DNA from: Brachyspira sp. SAP_772
GTDB taxonomy: Bacteria; Spirochaetota; Brachyspiria; Brachyspirales; Brachyspiraceae
DNA: 64,000 nt
Assembly (NCBI RefSeq): GCF_009755885.1
Contig: NZ_VYIX01000002.1
Location: forward strand, 289,957-353,956
Direction of reading: 5' to 3'
Shown: positions 1-64,000 of the stretch, one piece after another
Layout of the letters: every line of letters starts with the position of its first letter
Numbering within the stretch: the stretch's first letter is position 1
Notes under the pieces: model-generated
The model's input: only the letters and a program-made list of their open reading frames with translations
Told to the model about the DNA's origin: nothing
The model's database searches: none
Position numbers and translations under genes: made by a program

Positions 1-393
1 ATAGAATTAAAAAATTTCAAAATAAAAGATAAAAATCAATTAGAAGATAAAATAAAAAGTTTAAAAATAGAAGAACCTTTAAATAAAGATTCTATCATTT
101 ATGAATTAATACAAAAAGGAAGAGGTACATTTATTAAAGAATATAGCTCTGGATATATTAATAATAATATAGATATTTATTATTTTATAATATTCTATTT
201 TCCATTTAAAATAAGAAATATGAAATTTAAATCAAATATAAATAAGTATTTGAATAAAAATTTACCAATAATAAAAAATGATTCTGTATATAAAAAATCT
301 TTTATAAAAACTATTTTATTTATAACTATAGATGAATGGAATGAGATATCAAAAGAAATGGATATTGAAAATATAATATTTGAGCCTATCTAA
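1..393 (+). CDS. C-terminal part of an unrecognised protein, cut by the window edge
   Basis: Frame 1 is open from the first base to TAA at 391-393, giving 130 residues with no start inside the window, so the gene begins upstream. The peptide is rich in Lys, Ile and Asn, with one aromatic/hydrophobic stretch (IYYFIIFYFPF) in the middle and the ending NIIFEPI. I do not recognise a family and see no catalytic motif. It converges with the RsbW-like gene on the other strand, about 30 bases away. That the frame is coding is inferred from its uninterrupted length and codon use, which match the neighbouring genes. Confidence 0.6.
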   Translation: MELKNFKIKDKNQLEDKIKSLKIEEPLNKDSIIYELIQKGRGTFIKEYSSGYINNNIDIYYFIIFYFPFKIRNMKFKSNINKYLNKNLPIIKNDSVYKKSFIKTILFITIDEWNEISKEMDIENIIFEPI

Positions 394-422
394 TATATTT
401 AAGTAAAAAATATGACCATTTA

Positions 423-806
423 TTAACTTAGGTACTTGTTCATTACTATTTTTCGGCCGTAGTCTTCAAAGTGAAAACTGTCTGTGTAGAGTGATATTAA
501 AAGTATGCCACGTCCGTTTTTTTTGTAAATGTCATCATCGTTGGTTTTTATTGATTTGTAATTAAAGCCCATGCCTTCATCTTTTATGCTGATTTCAAGC
601 ATGTTTTCTTTTATATTAAATGATATATTTACATTTTTATTAGAATCATTATTATTGCCGTGAACTATAGCATTTGTTAAAGCCTCTTCAAAAGCTATTT
701 GCATGGCATCGGCGTCTTTTATGTCATGTGCACGCAAATACTGAATAAAGATTTCAGATATATATGGTATCAACGTTTTTTTACTTGGTATTTCCATAGT
801 CAGCAT
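423..806 (-). CDS. RsbW-like anti-sigma factor / serine kinase (HATPase_c)
   Basis: 127 residues, the usual size for single-domain RsbW/SpoIIAB-type kinases. The GHKL ATP-binding motifs are visible in order: N-box EEALTNAIVHGNN, G1 box DEGMGFN, and G2 box GRGILLI. Family members bind a sigma factor or another partner and phosphorylate an STAS-domain antagonist on serine; they are cytosolic. A PP2C-like gene lies just upstream on the same strand (83-base gap), which suggests a partner-switching module, but no STAS antagonist or sigma factor is adjacent, so the target is unknown. An alternative ATG lies three codons in; neither start has a clear ribosome-binding site. Confidence 0.82.
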   Translation of the reverse strand: MLTMEIPSKKTLIPYISEIFIQYLRAHDIKDADAMQIAFEEALTNAIVHGNNNDSNKNVNISFNIKENMLEISIKDEGMGFNYKSIKTNDDDIYKKNGRGILLISLYTDSFHFEDYGRKIVMNKYLS

Positions 807-889
807 ATTATTGTATGTAGTATTTTTTATAACTTATAATAAAGTATAGTTAAATAATATGCATTGTCAAGATTTTTACATATAAATTA

Positions 890-1624
890 TTAAATAGTGT
901 AAAGATTTTTTAAGCCAAGTGCTGTTATATTTTCATTACTATTAATAGTTTTTAATTTGTTTATAGCCTCTTCTGTTGTTAAATTCATTATATTGTAAAC
1001 GCCCTCTTCTAATGAGCTGTAATTAGATGCTATAGCCTCACACATAGAATTAGTAGCAATAAAATAGTTGTGAGTTTTGTTTCTTCTAGAGCCTTCTATT
1101 GTAATGTAGTGTCCGCCGCCTGCACAAGCACAGTTTTCAAGAGCATATCCATTAATATGGTCTCTTGTTATTTGAGTAGCCTTGTTTTTGTCTATGCAAA
1201 ACACTTTAGCGTCTCCTGCATGAAACACAAATACACCAGCAAATTTATGATACAATACCCCAGCAATAGAGGCACCTGCCATAGATTTTTGAACATCGTC
1301 AGCAGATTCTCTAGCAGCATTAACCTCTAATTTAATGAAATTGTGCATTATCCAGTTTATTGCTTCCTGTTCGCCTACAAGTTCCACCAAGTCTAAAAAG
1401 TTTTCGTTGTAAACATCAGCAGCAAGTTTTGAAGCAAAAGTGTCCCCCAAACCATCGGCAACTAATGATATACAAGTGCCTTCTATTGAGTTTATAAAAT
1501 GACTGTAATTGTTTTGTTCATTTATTATTAATGGTCTTCCTAGTATCGCTTCGCTATTAAAAAGTATAGTGTCAGTATTTGTTTTATTATTGTTAGATTT
1601 ATTAGTAAAAGAGAAAATATCCAT
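890..1624 (-). CDS. PP2C-like protein, probably with a degenerate metal site
   Basis: 244 residues with the PP2C layout: VADGLGD (Asp57) matches the DGxGG motif, then a SMAGAS strand and HAGDAKVFC (Asp138) matching the GDSR-type motif, then TRDH. Active PP2C enzymes are Mn/Mg-dependent serine/threonine phosphatases. Two usual metal ligands look changed: the late SDG motif reads ATNSM, and the C-terminal DN(I/V)T motif reads ENIT. The early NED motif reads NEQ. It may be a weak phosphatase or a binding-only pseudophosphatase. The start has AAGGAA about 11 bases upstream. It precedes the RsbW-like gene in the same direction, consistent with a shared signalling module. Confidence 0.72.
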   Translation of the reverse strand: MDIFSFTNKSNNNKTNTDTILFNSEAILGRPLIINEQNNYSHFINSIEGTCISLVADGLGDTFASKLAADVYNENFLDLVELVGEQEAINWIMHNFIKLEVNAARESADDVQKSMAGASIAGVLYHKFAGVFVFHAGDAKVFCIDKNKATQITRDHINGYALENCACAGGGHYITIEGSRRNKTHNYFIATNSMCEAIASNYSSLEEGVYNIMNLTTEEAINKLKTINSNENITALGLKNLYTI

Positions 1625-1791
1625 AATTGTTTTAAATTCCTTAGTTTTTTAATTTATATTGTATAGGTAAAAATATTTTTTTCAAGTTTATTAATATAAT
1701 AGATTTTAAAGTTGTATTTTTTAAAAAAAATCATTATTTTATAAATAGTTATTTTGTATGAAAATTTGATGTTTTTAATATAATTATAGTC

Positions 1792-1820
1792 TTGATTTTA
1801 AGAATATAATTTTATATAAT
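1792..1820 (+). promoter_or_regulatory. Promoter for the GH57 gene
   Basis: TTGATT at 1792-1797 and TATAAT at 1815-1820 with a 17-base spacer. It lies about 40 bases before the GH57 start codon and is read by eye against the sigma-70-type consensus. Confidence 0.65.
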
Positions 1821-1858
1821 ATTATTATAAAAAAAATAAAATATATAAGGAATGTTTT

Positions 1859-3448
1859 ATGTCAAAAGGCTATTTAGCTTTAGTGCTTCATGCTCATCTC
1901 CCTTATGTTAGACACCCAGAGCATGAGAACTTTTTAGAGGAAGAATGGTTATACGAGGCCATCACAGAAACATATATACCTCTTCTTGATGCTTATGATA
2001 GAATGGTTAATGATGGAGTAAATTTCAAAATCACCATGAGCGTAACGCCTCCTCTTATGAATATGCTTGCAAATGAGCTTCTTCAAAATAGATACGTTAA
2101 TTATATAGAAAAATTAATAAGATTAGCAGAGATGGAAGTTGAAAGAACTTCATTAGACCCTAATTTTCATCATACTGCTGAGTTTTATAGAGATAAGTTC
2201 AGAAAGATAAGAGATATATTTGTTTATAAGTATAATAAGAATATATTAAATGGTTTTAGATATTTTTTGGAGAGAGGAAATTTAGAGATAATTACTTGCG
2301 GAGCTACGCATGGCTTTTTCCCATTTATGCAGGAATATCCTAAGGCAATAGAAGCACAGTTAAAAATGGCTGTGAAAACACATGAAAAGCATTTAGGAAG
2401 AAAACCTACAGGCATATGGCTTGGAGAATGCGGATTCTTCCCGGGACTTGAGAAACATCTTGCAAACAATGGAATTAAATATTTCTTTGTTGATACTCAT
2501 GGTATAATGTATGCTGATAGAGTGCCAAAATATGGTGTTTATGCTCCTTTATATTGTTCTAGAGAGAGCAGAGTTGCAGCTTTCGGACGTGATATTGAAA
2601 GCTCTAGAAGTGTTTGGAGTGCTGAGGTTGGTTATCCGGGCGACCCAAGATACAGAGAGTTTTACAGAGATATTGGATATGATTTGCCTTTTGAATATAT
2701 AAAAGAGTTTATACAGAGTAATGGTCTTAGAAAAAACACAGGTATAAAATATTATAGAATTACTGGTAAAGATTGTGCTAAAGAGCCTTATAATCCAGAA
2801 TGGGCTATGGAGGCTGCAGGCGAGCATTCAGGTAATTTTATGTTTAACAGAGAAAAGCAAATAGAGTATTTAGCTTCAGTGATGGACGACAGACCTCCTA
2901 TAGTAGTATCTCCTTATGATGCTGAATTATTCGGACACTGGTGGTATGAAGGCCCTATGTTTATAGAGTTTTTAATGAGAAAGATTCATTATGATCAAAA
3001 CACTATAGAAACAATCACACCAAAAGAATATTTGGAAAGACACCCAGTAAATCAAATATCTATGCCTTCAATGTCTAGTTGGGGAGCTAATGGTTATGGA
3101 GAAGTTTGGCTTAATGGTACTAACGGCTGGATTTACAGACATTTGCATAAAGCTGCAGAGCGTATGATAGAGCTTGCTCATGATTATTATAATGAAACAG
3201 GTCTTTATGAGAGAGCATTAAATCAGGCTGCACGTGAATTGTTGTTAGCACAAAGCAGCGACTGGGCTTTCATTATGCATACAGGCACTATGGTTGATTA
3301 TGCTGTTAATACTACAAAACTATATATAAAGAGATTTACTGACCTTTATTATGCTATCAAAAACAGAGATTTAAACGAAGAGTGGCTCAGTAAATTAGAA
3401 TGGCGTGATGATATATTCCCAGAGATGGACTTTAGAATATACAGTTAA
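1859..3448 (+). CDS. GH57-family 1,4-alpha-glucan branching enzyme (DUF1957 type)
   Basis: 529 residues, close to the length of Thermus-type GH57 branching enzymes. The N-terminus has the family signature HAHLPYVRHPE. WLGECGFFPG places the likely nucleophile at Glu190, and SPYDAELFGHWW places the likely acid/base at Asp354; GEHSGNFMF and SSWGANGYGEVW are further conserved-looking blocks. The C-terminal third is the helical DUF1957 region. Such enzymes cut and re-join alpha-1,4-glucan to make alpha-1,6 branches in glycogen, in the cytosol. The start has AAGGAA 8 bases upstream. It stands alone between its own promoter and a terminator, with no glycogen genes adjacent. Confidence 0.88.
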   Translation: MSKGYLALVLHAHLPYVRHPEHENFLEEEWLYEAITETYIPLLDAYDRMVNDGVNFKITMSVTPPLMNMLANELLQNRYVNYIEKLIRLAEMEVERTSLDPNFHHTAEFYRDKFRKIRDIFVYKYNKNILNGFRYFLERGNLEIITCGATHGFFPFMQEYPKAIEAQLKMAVKTHEKHLGRKPTGIWLGECGFFPGLEKHLANNGIKYFFVDTHGIMYADRVPKYGVYAPLYCSRESRVAAFGRDIESSRSVWSAEVGYPGDPRYREFYRDIGYDLPFEYIKEFIQSNGLRKNTGIKYYRITGKDCAKEPYNPEWAMEAAGEHSGNFMFNREKQIEYLASVMDDRPPIVVSPYDAELFGHWWYEGPMFIEFLMRKIHYDQNTIETITPKEYLERHPVNQISMPSMSSWGANGYGEVWLNGTNGWIYRHLHKAAERMIELAHDYYNETGLYERALNQAARELLLAQSSDWAFIMHTGTMVDYAVNTTKLYIKRFTDLYYAIKNRDLNEEWLSKLEWRDDIFPEMDFRIYS

Positions 3449-3470
3449 AAAATTAGTTAGATAAATAATG

Positions 3471-3504
3471 AAAGGGAGTGTTAAAATACATTCCCTTTTT
3501 TATC
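3471..3504 (+). terminator. Rho-independent terminator after the GH57 gene
   Basis: AAAGGGAGTGT pairs with the facing arm ending in TCCCTTT across a short AT loop, followed by a T run. It lies 23 bases after the stop codon. Confidence 0.8.
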
Positions 3505-3569
3505 ATATTCAATTATGCATTATATAAAAGTTAATAATAATATTGATAAATATTCCTAATATATTAGTT

Positions 3570-3960
3570 ATAATACTTGCACTTTTCGCGAAGCGTACCC
3601 GTAAGGTAAAAACTTTTTGCGGCGGGAAAAAGTTGATAAAAAATAATTGTTTCAATGTATTCTAAGAATTTTTAATTTTTTTTATTATTATTTTCAGGGC
3701 TTTGCCCCCTGTGAAGCGTGCCCGTATGGTAACACCCCACTTCTTTTGTTGACACAAAGAAGCAAAAAGACTGCATTTTTATGATAAATTTGATAATTTA
3801 ATTGTGTATTAAAAAGCACCCCACCGCACGCCTGAAAAGCTATAATTAAAACATAGCGTTGTCGTGCGGCAAGCCCTCGACCGTAGGGAGTGCACAGCTA
3901 GGCGAGTAATGGTACAGCTCGTACACAAAAAAGTTGATAATAAAGTTATAAAAACACAAA
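3570..3960. repeat. Mosaic intergenic repeat block (reverse orientation)
   Basis: The gene-free stretch before tRNA-Leu is filled with modules that recur elsewhere in the window. At 3576-3650 is the 'TTTTTGCGGCGGGAAAAAG' module interrupted by the short cassette GCGAAGCGTACCCGTAAGG. At 3695-3780 is the 'AAGAAGCAAAAAGACTGCAT' module in reverse, with the same cassette type at 3709-3732. At 3824-3869 is a 46-base unit bounded by CCGCACG and CGTGCGG. At about 3900-3930 are pieces of the GTACGAGCTGTACCA cassette, in reverse. No gene is seen. Confidence 0.85.
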
Positions 3961-3968
3961 AAATAAAT

Positions 3969-3997
3969 TTGCATTTTTTTTTATGTTATGCTATAAT
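3969..3997 (+). promoter_or_regulatory. Promoter of tRNA-Leu
   Basis: TTGCAT at 3969-3974 and a perfect TATAAT at 3992-3997 with a 17-base spacer. The -10 box ends 12 bases before the mature tRNA 5' end. Confidence 0.75.
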
Positions 3998-4009
3998 GCT
4001 TAGCAACTA

Positions 4010-4094
4010 GCTCGGATGATGGAATTGGTAGACATAGCAGATTTAAAATCTGCTGGTCCTTGCGACCGTGCCGGTTCGATTCCGGCTCCGAGCA
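4010..4094 (+). tRNA. tRNA-Leu (anticodon TAA)
   Basis: 85-base cloverleaf with a 7-bp acceptor stem, GCTCGGA with TCCGAGC, and A as discriminator. The anticodon stem GCAGA/TCTGC encloses the loop TTTAAAA, giving anticodon TAA. A class II variable arm follows (GGTCCTTGCGACC region), then the T arm with GGTTCGATTCC. CCA is not encoded. Size and long variable arm fit leucine tRNA. Confidence 0.95.
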
Positions 4095-4132
4095 AAATAC
4101 CAAATAACTCGAGAAACTCATTAATAATTTTT

Positions 4133-4333
4133 ATGGTAAATAATCAAGATAAACTTTCTAAAAAAAACATCATTATATTACTGATAGGGCTTGTAATTTT
4201 CGCTTTTAGCTTCCTTCTAATAGCATTAGTTGGCAAAAATCCTGAAGGTATATTAGGTTTCCTCGCTCCTTTTACTATGCTTATCGGTATCATTACAATA
4301 GTAACAGGCTTTCTATATAAAGCTAATTCATAA
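4133..4333 (+). CDS. Small two-helix membrane protein
   Basis: 66 residues starting MVNNQDKLSKKN, with two hydrophobic helices (about residues 13-33 and 40-61) joined by a GKNPEGILG turn. No family is recognised. A longer in-frame reading from 4016 runs through the tRNA gene and is an artefact, so I use the ATG at 4133. No clear Shine-Dalgarno site precedes it, which lowers confidence. It begins 38 bases after the tRNA with no terminator between, so it may be transcribed with the tRNA. Confidence 0.6.
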   Translation: MVNNQDKLSKKNIIILLIGLVIFAFSFLLIALVGKNPEGILGFLAPFTMLIGIITIVTGFLYKANS

Positions 4334-4400
4334 AAAATCATATAGATTTATTATACATTCTAATATATAATAATTTTAAATATCAAAATGGAAGTAGTTA

Positions 4401-5387
4401 ATGTTGTTTGTTAATCCGCAATTTTTATTATTATTATTGATTGTACCCATTATCACTTTTATATATATAAAAACTAGAAAAAATCATCTCTATTCGGTAA
4501 AGCACCCGCGTGTAAGTATGGCACATACTTTGAAGTCAAAATATTATGCCAAAGATATACCGTTTATACTTTTAATGATAGGTTTAACTTTTTCAATAAT
4601 AGGTTTAGCCCGTCCTGCTACGGTAGACAGCACTGCTAATATTAACGGAGAGGGTATATATATATCTATGGTGGTTGATATATCTCCTTCTATGATGGCT
4701 GAGGATATGCTTCCTACAAGGCTTGAGGCTTCAAAAAAAACTATGGCTGATTTTATAAAAAAAAGAAATTTTGATAAAATTAGTTTAGTTGCTTTTGCTT
4801 TAAGGGCTTCTGTGCTTTCACCTTCTACTTTTGATTATACTTCATTAGAAAAAGAAATTGGAAATATAAAAATTGATGAAGAGGGTTCTACTTCTATTGG
4901 GCTTGGTATTGCTACGGCGGTTGATATGCTTAGGAGTGTGAAAGATGATGCTGAAAAAATTATAATACTTCTTACAGACGGAGAAAACAATTCTGGTGAG
5001 ATAGACCCTATACTTGCTTCAGAGATAGCGTCTAACTTTAATATTAAAATTTATACAATAGGTATTGGTGATGCCGCTGGAAGTCATGCTTGGGTAACAT
5101 ATACAGACCCTAATTATGGTAAAAGAAGAATTAGAGCAGATTTTACACTCAATGAAAAAGCATTAATTGAAATAGCAAGCATAACAGGCGGAAAATATTT
5201 TAATGCCAAAACAAGCTCTGCATTAGATAATGTTTATAATACAATAGATAGATTAGAAAAAAAGCCAATTACAGATGATAACCTTATTCAATACAAAGAG
5301 TTATATAAGCCGTTTATTATAATAGCTTTAATATGTATTGCATTAAGCATTATATTATCTTCTACAAGATTTTTGATTATACCATAA
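4401..5387 (+). CDS. batA: BatA-type VWA-domain membrane protein
   Basis: 328 residues: N-terminal membrane segment (about 5-22), a second at about 53-71, a von Willebrand A domain at about 85-275, and a C-terminal membrane segment at about 307-325. The MIDAS motif DISPS is at 93-97, with LLTDGENNSG further on. This is the architecture of BatA/BatB proteins of the aerotolerance operon in spirochaetes and Bacteroidetes, thought to act as envelope-attached metal-dependent protein-binding modules. GGAAG lies 6 bases before the start. No MoxR ATPase or BatB/C/D gene is adjacent, so it is separated from the usual cluster. Its stop overlaps the next start (TAATG). Confidence 0.85.
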   Translation: MLFVNPQFLLLLLIVPIITFIYIKTRKNHLYSVKHPRVSMAHTLKSKYYAKDIPFILLMIGLTFSIIGLARPATVDSTANINGEGIYISMVVDISPSMMAEDMLPTRLEASKKTMADFIKKRNFDKISLVAFALRASVLSPSTFDYTSLEKEIGNIKIDEEGSTSIGLGIATAVDMLRSVKDDAEKIIILLTDGENNSGEIDPILASEIASNFNIKIYTIGIGDAAGSHAWVTYTDPNYGKRRIRADFTLNEKALIEIASITGGKYFNAKTSSALDNVYNTIDRLEKKPITDDNLIQYKELYKPFIIIALICIALSIILSSTRFLIIP

Positions 5388-5809
5388 TGGATAAGTTTTT
5401 AAAATTTTGTATATTATTAGTTTTAATATTCTGTGTTAATTTTAATAAAGAGTTACCAGTAGAAAATTTATGCTTATTTAGAGCAACTACCGGTTTCCCT
5501 TGTCCAAGCTGCGGCATGACAAGAGCTTATATACATGCACTTAATTTAGATTTTAAAAACGCATTTAAATATCATCCGCTTTTTCTTCTGCCTTTATTTT
5601 TATTTGTTATAATAGCTTTTAGAAAAAAAGTAAAAATATTTAATAGTATATACAACAACAATTTTTTAATAATTTGTTTAATAATTATTTTTTTAGGTGT
5701 GTATGTTTTTAGATTTATAAATAGTTTTCCGTATGAAGAGCCTTTTACATATAATTATGATAGTAATGTTTACACTATATTAGAAATTTTGAATTTAGTT
5801 AAGAAATAA
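5387..5809 (+). CDS. DUF2752-family membrane protein
   Basis: 140 residues from the ATG overlapping the batA stop, which implies translational coupling. The signature FRATTGFPCPSCGMTRAY at about 29-46 is diagnostic of DUF2752, whose function is unknown. Membrane helices flank it at about 5-20, 60-76 and 90-108. A longer reading from 5333 would run inside batA and is less likely. Pairing with batA suggests an envelope role, but that is inference from position only. Confidence 0.8.
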   Translation: MDKFLKFCILLVLIFCVNFNKELPVENLCLFRATTGFPCPSCGMTRAYIHALNLDFKNAFKYHPLFLLPLFLFVIIAFRKKVKIFNSIYNNNFLIICLIIIFLGVYVFRFINSFPYEEPFTYNYDSNVYTILEILNLVKK

Positions 5810-5824
5810 TTTTTAAGCTTATTA

Positions 5825-6060
5825 AAATTTAGTTTTTATGTTTTGTTAATCTCGGGGGCTAGCCCCCATACACCCACTTCTTTTACGACCGTAGGAAGTG
5901 CCTTCGGTATTGATATAAAAGAAGCAAGAGAACTGTATATGTATCGAAAATATAGCATTACCTTTTTAATATATATTCTAACATATAGAGCTAAAATATT
6001 TGCACTTTTTGGTTCTTTTTGCTGCGGGAAAAAGAACAATAAAAAATAGCAAAATATAGC
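5825..6060. repeat. Intergenic repeat block (reverse orientation)
   Basis: It lies between convergent genes. It contains the GGGGGCTAGCCCCC palindrome with 'CCCACTTCTTTT', a cassette CGACCGTAGGAAGTGCC at about 5886-5902, then the module ending 'TGCTGCGGGAAAAAGAAC' at 6020-6040. Open frames on both strands here are by-products of the repeat and are not reported as genes. Confidence 0.8.
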
Positions 6061-6097
6061 CGTTTATAGATATATTAAAAATACTTAATATAAGCTA

Positions 6098-7096
6098 CTA
6101 ACTGTTTTGTATTATTCGCTCTATTACTATTCCTATTAAAATCGTAATAACCCCAAGTATTATAAAAAATATCCAACTGTTCATAGATAAATAAAAATAT
6201 TCAAAATATCTTATATACATATTAGCTAATATAAAAAATATAGAATATTTTATTATAGACATCTTTTTTATTTTTATGCCTAAACTAAGCATTATAATAT
6301 TTGTTATTAAAAATATAATGCTGTATGTTATAGTTTCTGCTTTGTTGTCTTTAAATAATATTACTGTGTCATAAGTGCCGAATATGCTCATAATTGCTAA
6401 TACAATATTTAAATATAATATTCCAATACTGTAAAATATTTTTGAAAATAGATAATATTTTTTTCCAAGCATTTTTACATTAGTATCTGTAATGCCTAAT
6501 AAAAATACTGCAGCACTCATTAAAATAACTCTTATATAATTATTAATATTAAAGATATAAGAATCAATATAAGGAAAATCAAACCCTTCAAAACCATACC
6601 ATGTAATTGCTGATATTAATGCTATTGAAAGCACTATGTAATTTTTTTTAATATATGCTATGATAAAAAATATTATTATAGTGATTAAAAATATTATAGT
6701 ATAATTATTTTTGTTTTCAAAGATTATATAATAAATTGTAAATATGTCGCATGCTAAAAATATAGAGGATAATGCCACTATTACAGCAGAAGTTTTTGGA
6801 AGATTTATTTCTTTTTTTATTATTACTTCATTAATTACAAATCCTGATATAAAAAGAAGTGTAAATAAAAAAGCTATAAAATAAATTGAGAATATATAAA
6901 AACTAATAAAAGCTATAAAACCAATCATAACTAATACTATTCCAGTTATCATTATTGATTTTATTATAGGCTGCCAGTCTAAATATATATTGTTATTATA
7001 TTTTGAAGATAATGTTTTTAATTGTTCTTCAGATATGAGACTATCTTTATACCATTTTTTTATTTCTTTTAATATAAATCTTTTTTTGCTACTCAT
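6098..7096 (-). CDS. DUF2157-like multi-pass membrane protein
   Basis: 332 residues. A soluble N-terminus (about 1-45, KEIKKWYKDSLISEEQLKTL) resembles the helical start of DUF2157 proteins, in which a tryptophan and a 'GLI..EQ...L' pattern precede the membrane part. The rest is about eight to ten hydrophobic helices rich in Ile and Phe. Function is unknown. No catalytic motif is visible. It is likely an inner-membrane protein. The family match is by pattern and moderate. Confidence 0.6.
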   Translation of the reverse strand: MSSKKRFILKEIKKWYKDSLISEEQLKTLSSKYNNNIYLDWQPIIKSIMITGIVLVMIGFIAFISFYIFSIYFIAFLFTLLFISGFVINEVIIKKEINLPKTSAVIVALSSIFLACDIFTIYYIIFENKNNYTIIFLITIIIFFIIAYIKKNYIVLSIALISAITWYGFEGFDFPYIDSYIFNINNYIRVILMSAAVFLLGITDTNVKMLGKKYYLFSKIFYSIGILYLNIVLAIMSIFGTYDTVILFKDNKAETITYSIIFLITNIIMLSLGIKIKKMSIIKYSIFFILANMYIRYFEYFYLSMNSWIFFIILGVITILIGIVIERIIQNS

Positions 7097-7186
7097 AGTT
7101 AATATTAAAGATTATTTTTATATTAATACTTTAACATATTTATAATTTTTTTAAATTAGCAGTTGTTTAATATTTTAATTATTAAT

Positions 7187-7621
7187 TTAAGCTAAAGTTA
7201 TAATCAATGTACCAGCTACTATTAATATTATTCCTATTATAATTTTTAACGTTATTACTTCTTTCAAAAATAAACTTGCTAATATAATTGTAAAAACTAT
7301 AGAAAGCTTATCTATTACAACAACTTTATTTACATTTCCAATTTGAAGTGCTTTGAAATAAAACAGCCAAGATAGTCCTGTTGCTATAGCAGAAAGTATT
7401 ATAAATATTAAAGTTTTATTATTTAAGTTTTTTAGGGTTTCTATTGTATTTACAGAGTTTATTTTATTTGTATAAAACACAACTATCCAAGAGATGAATA
7501 ATATTATAATGGTTCTTATTGCAGTAGCTAAATTAGAATTAATATCTTTAAGTCCAATTTTTATTAGTATTGCTGTGAGAGAAGAGAATATTGATGATAA
7601 TATGGCATAAAAAATAGACAT
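7187..7621 (-). CDS. Single-domain EamA/DMT-type transporter
   Basis: 144 residues, one EamA repeat with about five helices: N-terminal AILSSIFSSLTAILIKIGL, the conserved-looking GLSWLFYFKALQIGNVNKVVV, and the end LIVAGTLIITLA. Short members of the drug/metabolite superfamily work as dimers; the substrate is unknown. I place the start at 7621, which has AAGGA 8 bases upstream. A longer frame to 7678 has no such site and would add a poorly fitting hydrophobic leader. Confidence 0.75.
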   Translation of the reverse strand: MSIFYAILSSIFSSLTAILIKIGLKDINSNLATAIRTIIILFISWIVVFYTNKINSVNTIETLKNLNNKTLIFIILSAIATGLSWLFYFKALQIGNVNKVVVIDKLSIVFTIILASLFLKEVITLKIIIGIILIVAGTLIITLA

Positions 7622-7730
7622 AAAAATATCCTTAATAAAATATATCGTATAAATTTTTAATAAATCTAATATATACATATTAAAAAAAATTACTATACTT
7701 ATATATATAAATCATTTTAGGAGAATATTT

Positions 7731-8906
7731 ATGGAAGAAGCTATCAAAAAAGGTAAAAAAGACTATTTGTTGATAAAGCTTTTTATAGGAATAGTAGTAG
7801 GAATTCTAATAGGTACATATTCCAATGAAGGTTTAATTAATGTAATACAGTCTATAAAGTATGTATTAAATCAAGTAATATCATTTATGGTTCCTCTAAT
7901 AGTATTAGGATTTATTGCTCCAGCTATAACAAGAATGGGTAGTAAGGCTAATAAGATGCTAGGTGTTATGCTTGCTTTGGCTTATTTTTCTTCTGTGGGT
8001 GCTGCTTTATTTTCTACTATTTTAGGATATGCAATAATACCTAATTTAAATATAGCATCTAATGTTGCAGGCGGAAAAGAGTTGCCAGAGATAATATTTA
8101 AGTTAGATATTAATCCAGTATTTCCAGTAATTACCGCATTATTTTTAGCAATATGCGGAGGAGTGGCTGTTGTAAAAACTAAATCACAGTATTTTGAAAA
8201 TTTATTGGACGAACTTAATAATATAATACTATTTTTGGTAAATACAGTAGTAGTACCTATACTTCCATTTTATATTGGAAGTACATTTGCTACTTTAGCT
8301 TATGAAGGCACTGTTATAAAAAGTATACCAATATTCTTAATAATCATACTCATAGCAATAGTTGGGCATTTTATATGGCTTACATTATTATATAGTATAG
8401 CTGGTATTGTATCAAAGAAAAATCCTATAAGGGTATTTAAGCATTATGGACCTGCTTATCTTACTGCTGTTGGTACTATGTCATCTGCTGCTACTTTACC
8501 TGTGGCATTAAAATGTGCAAGTAAGTCTGATGCATTAGATAAAGACATTGTTGACTTTGCTATACCAATGGGTTCAACTATACACTTATGCGGTTCTGTA
8601 TTAACTGAAACTTTCTTTGTTATGACTATATCTAAAATATTGTATGGAAGCTTGCCTCCTGTTGGAACTATGATTTTATTTATAATATTACTTGGTATAT
8701 TTGCTGTAGGTGCTCCCGGTGTTCCCGGAGGTACTGTTGTTGCTTCTTTGGGTATTATTATATCTGTGCTTGGTTTTAATGATGATGGTACTGCTTTAAT
8801 ACTTGCTATATTTGCTTTACAGGATAGTTTTGGTACTGCTTGTAATGTTACTGGTGATGGAGCTTTAGCTTTAATACTTCAAGGTATATTTAGAAAGAAT
8901 AGTTAA
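7731..8906 (+). CDS. Dicarboxylate/amino acid:cation symporter (DAACS)
   Basis: 391 residues, a full-length GltPh/SstT-like transporter with eight predicted helices and two re-entrant hairpins. GTMSSAATLPVAL is the serine-rich HP1 motif, MGSTIHLCGS the TM7 region, and GAPGVPGGTVVAS the HP2 tip. These proteins import glutamate, serine/threonine or dicarboxylates with Na+ or H+. Without the NMDGT signature at TM7 (here MGSTIH) the substrate cannot be set. AGGAGA lies 8 bases before the start. It is convergent with a clearly related paralogue at 9519-10703. Confidence 0.88.
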   Translation: MEEAIKKGKKDYLLIKLFIGIVVGILIGTYSNEGLINVIQSIKYVLNQVISFMVPLIVLGFIAPAITRMGSKANKMLGVMLALAYFSSVGAALFSTILGYAIIPNLNIASNVAGGKELPEIIFKLDINPVFPVITALFLAICGGVAVVKTKSQYFENLLDELNNIILFLVNTVVVPILPFYIGSTFATLAYEGTVIKSIPIFLIIILIAIVGHFIWLTLLYSIAGIVSKKNPIRVFKHYGPAYLTAVGTMSSAATLPVALKCASKSDALDKDIVDFAIPMGSTIHLCGSVLTETFFVMTISKILYGSLPPVGTMILFIILLGIFAVGAPGVPGGTVVASLGIIISVLGFNDDGTALILAIFALQDSFGTACNVTGDGALALILQGIFRKNS

Positions 8907-8926
8907 ATTATAAATTTATAATATAA

Positions 8927-8973
8927 GAAAAGGGGCTTAAAATAAATATTTGAGCCTCTTTTTATATTTTAAA
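8927..8973 (+). terminator. Terminator after the first DAACS gene
   Basis: AGGGGCTTAAA pairs with TTTGAGCCTCT (with G-T pairs), followed by a T run; it lies 20 bases after the stop. Confidence 0.8.
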
Positions 8974-8984
8974 ATTTATTAAAA

Positions 8985-9420
8985 ATCCCCGCCCTCTAGG
9001 CTCATATGTTTTATTTATAATATCTAATTTTATTAATCTCATTGTATACTAAAAAAAGCACACCCACCCAAGTGTTTTTTTAATTTAAAAATATATTTAA
9101 CCGCACGGTAAACAAAATTAAAAATATAATAAAATTAACAATACAATTTTTTTAATATACAAGTGATTGTCAACCGTGTGGTTAAGTAGTTAAAATTATA
9201 TATATTAAAATTTTTTTATAAAGCCCACCCTCTAGATTTATATGCTTTATTTGTAATATTTAGTTTTATTAATCTTTTTGCTTATTTAAAAAAGCATACC
9301 CGCCCAAGTTGTTTTTAAATTTATAATTAGCACACCGCACGGTAAGCAAAATTAAAAATATAATAAAATTAGCAATATAATTTTTATAATATACGAGTGA
9401 TTGTTCAGCGTGCGTTAATA
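8985..9420. repeat. Two tandem copies of the ~200-base 'CCGCCC' repeat
   Basis: Copy one is about 8985-9183 and copy two about 9222-9416. Each starts with CCGCCCTCTAG or CCACCCTCTAG, continues through a similar AT-rich stretch to an 'ACCCGCCCAAGT'-like box, and ends with a roughly 83-base unit whose ends are inverted (ACCGCACGG near 9100 and 9334; CCGTGTGGT near 9182; GCGTGCGTT near 9415). The two copies are similar but diverged. Related copies lie near 51.8, 55.1 and 56.5 kb. This fills the 600-base gap between the two symporter genes. Confidence 0.82.
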
Positions 9421-9456
9421 TAGACTGAAATATATATTATAAATAGATTATATAAA

Positions 9457-9489
9457 CAAAAAGGGCAGCTTCATTAGAAACTACCCTTC
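9457..9489 (-). terminator. Terminator for the second DAACS gene
   Basis: Read on the minus strand, GGGTAGTTTC pairs with GAAGCTGCCC over 10 bp and is followed by TTTTTG. It lies 30 bases after the stop of the minus-strand symporter. Confidence 0.85.
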
Positions 9490-9518
9490 GTATTAATTAA
9501 TTTAATTACTAATAATTT

Positions 9519-10703
9519 TTAAGCAGTTGCCTCTTTTTTGATTTTTGTCTTGTAGAACCAATCAACAAATACAGCAATAGCATTGTCACCAGAAACATTA
9601 GCAGCTGTACCGAAAGAGTCTTGAGTTAAGTATAGAGCAATCATCAAACCTTGTAACTCTTCTCCAGTAATACCAATCATATAGAAGAAAGGTAAAGCAC
9701 TCATAACAGCACCGCCAGGAGCACCAGGAGCAGCAACCATAGCAACACCTAACATAAGTATGAAAGGAAGTATTGAGCCGTAAGTAGGGTTTTGTCCAAG
9801 TATGAGTATTACAGCAGTAGAACAGCAAGTTAAAGTAATCATAGAACCAGCCAAGTGTATAGTAGCACAAAGCGGTATAACAAAATTTCTAATTTGCTCG
9901 CTAACACCATTTCTCTCAGCAGCTATTAAGCTAACAGGTATAGTAGCAGCACTACTTTGAGTACCTACAGCAGTGAAATATGGCGGAATTTGGTTTTTAA
10001 TGAGCATTATAGGTGATTTCTTTCCTATAATTCCAGATATTATAAACAAAGCAGTAATATAAAGTATATGTAAAGTAATAACAACAGCAAATACTTTACC
10101 AAATATTACAAGTATATGTTGTATACTACCAGCATAAGCTAAATTAGCAAAAGTACCTAAAATGTGTATAGGTAATAAAGGTATTATTATGTTTTTAAGA
10201 ACAGCCTGTATAACTTCTTCAGAGTCTCTTACTATAGAAAATAATTCTTCTCCTTGTTTTTTGGGTCTTAACATCGTAATACCAATACCAAGTATAAATG
10301 CAAATACTACAGCAGATGTAACATCAAATAAAGGTTTAAGAGGTATAGAAAAATAACTGTCTAAACCAGATTCTATCTTTACACTACTTAAAGCAGCAGA
10401 ACCCAAAAGGGTAGGGAAAAGATTTGAAGCTACTAAAAAAGCAATGCTTCCTGCTAATAATGTAGAACCATAAGATATAGCTACAGTAATTCCAATAAGT
10501 TTAGAAGCACCCTCTGTAAGGCTGGCAATACCGTATCCTATAAAAGCAACTATCATGAGTGGTATAATAAAGTTTAAAAATAAACTAAATATAGAACTGA
10601 AAGTTACAAATATTCTTACTACAGGACCAGGAAGGTACATGCCTACTAAAATACCTAGAATTATACCAATTATAATTCTAGGCAGCAAACCAATTTTTTT
10701 CAT
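9519..10703 (-). CDS. Dicarboxylate/amino acid:cation symporter (DAACS), paralogue
   Basis: 394 residues from the ATG at 10703, which has GGAG 7 bases upstream; a longer frame to 10760 lacks a site. It shares the layout of the gene at 7731: GTQSSAATIPVSL (HP1), LCATIHLAGSMITL (TM7), and GAPGAPGGAVMSAL (HP2). It imports an anionic amino acid or carboxylate with cations across the inner membrane; the substrate is undetermined. It is convergent with its paralogue, the two separated by repeats, suggesting an old duplication or independent acquisition. Confidence 0.88.
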   Translation of the reverse strand: MKKIGLLPRIIIGIILGILVGMYLPGPVVRIFVTFSSIFSLFLNFIIPLMIVAFIGYGIASLTEGASKLIGITVAISYGSTLLAGSIAFLVASNLFPTLLGSAALSSVKIESGLDSYFSIPLKPLFDVTSAVVFAFILGIGITMLRPKKQGEELFSIVRDSEEVIQAVLKNIIIPLLPIHILGTFANLAYAGSIQHILVIFGKVFAVVITLHILYITALFIISGIIGKKSPIMLIKNQIPPYFTAVGTQSSAATIPVSLIAAERNGVSEQIRNFVIPLCATIHLAGSMITLTCCSTAVILILGQNPTYGSILPFILMLGVAMVAAPGAPGGAVMSALPFFYMIGITGEELQGLMIALYLTQDSFGTAANVSGDNAIAVFVDWFYKTKIKKEATA

Positions 10704-10854
10704 TTTAAAACTCCATAAGTAAGTGTTATGAGTACAGTATATAAAATTTTTTTTATTCAATCAATTATTTATTTTACTAAAAATTTTATTTTCGGTTTAT
10801 ATATCTCTATATTATTATATATATAATACATTTTCAACATATTATGAATAGTAA

Positions 10855-10892
10855 TAAAAAACTACGATATAAAAATTATACCGTAGTTTTAT
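10855..10892 (-). terminator. Terminator after ftsH
   Basis: AAAACTACGG.. and ..TCGTAGTTTT form a hairpin of about 13 bp with flanking T/A runs, usable in both directions. It lies 25 bases after the ftsH stop. Confidence 0.82.
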
Positions 10893-10916
10893 GTTTTATT
10901 TAGTTATTAAAATAAT

Positions 10917-13028
10917 TTATTCTTCATCAGTTTTCTTTTTTCTGTTAGTAGAAGATATTTTTTTACTAATAGAAGAAGTTTTTTTAGTAACCTTCTCTTC
11001 AACTCTAGAATCTTTTTTAAGAGGTTTTATAGGAGTAGAAAATACTTCATCTTTAACGCTCTTTACTTCTCCATCTTGATAAGCTGAAGGGTCTTCAAGT
11101 TCATCAGTACCTCTTTTAGGGTCTTTACCTGCATAAACTAATTTATCTTTAACTTTATCAAGCTTAACTTCACATATTCTTTCAATATCTTCTATATCAA
11201 GAGATTCTTTTTCAAATAACTCTCTAGACAATGCTTCAAACTTATCAGCATTTTCAGCTATTAATTTTTTAGTTCTTTCATAAGCCTTAATAACAAACTT
11301 ATGTACTTCCTCGTCAATTTTTTGGGCAGTTTCTTCACTATAGTCTTTGTGACGAGCAATTTCTTTACCCAAGAATATAGGCTGTTCTTTTTGCCCGAAA
11401 GCAATAGGACCAAGCTTACTCATACCCCACTCACAAACCATTCTTCTAGCAAGTTCAGTGACTCTTTCTATATCATTAGAAGCACCAGTAGTAACAGAAT
11501 CTTCGCCAAACTTAAACTCTTCAGCAACACGTCCTCCAAGAAGCAAAGACATCTCATCAATAGCCTTTTTTCTCTGAAGAGTATATCTACCATCTGAAGG
11601 AAGCGTCCAAGTAGCACCTAAACTTCTTCCGCGAGGAACTATTGTTACTTTATGTAAAGCATCAGTATTTTGAAGTAGCACTGCCATTAAAGTGTGTCCT
11701 GCCTCGTGGTAAGCAGTATTAAGCTTTTCTTTTTCACTTATAAGAATGCTTCTTCTCTCAGGCCCCATCATAACCTTATCACGAGCCTCTTCAAAATCTT
11801 TAAGCTCTACTCTCTCTTTATCATTTCTAGCAGCAATTAAAGCAGCCTCATTAACCATATTAGCAATATCAGCACCAGAAAAACCGGGAGTAGCTCTTGC
11901 AAGATGATACAAATCTATAGAAGGATCATGCTGTATTTTAGCAACATGCACTTTAAATATTCCCTCTCTTCCTTTAACATCAGGCAAATCAACAACAACC
12001 TGTCTGTCAAATCTACCCGGACGAAGTAATGCAGGGTCAAGTACATCAGGTCTGTTTGTAGCAGCAAAAATTATAATTCTAGTATCAGTATTAAAACCAT
12101 CCATTTCAACTAGCATTTGGTTTAGAGTTTGCTCTCTTTCATCATGACCGCCGCCGTATCCAGCTCCTCTAGTTCTACCCACAGCATCAAGCTCATCTAT
12201 AAATATAATACAAGGAGCAGATCTCTTACCTTGTTCAAATAAATCTCTTACCCTTGAAGCACCCACACCTACAAACATCTCAACAAACTCAGAACCAGAC
12301 ATACTAAAGAAAGGTACATTGGCTTCACCAGCAACAGCTTTAGCAAGTAAAGTTTTACCAGTACCCGGAGGGCCTACCAATAATACTCCTTTTGGTATCT
12401 TAGCACCAAGCCTAGTAAATTTGCTGGCATCTTTTAAGAATTGAACAACCTCTTGAAGCTCTTCTTTTGCCTCTTTACATCCCTCAACATCTTTAAATGT
12501 TACTTTTACATCTTCTTTTGTTAATAGCCTTGCTCTGCTCTTTCCAAAGTTCATAGCTCTGTTATTTGAACCTTGAACCTGTCTAAACATGAAGAACCAA
12601 AGTAAAAATCCTATAGCAAGTATAGGAAGTAAATTTACAAGTATTATGCTAAAATAACTAGGTTTTTCAGCTTCACCGCGAACCTTTACATTGTTTTCTA
12701 TAAGAAAATCTGCAAAACCGCTTGCTGTAAAAGGTATATAAGAATAAAAATCTATCTCTGTAATTTTACCATTAACTGTCTCTACAGCTTTACCATTTTT
12801 TATATACTGGTCAACTATAGTAACTTCTTTAACAACACCATCTTTTACTTTTTGTACAACAGTAGAGTAGTCCCATTCCTGAGCTTTAACTTGAGGTGTT
12901 TTCTGAAAATACATTATTGCCATTACTACCACCATTGTGAGAAGCAATATTATAATAATTTGATTTCCGCCCCCGCTTTGAGGAATGTTGTTTCTTCTAT
13001 TTGTATTCTTTTTTTTATTATTAGCCAT
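10917..13028 (-). CDS. ftsH: ATP-dependent zinc metalloprotease FtsH
   Basis: 703 residues. Two membrane helices (about 24-40 and 127-147) flank a periplasmic domain. The AAA+ module has Walker A GPPGTGKT (219-226), Walker B CIIFIDEL (273-280) and second-region-of-homology arginines in RPGRFDRQ. The zinc site HEAGH is at 441-445. FtsH degrades membrane and regulatory proteins as an inner-membrane hexamer. The last 60 or so residues are a Lys/Glu/Ser-rich tail longer than in E. coli. It has GGAG before the start and lies 30 bases downstream of the NlpC/P60 gene, so they are likely co-transcribed. Confidence 0.97.
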
Positions 13029-13058
13029 ATATTCTCCAAAAAAATCTCTTTTATATAT

Positions 13059-13742
13059 TTATTCTAAAGGTATATCTAAAATAGTACCATAACTATTAAA
13101 ACATTTTGATGCAAGTGAATCTACGCCTCCTCCTCTTCTAAGATAGCTATTAATAACTTTACCGTCTTTTCTAGCTAAATCAGGATATTTTAAATTTATA
13201 TAGCCTTCAACAAGCCCTCTGCTCGTAGAGGCATGTACATAAGTTACAGTTCCTTCTTCTCTATCTACATCAACAACTATTCCAGCATGCGTTAGCTTTT
13301 TTGTATCTGATGTTGTTCTGTCAAACATCACTATATCGCCAATGTTTGGCATACCATCATTATATATTTTTTTATATTTTGAAAGTGTTGAATATATTGT
13401 TTTAACACCGCTAGAGTCCATTATCGCTTGCTTTTCAAATACTGCTATATTAGAACTCCAATACACAGCTGTTACAAAACCAGAACAATCAAAATTAAAT
13501 TTTTTCTTCTCTTTTGTAGTGGGATGTGTTAATTCAACTCTTTCATTATATTTATATTGTTTTTGCAAATAATAGTTAGCCCACTTTTTTATATCTTCTC
13601 TAACTTTATCCTTTTGTTTATCATCAATTTCTACACCATTTTCATCTAAATATGATTGATAATTCTTATCATAACCATAATTTTGTGCAAATGAATAGCT
13701 TGAAAACATTAAAGCAATTAATATACTAATAAAAAAATGCAT
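13059..13742 (-). CDS. Exported NlpC/P60 cell-wall peptidase
   Basis: 227 residues with a signal peptide (about 1-19, cleavage after SYSFA). The catalytic Cys is in FDCSGFV (Cys86); the His motif is LTHAGIVVD, followed by VTYVHAS. A serine/aromatic segment between them resembles the family layout. Members cut peptide cross-links in peptidoglycan, so the site of action is the periplasm. It is followed at 30 bases by ftsH in the same direction. The C-terminus after YLRRGGG is not part of the core fold. Confidence 0.85.
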   Translation of the reverse strand: MHFFISILIALMFSSYSFAQNYGYDKNYQSYLDENGVEIDDKQKDKVREDIKKWANYYLQKQYKYNERVELTHPTTKEKKKFNFDCSGFVTAVYWSSNIAVFEKQAIMDSSGVKTIYSTLSKYKKIYNDGMPNIGDIVMFDRTTSDTKKLTHAGIVVDVDREEGTVTYVHASTSRGLVEGYINLKYPDLARKDGKVINSYLRRGGGVDSLASKCFNSYGTILDIPLE

Positions 13743-13866
13743 AATTCCTCTAATTAAAAAATAATTTTATAAAATATTTACAAAAAGTCAAGGTACTTTA
13801 TAAAGATACTTTATTTAATACAAAATCGGATTTTTACCTATAAATAATATAAGAAAATATAAATAA

Positions 13867-14424
13867 TTATGACAATTCATTTAAAGAAAAATTATTAGAT
13901 TTTAACCATTTTATTCTATATTGCAGTGGAGTTATCATATTAAAAAATGCGTTTAAATATGGATAGGCATTTTCAAATTGTATTGACAGCCTTGTTTTGA
14001 AATAATATTTATTATTTAAATCAAGATTATTTGTATCAATAATATATACTCTATTTATTTGACTTGTATTTCTAATTAATTCATAAAAGTTTGTATTTCT
14101 TGTTTCAGCCATAGTTAGAGAATTATATATAACATATTCTTTGGTAAAAAAATCATAATACATTCTTCTATAGAAGTGAGCATCTTTTATGCTGTCATCT
14201 AATATAAGATTTTCTTTAAATAGATTAACTCTAAAATTGAATATAGTTATAATACCATTGTCTAGATATTTTTTTATATTATTATAAAAAACTATATCAT
14301 TTCTCAAATAAACATTAGCATATAATGTATTATTATAAATATTTGCCCTTGAAAAATAAAGTCTTAATTCATAAGGGTATAATTGAAAGCTTATTATAAT
14401 AAATAGTGTTAATACATATTTCAT
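13867..14424 (-). CDS. Secreted DUF4390-like protein
   Basis: 185 residues with an N-terminal signal-like segment (about 1-18). The order of features fits DUF4390: an opening strand RLYFSRANIYNNTLYANVYLR-like region (split here into two strands), an 'ALDNGI.. F.. V'-type LDNGIITIFNF, then YYDFFTKEYVIYNSLT. DUF4390 proteins are periplasmic and of unknown function. It lies 124 bases upstream of the NlpC/P60 gene in the same direction. The family call is by pattern. Confidence 0.6.
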   Translation of the reverse strand: MKYVLTLFIIISFQLYPYELRLYFSRANIYNNTLYANVYLRNDIVFYNNIKKYLDNGIITIFNFRVNLFKENLILDDSIKDAHFYRRMYYDFFTKEYVIYNSLTMAETRNTNFYELIRNTSQINRVYIIDTNNLDLNNKYYFKTRLSIQFENAYPYLNAFFNMITPLQYRIKWLKSNNFSLNELS

Positions 14425-14475
14425 AACTATTTAATTATACTTAAATTAATATAAAAGTAAAGCATATAAAAAGAG

Positions 14476-14503
14476 TTGACTATATAAAAAAAAATATTAT
14501 AAT
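14476..14503 (+). promoter_or_regulatory. Promoter of the tmRNA gene
   Basis: TTGACT at 14476-14481 and TATAAT at 14498-14503 with a 16-base spacer; the RNA's 5' end is about 22 bases after the -10 box. Confidence 0.7.
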
Positions 14504-14525
14504 AATGCATATATGTTCTTTGAAA

Positions 14526-14875
14526 GGGGATGCTCCGGCTTCGACTGCGATGGTTGAGTCATATTTTGCATAGCCGTGCTTGGTATATGCACGTAAATAT
14601 CATACTAAAAATATAAGTGCAGACGAATACGCACTTGCAGCTTAATTGAAGCTGTCACTGGTTTAGTGATTTGTCTATGGGTTGCTTTATCGGTGTCGAA
14701 ACACATAGAACTTGTATTGGGTGCCGTTTGAGCCTAATATTACGTATACTCAAACTAGCTTTATAGTTTTTCTGCTTGTCTTTTACCTGTAGAGTGAAAC
14801 TTCAAAGATAAGATATGCTATGTAGACGGATATGGGGCGCTTCGTAGGACGCGGGTTCGAGTCCCGCCATCTCCA
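14526..14875 (+). ncRNA. ssrA: tmRNA (ssrA), one-piece
   Basis: About 350 bases. The 5' end GGGGATG pairs with CATCTCC at the 3' end to form the acceptor stem, and GCGGGTTCGAGTCCCGC forms the T arm. The tag reading frame starts most likely at GCA 14619 after an ATAAGT context and encodes ADEYALAA, stop at 14643-14645. The tag ends in the expected ALAA degron but is short, at eight residues. CCA is partly encoded at most. tmRNA rescues stalled ribosomes together with SmpB, which is not in this window. Confidence 0.96.
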
Positions 14876-14895
14876 ATTCTTATAAAAAATTAACT

Positions 14896-15387
14896 TTATT
14901 CGCTCTTCTGAAAAGCTAGCCTCTCTGCTCCGTTTCTTCTTAATTTTATTATGCCGCACTTTGTAAAACCTTCTTTCTCTAAAAGCCTTTGCATTGGTAT
15001 GTTGTCTTTATGTGTATCTACTCTCATGTTTTTGCATATATCAAAACAGTATTTCATGCAAAAAGAGCCTACTCCTTTTTGGTTTTTTAAAGTTGCTATT
15101 CTGTGTATAACTCCGTATTTATTATTATTAAGCCATTTGCCTTCGTATATTTCATTATAATCTTCTTCAATGCCCACAAAAAAACAAAATGTTGCTATTA
15201 TATTATTATCATCATCTAAACATACATAACTTTCATTTTTTTGAATGTCTTGTTCTATATTTTCTCTTGCTGGGTAACCGTCTGCCCATTGATTTGGATT
15301 ATTATTTGCTTTCATATATTCTCTGGCATAATCGAATATTTCTAAGAGTTTATCTATATCATTAGCAGTTGTTTTTCTTATGGTCAT
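14896..15387 (-). CDS. GNAT-family N-acetyltransferase
   Basis: 163 residues. It opens with IRKTTANDIDKLLEIF, the usual beta1-alpha1 of GNAT enzymes. HRIATLKNQKGVGSFCMKY holds the acetyl-CoA pyrophosphate loop (Q/RxxGxG/A, here QKGVGS), and NIPMQRLLEKEGFTKCG is the C-terminal 'N..a...yeklGF' block. The acceptor substrate cannot be read from sequence. AAGGAA lies 7 bases upstream of the start. It faces tmRNA convergently, with 20 bases between. Confidence 0.85.
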   Translation of the reverse strand: MTIRKTTANDIDKLLEIFDYAREYMKANNNPNQWADGYPARENIEQDIQKNESYVCLDDDNNIIATFCFFVGIEEDYNEIYEGKWLNNNKYGVIHRIATLKNQKGVGSFCMKYCFDICKNMRVDTHKDNIPMQRLLEKEGFTKCGIIKLRRNGAERLAFQKSE

Positions 15388-15444
15388 ATTGTATTCCTTA
15401 TTATTAGCTTAAAATATTATACATTAAAAAATTATAGTTTGTCA

Positions 15445-15785
15445 ATTTTTTATCTTGTTCTTTTTCCCGCAGCAAAAAGAACCAAAAAGTGCGAGTGTTT
15501 TAGCTTTATATGTTTGGAATATATAAATATAAAATAATAGCTATGTTTTTGTATACATAAAAAGCTATACTTTATTAAATGCAGTTCTTTTGGTTCTTTT
15601 ATACCAATAAAAGAACTGGGGTGCGGGGCAAAGCCCTGCAAATAACCAAAATGAAAAAAGTAAAAATTTCTAGAATGTGTCAATTATCTTCTATCAACTT
15701 TTTCCTGCCGCAAAAAGTTTTCGCCCTTCGGGCACGCTTCGCGAAAGTGCAAATGTTTTAGCTTTATACGTTTGGAATATCTATA
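15445..15785. repeat. Mosaic intergenic repeat block
   Basis: At 15455-15500 is the 'TTTTTCCCGCAGCAAAAAG' module. At 15580-15650 is a TGCAGTTCTTTTGGTTC module without the internal cassette (TATACCAATAAAAGAAC reads straight through) ending in GGGGCAAAGCCC. At 15695-15760 is a second CCGCAAAAAG module, this time carrying the GGGCACGCTTCGC cassette. No gene is seen. Confidence 0.85.
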
Positions 15786-15846
15786 AAATAATAGATGAAA
15801 CATTTTTAATATCAGATTGAAAGAAGAACAACTTTACTAAATATCA

Positions 15847-17160
15847 CTAATCATATATATGCTTAATTATCCATTCATATCTTTTCTTAAGCTCTCTCTC
15901 CTCGCCAATCTCTACCGCTTCATAATAATTCTTTCTAATGCCTTTTTCTAAATAATCCTGCTTTATTATATGATAAGGATAATCATGAGGATATTTATAA
16001 TCTTCATTGCTTTTTCTGTCAAATGATGCTGAGTTGTTATCTTTCAAGTAATTCGGTATAGAATAAAGCTCCCCGTTTCTTACGTCTTTTAATGCTTTAT
16101 TAATAGCATTGTATGCAGAATTAGATTTCGGGCAAAGTGCCAAATATATAGTAACCTCTGCAAGCGGTATTCTTCCTTCTGGCATACCTATAAACTCCAC
16201 TATATTAAGCAGTGATGATGCTATATTAAGTGCATTAGGGTCTGCTAGCCCTATATCTTCAGCAGCTAATATGCAAAGGCGTCTTGCTATATATCTAGGG
16301 TCTTCTCCTGACTCAAGCATTCTTGCTAAATAATAAATTGCTGCATTTGGGTCGCTTCCTCTCACACTCTTTATAAAAGCACTAATTGTATTGTAATGTT
16401 CATCTTCATCAAAGTTTAATGCCTGCTTGGTTGTAACGTCTTTTACTATCTCTTCTGTGATTGTGAGTTTTTCTTTTGTTTCATCTATTTGAGTGGCTAA
16501 GTATGATGTTTCAAGATATGTCAAAGCTTTTCTCACATCCCCATGCGAAAACTTTACTATTAAATCTATTGCCTTCTCTTCAACATCAATATCTTCTTCA
16601 CCAAGTCCTCTTTTATCTTTTATAGCATTAACAACCGCCTCTCTAATGTCTTCATCTTCGAGATTCTTAAACTCAAAAAGCATTATGCGTGAAAGAAGTG
16701 CATTAGTTAAATAAAAATAAGGGTTTTGTGTTGTGCTTCCAATAAGAATAATTGTTCCATTTTCTACAGCAGGAAGTAAAGCATCTTGCTGAGATTTATT
16801 AAACCTATGTATCTCATCAATAAAAAGTATTGTCTTTTTTTCGTTAGATAGATTTTTTTCTGCCTTTTTAATAGCATCTCTAATTTCAGACACATTAGAA
16901 AGTACAGCATTTAATTTTATATATTCTCTTTTAGTCTTTTTAGCAATTATAGAAGCAACTGTTGATTTTCCAACTCCCGGAGGTCCAAAAAAAACCATAG
17001 AAGTGATTTTATCTTTATCAATCATTTTTCGTAGAGTTTTATTTTCTGAGAGTATATGCTTTTGTCCATAAACTTCCTCTATAGAAGTAGGACGCATACG
17101 CTCTGCCATTGGAAGAAAAGAGTTGTCTTCTTCTGTAAAATCAAACATTGAGCTTTTCAA
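15847..17160 (-). CDS. rarA: Replication-associated recombination protein RarA (MgsA)
   Basis: 437 residues, normal for the family. AAA+ motifs: Walker A FGPPGVGKST (about 58-67), Walker B ILFIDEIHRFN, sensor-1 IGSTTQNP. The C-terminal part has the RarA tetramerisation region with SVRGSDPNAAIYYLARML and the ALCPKSNSAYNA block. RarA acts at stalled replication forks with SSB. GAGGAA lies 6 bases before the start. The start overlaps the end of the upstream gene by 20 bases, so the two are probably translated from one message. Confidence 0.95.
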   Translation of the reverse strand: MKSSMFDFTEEDNSFLPMAERMRPTSIEEVYGQKHILSENKTLRKMIDKDKITSMVFFGPPGVGKSTVASIIAKKTKREYIKLNAVLSNVSEIRDAIKKAEKNLSNEKKTILFIDEIHRFNKSQQDALLPAVENGTIILIGSTTQNPYFYLTNALLSRIMLFEFKNLEDEDIREAVVNAIKDKRGLGEEDIDVEEKAIDLIVKFSHGDVRKALTYLETSYLATQIDETKEKLTITEEIVKDVTTKQALNFDEDEHYNTISAFIKSVRGSDPNAAIYYLARMLESGEDPRYIARRLCILAAEDIGLADPNALNIASSLLNIVEFIGMPEGRIPLAEVTIYLALCPKSNSAYNAINKALKDVRNGELYSIPNYLKDNNSASFDRKSNEDYKYPHDYPYHIIKQDYLEKGIRKNYYEAVEIGEERELKKRYEWIIKHIYD

Positions 17161-18148
17161 TGTATTCCTCTACAACAGGTATGTAATTAATAATGTCTTT
17201 TAATTTATCTTTTATTTCGTATTCTAATATGTCTGCTATAGATATATAGTCTTCATTAGAGAATGCTTCTAAAACATTATTCATCATATTATTAAAATCT
17301 TCTATAGAATCATAAAGACTTATTTTGTTTATTTTTATATTGTTATAATCTATAGAGCATATATCTGCCACTTTTGAAAGTATTGTAAAAGAGAAACTCA
17401 CCACTCTTGAAAATTTTTCTGCATACAAAAATGCTTCTTTATCATTGCCTGTTTGAAGCTTGCTAACAATTTTATCTAATAACTCTATTATAAAATCATA
17501 AAACTTAGGAAGCGTGCCTATTTTATATAATGCATTATCAGAATTAATATTGCTTGAAAACATTATTATAGTATTGATTTTAGCATCTTCCATAATAAGT
17601 TCCATAGCTGGCATTAATTTATCATTAATAAATGGTTTAATATCATCATTAAAATAATCTCTTATTTTTTCTATATCTTCTTTTTTTTCAGTTAATGATG
17701 TTAGTCTTTCTAATTTTACTTCTAGCATCTTGAGTAAATGCATAGAATTATGGCTTTCTAAGCTCATATTGCAAAGAAATATCACTCTAGGTATAGAATC
17801 CAATACCCAAGCAAATCCGTCTTTTAAATCTTCTATATCTTTTTCACTTAAAATAGCAGAATCTGTAACAGAAATATTTTTAATATAATCCATTATAGAA
17901 TTAAGACTAGATAAATAATATTCGCTATTGCTAAGGGCTTCTATATATATGTTGTCAATATTTTCTATAAGTATCTTTTCATATTCTTCGTCTATATACG
18001 GGTGAAGCTCATTATTATCTATTATAATTTTGTTAATAAGAAAATTATTAGAGTTGCACCACTCTTCTACGCCCTTTAATACATCATAAGCATTTTGTTC
18101 ATTTTCTAAGGTAAATGATAATTCTTTGTCATTGATAAATATTTTCAT
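17141..18148 (-). CDS. Unrecognised cytosolic protein upstream of rarA
   Basis: 335 residues, acidic, mostly helical by composition, without a signal peptide or membrane helices. The N-terminus (MKIFINDKELSFTLE) looks like a ubiquitin-like strand pair, followed by long amphipathic helices. I do not recognise a family or catalytic residues. It overlaps rarA by 20 bases, so its product is likely made together with RarA; a link to replication or repair is inference only. Confidence 0.7.
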   Translation of the reverse strand: MKIFINDKELSFTLENEQNAYDVLKGVEEWCNSNNFLINKIIIDNNELHPYIDEEYEKILIENIDNIYIEALSNSEYYLSSLNSIMDYIKNISVTDSAILSEKDIEDLKDGFAWVLDSIPRVIFLCNMSLESHNSMHLLKMLEVKLERLTSLTEKKEDIEKIRDYFNDDIKPFINDKLMPAMELIMEDAKINTIIMFSSNINSDNALYKIGTLPKFYDFIIELLDKIVSKLQTGNDKEAFLYAEKFSRVVSFSFTILSKVADICSIDYNNIKINKISLYDSIEDFNNMMNNVLEAFSNEDYISIADILEYEIKDKLKDIINYIPVVEEYIEKLNV

Positions 18149-18286
18149 TTTTCTACCATTTTTATAAAAAAGATTATAGTATTACATTACTAATTTTCGG
18201 CTTTAAAAAATAATTATCTATATATTTTTATAAAAAAACCACTTATAATATACCAAAAAAATAATATATGTGTTGGATTTTATTTG

Positions 18287-19027
18287 ATGAAAATTGATAT
18301 ACTTACACTATTTCCTGATTTTTATGAAAGCCCTTTAAATAGCGGAGTGATATCTATGGCAAAAGAAAGTAATGCTTTAGATATTAATATTGTTAATATG
18401 CGTGAGTTTGGAGAGGGCAATTATAAAAAATGTGATGATTATACCTATGGCGGAGGGCCGGGTATGATTATGACTTACACTATTTTTAAAAAATATTTTG
18501 AGAGTAACAATAAAGGACACACTATAATATTTTCTCCATCTGGAAAAACATTAACACAGCAAAAAATAAAAGAACTATCACAAAAAGAACATCTCACATT
18601 AATACTTGGACACTATGAAGGCATTGATTATAGAGTTGAAAAAAAATATGCTGATGAAGCTATAAGCATAGGTGATTATGTTTTAAGCGGAGGGGAGATA
18701 CCTGCACTTTTACTTGTAGATGCAATATGCAGATATAAGGGTGTGCTTAATAATAGCGAATCTGTGGTAAATGATACTTTTGAAGAGAATGCTAACGGGC
18801 TTTTAGAATACGAACAATATACAAGACCTTATGAAATAGATAACATGAAAGTTCCTGATGTTTTAATTTCTGGTAATCATAAGCTTATAGAAGAATATAG
18901 AAGAGAGAGAAGCATTATAAAAACTTTTATTAATAGAGCAGATATGTTTAAAAATATTGATTTATCAAAAAAAGACATAAAGACTATATTTAATTATTTA
19001 ATAGAGAAAACAAATAAAATATTATAA
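18287..19027 (+). CDS. trmD: tRNA (guanine37-N1)-methyltransferase TrmD
   Basis: 246 residues from ATG 18287; a TTG one codon earlier is a less likely start. Typical blocks: MKIDILTLFPDFY, YGGGPGM, the SPOUT knot HYEGIDYR and SIGDYVLSGGE, and the C-terminal RRERSI. TrmD methylates G37 of tRNAs reading CNN codons and prevents frameshifting. It is usually in an operon with rpsP, rimM and rplS; here it stands alone, flanked by an unrelated gene on the other strand and an M50 protease. Confidence 0.96.
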   Translation: MKIDILTLFPDFYESPLNSGVISMAKESNALDINIVNMREFGEGNYKKCDDYTYGGGPGMIMTYTIFKKYFESNNKGHTIIFSPSGKTLTQQKIKELSQKEHLTLILGHYEGIDYRVEKKYADEAISIGDYVLSGGEIPALLLVDAICRYKGVLNNSESVVNDTFEENANGLLEYEQYTRPYEIDNMKVPDVLISGNHKLIEEYRRERSIIKTFINRADMFKNIDLSKKDIKTIFNYLIEKTNKIL

Positions 19028-19127
19028 TTTTTCTTTTTGACATTTACATTGTTTTTAATATATTATTATTAAGAAAATTTACTAAAAAAGAATTTAAATA
19101 AAATAATAGAGAGAGAATATAATAAAA

Positions 19128-19865
19128 ATGGTAAGTGAAATATTTGCTAATAGATTATCAATAGGAATAATATCCTATGTTGTTTTTATAATATCGGCTA
19201 GTATGCATGAATATTCTCATGCTAGGGTTGCTTATTTTTTTGGGGACAATACTGCCAAAAGTTTAGGAAGATTAACATTAAACCCTTTTGCTCATATAGA
19301 TATACTTGGAAGTGTAGTATTGCCTTTGCTTGCTGCTATTACGGGTATACCTGTTATAGGATGGATGAAGGCTGTTCCTGTAAACTCAAGGAATTTTTCT
19401 AATTTTGAGAGAGACCAAGCTTTAGTATCTTTTGCGGGGCCTTTTGCTAATTTAATGCTTGCTAGTGCTTCTTTTATTATAATAAAGATTTTAGCTTTTC
19501 CTGTAGACGGCACTTTTGTAATATATAAATTAATAATGGCATTACAATCAAATTCAAACATTATCACTAATATATTTTCAAATGCATTGCCAATAATTAT
19601 TACAATGCTTATAATGTTTTACATGATTAATATAATGCTAATGTTTTTTAATTTGCTTCCTTTTCCACCATTAGACGGCGGTTGGATATTTAGATTTTTC
19701 TTATCAGATAGAGGAAAAAATACTTATGACAGAATATACCCTTATGGTTTTTTAATATTATATGCTTTGCTTTTCTTTGGCATATTAAGAACTATACTTT
19801 CATTTATACAAACTATAGCAACATATATATTGGGTAATTCTATTAATGCATTATTTTCTATATAA
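19128..19865 (+). CDS. Site-2-protease-family membrane metalloprotease (M50)
   Basis: 245 residues, about six membrane helices. Zinc site HEYSH at 27-31 and the third ligand in FPPLDGG (Asp183). SFAGPFANLMLA is the usual conserved middle block. No PDZ or CBS domain is present, so this is the short group-III-like form. Family members cut membrane-embedded substrates, often anti-sigma factors or leftover signal peptides; the substrate here is unknown. A weak GAGAG lies before the start. It follows trmD by 100 bases. Confidence 0.88.
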   Translation: MVSEIFANRLSIGIISYVVFIISASMHEYSHARVAYFFGDNTAKSLGRLTLNPFAHIDILGSVVLPLLAAITGIPVIGWMKAVPVNSRNFSNFERDQALVSFAGPFANLMLASASFIIIKILAFPVDGTFVIYKLIMALQSNSNIITNIFSNALPIIITMLIMFYMINIMLMFFNLLPFPPLDGGWIFRFFLSDRGKNTYDRIYPYGFLILYALLFFGILRTILSFIQTIATYILGNSINALFSI

Positions 19866-19929
19866 GATTAATATAGTTATTTAAAAATTTATTTTCATTA
19901 ATGCTTTGATGTAATTTAAACAACTATAT

Positions 19930-20545
19930 TTTGTTATATATTTTTTATTCAACTTTTTCCCGCGTACGAGCTGTACCACCTTGCCGCATTACTCGTCGTA
20001 AGGGCTTTCCGCACGGTAATGCTATGCTTTAATTATAACTTCTTAGTCGTGCGGGGGAGTGCCTTTTAATATACAATTAAATTATAAAATTTATATTGTT
20101 CTTTTTCCCGCAGCTACGAGGTGAGGACTCCGTCAAAGAACCAAAAAGTGCAAGTGTTATAGCTTTGTCATTTGGAATATGTATTAGTATAAAATAATAG
20201 ATGTATCTTTGTGTAAAAAATGCAGTTCTTTTGGTTCTTTTATACCAATGCCCACAGGCACTTCCTTCGGTCGTACCGAGTAGGTGCCTATCGGCAAGAG
20301 AACTTGGGGTGCGGGGGCTAGCCCCAGAGAATAAAAAACATAAAAATATTTTTTGACAGACTTAAACATTTTTACTATATAGTAAAACAATTATTTTCTA
20401 TCAACTTTTTCCCGTAGCAAAAAGTACAAATGTTATAGCTTTGTATGTTTGTAGTATTTATATAGTATAATCTTAACAAGTGAACTTCCTTCAGTCGCAA
20501 AACAAGTGGGTGTACGGGGTAGTCACCGAGAACAACAAAAAACAT
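19930..20545. repeat. Large mosaic intergenic repeat block
   Basis: The gap is fully occupied by modules: CCCGC joined to GTACGAGCTGTACCACC (19961-19980), a 46-base CCGCACG..CGTGCGG unit at 20009-20054, a CCCGCAGC module at 20105-20120 interrupted by GAGGTGAGGACTCCGTC, and a TGCAGTTCTTTTGGTTC module at 20221-20330. The last carries two consecutive cassettes, about 20250-20274 and GTAGGTGCCTATCGGC (unit 20275-20295). A further CCCGTAGC copy lies at 20411. No gene is supported here. Confidence 0.85.
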
Positions 20546-20550
20546 AGGAA

Positions 20551-21459
20551 CTAGTAGTCGTATTGTTTTCTTTTATCTGCTGGTCTTCCTAAATACCACC
20601 AATCGCCCGGGCCATAAAACATATATTCTATAGAAAAATCAACCGTTGATGTGTTTGGTACATTTCCAGAACCAAGTATAACTTTTCGGTATGTAATAGT
20701 CATATATAAAAAATCTGATATCGTAGCTTTAAACTTTACAAAAGGCTCTAAATAACTATAATCTCTTTTTTTAGGCTGATATGGAAAAATATAACTAACC
20801 CCTGTATATAATGTCATAAAAGGTGATGTTATAATTTCTACTCCTCCAATTACTTCACCTAATTCTAATATATCTCTTTGTAGATTATCCCTTGTATCAA
20901 ATACATAAGCAAATAATATATTAACTGGTATCACTTTAGGCACTATTCCAAGTAAAAAAGCTCCATTAAAATTAAAAGCATCTCTATTTTCACCAAGAAT
21001 ACTTTTAGAGAAATTATAGCTCATACCAACTTTGGCTCCTAATGATAAATACCAATCTAAAAATGTTACTTTAGCTGTGGCATTTATAGCATCAAAACTA
21101 AAAGAATCTGTCATGTTAGTAAGCCCTGTTAAATCTTGTCTTGTATCTTGCCTTTGGTATAAAAAGCTTGCAGATACTCCTAATTCTACAAAATTAATAG
21201 GCCTCACCATAAAATATGGCATAAATGTGAATGATAAATTTCTTTTACTTATATTTTGGTCTAATGGATCATTTATATATAATTTATAATTCTGAAACCA
21301 AGAGTTATATTCATAATATATGCCCCCTATCCCAACAGAAAACATTTTATCTTTTTCTATTAGAGGAGATATATCAAAATAAAAATCATTTCTTGCAGCA
21401 TGAGATAATTGGCTAATAGCAGCTAATATTATTAATATAAAAAATATTCTGATTTTCAT
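20551..21459 (-). CDS. Outer-membrane-like beta-barrel protein
   Basis: 302 residues with a signal peptide (about 1-21, cleavage after SHA). The mature part alternates polar and aromatic residues in short strands (for example FTFMPYFMVRPINFVELGV), consistent with a beta-barrel of the spirochaete outer membrane, and ends in a soluble tail after YMFYGPGDWWYLGRP. No specific family is recognised. It is the last gene of a four-gene row with the SurA-like gene (12-base gap), suggesting it is made together with its own chaperone. Confidence 0.68.
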   Translation of the reverse strand: MKIRIFFILIILAAISQLSHAARNDFYFDISPLIEKDKMFSVGIGGIYYEYNSWFQNYKLYINDPLDQNISKRNLSFTFMPYFMVRPINFVELGVSASFLYQRQDTRQDLTGLTNMTDSFSFDAINATAKVTFLDWYLSLGAKVGMSYNFSKSILGENRDAFNFNGAFLLGIVPKVIPVNILFAYVFDTRDNLQRDILELGEVIGGVEIITSPFMTLYTGVSYIFPYQPKKRDYSYLEPFVKFKATISDFLYMTITYRKVILGSGNVPNTSTVDFSIEYMFYGPGDWWYLGRPADKRKQYDY

Positions 21460-21471
21460 TCTTTAAGTATA

Positions 21472-22518
21472 TCATAAAGATAAGTCTTTTTCTATACTGT
21501 AACCATATCTTAACTGAGTAATTAATACTTGATATATTTGCTGAGTTTTAGCTTCTATTACTAAAGTCTCTAATGCTTTTTGAGCTTCTTGATATGGAAG
21601 AGAATCTATTTTATATATAGCTCCATATTGTTTATAAGCCTGATTAATTTCTTCTTCAGTAGGCTTAGGTATTTTAGCCCTTATTGTTTTATCTATATAG
21701 TTAGCAGTAACAGCATTTCTTGTTATTAGATTATCTAAAGATTTAGCTTCTGGTGTATTATAAAAACCTGTTTTTTTAGCATCATAAAGCATAACTTCCA
21801 TAGCTACAAAAGCATTAAACATACTGTCTCTTGCTTGTGCTTTTAATGCAGGAGGTATATTGTCGCCTGCTTGTTTTAAGTTTTCATTAAACATGTCATT
21901 AAATCTAGATAATGGTATAGTTGTTTCTTCTATTGTAATACAAGGGTCTTTAGTAGAAGAATATTCAAATTTTGTATAATTAGTTTTTGCATTTCTTATT
22001 ATTCTATCATATTCATTACGCATACGCTCTTGAATTATAGCATATTCTATTTGAAGAGATAATTGGTCAAAAGTAGCATTTGGCGGTAAGCGGTTTTTAT
22101 TAGTATTATAAAAACTTCTTTTTTCAGCTTCTGTTACAATGCTAAAGTCTTTAGGTACTTTTTTTTGCATATATAATTGTACTATTTGATTATCTCTTTC
22201 TTTTTCTATTCTAGCTTTTAAATCATCATCTTTGTCATAACCTTCTTCTACGGCTTTAATATATAAAACTTCTTGTTCTATTATTTGATTGGCTACTTGC
22301 CATAATTGAAGCTCATTTGTAATAATCATATTAACAGCTTCTTCATTGCCGCCTCTTAATGTAACTAAATTAGTTATATCATTAAGAAACTCATCTTTAG
22401 TTATAAGTTTTTTTATATTTCCTTGAGAATCTTTTATTCTTATGGCAAAATCATCATTAGAATATAGAGAACATACAAAGATAAATAGTATAGAGGTTAT
22501 TAACAAAATTTTTTTCAT
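21472..22518 (-). CDS. SurA-like periplasmic chaperone without an obvious PPIase domain
   Basis: 348 residues from ATG 22518, which has AGGA about 10 bases upstream. A signal peptide (about 1-19, cleavage near SLYSN) is followed by a helical, Lys/Glu/Gln-rich body resembling the SurA/PrsA N-terminal chaperone domain (EQEVLYIKAVEEGYDKDDD, then QLYMQKKVP). I do not see a parvulin PPIase domain (no HILV-type motif). It probably helps outer-membrane proteins through the periplasm. It sits between a DUF948-like gene and the beta-barrel gene, with gaps of 19 and 12 bases. Confidence 0.7.
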   Translation of the reverse strand: MKKILLITSILFIFVCSLYSNDDFAIRIKDSQGNIKKLITKDEFLNDITNLVTLRGGNEEAVNMIITNELQLWQVANQIIEQEVLYIKAVEEGYDKDDDLKARIEKERDNQIVQLYMQKKVPKDFSIVTEAEKRSFYNTNKNRLPPNATFDQLSLQIEYAIIQERMRNEYDRIIRNAKTNYTKFEYSSTKDPCITIEETTIPLSRFNDMFNENLKQAGDNIPPALKAQARDSMFNAFVAMEVMLYDAKKTGFYNTPEAKSLDNLITRNAVTANYIDKTIRAKIPKPTEEEINQAYKQYGAIYKIDSLPYQEAQKALETLVIEAKTQQIYQVLITQLRYGYSIEKDLSL

Positions 22519-22537
22519 ACAACTAATTTCCTGCAAA

Positions 22538-22930
22538 TTAAAAATTTATTTCATCATCATCAGTTTTTTTATTGCCTTTAAATAAACCAATAATAGAGTT
22601 TATTATATTCATAATGCTAAAATTGGCAGTTAAATCTTTTAAAGAGCTTGTAATACCATAAAAACTACTAGTAACATTATCTAAAGCATCATGCACATCC
22701 GATAAACTTTTTTTTGTTCTATCAGCCTCAGATTCTACAAATAATGCTATATTATTAACTTTTTCACTAATAGATTCTATATTATCTAATATCTTATCAA
22801 ATCTGCTATTAAACCTAAAATGCGTAGCAAGCAATACAAAAAATATTGCCAAAGATAATATTAATATTGCTATAGCTATAAAAGCCAAAGATATAGCAAT
22901 TACATTTAATTGAAAAGTAATATCATTCAT
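22538..22930 (-). CDS. DUF948-like membrane-anchored coiled-coil protein
   Basis: 130 residues: one membrane helix (about 10-35), then a coiled coil with DKILDNIESISEKVNNIA and a second helical stretch to about 100, ending in an acidic tail KKTDDDEINF. Proteins like this often sit next to YtxH genes; function is unknown. It follows the YtxH gene by 24 bases in the same direction. Confidence 0.68.
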   Translation of the reverse strand: MNDITFQLNVIAISLAFIAIAILILSLAIFFVLLATHFRFNSRFDKILDNIESISEKVNNIALFVESEADRTKKSLSDVHDALDNVTSSFYGITSSLKDLTANFSIMNIINSIIGLFKGNKKTDDDEINF

Positions 22931-22954
22931 ATTTATTTAAGCAACTATCAAAAA

Positions 22955-23233
22955 TTAAGCTTCTTCAGATTTCTTTTTTCTTTTATCTAAAAAATCTGCA
23001 GTTTTTTCTTTACCTTTTTCGTATAATTCAGAAGTTTTTTCTCTGCCTTTCTCATATAACTCAGAAGTTTTAATAACTCCTCTGTGATATAAATCATCTA
23101 CTTTATATTTAATATTATCCATAGTCTCTTTAATATCTTCTCTAGTCTCTTCACCAGCTTTTGGAGCAAATAATAAACCTAATGCAACACCTGCACTTAC
23201 TCCGAGTATAAAAGAAAATATTCCTTTAGTCAT
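22955..23233 (-). CDS. YtxH-domain stress-type protein
   Basis: 92 residues. The glycine-rich helix FSFILGVSAGVALGLLFAPKAG is split by family convention into a membrane segment and the 'LFAPK.G.ETR' motif, which is the YtxH signature. A charged helix follows with three near-repeats of an 11-residue unit (RGVIKTSELYE, KGREKTSELYE, KGKEKTADFLD), as in apolipoprotein-like amphipathic helices. It is first in the envelope gene row, with AGGAGG-like sequence before the start. Confidence 0.85.
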   Translation of the reverse strand: MTKGIFSFILGVSAGVALGLLFAPKAGEETREDIKETMDNIKYKVDDLYHRGVIKTSELYEKGREKTSELYEKGKEKTADFLDKRKKKSEEA

Positions 23234-23316
23234 AAAAATATCCTCCTGATTTTATTATATTAATTATCTTACAAATATTAAATGTAATTACTCTTTTTGT
23301 CAACATACTAATAAAT

Positions 23317-23748
23317 TTAATTTATTATATTTTCAAGCTCTTCTACTATCTTATCTATCTCTTCGTTGTATGATTTGAACATTCCTGTTTTGGTTAATTT
23401 GCTTAAAGTGCTAAACTCTAGATCTTTTGTTTCATTTTTTTCTTTATCAAATATTTTAGGGTTAGAGAAATCCACTATAAACTTATCGTATTGCAAATTA
23501 AAAGTAATATCAAAACATAGAAACTTATTTTTATCATCTATATTCGACACATAAAAAAAATATATATAACCATTATCTAATATTTTATAATTTTCTTCGT
23601 TTATTGAAGTTGCTTTTACCCAATTAATAATTTCTTTTCTCAAATCATCACCTGTTAAATTTGATGATAAAAATATTTTTTGCTCTGAAAATAAATTATT
23701 TACAAATAAAAACAATAATATAAATAAATATTTTAATTTGCTTCTCAT
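23317..23748 (-). CDS. Small exported protein of unknown function
   Basis: 143 residues with a signal peptide (about 1-21, ending NLFSE). The mature part has alternating strands (YIYFFYVSNIDDKNKFLCFDI) and a helical C-terminus KIVEELENIIN. No family is recognised. It follows a membrane-anchored protein gene by 9 bases and was probably co-transcribed with it. Confidence 0.65.
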   Translation of the reverse strand: MRSKLKYLFILLFLFVNNLFSEQKIFLSSNLTGDDLRKEIINWVKATSINEENYKILDNGYIYFFYVSNIDDKNKFLCFDITFNLQYDKFIVDFSNPKIFDKEKNETKDLEFSTLSKLTKTGMFKSYNEEIDKIVEELENIIN

Positions 23749-23757
23749 ATATATAAA

Positions 23758-24282
23758 TTATATTTCTTTCAAAGTAGATAATATACTTTTTATTTTATTA
23801 TAATAATTTTTACCACTCATAGAAGCTATCATAAACTGATGATAATAATTATTAGTCTCAAGCACATATATAGAATAATGCACATCAACATCTTTATAAT
23901 TAGAATAAAACTCTGTAATATAAACATTTTTTTTAGCAATAACATTTTTTTTAGTGCCTAATATTATATTATTTTCTCTAATTCCATTTACAGTATTTTT
24001 ATTATATTCTTCTAAAGTTATATTATTAACTTCGCTTTTATTTTTTGAAAACATTATAAGACAGAGAGAGTCTTTATTGTTAATTAATTCAAGGTTTGAG
24101 TTTTCATTAAGTTCATTTTTTTCTTTTGAGATATGCCATTTATTAGAGAACTTCATCTCAAATTTTTTATCATAGCTTTTAATATAAAAGTATGATTTTT
24201 GTATTTGTTTAAAAATTAAATAAGAAGCACTAGCACCTACAATTGCTGAGCCTAGAACTATTATTGGAATATTTTTATTCAT
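23758..24282 (-). CDS. Membrane-anchored protein, possibly PsbP/DcrB-like fold
   Basis: 174 residues with an N-terminal anchor (about 6-25). The rest alternates strands and ends with a helix (YYNKIKSILSTLKEI). The pattern 'FEMKFSNKWHI ... VYITEFYSNYKDVDVHYSIYV ... HQFMIASM' resembles lipoproteins of the PsbP/DcrB fold, which start with 'F.i..P..W'. This is a pattern match only. AAGGAA lies before the start, and the next gene starts 9 bases after its stop. Confidence 0.62.
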   Translation of the reverse strand: MNKNIPIIVLGSAIVGASASYLIFKQIQKSYFYIKSYDKKFEMKFSNKWHISKEKNELNENSNLELINNKDSLCLIMFSKNKSEVNNITLEEYNKNTVNGIRENNIILGTKKNVIAKKNVYITEFYSNYKDVDVHYSIYVLETNNYYHQFMIASMSGKNYYNKIKSILSTLKEI

Positions 24283-24363
24283 AATATATTCCTTTATGAA
24301 ATTAAGATATAATTATTTTATTACGGTATAATATTTTCAATAAAAAATCAAGAATATTTTTTA

Positions 24364-24392
24364 TTGACAATAGTAATTAATTTTTATAAAAT
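24364..24392 (+). promoter_or_regulatory. Promoter for the DegT-family gene
   Basis: TTGACA at 24364-24369 and TAAAAT at 24387-24392 with a 17-base spacer. Its position excludes any translation start before about 24400 and supports the ATG at 24427. Confidence 0.7.
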
Positions 24393-24426
24393 ATATTCAA
24401 AATTTTTTATTTATGGAGTTATTGAA

Positions 24427-25545
24427 ATGAAATATATGAATCTTTACAGAGGTTATGAGAAGAGAAAAGAGAGTATAGATAAAAAAATAGCTTCTATTAT
24501 AGAGAGAAGTCAATTTGTATTTGGTGAAGAGTTAGATAATTTAGAGCATGAATTAGCAAATTACACTGGTGCTAAATATGCTGTTGGTGTTTCATCTGGG
24601 CACGTTGGATTAGTGCTTTCTCTTTTGGCATTGGGATTTAATGCTGGGGAGGATCATTCTAAAAAAGAAGTAATAGTTCCTGCAATGACATTTTTCTCTA
24701 CTGCTGAGGCTCCTTCTTTTTTGGGCATGAAGGTTGTTGTTTGCGATATTGATGAGTATTTTAATATGGACGTAAACAAACTCGAAAGTCTTATTAACAA
24801 AAACACTGTTGCCATCATTCCTGTAAACTTATTTGGACAATGTGCTAATTATGATGTTATATTAGACATAGCTAAAAAGCATAATTTATTTGTGATAGAA
24901 GATGCTTGTCAGTCTTTTGGTGCTAGCTATAAAAATATAAAATCTTGTTCTGGTAAATTGGGTGATATTGCTGTTACTTCATTTTTCCCTGCTAAGCCTT
25001 TAGGTTGTTTTGGTGACGGCGGAATGGTGTTTACTAATGATGAGAAGTTATACAAAAACTTAAAACAGCTTCGTCATCATGGTGATGAGGGCGGAATGAT
25101 ACACGTTAAGCTTGGTACTACTGGAAGATTAGACAATTTACAGGCGGGTATTTTATTAGAGAAGTTTAAGGGCTTTGATGATGATATGAAGTATAGAAGA
25201 AATGCCGCTAAATATTATAATGACAATTTAAAAGATATAGTAAAAGTACCTCAAATAGCAGAATATACTGAAAGTGTTCATGCTCAATATGTTATACAAG
25301 TTGAAGAGAATAGAGATGAAGTGAGAACTAAATTAAGTGAACTTGGTATACCTACAGCACTTTATTATCCTCACCCTATACATTTAGCACCTGTTCTTGT
25401 TAAAAAGTTAGGTTATAAAGAAGGAGATATGCCTGTGTCTGAATATGCTTCTAAGCACAATATAGCTCTTCCTATAGATAATGATATTCTTAAAGAAGAA
25501 CAAGATATGGTAATAGAAGCTTTAAAAAAAGTTCTAAAAAAATAA
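24427..25545 (+). CDS. DegT/DnrJ/EryC1/StrS-family aminotransferase
   Basis: 372 residues from ATG 24427 (GGAG 8 bases upstream). PLP fold type I: AVGVSSGHVGLVLSLLAL near the N-terminus, EDACQSFGA with the ring-stacking Asp, and the lysine in SFFPAKPLGCFGDGG that forms the Schiff base. The family transaminates nucleotide-linked keto-sugars for surface polysaccharide. Here no sugar-nucleotide genes are adjacent, so the substrate is open. The next gene follows by 18 bases. Confidence 0.9.
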   Translation: MKYMNLYRGYEKRKESIDKKIASIIERSQFVFGEELDNLEHELANYTGAKYAVGVSSGHVGLVLSLLALGFNAGEDHSKKEVIVPAMTFFSTAEAPSFLGMKVVVCDIDEYFNMDVNKLESLINKNTVAIIPVNLFGQCANYDVILDIAKKHNLFVIEDACQSFGASYKNIKSCSGKLGDIAVTSFFPAKPLGCFGDGGMVFTNDEKLYKNLKQLRHHGDEGGMIHVKLGTTGRLDNLQAGILLEKFKGFDDDMKYRRNAAKYYNDNLKDIVKVPQIAEYTESVHAQYVIQVEENRDEVRTKLSELGIPTALYYPHPIHLAPVLVKKLGYKEGDMPVSEYASKHNIALPIDNDILKEEQDMVIEALKKVLKK

Positions 25546-25563
25546 TTTTTTAAGGTTTTTATT

Positions 25564-26037
25564 TTGGATATTAAAGAAATAGAAATTGATGAAGAGCTTG
25601 TTGGCGTTGTAACAGAGCTTAACAAGCTCGGATTCATTACTAATAAAAGCTGTGCTGGACATAGTTATCAAAAAATAGGGCTTAATTATAACCCTTATAT
25701 ATCATTTTTTTATGGTATCTTAGAGAGAAGAAAAAAAGAAGATTGGGATAATTTGTATCATTGTTTAATATTAGATGAGATACTTAAAAATATTAATAAT
25801 GATAATATTATATTAACTATGCGTTTTAACACCATAGATAAAAAAATTTCGTATAGGGATAATAATTTCACTAATTTAGAATATGATTTATGTTTTATGA
25901 ACTTCTATAAACTTAATACAGCTAATATTACAGATACTGAAAAAGGAAGTAAATTATTTATTCGTAAGTGGAAAGAGATTATAAAATATTATAAGGCTAA
26001 TAGAAAAGAATTGGATGAGAAGTTTATAAAGAGTTAA
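25564..26037 (+). CDS. Unrecognised protein with a CxGH motif
   Basis: 157 residues from a TTG start with AAGG 8 bases upstream. The N-terminus ELVGVVTELNKLGFITNKSCAGHS looks like a small alpha/beta domain with a conserved-looking Cys-x-Gly-His. The rest is helical and Lys-rich, ending in WKEIIKYYKANRKELDEKF. No family is recognised. It lies 18 bases after the aminotransferase and is probably co-transcribed. Confidence 0.68.
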   Translation: MDIKEIEIDEELVGVVTELNKLGFITNKSCAGHSYQKIGLNYNPYISFFYGILERRKKEDWDNLYHCLILDEILKNINNDNIILTMRFNTIDKKISYRDNNFTNLEYDLCFMNFYKLNTANITDTEKGSKLFIRKWKEIIKYYKANRKELDEKFIKS

Positions 26038-26058
26038 TAATATATTTTATCACAAAAT

Positions 26059-26108
26059 TTTGAGCATATTATATTTTGAATTATTTGAGCATATTATATT
26101 TTGAATTA
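26059..26108. repeat. Two exact adjacent copies of a 25-base sequence
   Basis: TTTGAGCATATTATATTTTG plus AATTA occurs at 26059-26083 and again at 26084-26108 without a mismatch. It lies between convergent genes. Confidence 0.92.
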
Positions 26109-26160
26109 TAAGTATTTAATAATATTGCTTTATCTTTATTATACATTTACTGAAATATTT

Positions 26161-27018
26161 TTAAATTAATGCTAATTTAAATACATCTAAATGAGGAAAT
26201 TCCTCTTTCAATATACTATAATCATCATCTATTTTTTTATCATCGTTATCATATAAAGTAAATAAAGAAGAACCAGAACCGCTCATAACTATTTTTTTAT
26301 TTATTTTGTTTTCCATTTGCTCTTTATATTCTTTTATTTTTGGCTCAAGAGTAAATACATTATTTTCAAATACATTGTATAGATTATCATAAACATCATT
26401 AAAATTTAATTCTTTATTGTCAAATATAGATTTGAAAGATAAAAAGTCTGCCTTATTAAAATCTTCTGTTTTAAAATTTGAATAAGCTACTTTTGTAGAT
26501 ACATGTATATTAGGGTATATGATAATTATTTTATAAGGAAGTATATAATTATAATGAAAAATATTCTCTCCTATTCCATTAACCCAACTCATTCCCCTTT
26601 TAATAAAAAATGGAATATCTGCTCCAAACTTAGAAAAAGATTTTATTAGCTGTTCATTTTCTTTTATTCCAAGTTCTTTTAATATAAACTTAATAAATAA
26701 TCCAGCATTAGAAGAGCCGCCTCCAAGACCAGCACCGTTTGGAATGTTTTTTTCTATATTTATTTTATAACTCTTTTTTAAGTTCATATTGTCTTTAAAA
26801 AAGAAAAATATTCTTGAAAGTATATTGTCTTCATTATTGTCATTTAATTTATATTTTCCAGAGGTTGTAACTTTGAAAGAGTTTGATTCTTTTATTTCTA
26901 TAATATCATAAAGATCAACGGTGTGAAATAAAGATTCTATTAAATGATATCCGTCTTCTCTTTTTGAAGTTATATCCAAAAATAAATTTACTTTGCAAGG
27001 AGATTTTAATTCAGTCAT
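26161..27018 (-). CDS. ispE: 4-diphosphocytidyl-2-C-methyl-D-erythritol kinase IspE
   Basis: 285 residues from ATG 27018 with GGGTG 6 bases upstream; an in-frame TTG four codons earlier is less likely. GHMP-kinase motifs: SPCKVNLFL with the catalytic Lys near the start, NGAGLGGGSSNAG as the ATP loop, and MSGSGSSLF near the C-terminus. IspE phosphorylates CDP-methylerythritol in the MEP isoprenoid pathway, in the cytosol. No other MEP gene is in the window. Confidence 0.94.
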   Translation of the reverse strand: MTELKSPCKVNLFLDITSKREDGYHLIESLFHTVDLYDIIEIKESNSFKVTTSGKYKLNDNNEDNILSRIFFFFKDNMNLKKSYKINIEKNIPNGAGLGGGSSNAGLFIKFILKELGIKENEQLIKSFSKFGADIPFFIKRGMSWVNGIGENIFHYNYILPYKIIIIYPNIHVSTKVAYSNFKTEDFNKADFLSFKSIFDNKELNFNDVYDNLYNVFENNVFTLEPKIKEYKEQMENKINKKIVMSGSGSSLFTLYDNDDKKIDDDYSILKEEFPHLDVFKLALI

Positions 27019-27128
27019 AATTACACCCAATTATAGAAAATATTTGCTGTATTATAAATTAATAATTAAAAAATTTGAATTATATTATTGATATTTTTAT
27101 TATTTAATGATTGTATAATAATTTATTC

Positions 27129-27157
27129 TTGACAATTTTTATATTTATTATTATCAT
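27129..27157 (+). promoter_or_regulatory. Promoter for the NSS transporter
   Basis: TTGACA at 27129-27134 and TATCAT at 27152-27157 with a 17-base spacer, about 40 bases before the start codon. Confidence 0.7.
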
Positions 27158-27196
27158 AAGTAGAAACATAAAAAAATAGTGTATAGGTGATTATTT

Positions 27197-28585
27197 ATGA
27201 ATGAGAAGAGAGAAAAGCTTTCAAGCAGATTAGGATTTTTATTAGTATCAGCAGGCTGTGCTATAGGTTTGGGTAATGTGTGGAGATTTCCATATATTAC
27301 AGGTCAATATGGTGGGGCTGCTTTTGTTGTTTTGTATTTAATATCATTAGTTATACTAGGGCTTCCAATACTTATAATGGAGTTTACAGTTGGACGTGCA
27401 GGCGGAAGGGATTTAGCTGGTTCTTACAGAAACTTGGAGAAAAAAGGTCATAAGTGGCATATCATTGGTTATATACAGATTTTTGGATGTGTTTTACTTT
27501 TAATGTTTTATACTACTATAGCTGGTTGGTGTTTATATTTCTGTTATTCTATGGCTATGGGTTATATGGAAGGATTAACTCCTGAGCAGGTTCAGGCATT
27601 TTTTGGTAATATGCTTGCTTCTCCTAAAACATTAATATTTTGGATGTTTGTTGCTGTTATAATTGCTAGTATAGTTTGTTTTAAGGGGCTTGAAAATGGT
27701 GTTGAAAAGATAAGTAAGATTATGATGACTTTACTTTTCTTTGTACTTCTTATTCTTATAGTGAGAGCTGTTACTTTGCCTAATGCTAAAGAGGGTCTTA
27801 AATTCTACTTGCTTCCAAATTTTGCAAATATGTTTGGTGATGGGATTGCTGGCTTTTCTAAAGTGGCTTATGCTGCTATAGGTCAGGCTTTCTTTACTTT
27901 GAGCTTAGGTATTGGTGCTATGACTATTTTTGGAAGCTATATAGATAAAAATTATTCATTGACTGGCGAATCTATAATGGTTGTTATATTAGATACTTTA
28001 ATAGCATTATTATCTGGTCTTGTAATATTCCCTACAACTTTCTCTTTTGGCGTAAATCCTGGTCAAGGTGCTGGCTTAGTATTTCTTACTTTGCCTAATA
28101 TATTTAATTCTATGGTTTTGGGAAGATTATGGGGAGCATTATTCTTCTTGTTCTTATCTATTGCGGCATTAACTACTATTATTGCTGTATTTGAAAATAT
28201 TATAGCTTTCACTATGTCTGAAACTAAATGGAATCGTAAAAAAACTACAATAATTGTTTCTATATCTATATTTATATTAAGCTTACCCGGTGCTTTAGGT
28301 TCTAATGTATTATCATTCATTAAACCTTTGGGCGAAGGAACTAGCATAATAGATGGTTTAGACTTTTTAGTTTCTAACAACTTCCTTCCTTTGGGCGGTA
28401 TAATTATATTAATATTCTGTACTAGAGAGCTTGGTTGGGGTTGGAATAATTTCCTTAAAGAGGCTGATACTGGAAAGGGTTTAAAATTCCCTAAATGGTC
28501 TAGATTCTATGTTAGTTATATACTTCCTCTCATAGTGCTTACAATTTTTGTTGTTGACTATATTAATAAGTTTTTTCTAAAATAA
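27197..28585 (+). CDS. Neurotransmitter:sodium symporter (NSS) family transporter
   Basis: 462 residues, about eleven or twelve helices. SAGCAIGLGNVWRFPYI is the TM1 signature with the unwound Na+/substrate site. GLENGVEKISKIMM (TM5 region) and FFTLSLGIGAM (TM6) follow the LeuT pattern. It imports an amino acid with Na+; bacterial members take Leu, Trp or Tyr. GGTGA lies 7 bases before the start. A MarR regulator follows after 11 bases, which may control it. Confidence 0.93.
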   Translation: MNEKREKLSSRLGFLLVSAGCAIGLGNVWRFPYITGQYGGAAFVVLYLISLVILGLPILIMEFTVGRAGGRDLAGSYRNLEKKGHKWHIIGYIQIFGCVLLLMFYTTIAGWCLYFCYSMAMGYMEGLTPEQVQAFFGNMLASPKTLIFWMFVAVIIASIVCFKGLENGVEKISKIMMTLLFFVLLILIVRAVTLPNAKEGLKFYLLPNFANMFGDGIAGFSKVAYAAIGQAFFTLSLGIGAMTIFGSYIDKNYSLTGESIMVVILDTLIALLSGLVIFPTTFSFGVNPGQGAGLVFLTLPNIFNSMVLGRLWGALFFLFLSIAALTTIIAVFENIIAFTMSETKWNRKKTTIIVSISIFILSLPGALGSNVLSFIKPLGEGTSIIDGLDFLVSNNFLPLGGIIILIFCTRELGWGWNNFLKEADTGKGLKFPKWSRFYVSYILPLIVLTIFVVDYINKFFLK

Positions 28586-28596
28586 TAGGCTATTAA

Positions 28597-29037
28597 ATGA
28601 AAGAAGAAGAGTTAAAGAAGCATATAGACATTATATATAACCATTGGTATGAAGCTAATAGGTTTTATCATATATGGGCAAAACAGTATGGCATAACAGA
28701 TTTAACTTTGTTTACATTAGGGCTAATTTATTATAGTAAAGAATGTCCGCAGAATATGGTTACAGAGAAATTGTGCATACCAAAGCAAACGTGTTGTTCT
28801 CTTCTTAATGGGCTTGAGAAAAAGGGATACATTACAAGAAAGGTTAATATTAAAGATAAAAGAAACAAAATTATTAGTCTCACTAAGAAGGGTATTAAGT
28901 TTGCTGAGCCTATATTAGAAAAACTTGAAAAGCTTGATACAGATATGCTTGCTTCTTTAAGAGATGAAGATATAGTAAAGTATACAGATTGTCTGAAAGA
29001 GCTAATTAAGTTTATGGAGAATTATTTTAAAGATTGA
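28597..29037 (+). CDS. MarR-family transcriptional regulator
   Basis: 146 residues with the MarR winged helix: TLFTLGLIYYSKECPQNMVTEKL, recognition-helix region CIPKQTCCSLLNGLEKKGYI, and wing TRKVNIKDKRNKIISLTKKG. N- and C-terminal helices form the dimer. MarR proteins are usually repressors released by a small ligand. It is 11 bases downstream of the NSS transporter and very likely in the same transcript. Three Cys near the recognition helix (CIPKQTCC) are a possible redox feature, but that is conjecture. Confidence 0.88.
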   Translation: MKEEELKKHIDIIYNHWYEANRFYHIWAKQYGITDLTLFTLGLIYYSKECPQNMVTEKLCIPKQTCCSLLNGLEKKGYITRKVNIKDKRNKIISLTKKGIKFAEPILEKLEKLDTDMLASLRDEDIVKYTDCLKELIKFMENYFKD

Positions 29038-29044
29038 GTTTTAA

Positions 29045-29440
29045 TATAATCAAATGCTATAGTTTTACATGTTTGTAATATGTATAAGCTATAAGATAAT
29101 ATCTTTATTTTAAGCATAAAAAATGCAGTTCTTTTGGTTCTTTTATATCAATACCGAGTAGGTGCCTATCGGCAAAATAACTGGGGTTCTACCCTAAGGG
29201 CACGCTTCGCAGGGGGCTAGTCCCCACAAAATAAAAAACTTAAAAAATATTTTTGGATATTAAATAATAATTTTATATCAACTTTTTCCCGCGTACGAGC
29301 TGTACCACCTTGCCGCACGGTAATGCTATGCTTTAATTATAACTTCTTAGTCGTGCGGAGGAGTGCATTTTAATGTACAATTAAATTATAAAATTTATAA
29401 TAAAAATGCAGTTCTTCGCGAAGCGTATACGAAAGGATAA
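29045..29440. repeat. Mosaic intergenic repeat block
   Basis: A TGCAGTTCTTTTGGTTC module starts near 29123 and contains two cassettes: GTAGGTGCCTATCGGC (unit 29153-29173) and GGGCACGCTTCGC (about 29190-29213). At 29281-29312 is CCCGC plus GTACGAGCTGTACCACC, leading into the 46-base unit 29313-29358. A third cassette GCGAAGCGTATACG lies near 29415. No gene is seen in the gap. Confidence 0.85.
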
Positions 29441-29481
29441 AGTTATTTTATTTTAATACAACAATCATTATAAATATATAA

Positions 29482-29515
29482 GGCTTATGATAAATATATT
29501 CATTCATCATAAGCC
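29482..29515. terminator. Hairpin between repeat block and outer-membrane-like gene
   Basis: GGCTTATGAT pairs exactly with ATCATAAGCC across 14 bases. T runs on either side are weak. It is placed to end transcription of the minus-strand gene at 29544-30179. Confidence 0.6.
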
Positions 29516-29543
29516 CTATATTTTATACTAATTATTATAAACC

Positions 29544-30179
29544 TTAACGCTTTCCAAAATGAAAACCTATAGAAAGCATAGCCCCTATTGAATGATGCTG
29601 ATTTATATTATAGCCTCCAAATAAGTTGTTTATATCGCTTTTATCGAATATCATATATTCGTAAAAAATATTAATACCGTATACAAGAGCCAACGTTTCA
29701 TTAATATTATATATTCTATTTTCTAAAAATAAATTAACGTATGGAGATATCGGAACTTTATTTGGTTTTATATTTAAATCATCTATTATAGGTATAAATT
29801 TAACACCTGAAGATAAACCGAAAACTAAATCTATTTTTGAATTTAAAACAGGAGTAAATATAAATTTTAATGCCAAACCAGTTGTTATTCCGCCTGCCTC
29901 TAATTGATTTATTTTATAATTATCATTTTTTAAAGATATCATTCGAGCATCTATTCCCGTATCAAATAATAAGCTTATGCTTCTGAAAGAAGATTTGTTT
30001 ATAGGAAAGTTATAACCTAATTGTAAATTTAAATCTATTCTTGGCTCAAAAACTTCGCCTGTTAAATCAGTAAAACTGTCGGCAACTCCAATTTTTCCCA
30101 TCATATCTAATTCAAAAGCAGGAAAAAGCATGCTTGAGAAAATAAATATAAAAGAAATTATAAATATTTTTAATTTCAT
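29544..30179 (-). CDS. Small outer-membrane-like protein
   Basis: 211 residues from ATG 30179 with AGGAGA 7 bases upstream. A signal peptide (about 1-20, cleavage near LFPA) is followed by alternating strands and turns such as IDLNLQLGYNFPIN and HSIGAMLSIGFHFGKR. The C-terminal aromatic strand fits an 8- to 10-strand barrel. No named family is recognised. It is flanked by repeat blocks on both sides. Confidence 0.65.
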   Translation of the reverse strand: MKLKIFIISFIFIFSSMLFPAFELDMMGKIGVADSFTDLTGEVFEPRIDLNLQLGYNFPINKSSFRSISLLFDTGIDARMISLKNDNYKINQLEAGGITTGLALKFIFTPVLNSKIDLVFGLSSGVKFIPIIDDLNIKPNKVPISPYVNLFLENRIYNINETLALVYGINIFYEYMIFDKSDINNLFGGYNINQHHSIGAMLSIGFHFGKR

Positions 30180-30259
30180 TTTTATTCTCCTAGAATATTT
30201 TTTACGCAATATATTATATATTTTTCATATCAAAATATCAATAAACTATGTAGTGTTTG

Positions 30260-30690
30260 TAAAGTCGCCGCAAACAAAACTTAAAAAATAAATTTTGATA
30301 TACTCAAAAATTTTTAGTATATACTAGAATAATAATTTTCTATCAACTTTTCCCGTGTACGAGCTGTACCACCTTGACGCACGGTAGTGCTATACTTTAA
30401 TTATAACTTCTTAGTCGTGCGGGTGAGTGCATTTTAATGTACAATTAAATTATAAAATTTATAATAAAAATGCAGTTCTTTTGGTTCTTTTATACCAATA
30501 AAAGAACTGTGGTGCGGGGCAAAGCCCTGCAAATAATAAAACAAATAAAGTTAAAAATTTTTTAGTATATTCTGAAATAATTATATCTTTTATATTATTT
30601 TTTTATTCAACTTTTTCCCGCAGCAAAAAGTTTTTACCCTACGGGTACGCTTTGCGAAAAGTGCAAATATTATAGTTTAATATTTATATA
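30260..30690. repeat. Mosaic intergenic repeat block
   Basis: CCCG plus GTACGAGCTGTACCACC at 30351-30375, then a 46-type unit at 30377-30423 with one changed base at its left end (ACGCACGG). Next is a TGCAGTTCTTTTGGTTC module at 30471-30535 without internal cassette and ending GGGGCAAAGCCC. Last is a CCCGCAGCAAAAAG module at 30616-30665 containing a cassette copy GGGTACGCTTTGC. No gene is seen. Confidence 0.85.
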
Positions 30691-30728
30691 TAATAGTGCA
30701 ATGCACAAATTCTCATAAAAATATAAAA

Positions 30729-30757
30729 TTGACAAAACCTAATCACTTTAGTATAAT
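30729..30757 (+). promoter_or_regulatory. Near-consensus promoter for the cysteine-cluster gene
   Basis: TTGACA at 30729-30734 and TATAAT at 30752-30757 with a 17-base spacer. Transcription should start near 30764, so the coding start must be the ATG at 30793. Confidence 0.82.
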
Positions 30758-30792
30758 TGAACGAGTATTTTTTTATAGGGCGATATATCAAA

Positions 30793-31233
30793 ATGAAAGT
30801 AATACCTTCTGATAAAATTTTTAAAGATAGAAAAGAAAAAGTTACAGATAAATTATGTGCTGATTGTAATTCTCTATGCTGTCATGATTTGGTGATGGAA
30901 ATATCTAAACCTAAAAATGAAGAAGAATTAAAAACTTTGAAATGGTATCTTTATTTTAAGCATTCATTTATTTTTATATATCAGGATACTTGGTATCATA
31001 TGATAAGAAGTGAGTGCAGGTATTTAGATAAAAAAACTTATTTGTGCAAAAATTATGAGAACAGGCATGATATATGTACTAAGCACAGTCCGCCAAAATG
31101 TGAGAGATATGAAGAGTGGTATGATGTGATATTTGATGATCAGTATGAGTTAGAAAAATATGTTTATGAGAAAAAAATTATTAAAAAGAAATCTTCTAAA
31201 TCTCCAAAAAAAATAGCTAAAAAAGTAAAATAA
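30793..31233 (+). CDS. YkgJ-family cysteine-cluster protein
   Basis: 146 residues. Eight cysteines are arranged as LCADCNSLCC near the N-terminus, then ECRYLDKKTYLCKNYENR, ICTKH and KCERYEEW, which is the YkgJ-type pattern thought to bind zinc or an iron-sulphur cluster. Function is unknown. The C-terminus is a Lys/Ser-rich basic tail of about 20 residues. It opens a three-gene row with the radical-SAM-like and NUDIX genes (gaps of 29 and 18 bases). Confidence 0.78.
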   Translation: MKVIPSDKIFKDRKEKVTDKLCADCNSLCCHDLVMEISKPKNEEELKTLKWYLYFKHSFIFIYQDTWYHMIRSECRYLDKKTYLCKNYENRHDICTKHSPPKCERYEEWYDVIFDDQYELEKYVYEKKIIKKKSSKSPKKIAKKVK

Positions 31234-31262
31234 AAAAATGTATAAGCAAGAATATATAAGCA

Positions 31263-32723
31263 ATGAAAAAAGAAAAAATTGATAGAGTATGCATAACATA
31301 TCCGCCTTTTGAATATAATAAAGGTTTTCCATTAATGTCTTTGAATAGGCAATTTCAATGGGTAAAAAATTTTTCTGCTAATTATCCGATGTTATCTGCC
31401 TATGCTGCTACTTTGTTAAAGAATAATGGCTATGATGTTTTTTTTATAGACACTATTGCAAGAAAGATGGACATCATAGATTGGCTTATACAAATCGACA
31501 AAATAAATCCGCAATTAATTTTTTTTGAAGCTGCTACTGCTACCATAAATTATACTTGGGATACTATTGACGCTATTAAAGATAAATATAAAAATGCTTA
31601 TATAGTTTTAGCTGGGGACCATGTTACAGCATTGCCTGAAGAGAGTTTTGATAAGTCTGAAGTAGATTTTGTAATCACAGGCGGTGATTATGATGTGCTT
31701 CTTTTAAGTATTGTAAATTATATTAATAATGGTGAGAAATTAAAAGAAGGTATATATTATAGAACATCTCAAGGAAATATTAGAAATACTGGCAAATGTA
31801 AACTTGATTATCCTTTAGACCGCCTTCCATTTATAGATAGAAATCTAACTAATTGGAAATTATATTCCAAAGAAAATGAATACTATAAAAAAACTCCAGC
31901 TACGTTTATTATGTCTGGCAGAGGTTCTGTTTTTGGAAATCATAATTGTTCAACTTCTAATATATTATTTAATAATGTTAGGTTAAGAAACCCTATTAAT
32001 GTTGTTGATGAAATTGAATATTTATATAAAAGATATAATATAAAAGAGTTTGTTGATGTTACAGTGTCTTTTCCTATGGGTGAGTGGCTTTCATTATTTT
32101 GTCAAACTATGATAGAGAGAAAATTAAATAAAAAAGTTTATATTGATTGTCATATGTATTTTACTGATTTGGATTATCATTATTATAAGATGATGAAAAG
32201 AGCTGGGTTTAAAACATTAATTGTAACTTTTCCTTCTGCAAATACTAAAACATTAGAAAAACTTTCTCCTTCACATGTAAATATAGATTCTGTTATTAAT
32301 TCTATTAAGATGGCGAGAAAGGCAGGGCTTTTTATAGATATGATGGTTAAGATTGGATATCCTTGGGAGAGTGAAGAAGATATTATAGCTACTTTTGATA
32401 CAATAAAATATTTTATGACTAATGGTTACATTAATACAATGAATACTTCAATATTTGTTCCATATCCCGGCACTAATGTATTTAATTATTGTCAGGAGAA
32501 TAATTATATTAATACAGATAATTGGTTTGAATATGATATGCGCACTAGTGTGATGAAGTTAGAAGTTGATGATATTTTTAAGTATGTAGAATATTTTTAT
32601 AATTTATCTTTTAATCCTATGTATGTTTTCCATAAAATTTTAAGCATTAGAGATATATATGATATCAGGCATCATATAAACTCTTTTAGAAATATCATAT
32701 CATCGTACATCAATAGGGAGTAA
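31263..32723 (+). CDS. B12-binding/radical-SAM-like protein lacking the cluster cysteines
   Basis: 486 residues. Residues about 8-155 resemble the cobalamin-binding-like domain of B12-radical-SAM enzymes (YPMLSAYAATLLKNNGYDV, AGDHVTALPEES, VDFVITGGDYD). Residues about 212-430 follow the radical-SAM barrel (NVVDEIEYLYKRYNI, GFKTLIVTFPSANTKTLEKL, VKIGYPWESEEDI). The CxxxCxxC loop, expected after the GRG at 219-221, reads GRGSVFGNHNCSTSN: only one Cys (229) remains. It probably cannot hold the usual [4Fe-4S] cluster. It lies between a cysteine-cluster protein and a NUDIX enzyme. Confidence 0.78.
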   Translation: MKKEKIDRVCITYPPFEYNKGFPLMSLNRQFQWVKNFSANYPMLSAYAATLLKNNGYDVFFIDTIARKMDIIDWLIQIDKINPQLIFFEAATATINYTWDTIDAIKDKYKNAYIVLAGDHVTALPEESFDKSEVDFVITGGDYDVLLLSIVNYINNGEKLKEGIYYRTSQGNIRNTGKCKLDYPLDRLPFIDRNLTNWKLYSKENEYYKKTPATFIMSGRGSVFGNHNCSTSNILFNNVRLRNPINVVDEIEYLYKRYNIKEFVDVTVSFPMGEWLSLFCQTMIERKLNKKVYIDCHMYFTDLDYHYYKMMKRAGFKTLIVTFPSANTKTLEKLSPSHVNIDSVINSIKMARKAGLFIDMMVKIGYPWESEEDIIATFDTIKYFMTNGYINTMNTSIFVPYPGTNVFNYCQENNYINTDNWFEYDMRTSVMKLEVDDIFKYVEYFYNLSFNPMYVFHKILSIRDIYDIRHHINSFRNIISSYINRE

Positions 32724-32741
32724 TAAATTTTAAAAAATATT

Positions 32742-33236
32742 ATGGCTGAGATTTGGGACGTATACGATATAAACAAAAATAAAAAAAACAAGCTTCATAA
32801 AAGAGGTGTGCCTTTAGATAAAGATGATTATCATATAGTTATACATGCTTGGGTAGTTAATAGTAATGATGAGGTGATATTAACTAAGAGGCATAGTAGT
32901 AAAAAGATATGTCCTAATATGTGGGAATGCACTGAGGGGTCTATAATTGCGGGTGAGAGCAGTGTTGAGGGAGCTGTTAGGGAGTTAAAAGAAGAGATTG
33001 GGCTCTCTTTTAAAATTGATGATGCTATATTTTTTACTTCTTTTGTTCTTGATTTTTCTAACACTATAATTGATTCTTATGTATTTAAGAGAGATGTTAA
33101 TATAAATGATTTGGTATTACAAGAAAATGAGGTTAGTGAGGCAAAAATTGTCAATGAGAGAGTTTATAGAAAGATGTGCAAAAGAGGAGAGATAGTTGAA
33201 TCTTTGAGATATTTTTATGATTTATACAAAAAATAG
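32742..33236 (+). CDS. NUDIX hydrolase
   Basis: 164 residues. The Nudix box is complete: GSIIAGESSVEGAVRELKEE followed by IGL fits GX5EX7REUXEEXGU. The N-terminus (MAEIWDVYDINKNKKNKLHKRG) resembles the YfcD/isopentenyl-diphosphate-isomerase-like subgroup. These enzymes cut nucleoside diphosphates linked to another group; the substrate is not readable. It lies 18 bases after the radical-SAM-like gene and ends the row. Confidence 0.9.
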   Translation: MAEIWDVYDINKNKKNKLHKRGVPLDKDDYHIVIHAWVVNSNDEVILTKRHSSKKICPNMWECTEGSIIAGESSVEGAVRELKEEIGLSFKIDDAIFFTSFVLDFSNTIIDSYVFKRDVNINDLVLQENEVSEAKIVNERVYRKMCKRGEIVESLRYFYDLYKK

Positions 33237-33265
33237 CATAAAAAATTCTACTAAATTTTTTTAGA

Positions 33266-33293
33266 TTGAAAAAAAGAATTTATATGTTATAAT
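33266..33293 (+). promoter_or_regulatory. Promoter for scpB
   Basis: TTGAAA at 33266-33271 and TATAAT at 33288-33293 with a 16-base spacer, 35 bases before the start codon. Confidence 0.65.
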
Positions 33294-33327
33294 AGGGAAA
33301 ACTAAAAATGAAAAAGGATTTTCTTAA

Positions 33328-33960
33328 ATGAGTTTAGAAGAATTATCTAATCAAGATGCTGTTGAAACTAATAATAACGAAGTAAAAACAGAAAGCAGTT
33401 TTACAATAGATGAAAATGTATTAGAGAATCAGGAAGAGCTTGAGAGGGTATTGGAAGCTGTTATATATGTAGAGGGTACAGTTTCTATATCTCGGTTAAG
33501 AAATCTTTTTAAGTGTGAAAATACTGACATAAGAAATTATATAGAAAATATTAACAATAGATATAAAAGTGTAGGAAGTGCTATAGAGATATTAGAGATT
33601 GGTGATAGTGTGATGATGACTATAATACCTTCTACTTTTGGCACTTTATCTGCAATATATGATAGAAAACGTAAGAAGAAAATATCAAAAGCTATGCTTC
33701 AAACACTTTCTATTATAGCCTATAAACAGCCTCTTACAAAAGCAGAGATTGATGATATAAGACAAAGCGACAGTTCTTATCATCTTAGAATGCTTATGGA
33801 AGATGGTTTTATAGCTTGGAAAGGAAGAAAAGACTATCTCGATAAAAGACAAACATACGGAACAACAGATAAATTCTTAATGCACTTTGGTATAAACAGT
33901 TTAGATGATTTACCAAAATTAAGAGAATTAAAAGATTTAGAGTTTAACAGAAACGACTAA
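33328..33960 (+). CDS. scpB: Segregation and condensation protein ScpB
   Basis: 210 residues. Two winged-helix domains: ERVLEAVIYVEGTVSISRL (first) and SKAMLQTLSIIAYKQPLTKAEIDDIRQ (second, the family signature), then RKDYLDKRQTYGTTDKFL. ScpB binds ScpA and SMC to form the bacterial condensin. A disordered acidic N-terminus of about 40 residues precedes the first domain. AAGGA lies 9 bases before the start. ScpA is not next to it, unlike in many genomes. Confidence 0.93.
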   Translation: MSLEELSNQDAVETNNNEVKTESSFTIDENVLENQEELERVLEAVIYVEGTVSISRLRNLFKCENTDIRNYIENINNRYKSVGSAIEILEIGDSVMMTIIPSTFGTLSAIYDRKRKKKISKAMLQTLSIIAYKQPLTKAEIDDIRQSDSSYHLRMLMEDGFIAWKGRKDYLDKRQTYGTTDKFLMHFGINSLDDLPKLRELKDLEFNRND

Positions 33961-34019
33961 AGATAACCGTATTTTTTGTATGCGTTTTGCAAAGAAATGT
34001 AATTTTAATCTGAAATAAG

Positions 34020-34850
34020 AATATTATTTAATACATATTCCAAATGACAAAGTTATAGTATTTGTACTTTTTGGTTCTTTTTACGAAGTCCGCACCGCGA
34101 GCTACGGGAAAAAGAACAACAAAAAAATTATAAAAAATAATTATTTCAATATATACTAAAAATTTATTTTTTAAGTTTTTGTTTTGTGGTGGCGTTGCCC
34201 CCTACGAAGCGTGCCCGTAGGGTAGCACCCCACTTCTTTTGCCGATAGGCACCTACTTGGTGTTGGTATAAAAGAACCAAAATAATTTGCATTTTTTGCG
34301 ACTTTTTTCGGCGGGAAAAAGTTGAATAAAAAAACTTATTATATATCTGAAAACTTTTAAGTTTATCAATTTTTATTTTTATATTTCGGGGACTAGCCCC
34401 CCTGCGAAGCGTACCCGTAGGGTAGAACCCCCACTTCTTTTGTTGCCACAAAGAAGCAAAAAGGCTGCATTTTTTTAGCTTAATATGTTGGTATTATTTT
34501 ATAGTTTATACATATTCAAAAAATACAAAGCTGTAGCACTTGCACTTTTGGTTCTTTTTGTGGCGGGAAAAAGAATAATATAAATTTTATAATTTAATTG
34601 TACATTAAAAGGCATTCCTCCGCACGACTAAGAAGTTATAATTAAAGCATAGCATTACCGTGCGGAAAACTCGTATGGCGAATACTTCAAAGAAAAAAAT
34701 AATTGTGAATAAAAAAGCACTCCTCCGCACGCGTAGAAGGTTATGATTAAAACAGAGTACTGTCGTGCAGCAAGCCGCCGACCGTAGTGAGTGCACAGCT
34801 AGGCGAGTAGTGGTACAGCTCGTACGCGGGAAAAAGAACAACAAAAAACT
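34020..34850. repeat. Longest mosaic repeat block, mostly reverse orientation
   Basis: More than 800 gene-free bases composed of repeats. Two reverse 'CCCCACTTCTTTT' modules lie at about 34190-34285 and 34385-34470, carrying cassette copies at 34201-34225, 34241-34261 and 34402-34425. There are 'GCGGGAAAAAG' modules near 34310 and 34565, an intact 46-base CCGCACG..CGTGCGG unit at 34620-34665, and a shortened one at 34735-34770 ending CGTGCAG. The last part (34790-34830) is TGGTACAGCTCGTACGCGGG. Open frames here are repeat artefacts. Confidence 0.88.
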
Positions 34851-34911
34851 GATAAAAAATTATTATTTTATGATATACTAAAATATATATAATATTTTGT
34901 AGGATAAAATT

Positions 34912-36417
34912 ATGGATTGTTTTATTGGAATAGATTTAGGAACATCATCTGTAAAAACTTTGATAATATCTCAAAATGCAGAAATACTTTCTATATCTCA
35001 AAAAGATTATAATTTTGACACTCCATATTTAAATTGGGCAGAACAAGATGTTGATGTGTGGTGGAATGCTACAGTTATTACAATAAAAGATGCACTAAGT
35101 CAATTAAAATCAAAATATAATAATGCTGTAATTAAAGCTATAAGTTTTTCAGGACAAATGCATGGGCTTGTAGCTTTAGATAGTAATGGGGATGCTATTA
35201 GAAAATCAATAATATGGTGCGATAGTAGAACATCAAATGAAGTAAATTATATAAATGAAAAAATAGGCAAGGATAATATAATAAAAATCACTCATAGTCC
35301 ATTAGCAACAGGCTTTCAAATAGCATCACTTTTGTGGATAAAAAATAATGAAAAAAACAATTATGATAAAATATATAAAGTGATACTGCCTAAGGATTAT
35401 ATAAGATATAAGCTTACGGGTATTATTGCTACAGATATAACAGATGCAGCTTCTACCTGTGCTTTTGATTCAAATGAAAATAAATGGTCTTATGAGATAA
35501 TAAAAAAGCTTGATATAAGAAGCGACATATTTCCGGATGTATATTATCCTCGTGAGATAGCGGGTAAAGTTAGTAAAAAAGCATCAGAAGAGACTGGTTT
35601 GAATGAAAGCATTAATGTAATGTATGGTGGGGCAGACCAAGCGATGCAGGCTATAGGAAATGGAATTATAGAAACAAAAACTGCATCAATAACTATAGGC
35701 ACAGGTGGTCAAATTTTTATGCCTATAGATAAAGCAGTATATAACAAGAACTCTCATACATTTAATTTTGTGATGCCAAACACTTGGTATTATTTAGGGG
35801 CGGCATTATCATCTGGGTTAGCATTAAAATGGGCTAGAAACAATTTTTGTAGTAATGAAGAATCATTTTTTAATATAGATTTGAATGCTCAGAAAATAGC
35901 AGCAGGGTGTGAAGGTTTAATATTTCTTCCATATTTATCTGGCGAGAGAACTCCTCATATGAATAGTGATGCATCTGCTATGTTTTTGGGATTAACATTA
36001 AAGCATACTAAATATCATATTTTAAAATCTATAATGGAAGGTGTTGTATATTCGTTAAAGGATTGCTTTTCAATATTAACAGATGATATGCATTTTGAGT
36101 GTGATAAGTTAATAGCATCTGGTGGAGGCTCTCACAGTAAATTATGGCTTCAGATACAGGCTGATATATTAGACAAAGAAATATATGTTTCTAAAACAAA
36201 AGAGCAGGCTGCTTTAGGTGCTGCTATAACTGCTATGGTTGGAAGCGGTGTATATAGTGGTTATAGAGAAGCTATAAAAGAATTAATAAAGCATGATGAT
36301 AAACCAATAATACCCATAAAAGAAAATGTAAAAATATATTCAGAGTATTATCAAATATTTAAAGAGGCTTATAAAGTAAATAAGCATTTAATGTCGTCAA
36401 TTAGAAGTATAGGATAA
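34912..36417 (+). CDS. xylB: Xylulokinase (FGGY family)
   Basis: 501 residues, full length. FGGY signatures: FIGIDLGTSSVKTLI at the N-terminus (phosphate loop), SFSGQMHGLVALD typical for xylulokinase, WCDSRT, the catalytic Asp in GGADQAMQAIGNG, and the C-terminal GGGSHSKLWLQIQADIL. It phosphorylates D-xylulose to xylulose-5-phosphate for the pentose phosphate pathway. AGGA lies 8 bases before the start. No xylose isomerase or transporter is adjacent. A repeat block ends about 60 bases upstream, so its promoter must lie within or at the edge of the repeat. Confidence 0.94.
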   Translation: MDCFIGIDLGTSSVKTLIISQNAEILSISQKDYNFDTPYLNWAEQDVDVWWNATVITIKDALSQLKSKYNNAVIKAISFSGQMHGLVALDSNGDAIRKSIIWCDSRTSNEVNYINEKIGKDNIIKITHSPLATGFQIASLLWIKNNEKNNYDKIYKVILPKDYIRYKLTGIIATDITDAASTCAFDSNENKWSYEIIKKLDIRSDIFPDVYYPREIAGKVSKKASEETGLNESINVMYGGADQAMQAIGNGIIETKTASITIGTGGQIFMPIDKAVYNKNSHTFNFVMPNTWYYLGAALSSGLALKWARNNFCSNEESFFNIDLNAQKIAAGCEGLIFLPYLSGERTPHMNSDASAMFLGLTLKHTKYHILKSIMEGVVYSLKDCFSILTDDMHFECDKLIASGGGSHSKLWLQIQADILDKEIYVSKTKEQAALGAAITAMVGSGVYSGYREAIKELIKHDDKPIIPIKENVKIYSEYYQIFKEAYKVNKHLMSSIRSIG

Positions 36418-36546
36418 TGAATTATTGTATTTAAAATTTTGGTTATAACATAAAAATATTAAAAAATACGAACTCATTATAAAAGCTATAACAATTTTTG
36501 TATACTTGACAATAAAAAAAATTTGTGTATACTAACTAATATATAA

Positions 36547-36677
36547 ATCTTCGGGGCTAGGTGAAATTCCATACCGGCGGTAAAGTCCGCGAGCCTTTTT
36601 GATGTTTCCTGCATTCAAAAATAGCAGATTTGGTGCAATTCCAAAACCGACAGTTAAAGTCTGGATGGTAGAAGATG
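36547..36677 (+). promoter_or_regulatory. FMN riboswitch (RFN element)
   Basis: Conserved blocks in order: TCTTCGGGGCTAGGTG, AATTCCATACCGGCGGT, AAAGTCCGCGAGCC, then GCAGATTTGGTGCAATTCC, AAAACCGACAGTTAAAGTC and TGGATGGTAGAAGAT, with TCTTC and GAAGA closing the P1 stem. It binds FMN and controls the riboflavin genes downstream. A variable arm at about 36600-36625 is short. Confidence 0.95.
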
Positions 36678-36711
36678 TTTTTTAATGTAAACTACATATC
36701 AAAAAATTATG

Positions 36712-36742
36712 CTCTAAGTGTGTAAACATTTAGAGTTTTTTT
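36712..36742 (+). terminator. Riboswitch-controlled terminator
   Basis: CTCTAAGTG pairs with CATTTAGAG over 9 bp and is followed by seven T. It lies 35 bases after the aptamer, the usual expression platform of a transcription-attenuating FMN switch. Confidence 0.85.
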
Positions 36743-36815
36743 GTTTATAGTTCATAGTATCCTATCAAAAAAATACCAAAGATTCATATAAATATTTTTT
36801 AAGAGTATTAACATT

Positions 36816-37913
36816 ATGCATGAAAAATATATGAGAATGGCTATAGAAGAGGCTAAAAAAGGAGAGGGTTTTACTAGTCCTAATCCTTTAGTTGGTGCTG
36901 TTATAGTGAAAGAGAATAAAGTTATAGGCATTGGATATCATAAAAAATATGGTGAGAATCATGCTGAGATTAATGCTTTTTTGGATGCAAAGGAAAGAGG
37001 TGAAGATGTTGAGGGAGCTTCAATATATGTAACCTTAGAGCCTTGTTCTCATTATGGAAAAACTCCTCCTTGTGCTGATGCTATTATAAAAAACAAATTA
37101 AAAAAAGTTATTATAGGCTGTGTGGATTCCAATCCTAAAGTGGCAGGTGGCGGCATAAAAAAATTACAAGATGCTGGAATTGAGGTTGTAGTAAATGTGC
37201 TTGAAGAAGAGTGCAGAAAATTAAATGAAGTTTTTTTCTACTATATAACTAATAAAAGACCTTTTGTTGTAATGAAATATGCTATGACTATGGACGGTAA
37301 AATTGCTACAGTGAGCGGTAAATCAAAGTGGATAACTAGCGAAAAAACAAGAGAGCATTCTCATAGGTTTAGGAATAAATATTCTGCTATAATGGTTGGA
37401 ATAAACACTGTAATAGAAGATAACCCTATGCTTAATTGTAGGCTTCCAAACACTAGAAACCCTATAAGAATAATTTTGGATAGTTCATTAAAAATAAGTT
37501 TAGAGTCTAATATTTGTAAAACAGCAAAAGATATAAAAACTTTTATAGCTACTGTGAGTGATGATTATAAAAAAATAAAAGAGCTTGAAGGGTTAGGTGT
37601 AGAGATAATAAAAACAGAAAGTGATGGTGGAAGAGTAAGTTTAAAAGATTTGATGAAAATACTCGGAGAAGAAAAAGACATTGACAGTGTGTATGTTGAG
37701 GGTGGGGCAAGTTTACATGCTAGTTTATTAAAAGAAAAGTTAGTAAATAAAGCTTTAGTTTATATAGCACCAAAAATATTTGGCGGTTTTGAGGCAAAAA
37801 GCCCTATAGGAGGCGAAGGAATAGAAGAGCCTGATGATGCTATTAGGCTTATTGGAAGTAGTATAACAAAGATAGAAGATGATTTATTTTTGGAGTATTA
37901 TTTAAAGTATTAA
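36816..37913 (+). CDS. ribD: Riboflavin biosynthesis deaminase/reductase RibD
   Basis: 365 residues. Deaminase half (about 1-145): HAEINAFLDA and PCSHYGKTPPCADAI give the zinc His and Cys pair. Reductase half (about 150-365): RPFVVMKYAMTMDGKIAT and VYVEGGASLHASLL. RibD carries out the second and third steps from GTP to riboflavin. It is the first gene after the FMN riboswitch. The Shine-Dalgarno site is weak (AAGAG). A repeat module follows directly after its stop. Confidence 0.95.
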   Translation: MHEKYMRMAIEEAKKGEGFTSPNPLVGAVIVKENKVIGIGYHKKYGENHAEINAFLDAKERGEDVEGASIYVTLEPCSHYGKTPPCADAIIKNKLKKVIIGCVDSNPKVAGGGIKKLQDAGIEVVVNVLEEECRKLNEVFFYYITNKRPFVVMKYAMTMDGKIATVSGKSKWITSEKTREHSHRFRNKYSAIMVGINTVIEDNPMLNCRLPNTRNPIRIILDSSLKISLESNICKTAKDIKTFIATVSDDYKKIKELEGLGVEIIKTESDGGRVSLKDLMKILGEEKDIDSVYVEGGASLHASLLKEKLVNKALVYIAPKIFGGFEAKSPIGGEGIEEPDDAIRLIGSSITKIEDDLFLEYYLKY

Positions 37914-37924
37914 TTTATATAATA

Positions 37925-38000
37925 CTTGATTACTGGGGACTAGTCCCCAGACCCCTACTTCTTTTGGTGACCCAAAGAAGCAAAAGGACTGCATTTGTAT
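37925..38000. repeat. Repeat module between ribD and ribE
   Basis: Reverse copy: GGGGACTAGTCCCC palindrome at 37937-37950, then CCCCTACTTCTTTTGG, GACCCAAAGAAGCAAAAGG and ACTGCAT. It matches the module at 40398-40468 in the other orientation and lacks the GC-rich cassettes. Confidence 0.85.
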
Positions 38001-38063
38001 TATTTTGCATTCAATGTCATCAAAGAAATTATAATTTATAAATTTTTATAGGATTACTTAATA

Positions 38064-38702
38064 ATGTTTACTGGTATAGTTGAAGAAATAGGAACTGTTA
38101 AATCGGTACAAAGCAAAGTTATTACAATAGAAGCAAGTAAAATATTTGATGATTTGCATTTGGGTGATAGCGTTGCTGTTAATGGTACTTGTTTAACTGT
38201 ATCTAGTTTTGATAATAAAATATTTAATGCTGATGTTACTCAAGAAACTTTGAATCGTACTAATTTGGGAAGTTTAAAAAATGGAAGTAAAGTTAATCTT
38301 GAGAGGGCTATGACTTTAAGAGGAAGATTTGGAGGTCATATAGTAAGCGGACATATTGACGGAGTGGGAAGCATTAAGTCTATGAAGAAAGATGATAATG
38401 CTATTATACTTACTATTGAAGTGCCTAAACATTTAATGAAGTATATTGTAGAAAAAGGTTCGGTTGCTGTTGACGGTATAAGTTTAACGGTGGCTAGTTT
38501 AACTGATAATACTTTTTCTATAGCCGTTATTCCGCATACATTAAAAGAGACTGTGTTATATTATAAAAAAGAAGGGGACAAGGTTAATATTGAAAATGAT
38601 GTTATAGGCAAATATGTTGAAAGGCTTTTAACATTTAAAGAAGATAATGACAGTAAAAAATCTAACATTACAATGGAGTTCTTATTTAAGAATGGGTTTT
38701 AA
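38064..38702 (+). CDS. ribE: Riboflavin synthase alpha chain
   Basis: 212 residues with two homologous lumazine-binding domains: MFTGIVEEIGTV with NGTCLTV, and GHIVSGHIDGVG with DGISLTVASL. It dismutates two lumazine molecules to riboflavin and an amino-pyrimidine. AGGA lies about 10 bases before the start. It is 150 bases after ribD, the gap holding a repeat. Confidence 0.95.
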   Translation: MFTGIVEEIGTVKSVQSKVITIEASKIFDDLHLGDSVAVNGTCLTVSSFDNKIFNADVTQETLNRTNLGSLKNGSKVNLERAMTLRGRFGGHIVSGHIDGVGSIKSMKKDDNAIILTIEVPKHLMKYIVEKGSVAVDGISLTVASLTDNTFSIAVIPHTLKETVLYYKKEGDKVNIENDVIGKYVERLLTFKEDNDSKKSNITMEFLFKNGF

Positions 38703-38814
38703 AATATTGTTTTTTGAGATTTATACTGGAATGTCTGCGTTTTTCAAAAGGCATAATTATAGTAGTTTGTATAAGTATAATATGTATTAAATATAGAATA
38801 CTATAGAATTGTAT

Positions 38815-38935
38815 TGAAAATGCAGTTCTTTTGCTTCTTTTATACCAATACCGAGTAGGTGCCTATCGGCAAAAGAAGTGGGGTGCTACCCTACGGGCAC
38901 GCTTCGCAGGGGGCAAAGCCCTGCAAATATTAAAA
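38815..38935. repeat. Repeat module between ribE and ribBA, with two cassettes
   Basis: TGCAGTTCTTTTGCTTC module from 38820, with cassette GTAGGTGCCTATCGGC (unit 38850-38870) and cassette CTACGGGCACGCTTCGC (within about 38887-38909), ending GGGGGCAAAGCCCTGC. It fills the middle of the 280-base gap. Confidence 0.87.
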
Positions 38936-38982
38936 TTAAAAATTTTTACTATATGATAAAAAAATAAAAGGAGAGTTAAAAA

Positions 38983-40182
38983 ATGGAAAATGTTTACAGC
39001 ACTATTGATGAGGCTTTAGAAGATTTAAGAAACGGAAAAATAATCGTTGTTTCTGATGATGAAGATAGAGAAAATGAGGGCGATTTAATCTGTGCGGCAG
39101 AGTTTGCTACTACAGAAAATATTAACTTTATGGCTACTTATGCTAAAGGCTTAATATGCATGCCTATGAGCAGAGAGATTACAAACAAATTAAACTTAAA
39201 TCAAATGGTTACAAAAAATACTGATAATCATGAAACAGCTTTCACAGTATCTATTGACCATGTTGACACTACTACAGGAATATCTGCAGTTGAGAGGTCT
39301 ATCACTGCTTTAAAAGTGGTTGATGAAAATGCTAAAGCAGAAGATTTTAGACGTCCCGGTCATATGTTTCCATTACTTGCAAAAGAGGGCGGAGTGTTAG
39401 TGAGAATGGGGCATACTGAAGCTACTGTTGATTTAATGAGATTAGCAGGCTTAAAAGAATGCGGTTTATGCTGCGAGATTATGAAAGATAATGGCGATAT
39501 GATGAGAAGAGATGATTTAATTGAGTTTTCTAAAAAACATAATCTTAAAATGATAACAGTATCTGCTTTAATAGACTATAGAAAGAAAAATGAAGATTTG
39601 ATGGAGCTTTATGCCAAGGCTAAAATGCCAACAAAATACGGCGAGTTTGAAATATTAACATTCGTAAACAAAATAACAAAACAGCATCATGTTGTGCTTA
39701 CTATGGGAGATATTAGCGACGGTGAAGATGTTTTATGCAGGGTGCATTCAGAATGTTTAACAGGCGATGCATTAGGCTCTAGAAGATGTGATTGCGGAGA
39801 GCAGTATAATTATGCTATGCGTGCTATTGCTGAAGAAGGCAGGGGCATAATGGTTTATATGCGTCAAGAGGGCAGAGGAATAGGACTTGTTAATAAACTA
39901 AAGGCTTATGAACTTCAAGATAGAGGTCTTGATACAGTTGATGCTAATAGGGCTTTGGGTTTTAGAGATGATATGCGTGAATATTATGAGGCTTATCAGA
40001 TGTTAAAAAAATTGGGCATTAAAAGCGTAAGGATAATGACTAATAACCCAGAGAAAATAAAACATTTAGAGAATTATGGACTTGAAATAGAAGAGAGGAT
40101 ACCTATACAGATAGAAGCAACAGAGTACGATTTATTTTATCTTCAAACAAAAAAGGAGCGTATGGGGCACATTCTTGATTAA
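38983..40182 (+). CDS. ribBA: Bifunctional DHBP synthase / GTP cyclohydrolase II
   Basis: 399 residues. RibB half (about 1-200): [11 protein letters not shown], the metal-binding acidic loop, and [15 protein letters not shown]. RibA half (about 205-399): [20 protein letters not shown] with the three zinc cysteines and [11 protein letters not shown]. It makes both precursors of riboflavin. AGGAGAG lies 7 bases before the start, the strongest site in the rib set. A terminator hairpin follows its stop. Confidence 0.96.
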
Positions 40183-40196
40183 TTTTAGATAGAAAG

Positions 40197-40254
40197 CTTG
40201 TGAGTAATTGGCATTTGCAAAAATGTCAGTAACTCATTATCAAACAAGTTTTTT
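40197..40254 (+). terminator. Terminator directly after ribBA
   Basis: The inner stem pairs 40201-40216 (TGAGTAATTGGCATTT) with 40221-40236 (AAATGTCAGTAACTCA), with one mismatch and two G-T pairs. Outer CTTG/CAAG lies before six T. It starts 15 bases after the ribBA stop and would separate ribH from the upstream genes. Confidence 0.75.
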
Positions 40255-40290
40255 ATATATTTAGGAGGTTTATTAATTATTAGGAGGTTT

Positions 40291-40332
40291 ATGAAACGAG
40301 ATAAAATTATAAGAATATATAAAAGCTCATAA
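40291..40332 (+). CDS. Possible 13-codon leader frame before ribH
   Basis: ATG at 40291 opens 13 codons (MKRDKIIRIYKSS, then TAA). TTAGGAGGTTTAT occurs twice at 40261-40273 and 40280-40292, giving a strong Shine-Dalgarno site just before the ATG. It lies between the ribBA terminator and ribH. It may be a leader peptide or only the remnant of a duplicated ribosome-binding site; coding is unproven. Confidence 0.3.
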   Translation: MKRDKIIRIYKSS

Positions 40333-40397
40333 TTTTTTATGTAAAAACAATACAATATGTTTTTGATTAAAGATTTTAATGAAATACAAAAATAGAA

Positions 40398-40468
40398 AAT
40401 TGCAGTCCTTTTGGTTCTTTGGGTCACCAAAAGAACTGGGGTTTGGGGTGAAACCCCAATAAAATATT
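40398..40468. repeat. Repeat module upstream of ribH
   Basis: Forward copy TTGCAGTCCTTTTGGTTC, GGGTCACCAAAAGAACTGGG and GGGGTGAAACCCC at 40398-40465, without cassettes. It ends about 35 bases before the ribH start. The rest of the gap from 40255 holds the duplicated AGGAGG sequence and AT-rich DNA. Confidence 0.83.
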
Positions 40469-40502
40469 AATGACCTAATAATAAATAAAAGGATAGAATA
40501 AA

Positions 40503-40973
40503 ATGAAAACTTTTGAAGGAAAACTCGTTAGTGAGAAAAAAATTAAAATCGGTATAGTGTGTGCTAGATTCAATGAATTTATTGTTTCTAAACTTTTGGG
40601 CGGTGCATTGGACGCTTTATCTCGTCATGATATTAAAGACGATGATATTACTGTTGCTTGGGTGCCCGGTGCTTTTGAAATACCTCTAATAGCTTCAAAA
40701 ATGGCTAAATCAAAAAAATATGATGCTGTTATATGTTTGGGTGCTGTTATAAGAGGTTCTACTACTCATTATGATTATGTTTGTGCTGAAGTGTCTAAGG
40801 GTATTGCTAATGTTTCTCTTAATTCTGATATACCTGTAATGTTTGGGGTTCTTACTACTGAAAACATAGAGCAGGCTATTGAAAGAGCAGGCACTAAATC
40901 AGGCAACAAAGGCTTTGATTCTGCTATGGGTGCTATTGAGATGGTTAATTTAATAAGAGAAATAGAAAAGTAA
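40503..40973 (+). CDS. ribH: 6,7-dimethyl-8-ribityllumazine synthase
   Basis: 156 residues. [23 protein letters not shown]-type start, VPGAFEIP, the [15 protein letters not shown] loop with catalytic His, and [16 protein letters not shown]. It condenses the two riboflavin precursors to lumazine and usually forms 60-subunit shells. AGGATAG lies before the start. It is separated from ribBA by a terminator and a repeat, so it may have its own promoter. Confidence 0.95.
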
Positions 40974-41145
40974 AATATTATAGATATAATATACATTTTG
41001 TTATTAGTTGTAACAATAATACAGTGTTTATTTTTTTGTAAATAATTTTTTTGTTAAAAATAAATATTATTTTATTATTTAATATTGATTTTTTAAAACA
41101 TTTTTACATACTATTATTTTACAAACTATTTTTAGGATTATAACT

Positions 41146-42438
41146 ATGTCTATAGTAAAAGATTTAAAAAGTAAATTACTTATTGTAATACTAATTAGCT
41201 TAATAATTGGTGCTGTACTTGGAATGCTTGCTTCGGCATATGCATCTGCTGAAACATTAACTGCTTTGATTTCAATATCAGACCCTATAGGTAATATTTT
41301 TATAAGGCTATTAAAAATGATAGTAATGCCTGTAATTATTTTTACTTTAATAAGCGGGGTTTCGAGTATTTCACCAAAGCATCTTGGTATAGTTGGAGTT
41401 ATTATACTTCTTTTCTATATGATAACTTCTGTAATATCTTCTGTTTTTGGTCTTGCTGTAGGTAATTTAATAAAACCGGGTTTGGATTTGGATTTGAATA
41501 TGGCTATGGCTACCACAAAAGAGTTTGTAAAGCCTAATTTTATAGATACGCTTCTTTCAACAATACCAACAAACCCATTTTCATCTTTTGCTAAAGGCGA
41601 TGGAGATGTACTTCCTACAATATTTTTCTCTATATTTTTCGGCATATCTTTGGCATTTTGCAGGGATAATGAAAAAACAAAAGATACTGCAGAAATAGTT
41701 TATAAGTTTTTTGACGGATGTACTCATATTATAATAAGAATAGTGGGCTGGATTATGTTTTATGCTCCTATAGGGGTGTTGGCATTAATATTTACAGTAT
41801 TTGCAAAAAATGGTCCTGAGTCTTTTAAATCATTATTAAAAGTTACATATACTATATATATTGCTTTTGCTATTCAGCTTATAATTGTTTACAGCATAAT
41901 AAATATTATCTTTGGAATTAACCCTAAGAAGTTTTTAGTTAAAATTTTTGAACCGCTATTTACTGCATTTGTTACACGTTCTTCTGGAGGCACATTGCCT
42001 ATATCTATGAAAGCGGCTGATGAAAAGATGGGTATTAATCAGGGTATTTATAGTTTCACTTTACCGTTAGGTGCTACAATTAACATGAATGGTACTGCCA
42101 TATATTTAGGTATATGTGCTATATTTATATCAAATGCTACTGGTAACGCATTAGATTTTAATTCTCAGTTAACTGTTGTAATAGTATCTGTACTTGCTGC
42201 TGTTGGCACTGCTGGGGTTCCGGGAGCTGGTTCTATTATGCTTCTTATGGTGCTTAATTCTATTGGGCTTGATATTAACTCTAATGTAAATGTTGCAGCT
42301 GCTTATGGTATGATACTTGGAATAGATGCTATACTTGATATGGGAAGAACTGCTCTTAATATATCTGGAGATTTATGCGGTACTGCAGTGGTTGCTAAGA
42401 TTACTAAACAGATGGATATGAGTAAGTGGCAAGATTAA
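41146..42438 (+). CDS. Dicarboxylate/amino acid:cation symporter (GltP/DctA-like)
   Basis: 430 residues. This third DAACS member has the classic motifs: TRSSGGTLPIS (HP1), GATINMNGTAIYLG (the NMDGT-like Na+ site in TM7), and AAVGTAGVPGAGSIML (HP2 tip). It imports glutamate/aspartate or C4-dicarboxylates, more clearly than the two paralogues near 8-10 kb. AGGAT lies 9 bases before the start. It is monocistronic and convergent with the beta-glucosidase gene. Confidence 0.92.
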   Translation: MSIVKDLKSKLLIVILISLIIGAVLGMLASAYASAETLTALISISDPIGNIFIRLLKMIVMPVIIFTLISGVSSISPKHLGIVGVIILLFYMITSVISSVFGLAVGNLIKPGLDLDLNMAMATTKEFVKPNFIDTLLSTIPTNPFSSFAKGDGDVLPTIFFSIFFGISLAFCRDNEKTKDTAEIVYKFFDGCTHIIIRIVGWIMFYAPIGVLALIFTVFAKNGPESFKSLLKVTYTIYIAFAIQLIIVYSIINIIFGINPKKFLVKIFEPLFTAFVTRSSGGTLPISMKAADEKMGINQGIYSFTLPLGATINMNGTAIYLGICAIFISNATGNALDFNSQLTVVIVSVLAAVGTAGVPGAGSIMLLMVLNSIGLDINSNVNVAAAYGMILGIDAILDMGRTALNISGDLCGTAVVAKITKQMDMSKWQD

Positions 42439-42477
42439 ATATTTATTAGAGTTTGTAAAATAAAATTAAATAAAATA

Positions 42478-42510
42478 AAGGCTTTTAGTTGAGAAAACAC
42501 TAAAAGCCTT
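42478..42510. terminator. Bidirectional terminator between the symporter and glucosidase genes
   Basis: AAGGCTTTTAGT pairs exactly with ACTAAAAGCCTT over 12 bp with a 9-base loop. T/A-rich flanks make it usable from both convergent genes, better on the minus strand. Confidence 0.85.
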
Positions 42511-42535
42511 AACAATAAAATAAAAAATACCTCTA

Positions 42536-43963
<1,428 letters not shown>

Positions 43964-44069
43964 TTACTCCTTGATATATTCAAAGTAATATAAAAATAAT
44001 ATGAAAAATATAAAAACTCAAACAAGATTTTTTCCACATTAATCTGGTAATTAATTAATATAACTTTAA

Positions 44070-44098
44070 TTGAAATTATGAAATTTGATAATTATACT
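44070..44098 (+). promoter_or_regulatory. Promoter for the PTS EIIC gene
   Basis: TTGAAA at 44070-44075 and TATACT at 44093-44098 with a 17-base spacer, in the divergent region between the glucosidase and the transporter. Confidence 0.6.
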
Positions 44099-44133
44099 AT
44101 AAACAAATGAAAAGAAAATTGAAGGAGATAACA

Positions 44134-45474
44134 ATGAAAGAAAAATTCAATGCTTTCATGGAAAGCAAATTTCTTCCAATAATGTCAAAAGTTGCCATGA
44201 ACAGATATTTAAATGCCGTTAAAGATGGTTTTGTATTTGCAACACCATTTATTATTATAGGTTCTTTTGTATTATTATTATTTAACTTACCTTTAAATGA
44301 TCCAACAAATTTTTTGTATTTTCCTCCTTATGAAAATTTTGTGAAAGCATTTGCAGGAAATTATATACAAATATTTAATGTTAGTATGGGAATATTGTCA
44401 TTATTTGTTGCTTTTGGTATTGGACATTCTTTAGCTGGATATTATGGACAAGATCAAACTACAAATGGTTTATTGTCTATGTATGCTTTTTTGTTATTAT
44501 CTGCAAAATCTTTAGCTGTAACTGTAGTAGGAGCTGCTGCTGAGTTATTGCATGTAGCTGAGGAAGTTAATGTTGGAGTTTTAGATGCAAGATACTTAGA
44601 TGCTAAGGGACTTTTTGTTGCTATTATTGCTGCTTTATTATCTGTAGAGATAGCAAGATTTTTAGTTACTAAAAACATTATGATTAAACTTCCTGATTCA
44701 GTTCCTCCTGCTATATCTAAATCTTTTGAAATATTAGTTCCTGTAATTGTAATTTCTTTTGTATTCCAAACTATAAACATGCTTATACAAAATAATATGA
44801 AAATTATGGTTCCAGATTTAATTATGAAAATTTTACAGCCATTGTTAAATATGTCTGATGGCTTAGTATCTATAATAATTATATTACTATTAGTACATAT
44901 TTTGTGGTTTTGCGGTATACATGGTGCTAATGTAGTTAATGTTGTTTTACAGCCTATTGCTCTTACTAATTTGGCTCTTAATCAGACAGCTCTTGCAGCA
45001 GGCGAACAGATACCTAAAATTTTATCTGGTGAGTTTATGAATTGTTTCGTATATTTTGGAGGTTCTGGTGCTACTTTGGGTTTATGTATTGCTATGATTA
45101 TGACTAAAAATGCTCATATGAAATATATTGGAAAACTTTCTATAGTACCCGGTTTCTTTAATATTAATGAGCCTATAATGTTTGGGGCTCCTATAGTAAT
45201 GAATCCTATATTTGTTATACCTTTCATTTTAACTCCTGTAATTAATGCTACTATAAGCTATACGTTTATGAAGCTTAATATAATAGGTAGGGTTGTGGCA
45301 TTAGTGCCTTGGACTACCCCTTCTATATTAGGTTCTTTTATCTCTACTAATTTAAACTTTGTTGCACCTATATTAGTTATTGCTTTAATAATTTTAGATT
45401 ATTTTATATATAAACCTTTCCTTAATATGTATTTAAAAGAATTAGAAAAAGAAGAAAGCGCTGCTGCAAACTAA
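44134..45474 (+). CDS. PTS EIIC permease, cellobiose/lactose family
   Basis: 446 residues from ATG 44134, which has AAGGAG 7 bases upstream; an in-frame start at 44107 is less likely. The EIIC pattern of the CelB type is visible: GFVFATPFIIIGSFVLL, HILWFCGIHGANVV, and FFNINEPIMFGAPIVMNP with the sugar-binding NEP(I/V)xFG motif. It transports and phosphorylates a beta-glucoside together with EIIA and EIIB proteins, which are not encoded next to it. Divergent from the GH1 phospho-glucosidase. Confidence 0.92.
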   Translation: MKEKFNAFMESKFLPIMSKVAMNRYLNAVKDGFVFATPFIIIGSFVLLLFNLPLNDPTNFLYFPPYENFVKAFAGNYIQIFNVSMGILSLFVAFGIGHSLAGYYGQDQTTNGLLSMYAFLLLSAKSLAVTVVGAAAELLHVAEEVNVGVLDARYLDAKGLFVAIIAALLSVEIARFLVTKNIMIKLPDSVPPAISKSFEILVPVIVISFVFQTINMLIQNNMKIMVPDLIMKILQPLLNMSDGLVSIIIILLLVHILWFCGIHGANVVNVVLQPIALTNLALNQTALAAGEQIPKILSGEFMNCFVYFGGSGATLGLCIAMIMTKNAHMKYIGKLSIVPGFFNINEPIMFGAPIVMNPIFVIPFILTPVINATISYTFMKLNIIGRVVALVPWTTPSILGSFISTNLNFVAPILVIALIILDYFIYKPFLNMYLKELEKEESAAAN

Positions 45475-45494
45475 TAAATATATATTTACTATTT

Positions 45495-45522
45495 AAGAGG
45501 TGAGATATTAATCTTGCCTCTT
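45495..45522. terminator. Bidirectional terminator between EIIC and the U32 gene
   Basis: AAGAGGTGAGAT pairs with ATCTTGCCTCTT (12 bp with two G-T pairs, 4-base loop), then ATTTTAT. It overlaps the last base of the U32 stop region on the other strand. Confidence 0.75.
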
Positions 45523-47680
45523 ATTTTATATAAATTTCACCTGTTTTATTTTTTATATTCTCTAATATAAAGCTTGTTTTGTTATATATCTTCACACAAT
45601 CAAATATTACAACATTTCCTTTGTGGTCAATAATATCTTCTTCTTTGCATTTAGAACAGCCCACAGACATACTCTTTGGACAGAATGAAAAGTTCATCGC
45701 TGGAATTAAACCTTCTTTTATAGATAATGTATGTTTTAAATTTTTGCCTGCTTCAATGGCCGATATAACAACGTCAACTCCTAATTTGTATAAAAAGTCT
45801 ACAGTGTAATTATTAATTGCATTAAGCCCAATGCCAGCCCATAATATAGCTTTTCCTTTAAGTGCTTCAATGTGTCCCAAATTATTGCATATCACAATCA
45901 TACCGCTTGTTTTCTCTACTATGCTTTTTATCACTTCAATATCTTTATCAAATGTTACATGAGGGAGAATTATTCCGTCTATTTTTTTAGCTTCAAAAAG
46001 TTTAATTATATTTTCATCATAAACACTTGGAAATAATATTTTTTTATCATAATGAATATCAGAATATAAATTAATTTTCTCTTCACTTCCTGCAATTAAT
46101 ACTTTTATATTGGTGTTTGGATAATTAATATTTGTGTATATATTTTTATTATAATTAATTTTTTTTGACTGCATTAAAACATTTTCTAATTTTTCAATTA
46201 AGCTTCTTCTTGCTTCATTTAAAATTTTTACAGGTATAAAAGGATTTTTAAAATTCTCTTCAATATTAATATTCTCAAATTCAAATACAGTGCCTCCAGT
46301 TTTTGAAAGAGAATTAAAAATATCTTCTTTTGTTGTTGATTTTGTTTTAGCTTCTTGAATTATATAATTGCTAATATATTCTATATTGTTTAGTCTATCA
46401 TCATATTTGCTTGTAACTATCAATTTTATTTTTTCATTATTAAAACCAACAATACAATTTAAATCAAGCAAATGCTTAAAATTATCGCTTTCAATTATTT
46501 TCTCTGCCTCGTCCATTTGAAGTTTATCAGTAGTTCTATAAACTTCATCGCCTACATTTACATTTTTTATAACAGCTGAAAAACTTAAATTTCCTTTCTC
46601 TCTTTTTACCCTCACATTATCTTTATATAAATCAGAAATTTGCATTCCTACCTGTCCGCTCTCTCCAAATGAAATCCCATCATAAACATTTAATTCTTTC
46701 TCTGCTTTTATATATATTTTGTTTTTCTTGTATGCTGTAACTTCTCCTATATATTCTCCATCATGACTTGGCTTATAATTTTCAAAAATATCTTTTGAGT
46801 TATAATAATATCCTTGAGAAAATCCGCCTCTATTAAAAATCTTCATTAAACTTTCTCTATATTTTTGGGTAGGTATATCCTTATTTTCTAAAGCCAAATC
46901 AATTGCATGTCTATATATTGAAGTTGTGATTGCTGCATATTCGCTTCTTTTTGCTCTGCCTTCAATTTTAAAAGAAGTTATTCCGCTTTCAAGCAAGTTT
47001 GGTATTATATCAATAGTCATCAAGTCCTTAGTGCTTAGAGGATAATCGGTTTTTCCGCCAGTGTATTCCATTCTGCAAGGCTGGGCACATGCTCCTCGGT
47101 TTGCACTCCTTCCCCCATGCAAATAAGAATAGGCACATTGACCAGAAAAACTTACGCATAAAGCTCCATGCACAAAAGTTTCAAGTTCTATGTCTATGTT
47201 ATCTCTAATATATTTTATATTCTCTAAACTCATCTCGCGTGCTAAAACAACTCTGTCAATTCCTACGTTTTTTAAAAGTTTTACACTATCTAAATTATTA
47301 CAAGACATCTGAGTGCTTGCATGCATGGCAATATTTAAATTATTTCTAACAATATCAATAATTCCTAAGTCCTGCACTATAATGGCATCAGCTCCCAAAT
47401 TATAAACGCTTTTTATGAGAGGAAGCACTTTATCAATCTCATCATTATAAACCAAAGTATTAACTGTAATATAAACATTCACATTTCTTAATTTTGCGAA
47501 TTTTATATTATTTTCTAAAGCCTTTTCATCAAAGTTTTCTGCAGCACCAACTCTCGCATTAAAACTTTTAGTGCCAAAATACACAGCATCAGCTCCCGCA
47601 TTAACAGCAGCCTTTAAACCTCTTTCATCTCCAACCGGTGCGAGCAATTCTATTTTTTTGTTTTGACTTTTTATATTCAA
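45521..47680 (-). CDS. U32-family peptidase / RlhA-like protein
   Basis: 719 residues, the long form. Residues about 10-330 hold the U32 TIM-barrel core: LLAPVGDERGLKAAVNAGAD, then CAYSYLHGGRSANRGACAQP with the conserved cysteines and FKIEGRAKRSEYAA. Members hydroxylate 23S rRNA or tRNA bases (RlhA, TrhP) rather than acting as proteases. The C-terminal region has three more Cys (FCPKSMSVGCSKC) and a later FDCVK. The start is TTG with AGGA 7 bases upstream. The gene stands alone. Confidence 0.9.
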   Translation of the reverse strand: MNIKSQNKKIELLAPVGDERGLKAAVNAGADAVYFGTKSFNARVGAAENFDEKALENNIKFAKLRNVNVYITVNTLVYNDEIDKVLPLIKSVYNLGADAIIVQDLGIIDIVRNNLNIAMHASTQMSCNNLDSVKLLKNVGIDRVVLAREMSLENIKYIRDNIDIELETFVHGALCVSFSGQCAYSYLHGGRSANRGACAQPCRMEYTGGKTDYPLSTKDLMTIDIIPNLLESGITSFKIEGRAKRSEYAAITTSIYRHAIDLALENKDIPTQKYRESLMKIFNRGGFSQGYYYNSKDIFENYKPSHDGEYIGEVTAYKKNKIYIKAEKELNVYDGISFGESGQVGMQISDLYKDNVRVKREKGNLSFSAVIKNVNVGDEVYRTTDKLQMDEAEKIIESDNFKHLLDLNCIVGFNNEKIKLIVTSKYDDRLNNIEYISNYIIQEAKTKSTTKEDIFNSLSKTGGTVFEFENINIEENFKNPFIPVKILNEARRSLIEKLENVLMQSKKINYNKNIYTNINYPNTNIKVLIAGSEEKINLYSDIHYDKKILFPSVYDENIIKLFEAKKIDGIILPHVTFDKDIEVIKSIVEKTSGMIVICNNLGHIEALKGKAILWAGIGLNAINNYTVDFLYKLGVDVVISAIEAGKNLKHTLSIKEGLIPAMNFSFCPKSMSVGCSKCKEEDIIDHKGNVVIFDCVKIYNKTSFILENIKNKTGEIYIK

Positions 47681-47709
47681 GTTATTTCCTAATTTAGTAA
47701 ATTTTTATT

Positions 47710-47795
47710 ATTTTGGGGACTAGTCCCCAAACCCCTACTTCTTTTGCGACCGAAGGAAGTGCCTGCGGCGTGACCCAAAGAAGCAAAAGGACTAT
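47710..47795. repeat. Repeat module with an alternative cassette
   Basis: Reverse copy beginning GGGGACTAGTCCCC, then CCCCTACTTCTTTT interrupted by CGACCGAAGGAAGTGCC and followed by GTGACCCAAAGAAGC. Apart from the inserted 24 or so bases it matches the module at 37925-38000. The remaining gap to 48038 is AT-rich with a possible promoter. Confidence 0.83.
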
Positions 47796-47974
47796 ATTTA
47801 AAATAATTTAAGTTAATGATATTAAAACATTTACATATACTAAAATACAAAAATTGTATATATTGTTAAACTATAGCATATAAGTAAATGAATTCAAGTG
47901 TTAAATAGATTTTTAATAATTATATTTTATAGTTGCAGTTCTTTTTGTTCTTTTTAAATTTAATATTTCAATTA

Positions 47975-48003
47975 TTGACATTGTATCTATAATTATGTAA
48001 ACT
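47975..48003 (+). promoter_or_regulatory. Possible promoter for the Ldh-family gene
   Basis: TTGACA at 47975-47980 and TAAACT at 47998-48003 with a 17-base spacer. The -35 is perfect and the -10 weak. Confidence 0.45.
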
Positions 48004-48038
48004 TTATTATGTTTATTAAATAAAAAGGTATTTGTATA

Positions 48039-49049
48039 ATGATTAAAGTGAAAGTAAATGATTTAATGCAAAAAGTATATGATAAATTCAAAGCGGTAGG
48101 TGTATCAAATGAACAGGCGGCTATAGTAACAGATTTATTAATTTACGCTGATATGAGCGGCATACATTCTCATGGAGTTATTAGGGTAGAGCATTATATA
48201 AAAAGAATAAAAGCTGGAGGAATAAATTTAAATTCAAAATTTAATATAGAAGAAAAAAGACCTTCTTTTGCATTAATGGATGCTGACGGCGGATTTGGAC
48301 ATGTTGCAACGCAGTATGCTATGGAATGGGCTTTAGAGACAGTTGAAAAACAGGGTATTGCTTTAATAGGAATAAAAAATAATAGTCATTCAGGTGCTTT
48401 AGGCTATTATAACAAAATGGCTATAAATAATAAAAAAGTTTCTTTAATAATGGTTAATACTGATCCTTGTGTTATACCTTTTGGCGGAAAGAGACCATTT
48501 TTCGGAACTAATCCTATAAGTTATGGTTTTCCTGCCAAAAAAGATTTTATACTTGGAGATATGGCAACAAGTGAGGTATCATTAGGACGCATATTTACAG
48601 CACGTAAAAATAATGAAACAGTACCTATGAATTGGGGAGTTGATAAGAATGGCAATCCTAGTTCCAATCCTCATGAAATAAAATATGTTGTTCCTTTCGG
48701 CGGAGTTAAGGGATATTTAATAATGACTATGGTTGAAGCTTTTACTGGGCTTTTAATAGGGCAGGCATACTGCAATAATTTAGTAAAAATGTACGGCGAT
48801 ATGGATAAAAAAAGAAACCTTTCTACATTTATGCTTGTTGTTGATCCTGCTGTTTATAATGATTTAGATACTTATTTAAATACTGTGCAGTCATTTATTG
48901 ATGATATAAGAAAAGAACCTGCTTTAAAAGAAGGCAAAACTATATCAATACCTGGAGAGAGAGAAGAGTCTTGTTTTTTTGATTATTTAAAAAATGGAAT
49001 ACCTTTATCTGAGCATGTTTATAAATATATTTTTGATAAAACTACTTAA
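48039..49049 (+). CDS. Ldh-family (malate/L-lactate-type) NAD(P)-dependent oxidoreductase
   Basis: 336 residues, the size of the YlbC/AllD/ComC family. Blocks: DLLIYADMSGIHSHGVIRV (active-site His region), GIKNNSHSGALGYY, PFGGKRPFFGTNPISYGFPA and GDMATSEVSLG, then YVVPFGGVKGYLIM. These enzymes interconvert 2-hydroxy and 2-oxo acids such as malate, lactate, sulfolactate or ureidoglycolate. The substrate is not set by context. AAGG lies 10 bases before the start. Confidence 0.92.
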   Translation: MIKVKVNDLMQKVYDKFKAVGVSNEQAAIVTDLLIYADMSGIHSHGVIRVEHYIKRIKAGGINLNSKFNIEEKRPSFALMDADGGFGHVATQYAMEWALETVEKQGIALIGIKNNSHSGALGYYNKMAINNKKVSLIMVNTDPCVIPFGGKRPFFGTNPISYGFPAKKDFILGDMATSEVSLGRIFTARKNNETVPMNWGVDKNGNPSSNPHEIKYVVPFGGVKGYLIMTMVEAFTGLLIGQAYCNNLVKMYGDMDKKRNLSTFMLVVDPAVYNDLDTYLNTVQSFIDDIRKEPALKEGKTISIPGEREESCFFDYLKNGIPLSEHVYKYIFDKTT

Positions 49050-49081
49050 AGTATAGCAAAAGATAAGTAAATAATATAATT

Positions 49082-49246
49082 TTATTTTCTTATCATATAA
49101 TCAATTGATTTTGTATTTCTGCTTCCGCACTTAGGGCATTTATGCTTAGAAAGTATTATATCCACAATATTTATTTTGTGAGATTTTTCAAATATTTTAC
49201 CGCAATCATTACATTTATAAAGGAAAGGCCCAACAAAAGGCAACAT
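49082..49246 (-). CDS. 54-residue zinc-ribbon protein
   Basis: A short gene reading MLPFVGPFLYKCNDCGKIFE to the stop at 49082. Two Cys pairs (CNDC at 12-15, CPKC at 37-40) make a zinc ribbon similar to FmdB-type small regulators. AAGGAG lies 7 bases before the ATG. It is directly downstream of the DUF262/DUF1524 gene (23-base gap), so the two may be co-transcribed. Function is unknown. Confidence 0.8.
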   Translation of the reverse strand: MLPFVGPFLYKCNDCGKIFEKSHKINIVDIILSKHKCPKCGSRNTKSIDYMIRK

Positions 49247-49269
49247 AAAAAACTCCTTAATTATAATTA

Positions 49270-51327
49270 TTAATCTTTATACTTAATATAAAGTTCATCT
49301 TCCATATCAAATTTTTCTATTAAATATTTAATTAAATAAAATTTTCTTTCGCTGCTGTAATTATTTTCTGCAAAATATATATCATTTATATCTATTGGAT
49401 ATTCAGATCTAAGCTCATTTTTATTTTTTGTAATCTGTATTAAATTTTGCATCTCTTCAGTAAAAAATAAATTAGAGTTTTGATTATAATAATATTTTAA
49501 TATATGACTAAATAGTTTTGATACATCAGTTATATTTATTTTTTCGCCATTAAATATTATATAGTCTAATTTTTTACCTGTAGGGTCATCTGCTTCAAAT
49601 ATATTAACTTCTTCAGTAATTATATTATTATTTTTTTCTATTTTTACATTTGGATATATCCATACTATAATGAATCTGTCTTTTAATTTATCAAAGCGTG
49701 TTTCTAAATTTTTAATATTCCATTCATCTATAGTTTTTAAATATTCATTAAGCCAAAGATGACTGTATTTATATCCCTGTTCTTTATTATCCACATTCAT
49801 ATTTTTTTTATCTAAAAAAGTTTTATTTGAAAGTTCTTTGTTGTTTGCTGATATTGTTAAATTAGCTATTGTATGAAGTCTACTTTGCATTTTTTCGTAT
49901 TCTTTGTCTTTTAAATTATCTTTCCATTCTTTCACAGGATTTTGTGGGAATATATGTTCTATTTCAAAATCAGTTTTTGAAAAATCAATAACCGTTTTTC
50001 CAAGTCCCATTTCTAATTTATTAAATAAATATAATTTTCTTTTTGTATTAATACCATTATATATATCTTTTTCTTTCAATTTATTAATAACTTCATCATT
50101 ATCTGGAAATCTCTGAACATTTTTTAATCTGCATAAATATTCTTCTAATGAATCATAATAATTATTTTTATCTATTTTACTATATAATGACATAAATATT
50201 TTATTCATAGCATTACTAAATACATCACATATAAATCTTCTAAATACAAAAGATTCTATTAAATCAATAATTTTTAAAAAAGTTTTATTATCTATAACTT
50301 TATCATTATAGTCTTTATAAATTTTTAAAAAGAATGGATATGAAACATTTACCTCTAATGTCTTTATATTTTCAAGTTTTATAAATATATCTTTATCTAT
50401 TTCATTTTTTGGGTTTAATAGTTTATTATAATAATTTGAGTACTCTTTCAAAGTATTTAAATAGTTCTCTATTTGATTTAAATCACTTATAGAATATTTT
50501 TCTTTGAACTCTTCATATATCCTATTTTTATTTGGTATTTTATTATATTCTGCAGTCATAAAATCTCGAATAAAGTCTGATACCATATCTTTATTAAGAC
50601 TTTCATCTCTTGCATTTTTTTCTATATGTTCCCAATAAGTTTCATAAATATATTTTTGCTCTTTTGAATTTAATTTCATCAAAATATAGTTTCTTATTAA
50701 ATCCCCTTGAGATAATGTTAAACCTGTAGAGTTTAAACTCTCAAATATACGCTGAGGATCATCTTCTTTTCTATCTAAAGACATATCAACGAATATTAAT
50801 TTCTCTAATCCATCTAAAATTGTTTCATAATTAATATCTGTTATTTCTTTTTCAAAAAAATTATAATTATCTATTATATTAGATTTTTCCTTGAACTCAT
50901 TATTTGAAAAAATAGATTTTAATGCTTTATCATTATTTTCTGTTGGCTTTAATTTTATTTTTTCTTCGTCTGTATTAGCATATTTGTTTATAAGATAATG
51001 TTCATACATTCTATCTCTTAATCTAGTATCATTTAATTCTTCTGCTAATTTATATAATCTTAAATAAATTAATATAATTGTAGTTAATCTTTGCTGACCA
51101 TCTACTATAATTAATTCTTGTATTCCTGTTTTAGGTGCATGATCATCAACATATACTATGCTTCCTATAAAATGTTCTCTATTTAATTTACCCGCATCTT
51201 TTATATCATTTAGTAATACTTTACATTCTTTTATAGTCCAATCATAGTTTCTTTGATATACTGGTATAACAAATTGAATATCATTTTTTTTAATTAAATC
51301 ATTTAATTTAGCTTCACTAGCTTTCAT
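49270..51327 (-). CDS. DUF262/DUF1524 protein (GmrSD-type restriction nuclease)
   Basis: 685 residues. DUF262 region: IPVYQRNYDW (21-30), IIVDGQQRLTT (DGQQR at 76-80), FESLNSTGLTLSQGDLIRN (195-213). DUF1524 region: EIEHIFPQNP (from 455), the HNH-type catalytic His, with NLTISANNKELSNKTF after it. About 140 extra C-terminal residues follow and are not assigned. In GmrSD and related systems the DUF262 part is an NTP-driven sensor and the DUF1524 part cuts modified phage DNA; both are fused here. AGGAG precedes the start. No methylase or other defence gene is adjacent. Confidence 0.9.
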   Translation of the reverse strand: MKASEAKLNDLIKKNDIQFVIPVYQRNYDWTIKECKVLLNDIKDAGKLNREHFIGSIVYVDDHAPKTGIQELIIVDGQQRLTTIILIYLRLYKLAEELNDTRLRDRMYEHYLINKYANTDEEKIKLKPTENNDKALKSIFSNNEFKEKSNIIDNYNFFEKEITDINYETILDGLEKLIFVDMSLDRKEDDPQRIFESLNSTGLTLSQGDLIRNYILMKLNSKEQKYIYETYWEHIEKNARDESLNKDMVSDFIRDFMTAEYNKIPNKNRIYEEFKEKYSISDLNQIENYLNTLKEYSNYYNKLLNPKNEIDKDIFIKLENIKTLEVNVSYPFFLKIYKDYNDKVIDNKTFLKIIDLIESFVFRRFICDVFSNAMNKIFMSLYSKIDKNNYYDSLEEYLCRLKNVQRFPDNDEVINKLKEKDIYNGINTKRKLYLFNKLEMGLGKTVIDFSKTDFEIEHIFPQNPVKEWKDNLKDKEYEKMQSRLHTIANLTISANNKELSNKTFLDKKNMNVDNKEQGYKYSHLWLNEYLKTIDEWNIKNLETRFDKLKDRFIIVWIYPNVKIEKNNNIITEEVNIFEADDPTGKKLDYIIFNGEKINITDVSKLFSHILKYYYNQNSNLFFTEEMQNLIQITKNKNELRSEYPIDINDIYFAENNYSSERKFYLIKYLIEKFDMEDELYIKYKD

Positions 51328-51435
51328 TATTTACTCCTAAAACTCTATACGCTAATAATACACTATTTTTGTAAAAACTCTATAATTTTTATACGATTTA
51401 GGCATTAACTATATTTTAAAATTTTCTACCCTTTA

Positions 51436-51464
51436 TTGATAAAAATAAAAATATTGTTTATAAT
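51436..51464 (+). promoter_or_regulatory. Promoter for the small membrane-anchored protein
   Basis: TTGATA at 51436-51441 and TATAAT at 51459-51464 with a 17-base spacer. Confidence 0.7.
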
Positions 51465-51483
51465 ATTTATATAGGATTTGTAT

Positions 51484-51744
51484 ATGTCAGGATTAATATT
51501 TTTATTAGTGATAATGGTTGTATTTGCTTTTACTAGATATTTTATATTACCCAAAATATTTAGCAAAGATTCAAAAAAATTTAAAAAATATGCTGAAGAA
51601 GCATATAATGATTTAGATACATTTTACAATTCAGGTAATGAACACTCTAAAGAATTAATAAAAAATTCAATTATTGGGATGGCTAAAGAAGGAAATGATA
51701 TAGCAATAAAATTCTGTGAAGATAAAGGCTGGGATATTAAATAG
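51484..51744 (+). CDS. Small membrane-anchored protein of unknown function
   Basis: 86 residues from ATG 51484 with AGGA 7 bases upstream; a TTG two codons earlier is less likely. One N-terminal helix (about 2-22) is followed by a soluble helical domain with SKDSKKFKKYAEEAYNDLD and AIKFCEDKGWDIK. No family is recognised. It lies between the DUF262/DUF1524 gene (divergent) and the LicT leader. Confidence 0.65.
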   Translation: MSGLIFLLVIMVVFAFTRYFILPKIFSKDSKKFKKYAEEAYNDLDTFYNSGNEHSKELIKNSIIGMAKEGNDIAIKFCEDKGWDIK

Positions 51745-51759
51745 GGTTAAAAAATTAAT

Positions 51760-51870
51760 TACATTTCCCGCCCTCTATTTTTATTGTTTTTATCTGCAAT
51801 TCTTGATTTGGTATTATTTATTGTTTAAAAAGAAATGTTAACGCCCGCACAAGTTTTATTTATAACTTAA
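51760..51870. repeat. Partial copy of the 'CCGCCC' repeat
   Basis: CCCGCCCTCTATTTTTATTG and TTTTATCTGCAATTCTTG are followed by an ACGCCCGCACAAGTTTT box. The terminal inverted-repeat unit found in other copies is missing, so the copy is truncated. Confidence 0.75.
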
Positions 51871-51925
51871 TATAAAAAATTGTTGACAATTAATGTTATA
51901 TAGTTTATGATGATAATATCATATT

Positions 51926-52041
51926 GGATAGTAATTGTTTTTTACATTAAACCTTTTAAAGACAAGCTAAACCTATTTATATAAAAATGAAATTCGGAAG
52001 AATTATATATTTTGTTTTTATATAAATAGGTTTTTTTATTT
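51926..52041 (+). promoter_or_regulatory. RAT-type antiterminator and terminator leader for licT
   Basis: GGATAGTAATTG (51926-51937) with either ACATTAAACC or CAAGCTAAACCT (51963-51974) resembles the ribonucleic antiterminator bound by LicT/BglG proteins. The arm 51969-51987 pairs perfectly over 19 bp with 52015-52033, followed by a T run: a strong terminator. The left arm overlaps the downstream RAT half, so binding of LicT would prevent termination. The gene product downstream is such a protein, so it likely controls itself. Confidence 0.72.
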
Positions 52042-52056
52042 TTAGGAGAATTTATT

Positions 52057-52902
52057 ATGAAAGTAGGAAAGATACTTAATAATAATGTAGTTGTTGTTTT
52101 TGAAAATGGTAAGACAGAAAAAATTGTTATGGGAAGGGGTATAGCTTTTGGTAAAAAAATTGGCGATGAAATAGACGAAGAGAAAATTGATAAAACATTC
52201 CTATTAGAAAATTCAGATAATAACAGCAAACTTCAGCAGCTATTAAAAGATATACCAGCAGAGTATCTAAACACTACAGAAAAAATTATTGAATATGCTA
52301 AAACTAAAGCAGAGAGAAGTTTAAACGATTTTTTATATATCACTTTAATGGACCATATATACATGGCAATAGTAAGAACTAAGGAAGGTATCAATATAAA
52401 AAATATGATGCTTTGGGATATAAAGAAATTCTATAAAGATGAATATAGTATAGGTTTAAAAGCTATAGATATAATAGAAAATGATTTTAATATAAGACTT
52501 TCAGATGATGAAGCTGGTTTTATAGCACTTCATATAGTTAATGCTCAAACTAATGATGAGTGCGGATGCATAAAAGAAATGGGAGAGATTACAAAACTTA
52601 TACAAAAAATAGTTATGATAGTGGAGAGGCATTTTAATATAAAGTTTAATGATGAATCGCTATATTATAATAGATTTATAACTCATCTAAAATTTTTTGC
52701 ATTAAGGATATTTCAGAAAAATATTTATAATGGCAATGAAGATGAAGATTTGCTTGCTGTGGTAAAAACTAAATATAAAGAAGCTTATGAATGCACTTTA
52801 AAAATAGCGGAATATATTTTACTTTCTTATTCTTATGATATAAGTGATGAGGAAAAATTATATTTAACTATACATATAGAAAAGGCAAAAAGGCAGGAAT
52901 AA
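52057..52902 (+). CDS. licT: BglG/LicT-family transcription antiterminator
   Basis: 281 residues. RNA-binding CAT domain (about 1-55): MKVGKILNNNVVVVFENG and GRGIAFGKKIGDEI. PRD1 (about 70-170) with the DHIYMAIVRTKEG block and His, then LSDDEAGFIALHIVNAQ. PRD2 (about 175-281) with IVMIVERHFNI, RFITHLKFF and LYLTIHIEKAK. PTS phosphorylation of PRD histidines controls dimerisation and RNA binding. It is upstream of a beta-glucoside EIIBCA gene, its usual target. Confidence 0.95.
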   Translation: MKVGKILNNNVVVVFENGKTEKIVMGRGIAFGKKIGDEIDEEKIDKTFLLENSDNNSKLQQLLKDIPAEYLNTTEKIIEYAKTKAERSLNDFLYITLMDHIYMAIVRTKEGINIKNMMLWDIKKFYKDEYSIGLKAIDIIENDFNIRLSDDEAGFIALHIVNAQTNDECGCIKEMGEITKLIQKIVMIVERHFNIKFNDESLYYNRFITHLKFFALRIFQKNIYNGNEDEDLLAVVKTKYKEAYECTLKIAEYILLSYSYDISDEEKLYLTIHIEKAKRQE

Positions 52903-52932
52903 AAAAATATTTATATATGATTTTTAATATAT

Positions 52933-54941
<2,009 letters not shown>

Positions 54942-54998
54942 TTTTATCAAATAAAATAATTGATTATAATTAATATATAAAAAATATTAATATATAAA

Positions 54999-55039
54999 AA
55001 TGGTCTTGGTATTTATTTATCAAGGCCATTATATTTTTT
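54999..55039 (+). terminator. Terminator after the PTS gene
   Basis: AATGGTCTTG pairs with CAAGGCCATT over 10 bp (one G-T) and is followed by ATATTTTTT. Confidence 0.85.
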
Positions 55040-55044
55040 ACTTA

Positions 55045-55260
55045 CTTATAATTTCCCGCCCTTCTATATTTATTGCTTTTATCCGAACTTCTTAGCTTTA
55101 TATTTTTTATTGTCTAATAAAAAATATTAATGCCCGCCCAAGTTTTGTTTAATCTTAAAAATTATTGACCGCACGCAGAGTGCATTGAAAATATATGCTT
55201 ATTTGAAATTGCAATTTAAACTATATGCAAAAATGCATTCACCGTGCGTTAATAAATTTT
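55045..55260. repeat. Full copy of the 'CCGCCC' repeat
   Basis: Starts TTTCCCGCCCTTCTATATTT, has the GCCCGCCCAAGTTTTG box at about 55132-55147, and ends in an 83-base unit at 55168-55250 bounded by ACCGCACG and ACCGTGCGTT. The interior of this unit differs from that of the copies at 9.1-9.4 kb although the ends are the same. Confidence 0.82.
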
Positions 55261-55284
55261 ATTTATTAAATAACATCATAAAAA

Positions 55285-56439
55285 TTATATCTCGTTTATA
55301 ACAACATCTTTAGAAATACTATGTTTACCTTTTAGAGCTTCGTATGCATCTTTTGAGCCTTTAGGTACATTTATAGTTTTTAAAGGAGTACTTTCAAAAA
55401 TTCTACTTCCATTCATTGAAGGAGGTGTTTCTGATAAAAATGTTATGCTTGTTAATAATGGGCATGTATAAAAAGCTAAATCTTTAATGGTTTTAACACT
55501 AGCAGGTATTGTAATAGTTGCTAATTTACTACACCAACCAAAAGCAGAGTCTCCTATAGTTGTTAATTTTGGATTTTCTCCTTCAAACACAAAATTTTCA
55601 GCACCAGTACATGCATAAAAAGCTGAATCCTCTATAGAAGTAATAGACTCTTGTATAGTTATAGTTTTTAATGCAGAACAGCTAGCAAAAGCAGATTTAG
55701 GTATAACATTGAAATTTTTAGGTAATTTGAAAGTTTGCAATTGCTTACATGAGTCAAATATAGCTTCACCTATACTTGTTACAGAGTCAGGTATATCAAT
55801 ATTTTCTATAATAGAAATTTTAAAAGCTCTATCATTTATAATTTTTAGTCCATCAGGTAAATCAATATTTTTTACTTTAGTATTATAAAAAACACTAATT
55901 CCTATTTCTTGTAATTTTTTAGGCATATTTACTTCTGCTAAAACATAACAATTAAAAAATACTTTTTGTCCTATAATAGTTATATAATCAGGAAGAATAA
56001 CTTTAGTTATATTCCTATTAGCAGAAGAATCACCCCCTAATATATAATCAGGAAGTTTGTTATTTTGAAATTGCACATTTTCAAATGATACTGTTATATT
56101 ATTAATGTCTTTAATCTCATTTATTATAGTACCAAGATTGGTATATTTATCATAACTCCTTGTAGAAGTATTTGTAAATATTATTTTATACTCTGTTTTA
56201 TCATTATAATATTTATTTAATGCAGTTTTTATCGTTTCTGATGTGGCAGTATTTATATCTATACCATATTTTTTTGCCTCTTCACTTATTATAAAAGGAG
56301 GCGGCTCAGGAGTTTCAGTATTATTATCGCCTCCAGAAGATGCTCCTCCGTCTGATGTGTTATTGTCTGGAGATGTTGATTGACTTTTGCATGATAATAA
56401 CAAAGATGCAATCAAAACTATAAATATTATTCTTTTCAT
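55285..56439 (-). CDS. BspA-like leucine-rich-repeat lipoprotein
   Basis: 384 residues. Lipobox SLLLSC near residue 17 gives a lipid-anchored Cys, followed by a Ser/Asn/Gly/Pro-rich linker. From about residue 135 it contains seven or eight LRR_5 repeats of the BspA type, for example LTTIGDSAFGWCSKLATITI and VKTIKDLAFYTCPLLTSITF. Such proteins are surface-exposed and in other bacteria bind host matrix or bacteria. AAGGAT lies before the start. It is between repeat blocks and may be easily rearranged, but that is inference. Confidence 0.9.
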   Translation of the reverse strand: MKRIIFIVLIASLLLSCKSQSTSPDNNTSDGGASSGGDNNTETPEPPPFIISEEAKKYGIDINTATSETIKTALNKYYNDKTEYKIIFTNTSTRSYDKYTNLGTIINEIKDINNITVSFENVQFQNNKLPDYILGGDSSANRNITKVILPDYITIIGQKVFFNCYVLAEVNMPKKLQEIGISVFYNTKVKNIDLPDGLKIINDRAFKISIIENIDIPDSVTSIGEAIFDSCKQLQTFKLPKNFNVIPKSAFASCSALKTITIQESITSIEDSAFYACTGAENFVFEGENPKLTTIGDSAFGWCSKLATITIPASVKTIKDLAFYTCPLLTSITFLSETPPSMNGSRIFESTPLKTINVPKGSKDAYEALKGKHSISKDVVINEI

Positions 56440-56514
56440 TTTTTTATCCTTAATTATTATAATATATCTTACTTTAGTAATATAACAAAATATATTTTAT
56501 TTCATTAAAAAATT

Positions 56515-56645
56515 TATTAAACCTCTTTATTATTTGAAACAAGTTCAACGCACGCAAAGTAAAATTTAAAATATAAAAATTATTAACAATTGAATTTAAA
56601 TTATAAACAAAAATACGTCTACCGTGCGGTGAATAAATTGTTGGT
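56515..56645. repeat. 3' part of a 'CCGCCC' repeat
   Basis: Only the terminal unit is clear: 56547-56630, 84 bases, bounded by CAACGCACG and ACCGTGCGGT, with an AT-rich interior that again differs from the other copies. Confidence 0.7.
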
Positions 56646-56736
56646 TTAATCAAGTTTTTTACCGCAATCATTCAATATTATATATTCAAATTCCGAATTT
56701 ATAATGAGGCTAAAACTATATTTGAGGAATGTTATT

Positions 56737-57834
56737 ATGCGTTATCTTAGTTTGATTTTTATACTTATTTTTAATATATCTTTTTTATTTTCTCAAAATA
56801 CTAACACTGGTAAACTAGACCAACTGTTAGATTATTCAAGTACAGGAAATATTAATGGAATAAGAAGATTAATTTCTGACGGTTCTATTTCTAGCTATAT
56901 AGATTTTGGTGATATGCAGGGGCATAATGCTTTAATGACAGCCACTTTTAGAGGATATAAAGACATAGTTGTTTTGCTTTTATCTCAGAAAATAGATGTT
57001 AATGCCACTTGTATACATGGAAAAACTGCTTTAACTTATGCAGCAGAAAATGGATATGTTGATATAGCTTCTTATTTGCTTGCTAAGAATGCTAATCCAA
57101 ATATAAAAGTTAATAACGGCACTACGGCTTTACTTCAGGCAGCTGGCAAGGGATATTATACTATAACAGAAATGATTATTAATGCTGGTGCTGATGTTAA
57201 TATGGCTGGTCTTTATATTAATCCTGATGATGCAAATTATAATATGACTCCTCTTATGGTTGCTGCTTATAATAATCATGACGATATAATTAAACTATTG
57301 CTTGATAATGGAAGTGAGATAAATAAAGTTAATAATGTTGGAGCTAATGCTTTATTTTATGCTATAGCTAAGGGCAATGGAGAAGTAGCTAAAATGCTTC
57401 TTGAGAGAAATGCTGATGCTAATGTAGTATCTAGTTATGGGTATTATGGAAATATTACAACACTTGCTTTAGCTTCATCTTTGGGTTTGAATGATATAGT
57501 GTCATCACTTTTAATAGGTAAGGCTGACATTAATTATAGAATGGCAGATGGAAGAACTGCTTTAATATGGGCTAGCATATCTGGCAAGAAGGATATTGTT
57601 TTATCATTAATTAATGCTAATGCTGATATAAATATTAAAGATAATGACGGTAAAACTGCTTTGATGTTTGCCGCAGAAAATGGAGATTATGATTCTGTAC
57701 AATATTTACTTGACGGCGGTGCAGATTTGACTATAGTAGATAACTTATCAAAAAATGCTTTAATGTATGCTATGGAAAATGGCAACACAGATATAGTTGA
57801 TTTAATTACAAAAAGAAGCTTGGCAAAAAAATAA
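56737..57834 (+). CDS. Exported ankyrin-repeat protein
   Basis: 365 residues from ATG 56737, GAGGA 8 bases upstream; an in-frame start at 56704 is not supported. A signal peptide (about 1-19, SFLFS) is followed by nine or so ankyrin repeats of the form 'G.TAL..AA..G..D.V..LL..GAD.N', such as DGKTALMFAAENGDYDSVQY. Ankyrin proteins bind other proteins; in this group of bacteria they are numerous. The protein is likely periplasmic or surface-located. Partner unknown. Confidence 0.92.
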   Translation: MRYLSLIFILIFNISFLFSQNTNTGKLDQLLDYSSTGNINGIRRLISDGSISSYIDFGDMQGHNALMTATFRGYKDIVVLLLSQKIDVNATCIHGKTALTYAAENGYVDIASYLLAKNANPNIKVNNGTTALLQAAGKGYYTITEMIINAGADVNMAGLYINPDDANYNMTPLMVAAYNNHDDIIKLLLDNGSEINKVNNVGANALFYAIAKGNGEVAKMLLERNADANVVSSYGYYGNITTLALASSLGLNDIVSSLLIGKADINYRMADGRTALIWASISGKKDIVLSLINANADINIKDNDGKTALMFAAENGDYDSVQYLLDGGADLTIVDNLSKNALMYAMENGNTDIVDLITKRSLAKK

Positions 57835-57878
57835 AGTTATTGAATAAATATAGAAAGTGTATGGGGTTTAGATATATA

Positions 57879-57912
57879 AAAAGGCTTTGAACTAAATGTT
57901 TAAAGCCTTTTC
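57879..57912. terminator. Bidirectional terminator between convergent genes
   Basis: AAAAGGCTTTGAAC pairs with GTTTAAAGCCTTTT over 14 bp (one G-T), with T/A runs on both sides. Confidence 0.88.
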
Positions 57913-57936
57913 TATTTTTAAATCTTATATTTACTA

Positions 57937-58296
57937 TTATTGTTTTTTCAATGTTCCACTACCGGCAGTAGATCCAGATAAAATGAAAATTCCAGCAGTA
58001 TCGCTAGTAAATGTTAGAGTGAGAATAGATTCACCTTCATTTGCTGGAGTAAATTTTACTTCATAAGTTTCATTTCCTTTATCTGTTACATTTGTACTTT
58101 TATCGTTATTAAAAGTTACAGTTCCATCATTTGATATAGTTATAGTTGCATTTACTGTAGTAGGTGCAAGTTCCCAAGTTCCAGCATAATATCCTAAACC
58201 TTTGCTAGAGCCTGTTTTATCTGAATTGCTGCAGCTTATGGACAAAATACCAACTAAAAACAAAATCGAAGTTAAACTTAATAATTTTTTACTCAT
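57937..58296 (-). CDS. Small lipoprotein, paralogue 1
   Basis: 119 residues. Lipobox SISC near residue 22 (MSKKLLSLTSILFLVGILSI precedes it), a short linker, then a single beta-rich domain of the form GYYAGTWELAPTT...ITISNDGTVTF...GTLKKQ. No family is recognised; it looks like a small lipocalin-like or beta-sandwich domain. AGGAAA precedes the start. Clearly related to the gene just upstream on the same strand. Confidence 0.8.
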   Translation of the reverse strand: MSKKLLSLTSILFLVGILSISCSNSDKTGSSKGLGYYAGTWELAPTTVNATITISNDGTVTFNNDKSTNVTDKGNETYEVKFTPANEGESILTLTFTSDTAGIFILSGSTAGSGTLKKQ

Positions 58297-58324
58297 ATTT
58301 TAATTTCCTATTTTTATTTATTCA

Positions 58325-58768
58325 TTAATTATTTTTTGATATAGTCCCACTTCCAAAATCTTCATCCGTTATATTACCAGAATTATCAGATTCAAAAGTA
58401 ATAGTAATATTAGAAGGATCGACAGTTGAACCATGTTGCACAGTCATAGTATATGTATTTTCAGAACCTTGTATATTTTCAGCTTTTGTTTCTCCAGCTT
58501 CATCTTTTATTTTTACACTGCTATCAGTACTTATAATAATATCATAAGTAGTTAGACCTCCGTCAAATGTGGCTGTCCAAGTGCCGGCATATTTTGCTAT
58601 GCCTTGAGGAGTTGTTCCGCCATCACCAATACCGCCTGTTCCAGAACCGCTTCCATTATTACTACTATTATTATCACCGCTTCCTGTTTTATTTGTATTA
58701 CTGCAGCTTAAAACAAGAATGCTGCTCAAAAATAATATACCAAACACACTTAAAAATTTTTTACTCAT
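58325..58768 (-). CDS. Small lipoprotein, paralogue 2
   Basis: 147 residues. Lipobox VLSC near residue 22, then a low-complexity Asn/Ser/Gly linker (about 27-55), then a domain matching paralogue 1: KYAGTWTATFDG...IISTDSSVKI...GSGTISKNN. AGGAGAG lies before the start, and 28 bases separate its stop from the next gene. The tandem pair likely arose by duplication; the linker length differs. Probably outer-membrane anchored. Confidence 0.8.
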   Translation of the reverse strand: MSKKFLSVFGILFLSSILVLSCSNTNKTGSGDNNSSNNGSGSGTGGIGDGGTTPQGIAKYAGTWTATFDGGLTTYDIIISTDSSVKIKDEAGETKAENIQGSENTYTMTVQHGSTVDPSNITITFESDNSGNITDEDFGSGTISKNN

Positions 58769-58887
58769 ATTTTACTCTCCTTTTTACTTTTACTAAATAT
58801 AACAAAAATACTGCTTTTTCAAATATATTTTTCATTATAATTACTTATATTTAACACTTATATTATATATTAAAAAAATGGAATATT

Positions 58888-59358
58888 ATGAATAAATATA
58901 CTAAAAAAATAGAAAATGAAATATATTATCTTATCAAAAAAAAGAATCCAACAATTGAAGAAATAAGTAAAGAACTAAATATAAGCTATGATAAATTAAA
59001 AAGCTATATTAACAAATCGAGCAAAAAATATAAAAAAAGTTTAATAAAAAAAATAAGAAAAGCAAAAGATGAATATTTTATTGATGCCAAAATAAAAATA
59101 GAAAATGCCTTAATAAAAAAGTCATTAGGGTATTATAGTAAAGATATTATAAAAGAGATAAAAACAGATAAAGAAGGCAATGAATCAAAAACTAAAAAAA
59201 TAGTTTATAAATATAACCCACCAAATGAAAGAGCAATTATAGTATTTTTTGAATTATTAAAAAAGCGTTATGATAAAAGGCTAGAATATATAAGAAAAAA
59301 AAGAGAAGAGAGAGAAAACAATAATAAAATAAATATAAGAGTAGGGTTTGACAATTAA
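58888..59358 (+). CDS. Phage terminase small-subunit-like protein
   Basis: 156 residues, very Lys-rich. The N-terminus (TIEEISKELNISYDKLKSYI) is a helix-turn-helix. The middle ALIKKSLGYYSKDIIKEIKT with KIVYKYNPPNERAIIVFFEL fits the 'A..krA.GY.. ... K...p.d..Ai...L' pattern of phage small terminases. It recognises packaging sites in phages. It lies 214 bases upstream of the large subunit. The call rests on that pattern and the neighbour. Confidence 0.75.
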   Translation: MNKYTKKIENEIYYLIKKKNPTIEEISKELNISYDKLKSYINKSSKKYKKSLIKKIRKAKDEYFIDAKIKIENALIKKSLGYYSKDIIKEIKTDKEGNESKTKKIVYKYNPPNERAIIVFFELLKKRYDKRLEYIRKKREERENNNKINIRVGFDN

Positions 59359-59572
59359 TAAAAATGTATGCACATGTATTTTTTAAGTTACTAAAGAAAA
59401 TAACATATATATTTTTATACTTAAAAAATTATCATTTATTAACGCATGATAAGTATACTCTATAAATAAAAATAATTTTGATTAGTAATTATTTTTATAT
59501 TTTTATCTTCACACCGTGCGTGCGGAAAATTTTTTATAATTACTTATAATCTTTATACATTTGAGATAATTT

Positions 59573-60943
59573 ATGAATATTAATATAAACATTTTAAAAC
59601 CTTTTGAAAAATGGATTAATACTGAAAAACGACTAAAAATAGCATTCGGAGGACGAGGAGGCGGAAAAAGTGAATCTATTGCAAGGATACTAATAGCTAA
59701 AAGCTTTGAAATTAATGGAGTGATATTGTGTGCTAGAGAGATTCAAAAGTCTATTTCTTATTCAACTTATCCTCTTCTTATAAGCATTATAAAAGAACTT
59801 AATTTAAATGAGTTTTTTATGGTAAAAAGAAATGAGATAATAAACAAAATAACAAACTCTAAATTTATATTTTTAGGTATTAGAGAATGTTCTATAGAAG
59901 AAATTAAATCTATTTATAATGTAAGAATATGTTTTATAGAAGAAGCCCAAACTCTCACACAAAGAAGCTACGAAATATTAGAGCCTTCCATAAGGGCTGA
60001 TAAAAGTGAGATATGGCTTGCATTTAATCCTCGCTTTGAAACTGATTTTATTTATAGGGTTGTAAGTCAATTTAGTTTATATAATAAAGTCTATAGAGAT
60101 AAAACAAACAAAGAGTATTATTATAAAGAATATGAGGATGCTAATATATTAATTACTTTTATTAACTATGACGGCAATTATTATTTTAGCGACATACTAA
60201 ATAAATCAAGATTATCCACATTAAAGCTTATGCCAAAAATGTATGAACATATATGGCTCGGCAAAATAAAAAATAAACAGGGAAAAGTTTTTTTGTATTC
60301 AAAATTAAAGTTCTATGATGAAAATAAAGAAAGAGAGAAAATATATTCTTATGAACATAAAGCGATAGTAGACCCTGCATTTGGGGAGTATAACTGTTTT
60401 ACTGCTGTTATAGTGTATACACAAATCAATAATGATATTTATTTGATAGACAGCGGACTTATGCGTAATGATTCAAACTCAACAACTGATGAAAGCATAA
60501 CAAATTTTTTAGCAAATAGAAACGTTAAAAAAATATTCTGCGAAAGTAATTTTGCTCAAAAAGAATTAGTTAAAAGACTTGAGAAACATTTTGAAGTAAC
60601 GCCGTTTTTTGTGCATAAAAATAAAATAGAGAGAATAGTAAATGCAAGTTATGTGATATATGAAAGGGTGTATTTCCCTATGGGCTGGCAGGAAGTGCCT
60701 GAGGGCTCTGATACCGATAAATGGCTTCAAACTAATAATGGACGCGGATATATAGCTCTTCGTCAATTGCTTAATTTTGATGATTCTATAAGCAGTATTA
60801 AAGGAGATGTTTTTAGTTATTTGGATTTTCCAGATGCTTTATCAAGCTTAATAAACTTTGGAATGGAAGAGGCAGAAGATAATGGAAGAATTGAAGGAGA
60901 AGATAAAAATAATAGTTTGATGGATTTTATTTTTGGGAATTAA
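59573..60943 (+). CDS. Phage terminase large subunit
   Basis: 456 residues. Walker A GGRGGGKS at 26-33, Walker B ICFIEEAQ at 120-127, then IWLAFNPRFETDFI as the motif-III-like strand. The nuclease half has AIVDPAFGEYNCFTAVIV, LIDSGL and FCESNFA with acidic residues, ending FLDFPDAL-like (here YLDFPDALSSL). It packages DNA into heads by ATP hydrolysis and cutting. PBSX/Terminase_3-type. No portal, protease or capsid gene is adjacent; a repeat block follows immediately. Confidence 0.92.
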   Translation: MNININILKPFEKWINTEKRLKIAFGGRGGGKSESIARILIAKSFEINGVILCAREIQKSISYSTYPLLISIIKELNLNEFFMVKRNEIINKITNSKFIFLGIRECSIEEIKSIYNVRICFIEEAQTLTQRSYEILEPSIRADKSEIWLAFNPRFETDFIYRVVSQFSLYNKVYRDKTNKEYYYKEYEDANILITFINYDGNYYFSDILNKSRLSTLKLMPKMYEHIWLGKIKNKQGKVFLYSKLKFYDENKEREKIYSYEHKAIVDPAFGEYNCFTAVIVYTQINNDIYLIDSGLMRNDSNSTTDESITNFLANRNVKKIFCESNFAQKELVKRLEKHFEVTPFFVHKNKIERIVNASYVIYERVYFPMGWQEVPEGSDTDKWLQTNNGRGYIALRQLLNFDDSISSIKGDVFSYLDFPDALSSLINFGMEEAEDNGRIEGEDKNNSLMDFIFGN

Positions 60944-60949
60944 TTTTTT

Positions 60950-61545
60950 TATTGTTCTTTTTCCCACGTACGAGCTGTACCACCTTGCCGCACGATAATG
61001 CTATGCTTCAATTATAGCTTCTTATACGTGCGGAGGAATACCTTTTAATATACAATTAAATTATAAAATTTATAATAAAATGCAGTTCTTTTGGTTCTTT
61101 TATACCAATACCGAGTAGGTGCCTATCGGCAAAAGAAGTGGGGCTCGGGGACTAGTCCCCGCAAATAAAAAACTAAAAAAATATCTTTGATAAAATTAAA
61201 GTTCTCAATATATATAATAAGTTTTTTATTCAACTTTTTTGTCGCTCTCGCTGTGAGGACTTCGTCAAAAAGTTGCAAAAAACGCAAATACTATAGCTTT
61301 ATATGTTTTGAAATATGTATAAAGTGTAAGGTAATGCAAATATTTTAGCTAAAACAATGCAGTTCTTTTGCTTCTTTTATACCAATACCGAGTAGGTGCC
61401 TATCGGCAAAAGAAGTGGGGGTGCGGGGGCTAGTCCCCGCAAATAATAAAAAACTTAAAATTTTCTTGTTCTTTTTCCCGCAGCAAAAAGAACCAAAAAG
61501 TGCAAGTGTTATAGCTTTATATCTTTGAAATATATAAAGCTAAAA
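60950..61545. repeat. Mosaic repeat block between terminase and tail-protein genes
   Basis: CCCAC plus GTACGAGCTGTACCACC at 60963-60985, a 46-base unit at 60988-61033, and a TGCAGTTCTTTTGGTTC module at 61081-61165 with cassette GTAGGTGCCTATCGGC (unit 61110-61130). A CTTTTTTGTCGCTCTCG variant lies at 61233, a second TGCAGTTC module at 61359-61445 with the same cassette (61387-61407), and a CCCGCAGCAAAAAG module at 61476-61503. It separates two phage-type genes by 645 bases. Confidence 0.88.
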
Positions 61546-61588
61546 TAATATCTATATCTTGTATAATATATATAAAAAAGGAGCATAT

Positions 61589-62698
61589 ATGGACAATAAT
61601 TTAAACTATATAAAAGAAATGAATGAAGAACTTCTTAAAACTCAATCTTATATAGGGGGGATAAGTAATGTTATTGGCGTTGAACTAAAAGAAAGCTCTA
61701 ATGTTGCTGCTGACTCCATTAACTTAATTAAAGAAAACATAAACCAAATAGATATTAAAACGCTTTCTTCTGATATTAATAGCGTTCTTTCAAGTACATC
61801 AACTTTGTATGGAAGCATATCATCAAGCTTCTTTTCGTTTTTTGATTATGACTTGAGTGTTTATGACAATGCTATTAATGAAGCTAAACAAAAGCTTGAA
61901 GACTTTAATAATTATCAAAATGAACTTAGAGAAAGCAATAAAGAAAAAGAAGATGGGTATTATAATGATTTTTTAGCTAGGTTAGATGAAGAGTTAGAAC
62001 TTGCTATAGAAAATAATGATTTGATGAGTGCTGAGGCTATAAGAATAAAAAAAGAAGAAATAGCAAAAAAAAGAGAAGAAGAAAATAAATTATTGTTATT
62101 AGAAAAAGAGAGTAATGCTCAAAAAGAATTATTAGAGAGAAATTTAGCGGAAGCAGAATATAAGAAAGATTATGCAAAATGGGAAAATGAAGTTAAATTA
62201 GCAGAAATGGAAAAGAGTAAAGCTATTGCTGATGCTGTGTTAATACCTTCTCTTGCAATAGCAAAATCTGCATTAGGTGTTGCTACTTCTTTTGCTGAGG
62301 GGGGCTTAGTTGGATTTGCTGCAGGTTTAGCTGTTTCTGCTACAACTATTGCTTCTGCTGTTTCGGCGGCTTCTGGTATAGTATCTTCAACCAATGCTCT
62401 AGATACTTTGAAATCTAATCCTCCAACTCCTCCAAAGTTTGCTTTTGGTACTACAGGTTACACCATTCCAGAGGGAGGCTCTGCAATAGTTGGAGAAATG
62501 GGGGCTGAGATTGTTAGAAATAATGCGGGTAAAATAACAGTTCAAAGTAATGCTCAGTTAAATGATAATTATAATTCAAGAGATACTATGCATATAGAAA
62601 ATGTAATTTTTAATGTTTCTCAAGTATTAACAGAAGAAGAAGTTTATAAGTATATGAATAATTATAAATATAGAAACTCACAAATGTATGTAAGATAA
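61589..62698 (+). CDS. Phage tail tape-measure-like protein
   Basis: 369 residues from ATG 61589 with GGAG 6 bases upstream. A helical coiled-coil region (about 90-215, rich in Glu, Lys and Ala) is followed by a Gly/Ala-rich hydrophobic stretch (about 222-275) and a C-terminal block FAFGTTGYTIPEGGSAIVGE with MGAEIVRNNAGK, typical of tape-measure C-termini ('..G....GG.AlVGE.GPElv'). It is short for a complete tape measure, so a truncated or specialised tail protein is possible. No other tail genes are adjacent. Confidence 0.75.
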   Translation: MDNNLNYIKEMNEELLKTQSYIGGISNVIGVELKESSNVAADSINLIKENINQIDIKTLSSDINSVLSSTSTLYGSISSSFFSFFDYDLSVYDNAINEAKQKLEDFNNYQNELRESNKEKEDGYYNDFLARLDEELELAIENNDLMSAEAIRIKKEEIAKKREEENKLLLLEKESNAQKELLERNLAEAEYKKDYAKWENEVKLAEMEKSKAIADAVLIPSLAIAKSALGVATSFAEGGLVGFAAGLAVSATTIASAVSAASGIVSSTNALDTLKSNPPTPPKFAFGTTGYTIPEGGSAIVGEMGAEIVRNNAGKITVQSNAQLNDNYNSRDTMHIENVIFNVSQVLTEEEVYKYMNNYKYRNSQMYVR

Positions 62699-62726
62699 GT
62701 GATAAAAGTTATACCGCTTATCTTAC
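62690..62726. terminator. Hairpin between the tail-protein and AGCS genes
   Basis: GTAAGATAAG pairs exactly with CTTATCTTAC with a 17-base loop. It overlaps the tail-protein stop codon. T runs are weak, so its terminator role is likely but not certain. Confidence 0.55.
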
Positions 62727-62748
62727 ATAATATTATTACAAAAATTAA

Positions 62749-64000
62749 TTATTCGTTTCCATTCCATTGACTAATAGCATTATCATTAGATAAATCTGAA
62801 ATAGAGCTTTTATTAAATTTAGGTTCTTTATGTTCTTTTAATTGTGATACATAATGTTTTGTAAGCAAGTATACTGGTTTATTAAGTATTATCATTATTA
62901 TAATGTTTAATAAAGCCATAAAGCCCATAAACATATCACCTGCTCCCCAAATAGTTTTAAATTCTGCCAATGAACCAGCAAATACCATTACTATAGTCAT
63001 AAGTCCTACTATGATATATGATGCAAAATTATCTTTTACAGCAGCAGCACCTGTTTTTATATAGAAAAAATTTCCAAGTATAGAACTATATGAGAAAAAC
63101 AATATACATACAGTGATAAATATAGAACCAAAACTTCCTAAATGTGATTCCATAGCATATTGAAATAAATTAATACCTTCTATGTTTTTAACTTCTTTCA
63201 TAGCTTCAGGAGATAATAAAAGTATAAAACCTGAAATAGAACATATTAACAAAGTATCTGTAAATACAGAGAACATTTGTATTAGTCCCTGTTTACAAGG
63301 GTGAGAAGTATGAGCAGCAGCAGCAGCGTGAGGAGCACCCCCCATACCAGCTTCGTTTGAGAATAATCCTCTTTTTAATCCGTTTGAAATTGTAACTCCT
63401 ATAGCACCGCCAAAAATTGCACTAGGTTTGAATGCTTGCACAAATATATTTTGAAATACTGAAGGAACTGAAGGTAAATTAGTGAAGAATATAAAAAGCC
63501 CCATTAATATATAAGGTATTGCCATAATAGGAACTATAAATACGCATGCATGTGTTATAGTGTCTCTCTTTTTGCTGAATAATATTAATGCTGTGATGAT
63601 TGTCAATATTGTAGCAGTAATTATTACAGATACATTATATTTTGATAAAGCATTTGATATAGTATTTGCTTGAACTCCGTTAAAAGTAGTGTAGGTAAAT
63701 ATCATACATAAAGCAAAGAGTATTGCAAGCACAGGTTTTTTTAATTTGCTTTTTATGTAGAAAGAAGCTCCACCTATAAACTTACCCATAGAATCTTTTT
63801 CTTTATATAATTGAGCAAGTGTACTTTCTGAAAAAGCTAAGCTTCCTCCCAAAAGAGCCATTATCCACATCCAAAATAAAGCACCCGGTCCGCCTGCAGA
63901 AACAGCTCCCATAACACCAGTAATGTTTCCTGTACCTACTCTTGAAGCAGTACTTATACAAAAACTTACAAATCCTGAAACTCCATCACCTTTTTCATGT
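62749..64000 (-). CDS. Sodium:alanine symporter (AGCS family), 5' end outside the window
   Basis: The reading frame continues to the window edge, so the N-terminus is missing; 416 residues are visible. ISTASRVGTGNITGVMGAV is the AGCS signature, followed by GGPGALFWMWIMALLGG, GLKRGLFSNEAGMGGAPHAA and a C-terminal soluble tail. It imports alanine or glycine with Na+ at the inner membrane. The ATG at 63910-63912 is internal, not the start. Confidence 0.93.
   Translation of the reverse strand, partial: HEKGDGVSGFVSFCISTASRVGTGNITGVMGAVSAGGPGALFWMWIMALLGGSLAFSESTLAQLYKEKDSMGKFIGGASFYIKSKLKKPVLAILFALCMIFTYTTFNGVQANTISNALSKYNVSVIITATILTIITALILFSKKRDTITHACVFIVPIMAIPYILMGLFIFFTNLPSVPSVFQNIFVQAFKPSAIFGGAIGVTISNGLKRGLFSNEAGMGGAPHAAAAAHTSHPCKQGLIQMFSVFTDTLLICSISGFILLLSPEAMKEVKNIEGINLFQYAMESHLGSFGSIFITVCILFFSYSSILGNFFYIKTGAAAVKDNFASYIIVGLMTIVMVFAGSLAEFKTIWGAGDMFMGFMALLNIIIMIILNKPVYLLTKHYVSQLKEHKEPKFNKSSISDLSNDNAISQWNGNE

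Follow-up and report, generated by a model that had tools for sequence, protein, structure and literature searches.

A radical SAM pseudoenzyme candidate conserved across Brachyspira beside a gene for an eight-cysteine protein

Within a window of 64,000 nucleotides from Brachyspira sp. SAP_772 (the whole stretch of DNA analyzed), a gene encodes a protein built like a B12-dependent radical SAM enzyme in which the cluster cysteines have been replaced. The motif is lost in every copy found in the genus, the gene is kept by purifying selection, its pairing with a gene for an eight-cysteine protein is retained, the loss has fallen unevenly on its domains, and an intact paralogue is encoded elsewhere in the genomes. 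This suggests an enzyme that has turned into a partner or carrier protein. The reading that we favor, and consider reasonably probable, is that of a pseudoenzyme derived from a B12-dependent radical SAM enzyme, now possibly serving as a corrinoid-binding, non-radical partner of the eight-cysteine protein.

Results

Domain layout and predicted fold

The features of the gene and its neighborhood are collected in Table 1. The domain order corresponds to the layout of B12 radical SAM enzymes given in a review (PMC13331322), and the N-terminal Rossmann domain is recognized as B12-binding above the Pfam cut-off. The Radical_SAM match, just under its cut-off in the window copy, starts at the last ligand position of the loop; unlike the window copy, two other genus copies pass this cut-off (L005, 35.3 bits; L024, 37.0 bits). 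The protein also resembles the HpnJ and BchE profiles, but with scores of 101.7 and 91.2 bits, which are far under the NCBIfam cut-offs of 577.6 and 481.35, so that it is an equivalog of neither. As a warning, domain-based annotation would label this protein a radical SAM enzyme.

Table 1. Features of the window that bear on the pseudo-radical-SAM gene
Feature	Position	Strand	Details
Pseudo-radical-SAM gene	31263..32723	+	486 aa ORF
Protein parts, N- to C-terminal			B12-binding-type Rossmann domain, linker, radical-SAM-fold barrel without cluster cysteines, C-terminal helices
PF02310 B12-binding match	31398..31682	+	Residues 46-140; 38.2 bits, above the Pfam cut-off of 32.1
PF04055 Radical_SAM match	31950..32393	+	Residues 230-377; 27.5 bits, below the Pfam cut-off of 29.5
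Dismantled cluster loop	31926..31961	+	S222-N233 (SVFGNHNCSTSN); CX4CX2C at the same place in intact relatives
Eight-cysteine protein gene	30793..31233	+	146 aa with this ATG as start; mechanical ORF begins at 30757; PF03692 "CxxCxxCC" family
MarR-like regulator gene (presumed from its sequence)	28597..29037	+	Parted from the eight-cysteine gene here by an opposite-strand gene

An AlphaFold2 model of the window protein (pLDDT 87.2, pTM 0.89, with the loop block at 68) has the partial TIM-barrel fold of radical SAM enzymes, although the model may lean to the parent fold because intact relatives were in its alignment. Its Z scores against B12 radical SAM structures range from 19 to 31.5. The best solved matches are AprD4 (Z 31.5), MgmA (26.5), OxsB (26.4), and TsrM (26.2); MgmA, TsrM, and OxsB, together with CysS and TokK, span Z 19 to 26. 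The match to AprD4, a radical SAM diol dehydratase (6fd2), extends over 418 residues. Unlike the window protein, AprD4 is an active radical SAM enzyme, and to our knowledge its B12-like domain holds no corrinoid. Profile matches and predicted fold agree with the combination of B12-binding and radical SAM parts that an earlier note on this DNA had read from the letters.

Loss of the cluster motif

The textbook radical SAM motif is CX3CX2C, and the earlier note had taken this spacing as the expected one. This was slightly off, as the intact members of the family themselves (L031-L054, L096, L026-L029) use CX4CX2C. The latter spacing is found in all 24 paralogues, in all 4 outgroup rows, and in 29 of the 34 intact loops from the genome-contig search; GRDCWHHRCTFCSW is an example of an intact loop at this place.

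In the window protein, the loop SVFGNHNCSTSN sits after GRG, codons 217-232 of the gene corresponding to positions 31911-31958. When 24 genus copies are aligned with 24 intact paralogues and 4 outgroup relatives, S222, H227, and S230 fall at the three ligand-cysteine positions, in line with the earlier observation of a Ser in place of the first Cys and a single Cys in the loop. That lone residue, Cys229, aligns with the F of C-T-F-C, where no ligand sits, and 20 of the 24 genus copies have Ser there; it can thus be discarded as a leftover ligand. The three-cysteine [4Fe-4S] motif is absent from all 25 genus copies, and the protein is accordingly predicted, as had been proposed, to be unable to bind a cluster with SAM in the manner usual for these enzymes.

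The alignment of genus copies with intact relatives contains no new conserved cysteine set that could replace the lost ligands, and thus no sign in the sequence of a cluster bound elsewhere in the protein. C280, C296, and C410 are common to the intact relatives, which leaves a replacement cluster made from other cysteines unsupported, and C10 is the sole conserved cysteine particular to the pseudo-radical-SAM lineage.

A sister group of this family in other spirochaetes and bacteria (L071-L074, L099, L154, L155) has extra residues between its first two cluster cysteines, with spacings of about CX9 to CX30 followed by CX2C, and two Microgenomates-type records (L146, L147) have CX7CX2C; for a radical SAM motif, this is an unusual spread. 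The first-to-second spacing is 10 in L154 and 4 in the sister-family genome G042.

Occurrence in the genus and selection

The gene is present in 25 of 26 Brachyspira genomes, G006 being the sole genome in which it was not found, and all 25 reading frames are intact. The motif was missing in all 24 copies examined first and is also missing in the 25th (G041, contig C63, loci L093/L100; same contig as L109). The genome-contig search returned 51 loci, of which 16 lack the motif (15 from Brachyspira, and L153 from the sister-family genome G043), 34 carry it with one spacing or another, and 1 is truncated ahead of the loop. L156, which has no loop, was counted as neither in the motif tally, and L148, which has an in-frame stop, was excluded from alignment A3. 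The motif-complete paralogue is represented by 24 complete copies and one further copy in G041 (L131). Both genes occur in 25 of the 26 genus genomes, where the G014 paralogue is cut by the contig end before the loop.

Selection was assessed with our own Nei-Gojobori script, excluding pairs outside dS 0.05-1; values at dS near 0.8 are rough. The median dN/dS was 0.162 for the pseudo-radical-SAM gene (231 pairs) and 0.047 for the intact paralogue (225 pairs). The window copy compared with four near relatives gave 0.108-0.125, which is in the same range as nearby genes (ribD, 0.087-0.129 in 2 pairs; Nudix, 0.116-0.154 in 4 pairs). A pseudogene would show a broken frame or a dN/dS near 1; here, 25 frames are intact and dN/dS lies at 0.108-0.162. 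The gene is therefore kept by purifying selection, but it evolves faster than the paralogue, with a mean identity within the genus of 0.77 versus 0.94. The comparison of homologues that the earlier note had called for thus places the cysteine loss in the whole genus, and this, with the intact frames and dN/dS values, rules out a single decayed allele.

Uneven loss in the barrel and the B12 domain

In 28 intact relatives (24 paralogues and 4 outgroup sequences), 128 residues are invariant, and 19 of these have disappeared from at least 22 of the 24 genus copies. The lost residues are found in the barrel (15), the C-terminal part (2), the linker (1), and the B12 domain (1). With 15 lost and 42 kept in the barrel versus 1 lost and 46 kept in the B12 domain, the difference is significant (Fisher p 0.0006). 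Besides the three cysteines, the losses include D221, W232, and G268. D221, the D of GRDC, and G268, the G of DDTG, are gone in 24 of 24 genus copies, and in the three genus rows that were looked at, neither the GLES nor the NMR stretch seen in intact relatives remains. The D of GRDC, the G of DDTG, and the E of GLES presumably contact SAM, as we assume from what is known of the superfamily, and none of these SAM-side residues was retained where compared. In these losses, and in that of the cluster cysteines, the window protein is unlike B12-dependent radical SAM enzymes.

Relaxation is strongest in the barrel, where the median dN/dS is 0.024 for the paralogue versus 0.151 for the pseudo-radical-SAM gene; the corresponding values for the B12 domain are 0.067 and 0.170. 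The window copy differs at 9 of the 47 B12-domain residues that are invariant in relatives, and cofactor binding by this domain is therefore not assured. The G043 copy shows a similar loss, with 21 of 57 barrel residues and 12 of 47 B12-domain residues changed. However, drift alone is no proof of lost chemistry, because the homologue in the sister-family genome G044, which is paired and cysteine-complete, has also drifted widely (12 residues in the barrel and 17 in the B12 domain).

The eight-cysteine partner gene

The earlier note had pointed to a small neighboring protein with eight cysteines. These residues (C22, C25, C29, C30, C75, C85, C95, and C103) are present, and all are invariant in 17 aligned relatives; the protein matches PF03692 with 30.8 bits against a cut-off of 23 and has the cysteine pattern of that family. 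Its constraint is very strong, with dN/dS of 0-0.023 against four relatives. In all 25 genus loci, the gene immediately precedes the pseudo-radical-SAM gene and is read in the same direction, with gaps of 3-29 bp (29 bp in the window), while the other neighbors are reshuffled: the MarR-like gene adjoins the eight-cysteine gene on its upstream side in 18 of 24 loci, and the downstream Nudix and ScpB genes are kept in only 4 of 24. As for the intact paralogue, no neighbor is kept across the genus, nor does it have any neighborhood in common with the pseudo-radical-SAM gene. A mirror comparison of gene and partner distances gave a partial r of 0.92 over 23 genomes, which is not proof of partnership because linked genes share their history.

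Among 296 genomes sampled from the phylum, only 27 carry close relatives of the partner (>200 bits), and all 27 belong to the family lineage of Brachyspira; 28 further genomes have only distant relatives. Four loci with distant PF03692 genes were looked at (L194-L196, from 3 of these 28 genomes, and L165, another PF03692 gene in the genome that the window comes from), and none was paired with a radical SAM gene of this family. The fold model of the partner is weak (pLDDT 62.8), with no solved-structure match at E 0.001 or better and none by profile. A search for cobalamin riboswitches near the genes in 6 sources yielded none at gathering score.

G006 lacks both the partner and the pseudo-radical-SAM gene, whereas the paralogue persists. 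Its contig matching the downstream flank of G021 runs past the place of the gene's 3' end into an unrelated gene. This favors a genuine absence, although the assembly consists of 990 contigs and is 88% complete. At the place of the missing gene (L159, contig C86, 4480-4893) lies the end of another gene with GFGGGMGIGITCGIITG, a stretch that we take to resemble C_GCAxxG_C_C redox proteins.

Sister-family genomes and the history of the pair

Cysteine-complete homologues stand beside the same partner gene in G042 (GRDCWHHKCTFCSW; gap of 4 bp) and in G044 (SRGCFHNKCTFCRSS; overlap of 20 bp). The pairing is therefore older than the cluster loss. G043, which belongs to the same genus as G042 and has the same flanking genes, lacks the motif; the partner was not detected in this genome, where the contig ends 238 bp upstream of the gene, and the paralogue was not found. 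Either the pairing is not needed everywhere or the G043 copy is decaying. In G042 (L096, 8694-11479), the eight-cysteine gene is immediately preceded by two same-strand genes that we take to be TldE and TldD.

A first tree placed the gene as sister to the intact paralogue (97/94). In a second tree, which included three sister-family rows and used 10 of the 24 copies of each paralogue, the sister-family rows grouped with the Brachyspira copies (98/96) and not with the paralogue; a constraint that kept gene and paralogue together lowered lnL by 25.4 (p-AU 0.030). We follow the second tree because synteny supports it. The stem branch of the gene measures 1.06 in the first tree, versus 0.24 for the paralogue, and 0.54 in the second, and long branches remain a risk to the placement. 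Holding the G043 loss together with the Brachyspira loss gave a p-AU of 0.498, so that the tree does not separate one loss from two; the locus common to G043 and G042 favors a probably separate loss in G043. We read this history as a duplication before the radiation of the family, pairing of one copy with the eight-cysteine gene, and then cluster loss in Brachyspira and, probably independently, in G043.

Discussion

Under the favored explanation, the cluster ligands and part of the SAM site would have disappeared, on the Brachyspira stem, from the copy paired with the PF03692 gene, which would nonetheless have retained its fold, its B12-type domain, and its pairing. The protein may bind the eight-cysteine protein in a physical complex, serving as scaffold or carrier, and probably also binds a corrinoid or the former substrate. 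Such a division of work would leave any metal chemistry to the eight-cysteine protein and any true radical chemistry to the separate intact paralogue. Weighing against this explanation are the cluster-less G043 copy with no detectable partner, the failure to find a cobalamin riboswitch near the genes in the 6 sources, and the changed B12-domain residues of the window copy. It is also conceivable, if improbable, that the barrel gave up cluster and SAM while the B12 domain stayed, with the eight-cysteine protein delivering electrons or methyl groups in a two-component corrinoid/iron-sulfur system. If so, two lineages of a single spirochaete family would have abandoned radical SAM chemistry.

Pseudoenzymes have been well studied in other superfamilies. 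Full-text searches of open-licence literature brought up no description of a whole-genus radical SAM pseudoenzyme, which is weak evidence of absence. Dph1-Dph2, whose fold is unrelated to that of the window protein, is a non-canonical radical SAM system. According to PMC11048331, it consists of two unequal subunits without CX3CX2C, both of which, unlike the window protein, keep Fe-S clusters. We regard it as the nearest known case of unequal subunits. The eight-cysteine partner belongs to the family of FliB and other PF03692 proteins. According to PMC8598068, the CX4CX3CC motif of FliB, likened by its authors to PF03692, binds a [4Fe-4S] cluster that is needed for SAM-dependent methyl transfer, and FliB acts, as described there, without a radical-SAM-fold partner, unlike the putative pair here.

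The use of such a cluster by FliB bears on a further idea, namely that the eight-cysteine protein docks on the barrel with its own [4Fe-4S] cluster, giving a split enzyme for corrinoid, SAM, or redox chemistry. The invariant cysteines, the very strong constraint on the partner, and the strict pairing in the genus would all fit a cluster provided in trans. Supply of the lost cluster by the partner is possible, but we regard the split enzyme as unlikely: the SAM-side residues were lost along with the cysteines, the cluster-less G043 has no detectable partner, and the pairing predates the loss, so that the partner did not originate as a substitute for the cluster. Of the role that the earlier note had suggested for the neighbor, that of a genomic partner therefore stands, whereas the idea that it exists to compensate for the missing cluster finds no support in these genomes. 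A quite unlikely role is that of a regulatory or stabilizing subunit of the intact paralogue. Dph1-Dph2 offers a precedent for uneven heterodimers, and the two genes co-occur in nearly the whole genus, but G006 keeps the paralogue without the pseudo-radical-SAM gene, G043 has the reverse, the two genes do not share a neighborhood, and they are not closest relatives once the sister genera are added.

The long stem branch, the faster evolution relative to the paralogue, and the second cluster loss in G043 are what one would expect of a gene that is losing its function and slowly eroding. Against such decay stand the intact frames, a dN/dS well below 1 and like that of ordinary neighbors, and the conserved spacing to the partner gene, and we hold it to be very unlikely. 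Even less credence is due to the idea that the old pocket has gained a new ligand or cluster site, which would make the protein a different type of enzyme. The replacement loop is conserved among the 20 copies that do not belong to the window's clade, where a 15-residue segment ranks at the 79th percentile of the protein and the consensus, NNYNSNSSN, is N/S-rich; once all 24 copies are taken, the same segment falls to the 35th percentile, and the cysteines described above offer no new conserved ligands. What a radical SAM fold can do without its cluster is directly testable, because intact, cluster-less, and unpaired forms coexist (in G042, Brachyspira, and G043, respectively).

Other features of the window

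The window also contains an FMN riboswitch at 36543-36680, upstream of genes at 36816-40182 that we take to be riboflavin genes, and a tmRNA at 14526-14878.

Follow-up and report, generated by a model that had tools for sequence, protein, structure and literature searches.

The riboflavin locus and its repeat module

The window, i.e., the whole stretch of DNA analyzed, comprises 64,000 nucleotides of Brachyspira sp. SAP_772 (genome G000, contig C2, positions 289957–353956). The spacer between two genes of the riboflavin operon, presumably ribE and ribAB as judged from their reading frames and from the riboflavin pathway, holds a repeat module that carries two cassettes called A and B (Table 1), and since this locus lies within the rib operon the module hairpins may be transcribed between the two genes. 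An FMN riboswitch is located upstream of the operon (36543–36680 of the window); together with a tmRNA and one tRNA it was the only match in an Rfam search of the window, in which no family matched the repeats. An intergenic pair of 123-nt direct repeats (80% identical, 9100–9456) is distinct from the modules studied here. Downstream of ribAB in relatives (loci L056–L073) there are terminator-like hairpins that have a common outer stem (AAAAACTTGT... or AAAAATTAC...) and differing inner hairpins, which look as if they had been swapped or inserted.

The host module forms a hairpin whose base pairs covary. Both loop-closing pairs are formed in all 98 empty module hairpins from stretches of four relatives, compared to at most 53 with shuffled partners, and five sets of pairs close the loop (AT-AT, GG-CC, GT-AC, GC-GC, and TG-CA). 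Complementarity of the arm pair (C-G or G-C) is preserved in 97 of these 98 modules (shuffles gave at most 71). The loop is mostly a tetraloop with CA at its end, and the cassettes are found immediately behind it.

Cassette inventory and architecture

An earlier note on this DNA had placed an uninterrupted module near 15.6 and 30.5 kb, cassette A at 29.15, 38.85, 61.11, and 61.39 kb, and cassette B at 38.89 and 29.19 kb and inside a different module near 3.6, 15.7, and 30.6 kb. All of these are found at those places, the exact empty form lying at 15593–15616 and 30484–30507, and two further copies of A are added here at 20280 (+) and 34241–34256 (-). The third cassette, C, does occupy the first site at 47.75 and 5.89 kb as proposed, but on the minus-strand reading, and one more copy of it is present at 20.26 kb. 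Copy numbers in the window are far above chance: 6 copies of the A core GTAGGTGCCTATCGGC (0.01 expected), 8 of the B string CTACGGGCACGCTTCGC at ≤2 mismatches (0 expected), 3 of the C string CGACCGAAGGAAGTGCC (0 expected), and 10 of the module string TGCAGTTCTTTT at ≤1 mismatch (about 1 expected). The full cassettes are longer than the strings originally quoted; measured against the empty orthologue, the insertions in the ribE-ribAB spacer amount to 21 nt for A (ACCGAGTAGGTGCCTATCGGC) and 23 nt for B.

Table 1. Modules, empty sites, and cassettes in the window (position 1 is the first nucleotide of the window).
Feature	Position	Strand	Remark
Complete repeat module carrying cassettes A and B, ribE/ribAB spacer	38820..38925	+	orthologue comparison
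Cassette A, ACCGAGTAGGTGCCTATCGGC, 21 nt, in module hairpin loop	38850..38870	+	missing from orthologous G011 module
Cassette B, TACCCTACGGGCACGCTTCGCAG, 23 nt as inserted, double mini-hairpin	38887..38909	+	missing from orthologous G011 module
Short hairpin no. 2 of module, GGGGCAAAGCCCTGC	38910..38924	+	
Empty-site module, TTCTTTTATACCAATAAAAGAAC	15580..15616	+	
Empty-site module	30471..30507	+	
Empty-site module, GGGTCACC loop type	40401..40436	+	
Empty-site module, GGGTCACC loop type	37958..37993	-	
Empty-loop module hairpin, GTGGCAAC type	34434..34456	-	
Empty-loop module hairpin, GTGTCAAC type	3740..3762	-	
Cassette A immediately behind a cassette C; one loop filled in tandem	20275..20295	+	
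Cassette A, module loop	29153..29173	+	
Cassette A, module loop, CA...CA flanks	34241..34261	-	
Cassette A, module loop	61110..61130	+	
Cassette A, module loop	61387..61407	+	
Cassette B	29190..29210	+	
Cassette B, same module as A at 34241..34261	34204..34224	-	
Cassette B adjoining empty-loop module	34404..34424	-	
Cassette B adjoining empty module	3711..3731	-	
Cassette B, third module type (AACTTTTTCCCGCCGCAAAAAGTT)	3588..3608	-	
Cassette B, third module type	15722..15742	+	
Cassette B, third module type	30635..30655	+	
Cassette C core, AGGCACTTCCTTCGGTCG	20256..20273	+	
Cassette C core	5886..5903	-	corresponding place in G014 is an empty module
Cassette C core, module of GGGTCAC loop type	47747..47764	-	
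Cassette G, CGCTGTGAGGACTTCGTC, 18 nt, third module type	61249..61266	+	missing at aligned G014 place
Cassette H, ATTACTCGTCGTAAGGGCTTTCCGC, 25 nt	19988..20012	+	missing at aligned G014 place

The cassettes had been described as GC-rich units of about 20 bases, which agrees with a length of 18–25 nt; however, most of them are double mini-hairpins and not arbitrary GC-rich strings. When tested against shuffles, families A, B, E, F, G, J, K, and L consist of two adjacent mini-hairpins with stems of 3–4 bp and loops of 3–6 nt (in A, ACC-GAGTA-GGT and GCC-TATC-GGC), and families C, H, and I fail the strict double-hairpin test. The folding of cassette A by itself is only moderate (z about -1.3). 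In A, the internal purine and last base are complementary, as G-C or A-T, in 80 of 82 copies of the family, and the same purine complements the flanking pyrimidine, CA flanking the G form and TA the A form. In all six A insertions for which an empty allele could be aligned, the cassette is bordered at either end by YA (CA or TA), which is present once in the empty allele. Duplication of a 2-bp YA by a 19-nt unit and a matched target of a 21-nt unit fit these data equally well, and the two are not separated. Cassette F is inserted without any repeat or duplication (CATAAA^AATGAA). Insertion into loops recurs: cassette E occupies the second-hairpin loop of A, and L apparently the first-hairpin loop of E. 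A deletion remnant was also found: locus L252 lacks 9 nt of the cassette present in L248.

Empty and filled module sites

The ribE-ribAB spacer carries A and B in G000 and G012, a module with both sites empty in G011, and no module in G013 and G014. A genus-wide pattern scan found the empty core TTCTTTTATACCAATAAAAGAA coexisting with forms longer by 21 nt (A or reversed A) and by 24 nt (C); the first 100 sites listed in G000 comprise 52 empty, 31 A, 2 reversed A, and 15 C, and tandem C+A fillings were observed separately. Further orthologous pairs are contained in a catalogue of chromosomal indels, e.g., an A insertion in G014 facing an empty G011 site with flanks 97% identical, and throughout the chromosomal stretches compared the GC-rich indels of 17–41 nt are cassettes of a few families, the remaining indels being AT-rich. 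The compared genomes are species or sibling strains and not members of one culture. Orthology by flank pairs includes some paralogous neighbors and was used only for the 5.89-kb site; the main evidence consists of contiguous alignments.

Within modules, the A junction in the commonest type is always TA...CA (53/53 exact-type copies), and reversed-A copies show TA...TA in 24 of 24. Arms are mismatched in 13 of 65 A-filled modules vs. 1 of 96 empty modules (p = 3e-5), which suggests that filled halves also spread by recombination between modules, besides insertion; the mismatches could alternatively reflect relaxed selection on the outer stem. Given the constant TA...CA junction and the mosaic arms, part of the spread inside modules is probably due to copying or recombination of filled modules. 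Among the sites listed in G000, A-filled modules are concentrated on contig C2 (26/59, vs. 1/27 on C1; p = 1e-4) for a cause that remains unexplained, and C-filled modules are evenly spread over contigs C1, C2, and C3.

Insertions in prophage genes

The evidence that we regard as decisive, as far as comparison of sequences can decide, comes from prophage genes outside the window that have no module around them, where cassette A is found in frame within protein genes of other Brachyspira. The gene of a head maturation protease (PHROG 80) has 21 additional nt in three prophage copies of G010 and is empty in G016, the flanks being identical over 150 bases to the left and to the right. In G006 the same gene carries A with 19 nt nested in it, which disrupts the reading frame, and in other alleles a different cassette of 21 nt, F, is located at a distance of a few codons; overall, A is present in one genome and A with E in one, vs. 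14 empty loci. The gene of a phage single-strand-binding protein (PHROG 44) has 21 additional nt in its acidic tail in G010 and is empty in G005 (flanks 99.3% identical), whereas in G006 the 21 nt are found at another site, at which eight homologues are empty (1 filled genome vs. 7 empty loci at the former site and 1 vs. 8 at the latter). A PHROG 6216 protein is likewise longer by 21 nt in G021 than in G024 and G016, another gene site occurs in three states (empty, A, and A with nested E), and an integrase-like (tyrosine-recombinase-like) gene of a G010 prophage (L260/L264) contains an in-frame 18-nt double hairpin (GGCTAAAGCCCGCAGAGC). In total, six independent insertions of A could be aligned with an empty allele. 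For these phage gene targets a location in a hairpin loop is not shown.

Contig C1 of G010 harbors three near-identical prophages near 1.516, 1.954, and 2.579 Mb, each with the same two in-frame A insertions (ssb and head protease). At the start of the head protease gene, behind its first codons, locus L239 has an extra stretch (SRRSRHNSLCLEIRSGGEY) that L238 lacks; it is in frame and may be composed of several cassettes.

The filled state is thus rare and derived in prophage genes, which sets the polarity as insertion and not deletion only. This result, together with the polymorphism of orthologous loci, supports the claim of the earlier note that filled and empty versions of one site imply insertion or excision of tiny elements. 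The two outcomes named there as capable of refuting it, namely cassettes that are never polymorphic and an ancestral filled form followed only by deletions, do not hold.

Indel catalogues compiled without reference to cassettes

A catalogue was made of every indel of 14–45 nt between related Brachyspira prophage-gene loci, with no search for cassettes. It contains 44 distinct indels, not all of them independent events, since a few are overlapping cuts of one insertion. Two adjacent hairpins are present in 30 of the 38 that are GC-rich (about 1.2 expected from shuffles) and in none of the 6 that are AT-rich. Although the sequences differ, 20 of the 38 GC-rich indels are exactly 21 nt long, and the length of 28 is divisible by three. 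When the comparison was widened to four prophage regions, 8 indels were found, 7 of which are double hairpins, all 7 in open frames and multiples of three. As a control, the same procedure applied to stretches of five AT-rich Lactococcus phages (about 209 kb aligned) gave 10 distinct indels and no double hairpin among them.

Search for an enzyme and for other hosts

The HUH Y1 transposase (Y1_Tnp, PF01797) was not found in any of 26 Brachyspira genomes, and control genomes did give matches, in 5 of them. No intact IS630-type transposase (DDE_3) was present in the 26 genomes, only one broken fragment, and a reverse transcriptase (RVT_1) was detected in 7 of the 26, G000 not being among them. 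These distributions rule out all three enzymes as universal movers of the cassettes. A search for the A core in IMG/VR returned no copy. In 257 Gb of genomes most matches fell on Brachyspira contigs, and the few others, located in unrelated coding sequence, look like chance. Within the collection of literature searched, no paper on such repeats in Brachyspira was found.

Origin of the cassettes

The cassettes are discrete units with fixed ends that occur as empty and filled alleles, are inserted in frame in genes, nest in one another, and fold with compensatory changes. We interpret them as very small non-autonomous mobile elements of about 18–25 nt, mostly double mini-hairpins, that insert whole with fixed ends, a reading to which we assign a probability of roughly 0.7; no enzyme was found and no insertion was watched. 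Among apparently mobile bacterial DNA units, they are some of the smallest observed. As for how the units are inserted, which is inferred here, we consider it most likely that an unidentified enzyme inserts a folded single strand, guided by its structure. The preferred targets would be loops of existing hairpins, either the module loop or the loops of other cassettes, which would generate nested elements, and prophage genes would also be targeted, 21 nt preserving the frame. The sites of entry of the folded strand are inferred to be exposed single-stranded loops or replication forks, and pairing between element and target may partly guide the insertion (in A, an internal G with CA and an internal A with TA). 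Once in a module, the filled state may also spread via recombination between module copies. A broader proposal, for which we would put the odds a little below even, is that these cassettes represent a shape-defined class of bacterial mobile DNA: double mini-hairpins of about 21 nt, many unrelated in sequence, that would enter hairpin loops and replicating phage DNA as folded single strands, depend neither on HUH Y1 nor on IS630-type enzymes, and nest recursively.

The main rivals to structure-guided insertion are conventional transposition and template switching during replication. A 19-nt unit might be moved by an as yet unidentified DNA transposase, with duplication of a 2-bp YA target in the manner of Tc1/mariner-IS630 elements (TA), and the paired YA flanks of the six aligned A insertions as well as the uniform TA...TA of reversed A would be expected from it. 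We nevertheless consider it unlikely, although it has to be taken seriously: DDE_3 survives only as the broken fragment, F enters without duplication, plain duplication does not predict the covariation of internal purine and flanking pyrimidine, and 19 nt leave almost no space for transposase binding sites. Template switching or self-primed hairpin synthesis, in which the polymerase jumps on the 2-nt YA microhomology to another copy and back, needs neither element nor enzyme; it accounts for YA at both ends and for the matching of the G form to CA and the A form to TA, and forks do stall at hairpins. It predicts, however, varied ends and lengths, which is difficult to reconcile with unit ends that stay constant across independent insertions, with the exact 21 nt shared by indels of differing sequence in the unbiased catalogue, and with the absence of such indels from the AT-rich Lactococcus phages, and for these reasons we hold it to be rather improbable.

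Two further explanations dispense with repeated insertion. Gene conversion or gene transfer agents could have swapped filled and empty modules after one or a few ancient insertions, so that orthologous polymorphism would represent conversion only. The identical junctions of A in modules, the excess of mismatched arms in A-filled modules, and their regional confinement speak for such exchange; yet clean 21-nt inserts in unrelated, module-free prophage genes, both orientations, and nested cassettes are left unexplained. Recombination as the sole cause, to which we give very little credence, is refuted by the gene insertions, and it remains a likely second process within modules. Precise deletion alone from an ancestral filled state is disfavored to the point of being hardly tenable: remnants such as that of L252 do exist, but for each prophage gene the filled form is rare and the empty form is spread over many species, and empty modules retain perfect covarying closing pairs.

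Comparison with known systems

By analogy, the closest known kinds would be the hairpin elements of mitochondria and, among bacteria, the small dispersed repeats (SDR) of cyanobacteria, with the Rickettsia palindromic elements (RPE) as the nearest likeness for in-frame gene insertion. The cassettes fail at least one defining test each of REP/RAYT systems, IS630 MITEs, and RPEs. They share with REP/REPIN sequences the character of short palindromic dispersed repeats, for which recognition of a single-strand hairpin would be the natural model, but the RAYT transposase (Y1 HUH) is absent from 26/26 Brachyspira genomes. As regards Tc1/mariner-IS630 MITEs, A shows a repeated YA (CA or TA) and F shows none, and the related autonomous transposase, DDE_3, is limited to one broken fragment in the 26 genomes. 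RPEs are palindromic repeats that lie in frame within protein genes (PMC10969869). The Brachyspira cassettes are also inserted in frame in protein genes; however, RPEs measure about 150 bp, whereas the cassettes measure 18–25 bp and their gene insertions are in phage genes.

SDRs are reportedly about 21–27 nt long, with empty and filled sites and insertion into other repeats. These very small repeats of Nostoc and other cyanobacteria have been reported to be mobile in a bacterium (Elhai et al., 2008, cited in PMC3116915). Double hairpins, nesting in loops, and in-frame insertion into phage genes cannot be attributed to SDRs on the basis of that citation. The mobile GC clusters of yeast differ in being mitochondrial, and they are larger, about 30–40 nt. 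These GC-rich hairpins lie in AT-rich DNA, and their movement is believed to take place at the DNA level, as with DNA transposons (PMC2800124).

The double-hairpin elements (DHE) of Allomyces mtDNA and other mitochondrial repeated hairpin elements (RHE), some of them double, are mostly intergenic but also occur within genes, differ in frequency between close relatives, and in the case of the Allomyces DHE have no reported flanking duplication (PMC2800124). The Brachyspira cassettes resemble them in having two adjacent short hairpins with compensatory variation (except C, H, and I) and in being polymorphic, empty or filled, between close relatives. They differ in residing in bacterial chromosomes and prophages, in their unit of about 21 nt, in their in-frame insertion and nesting in loops, and in the repeated YA ends of A. 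As they are not organelle DNA, it is said here that the cassettes work like DHE/RHE and not that they are DHE/RHE, and common descent is not claimed. If the interpretation is correct, a length of about 21 nt would suffice for DNA to be mobile, which is much shorter than any insertion sequence or usual MITE, and what is conserved would be the fold; the intergenic DNA of Brachyspira would be explained as a patchwork of nested hairpins, and phage proteins would have a source of seven-codon in-frame insertions. The close empty/filled pairs make mobility directly testable, and the mitochondrial hairpin elements, whose mechanism of mobility is still open, would have gained a bacterial, culturable counterpart.
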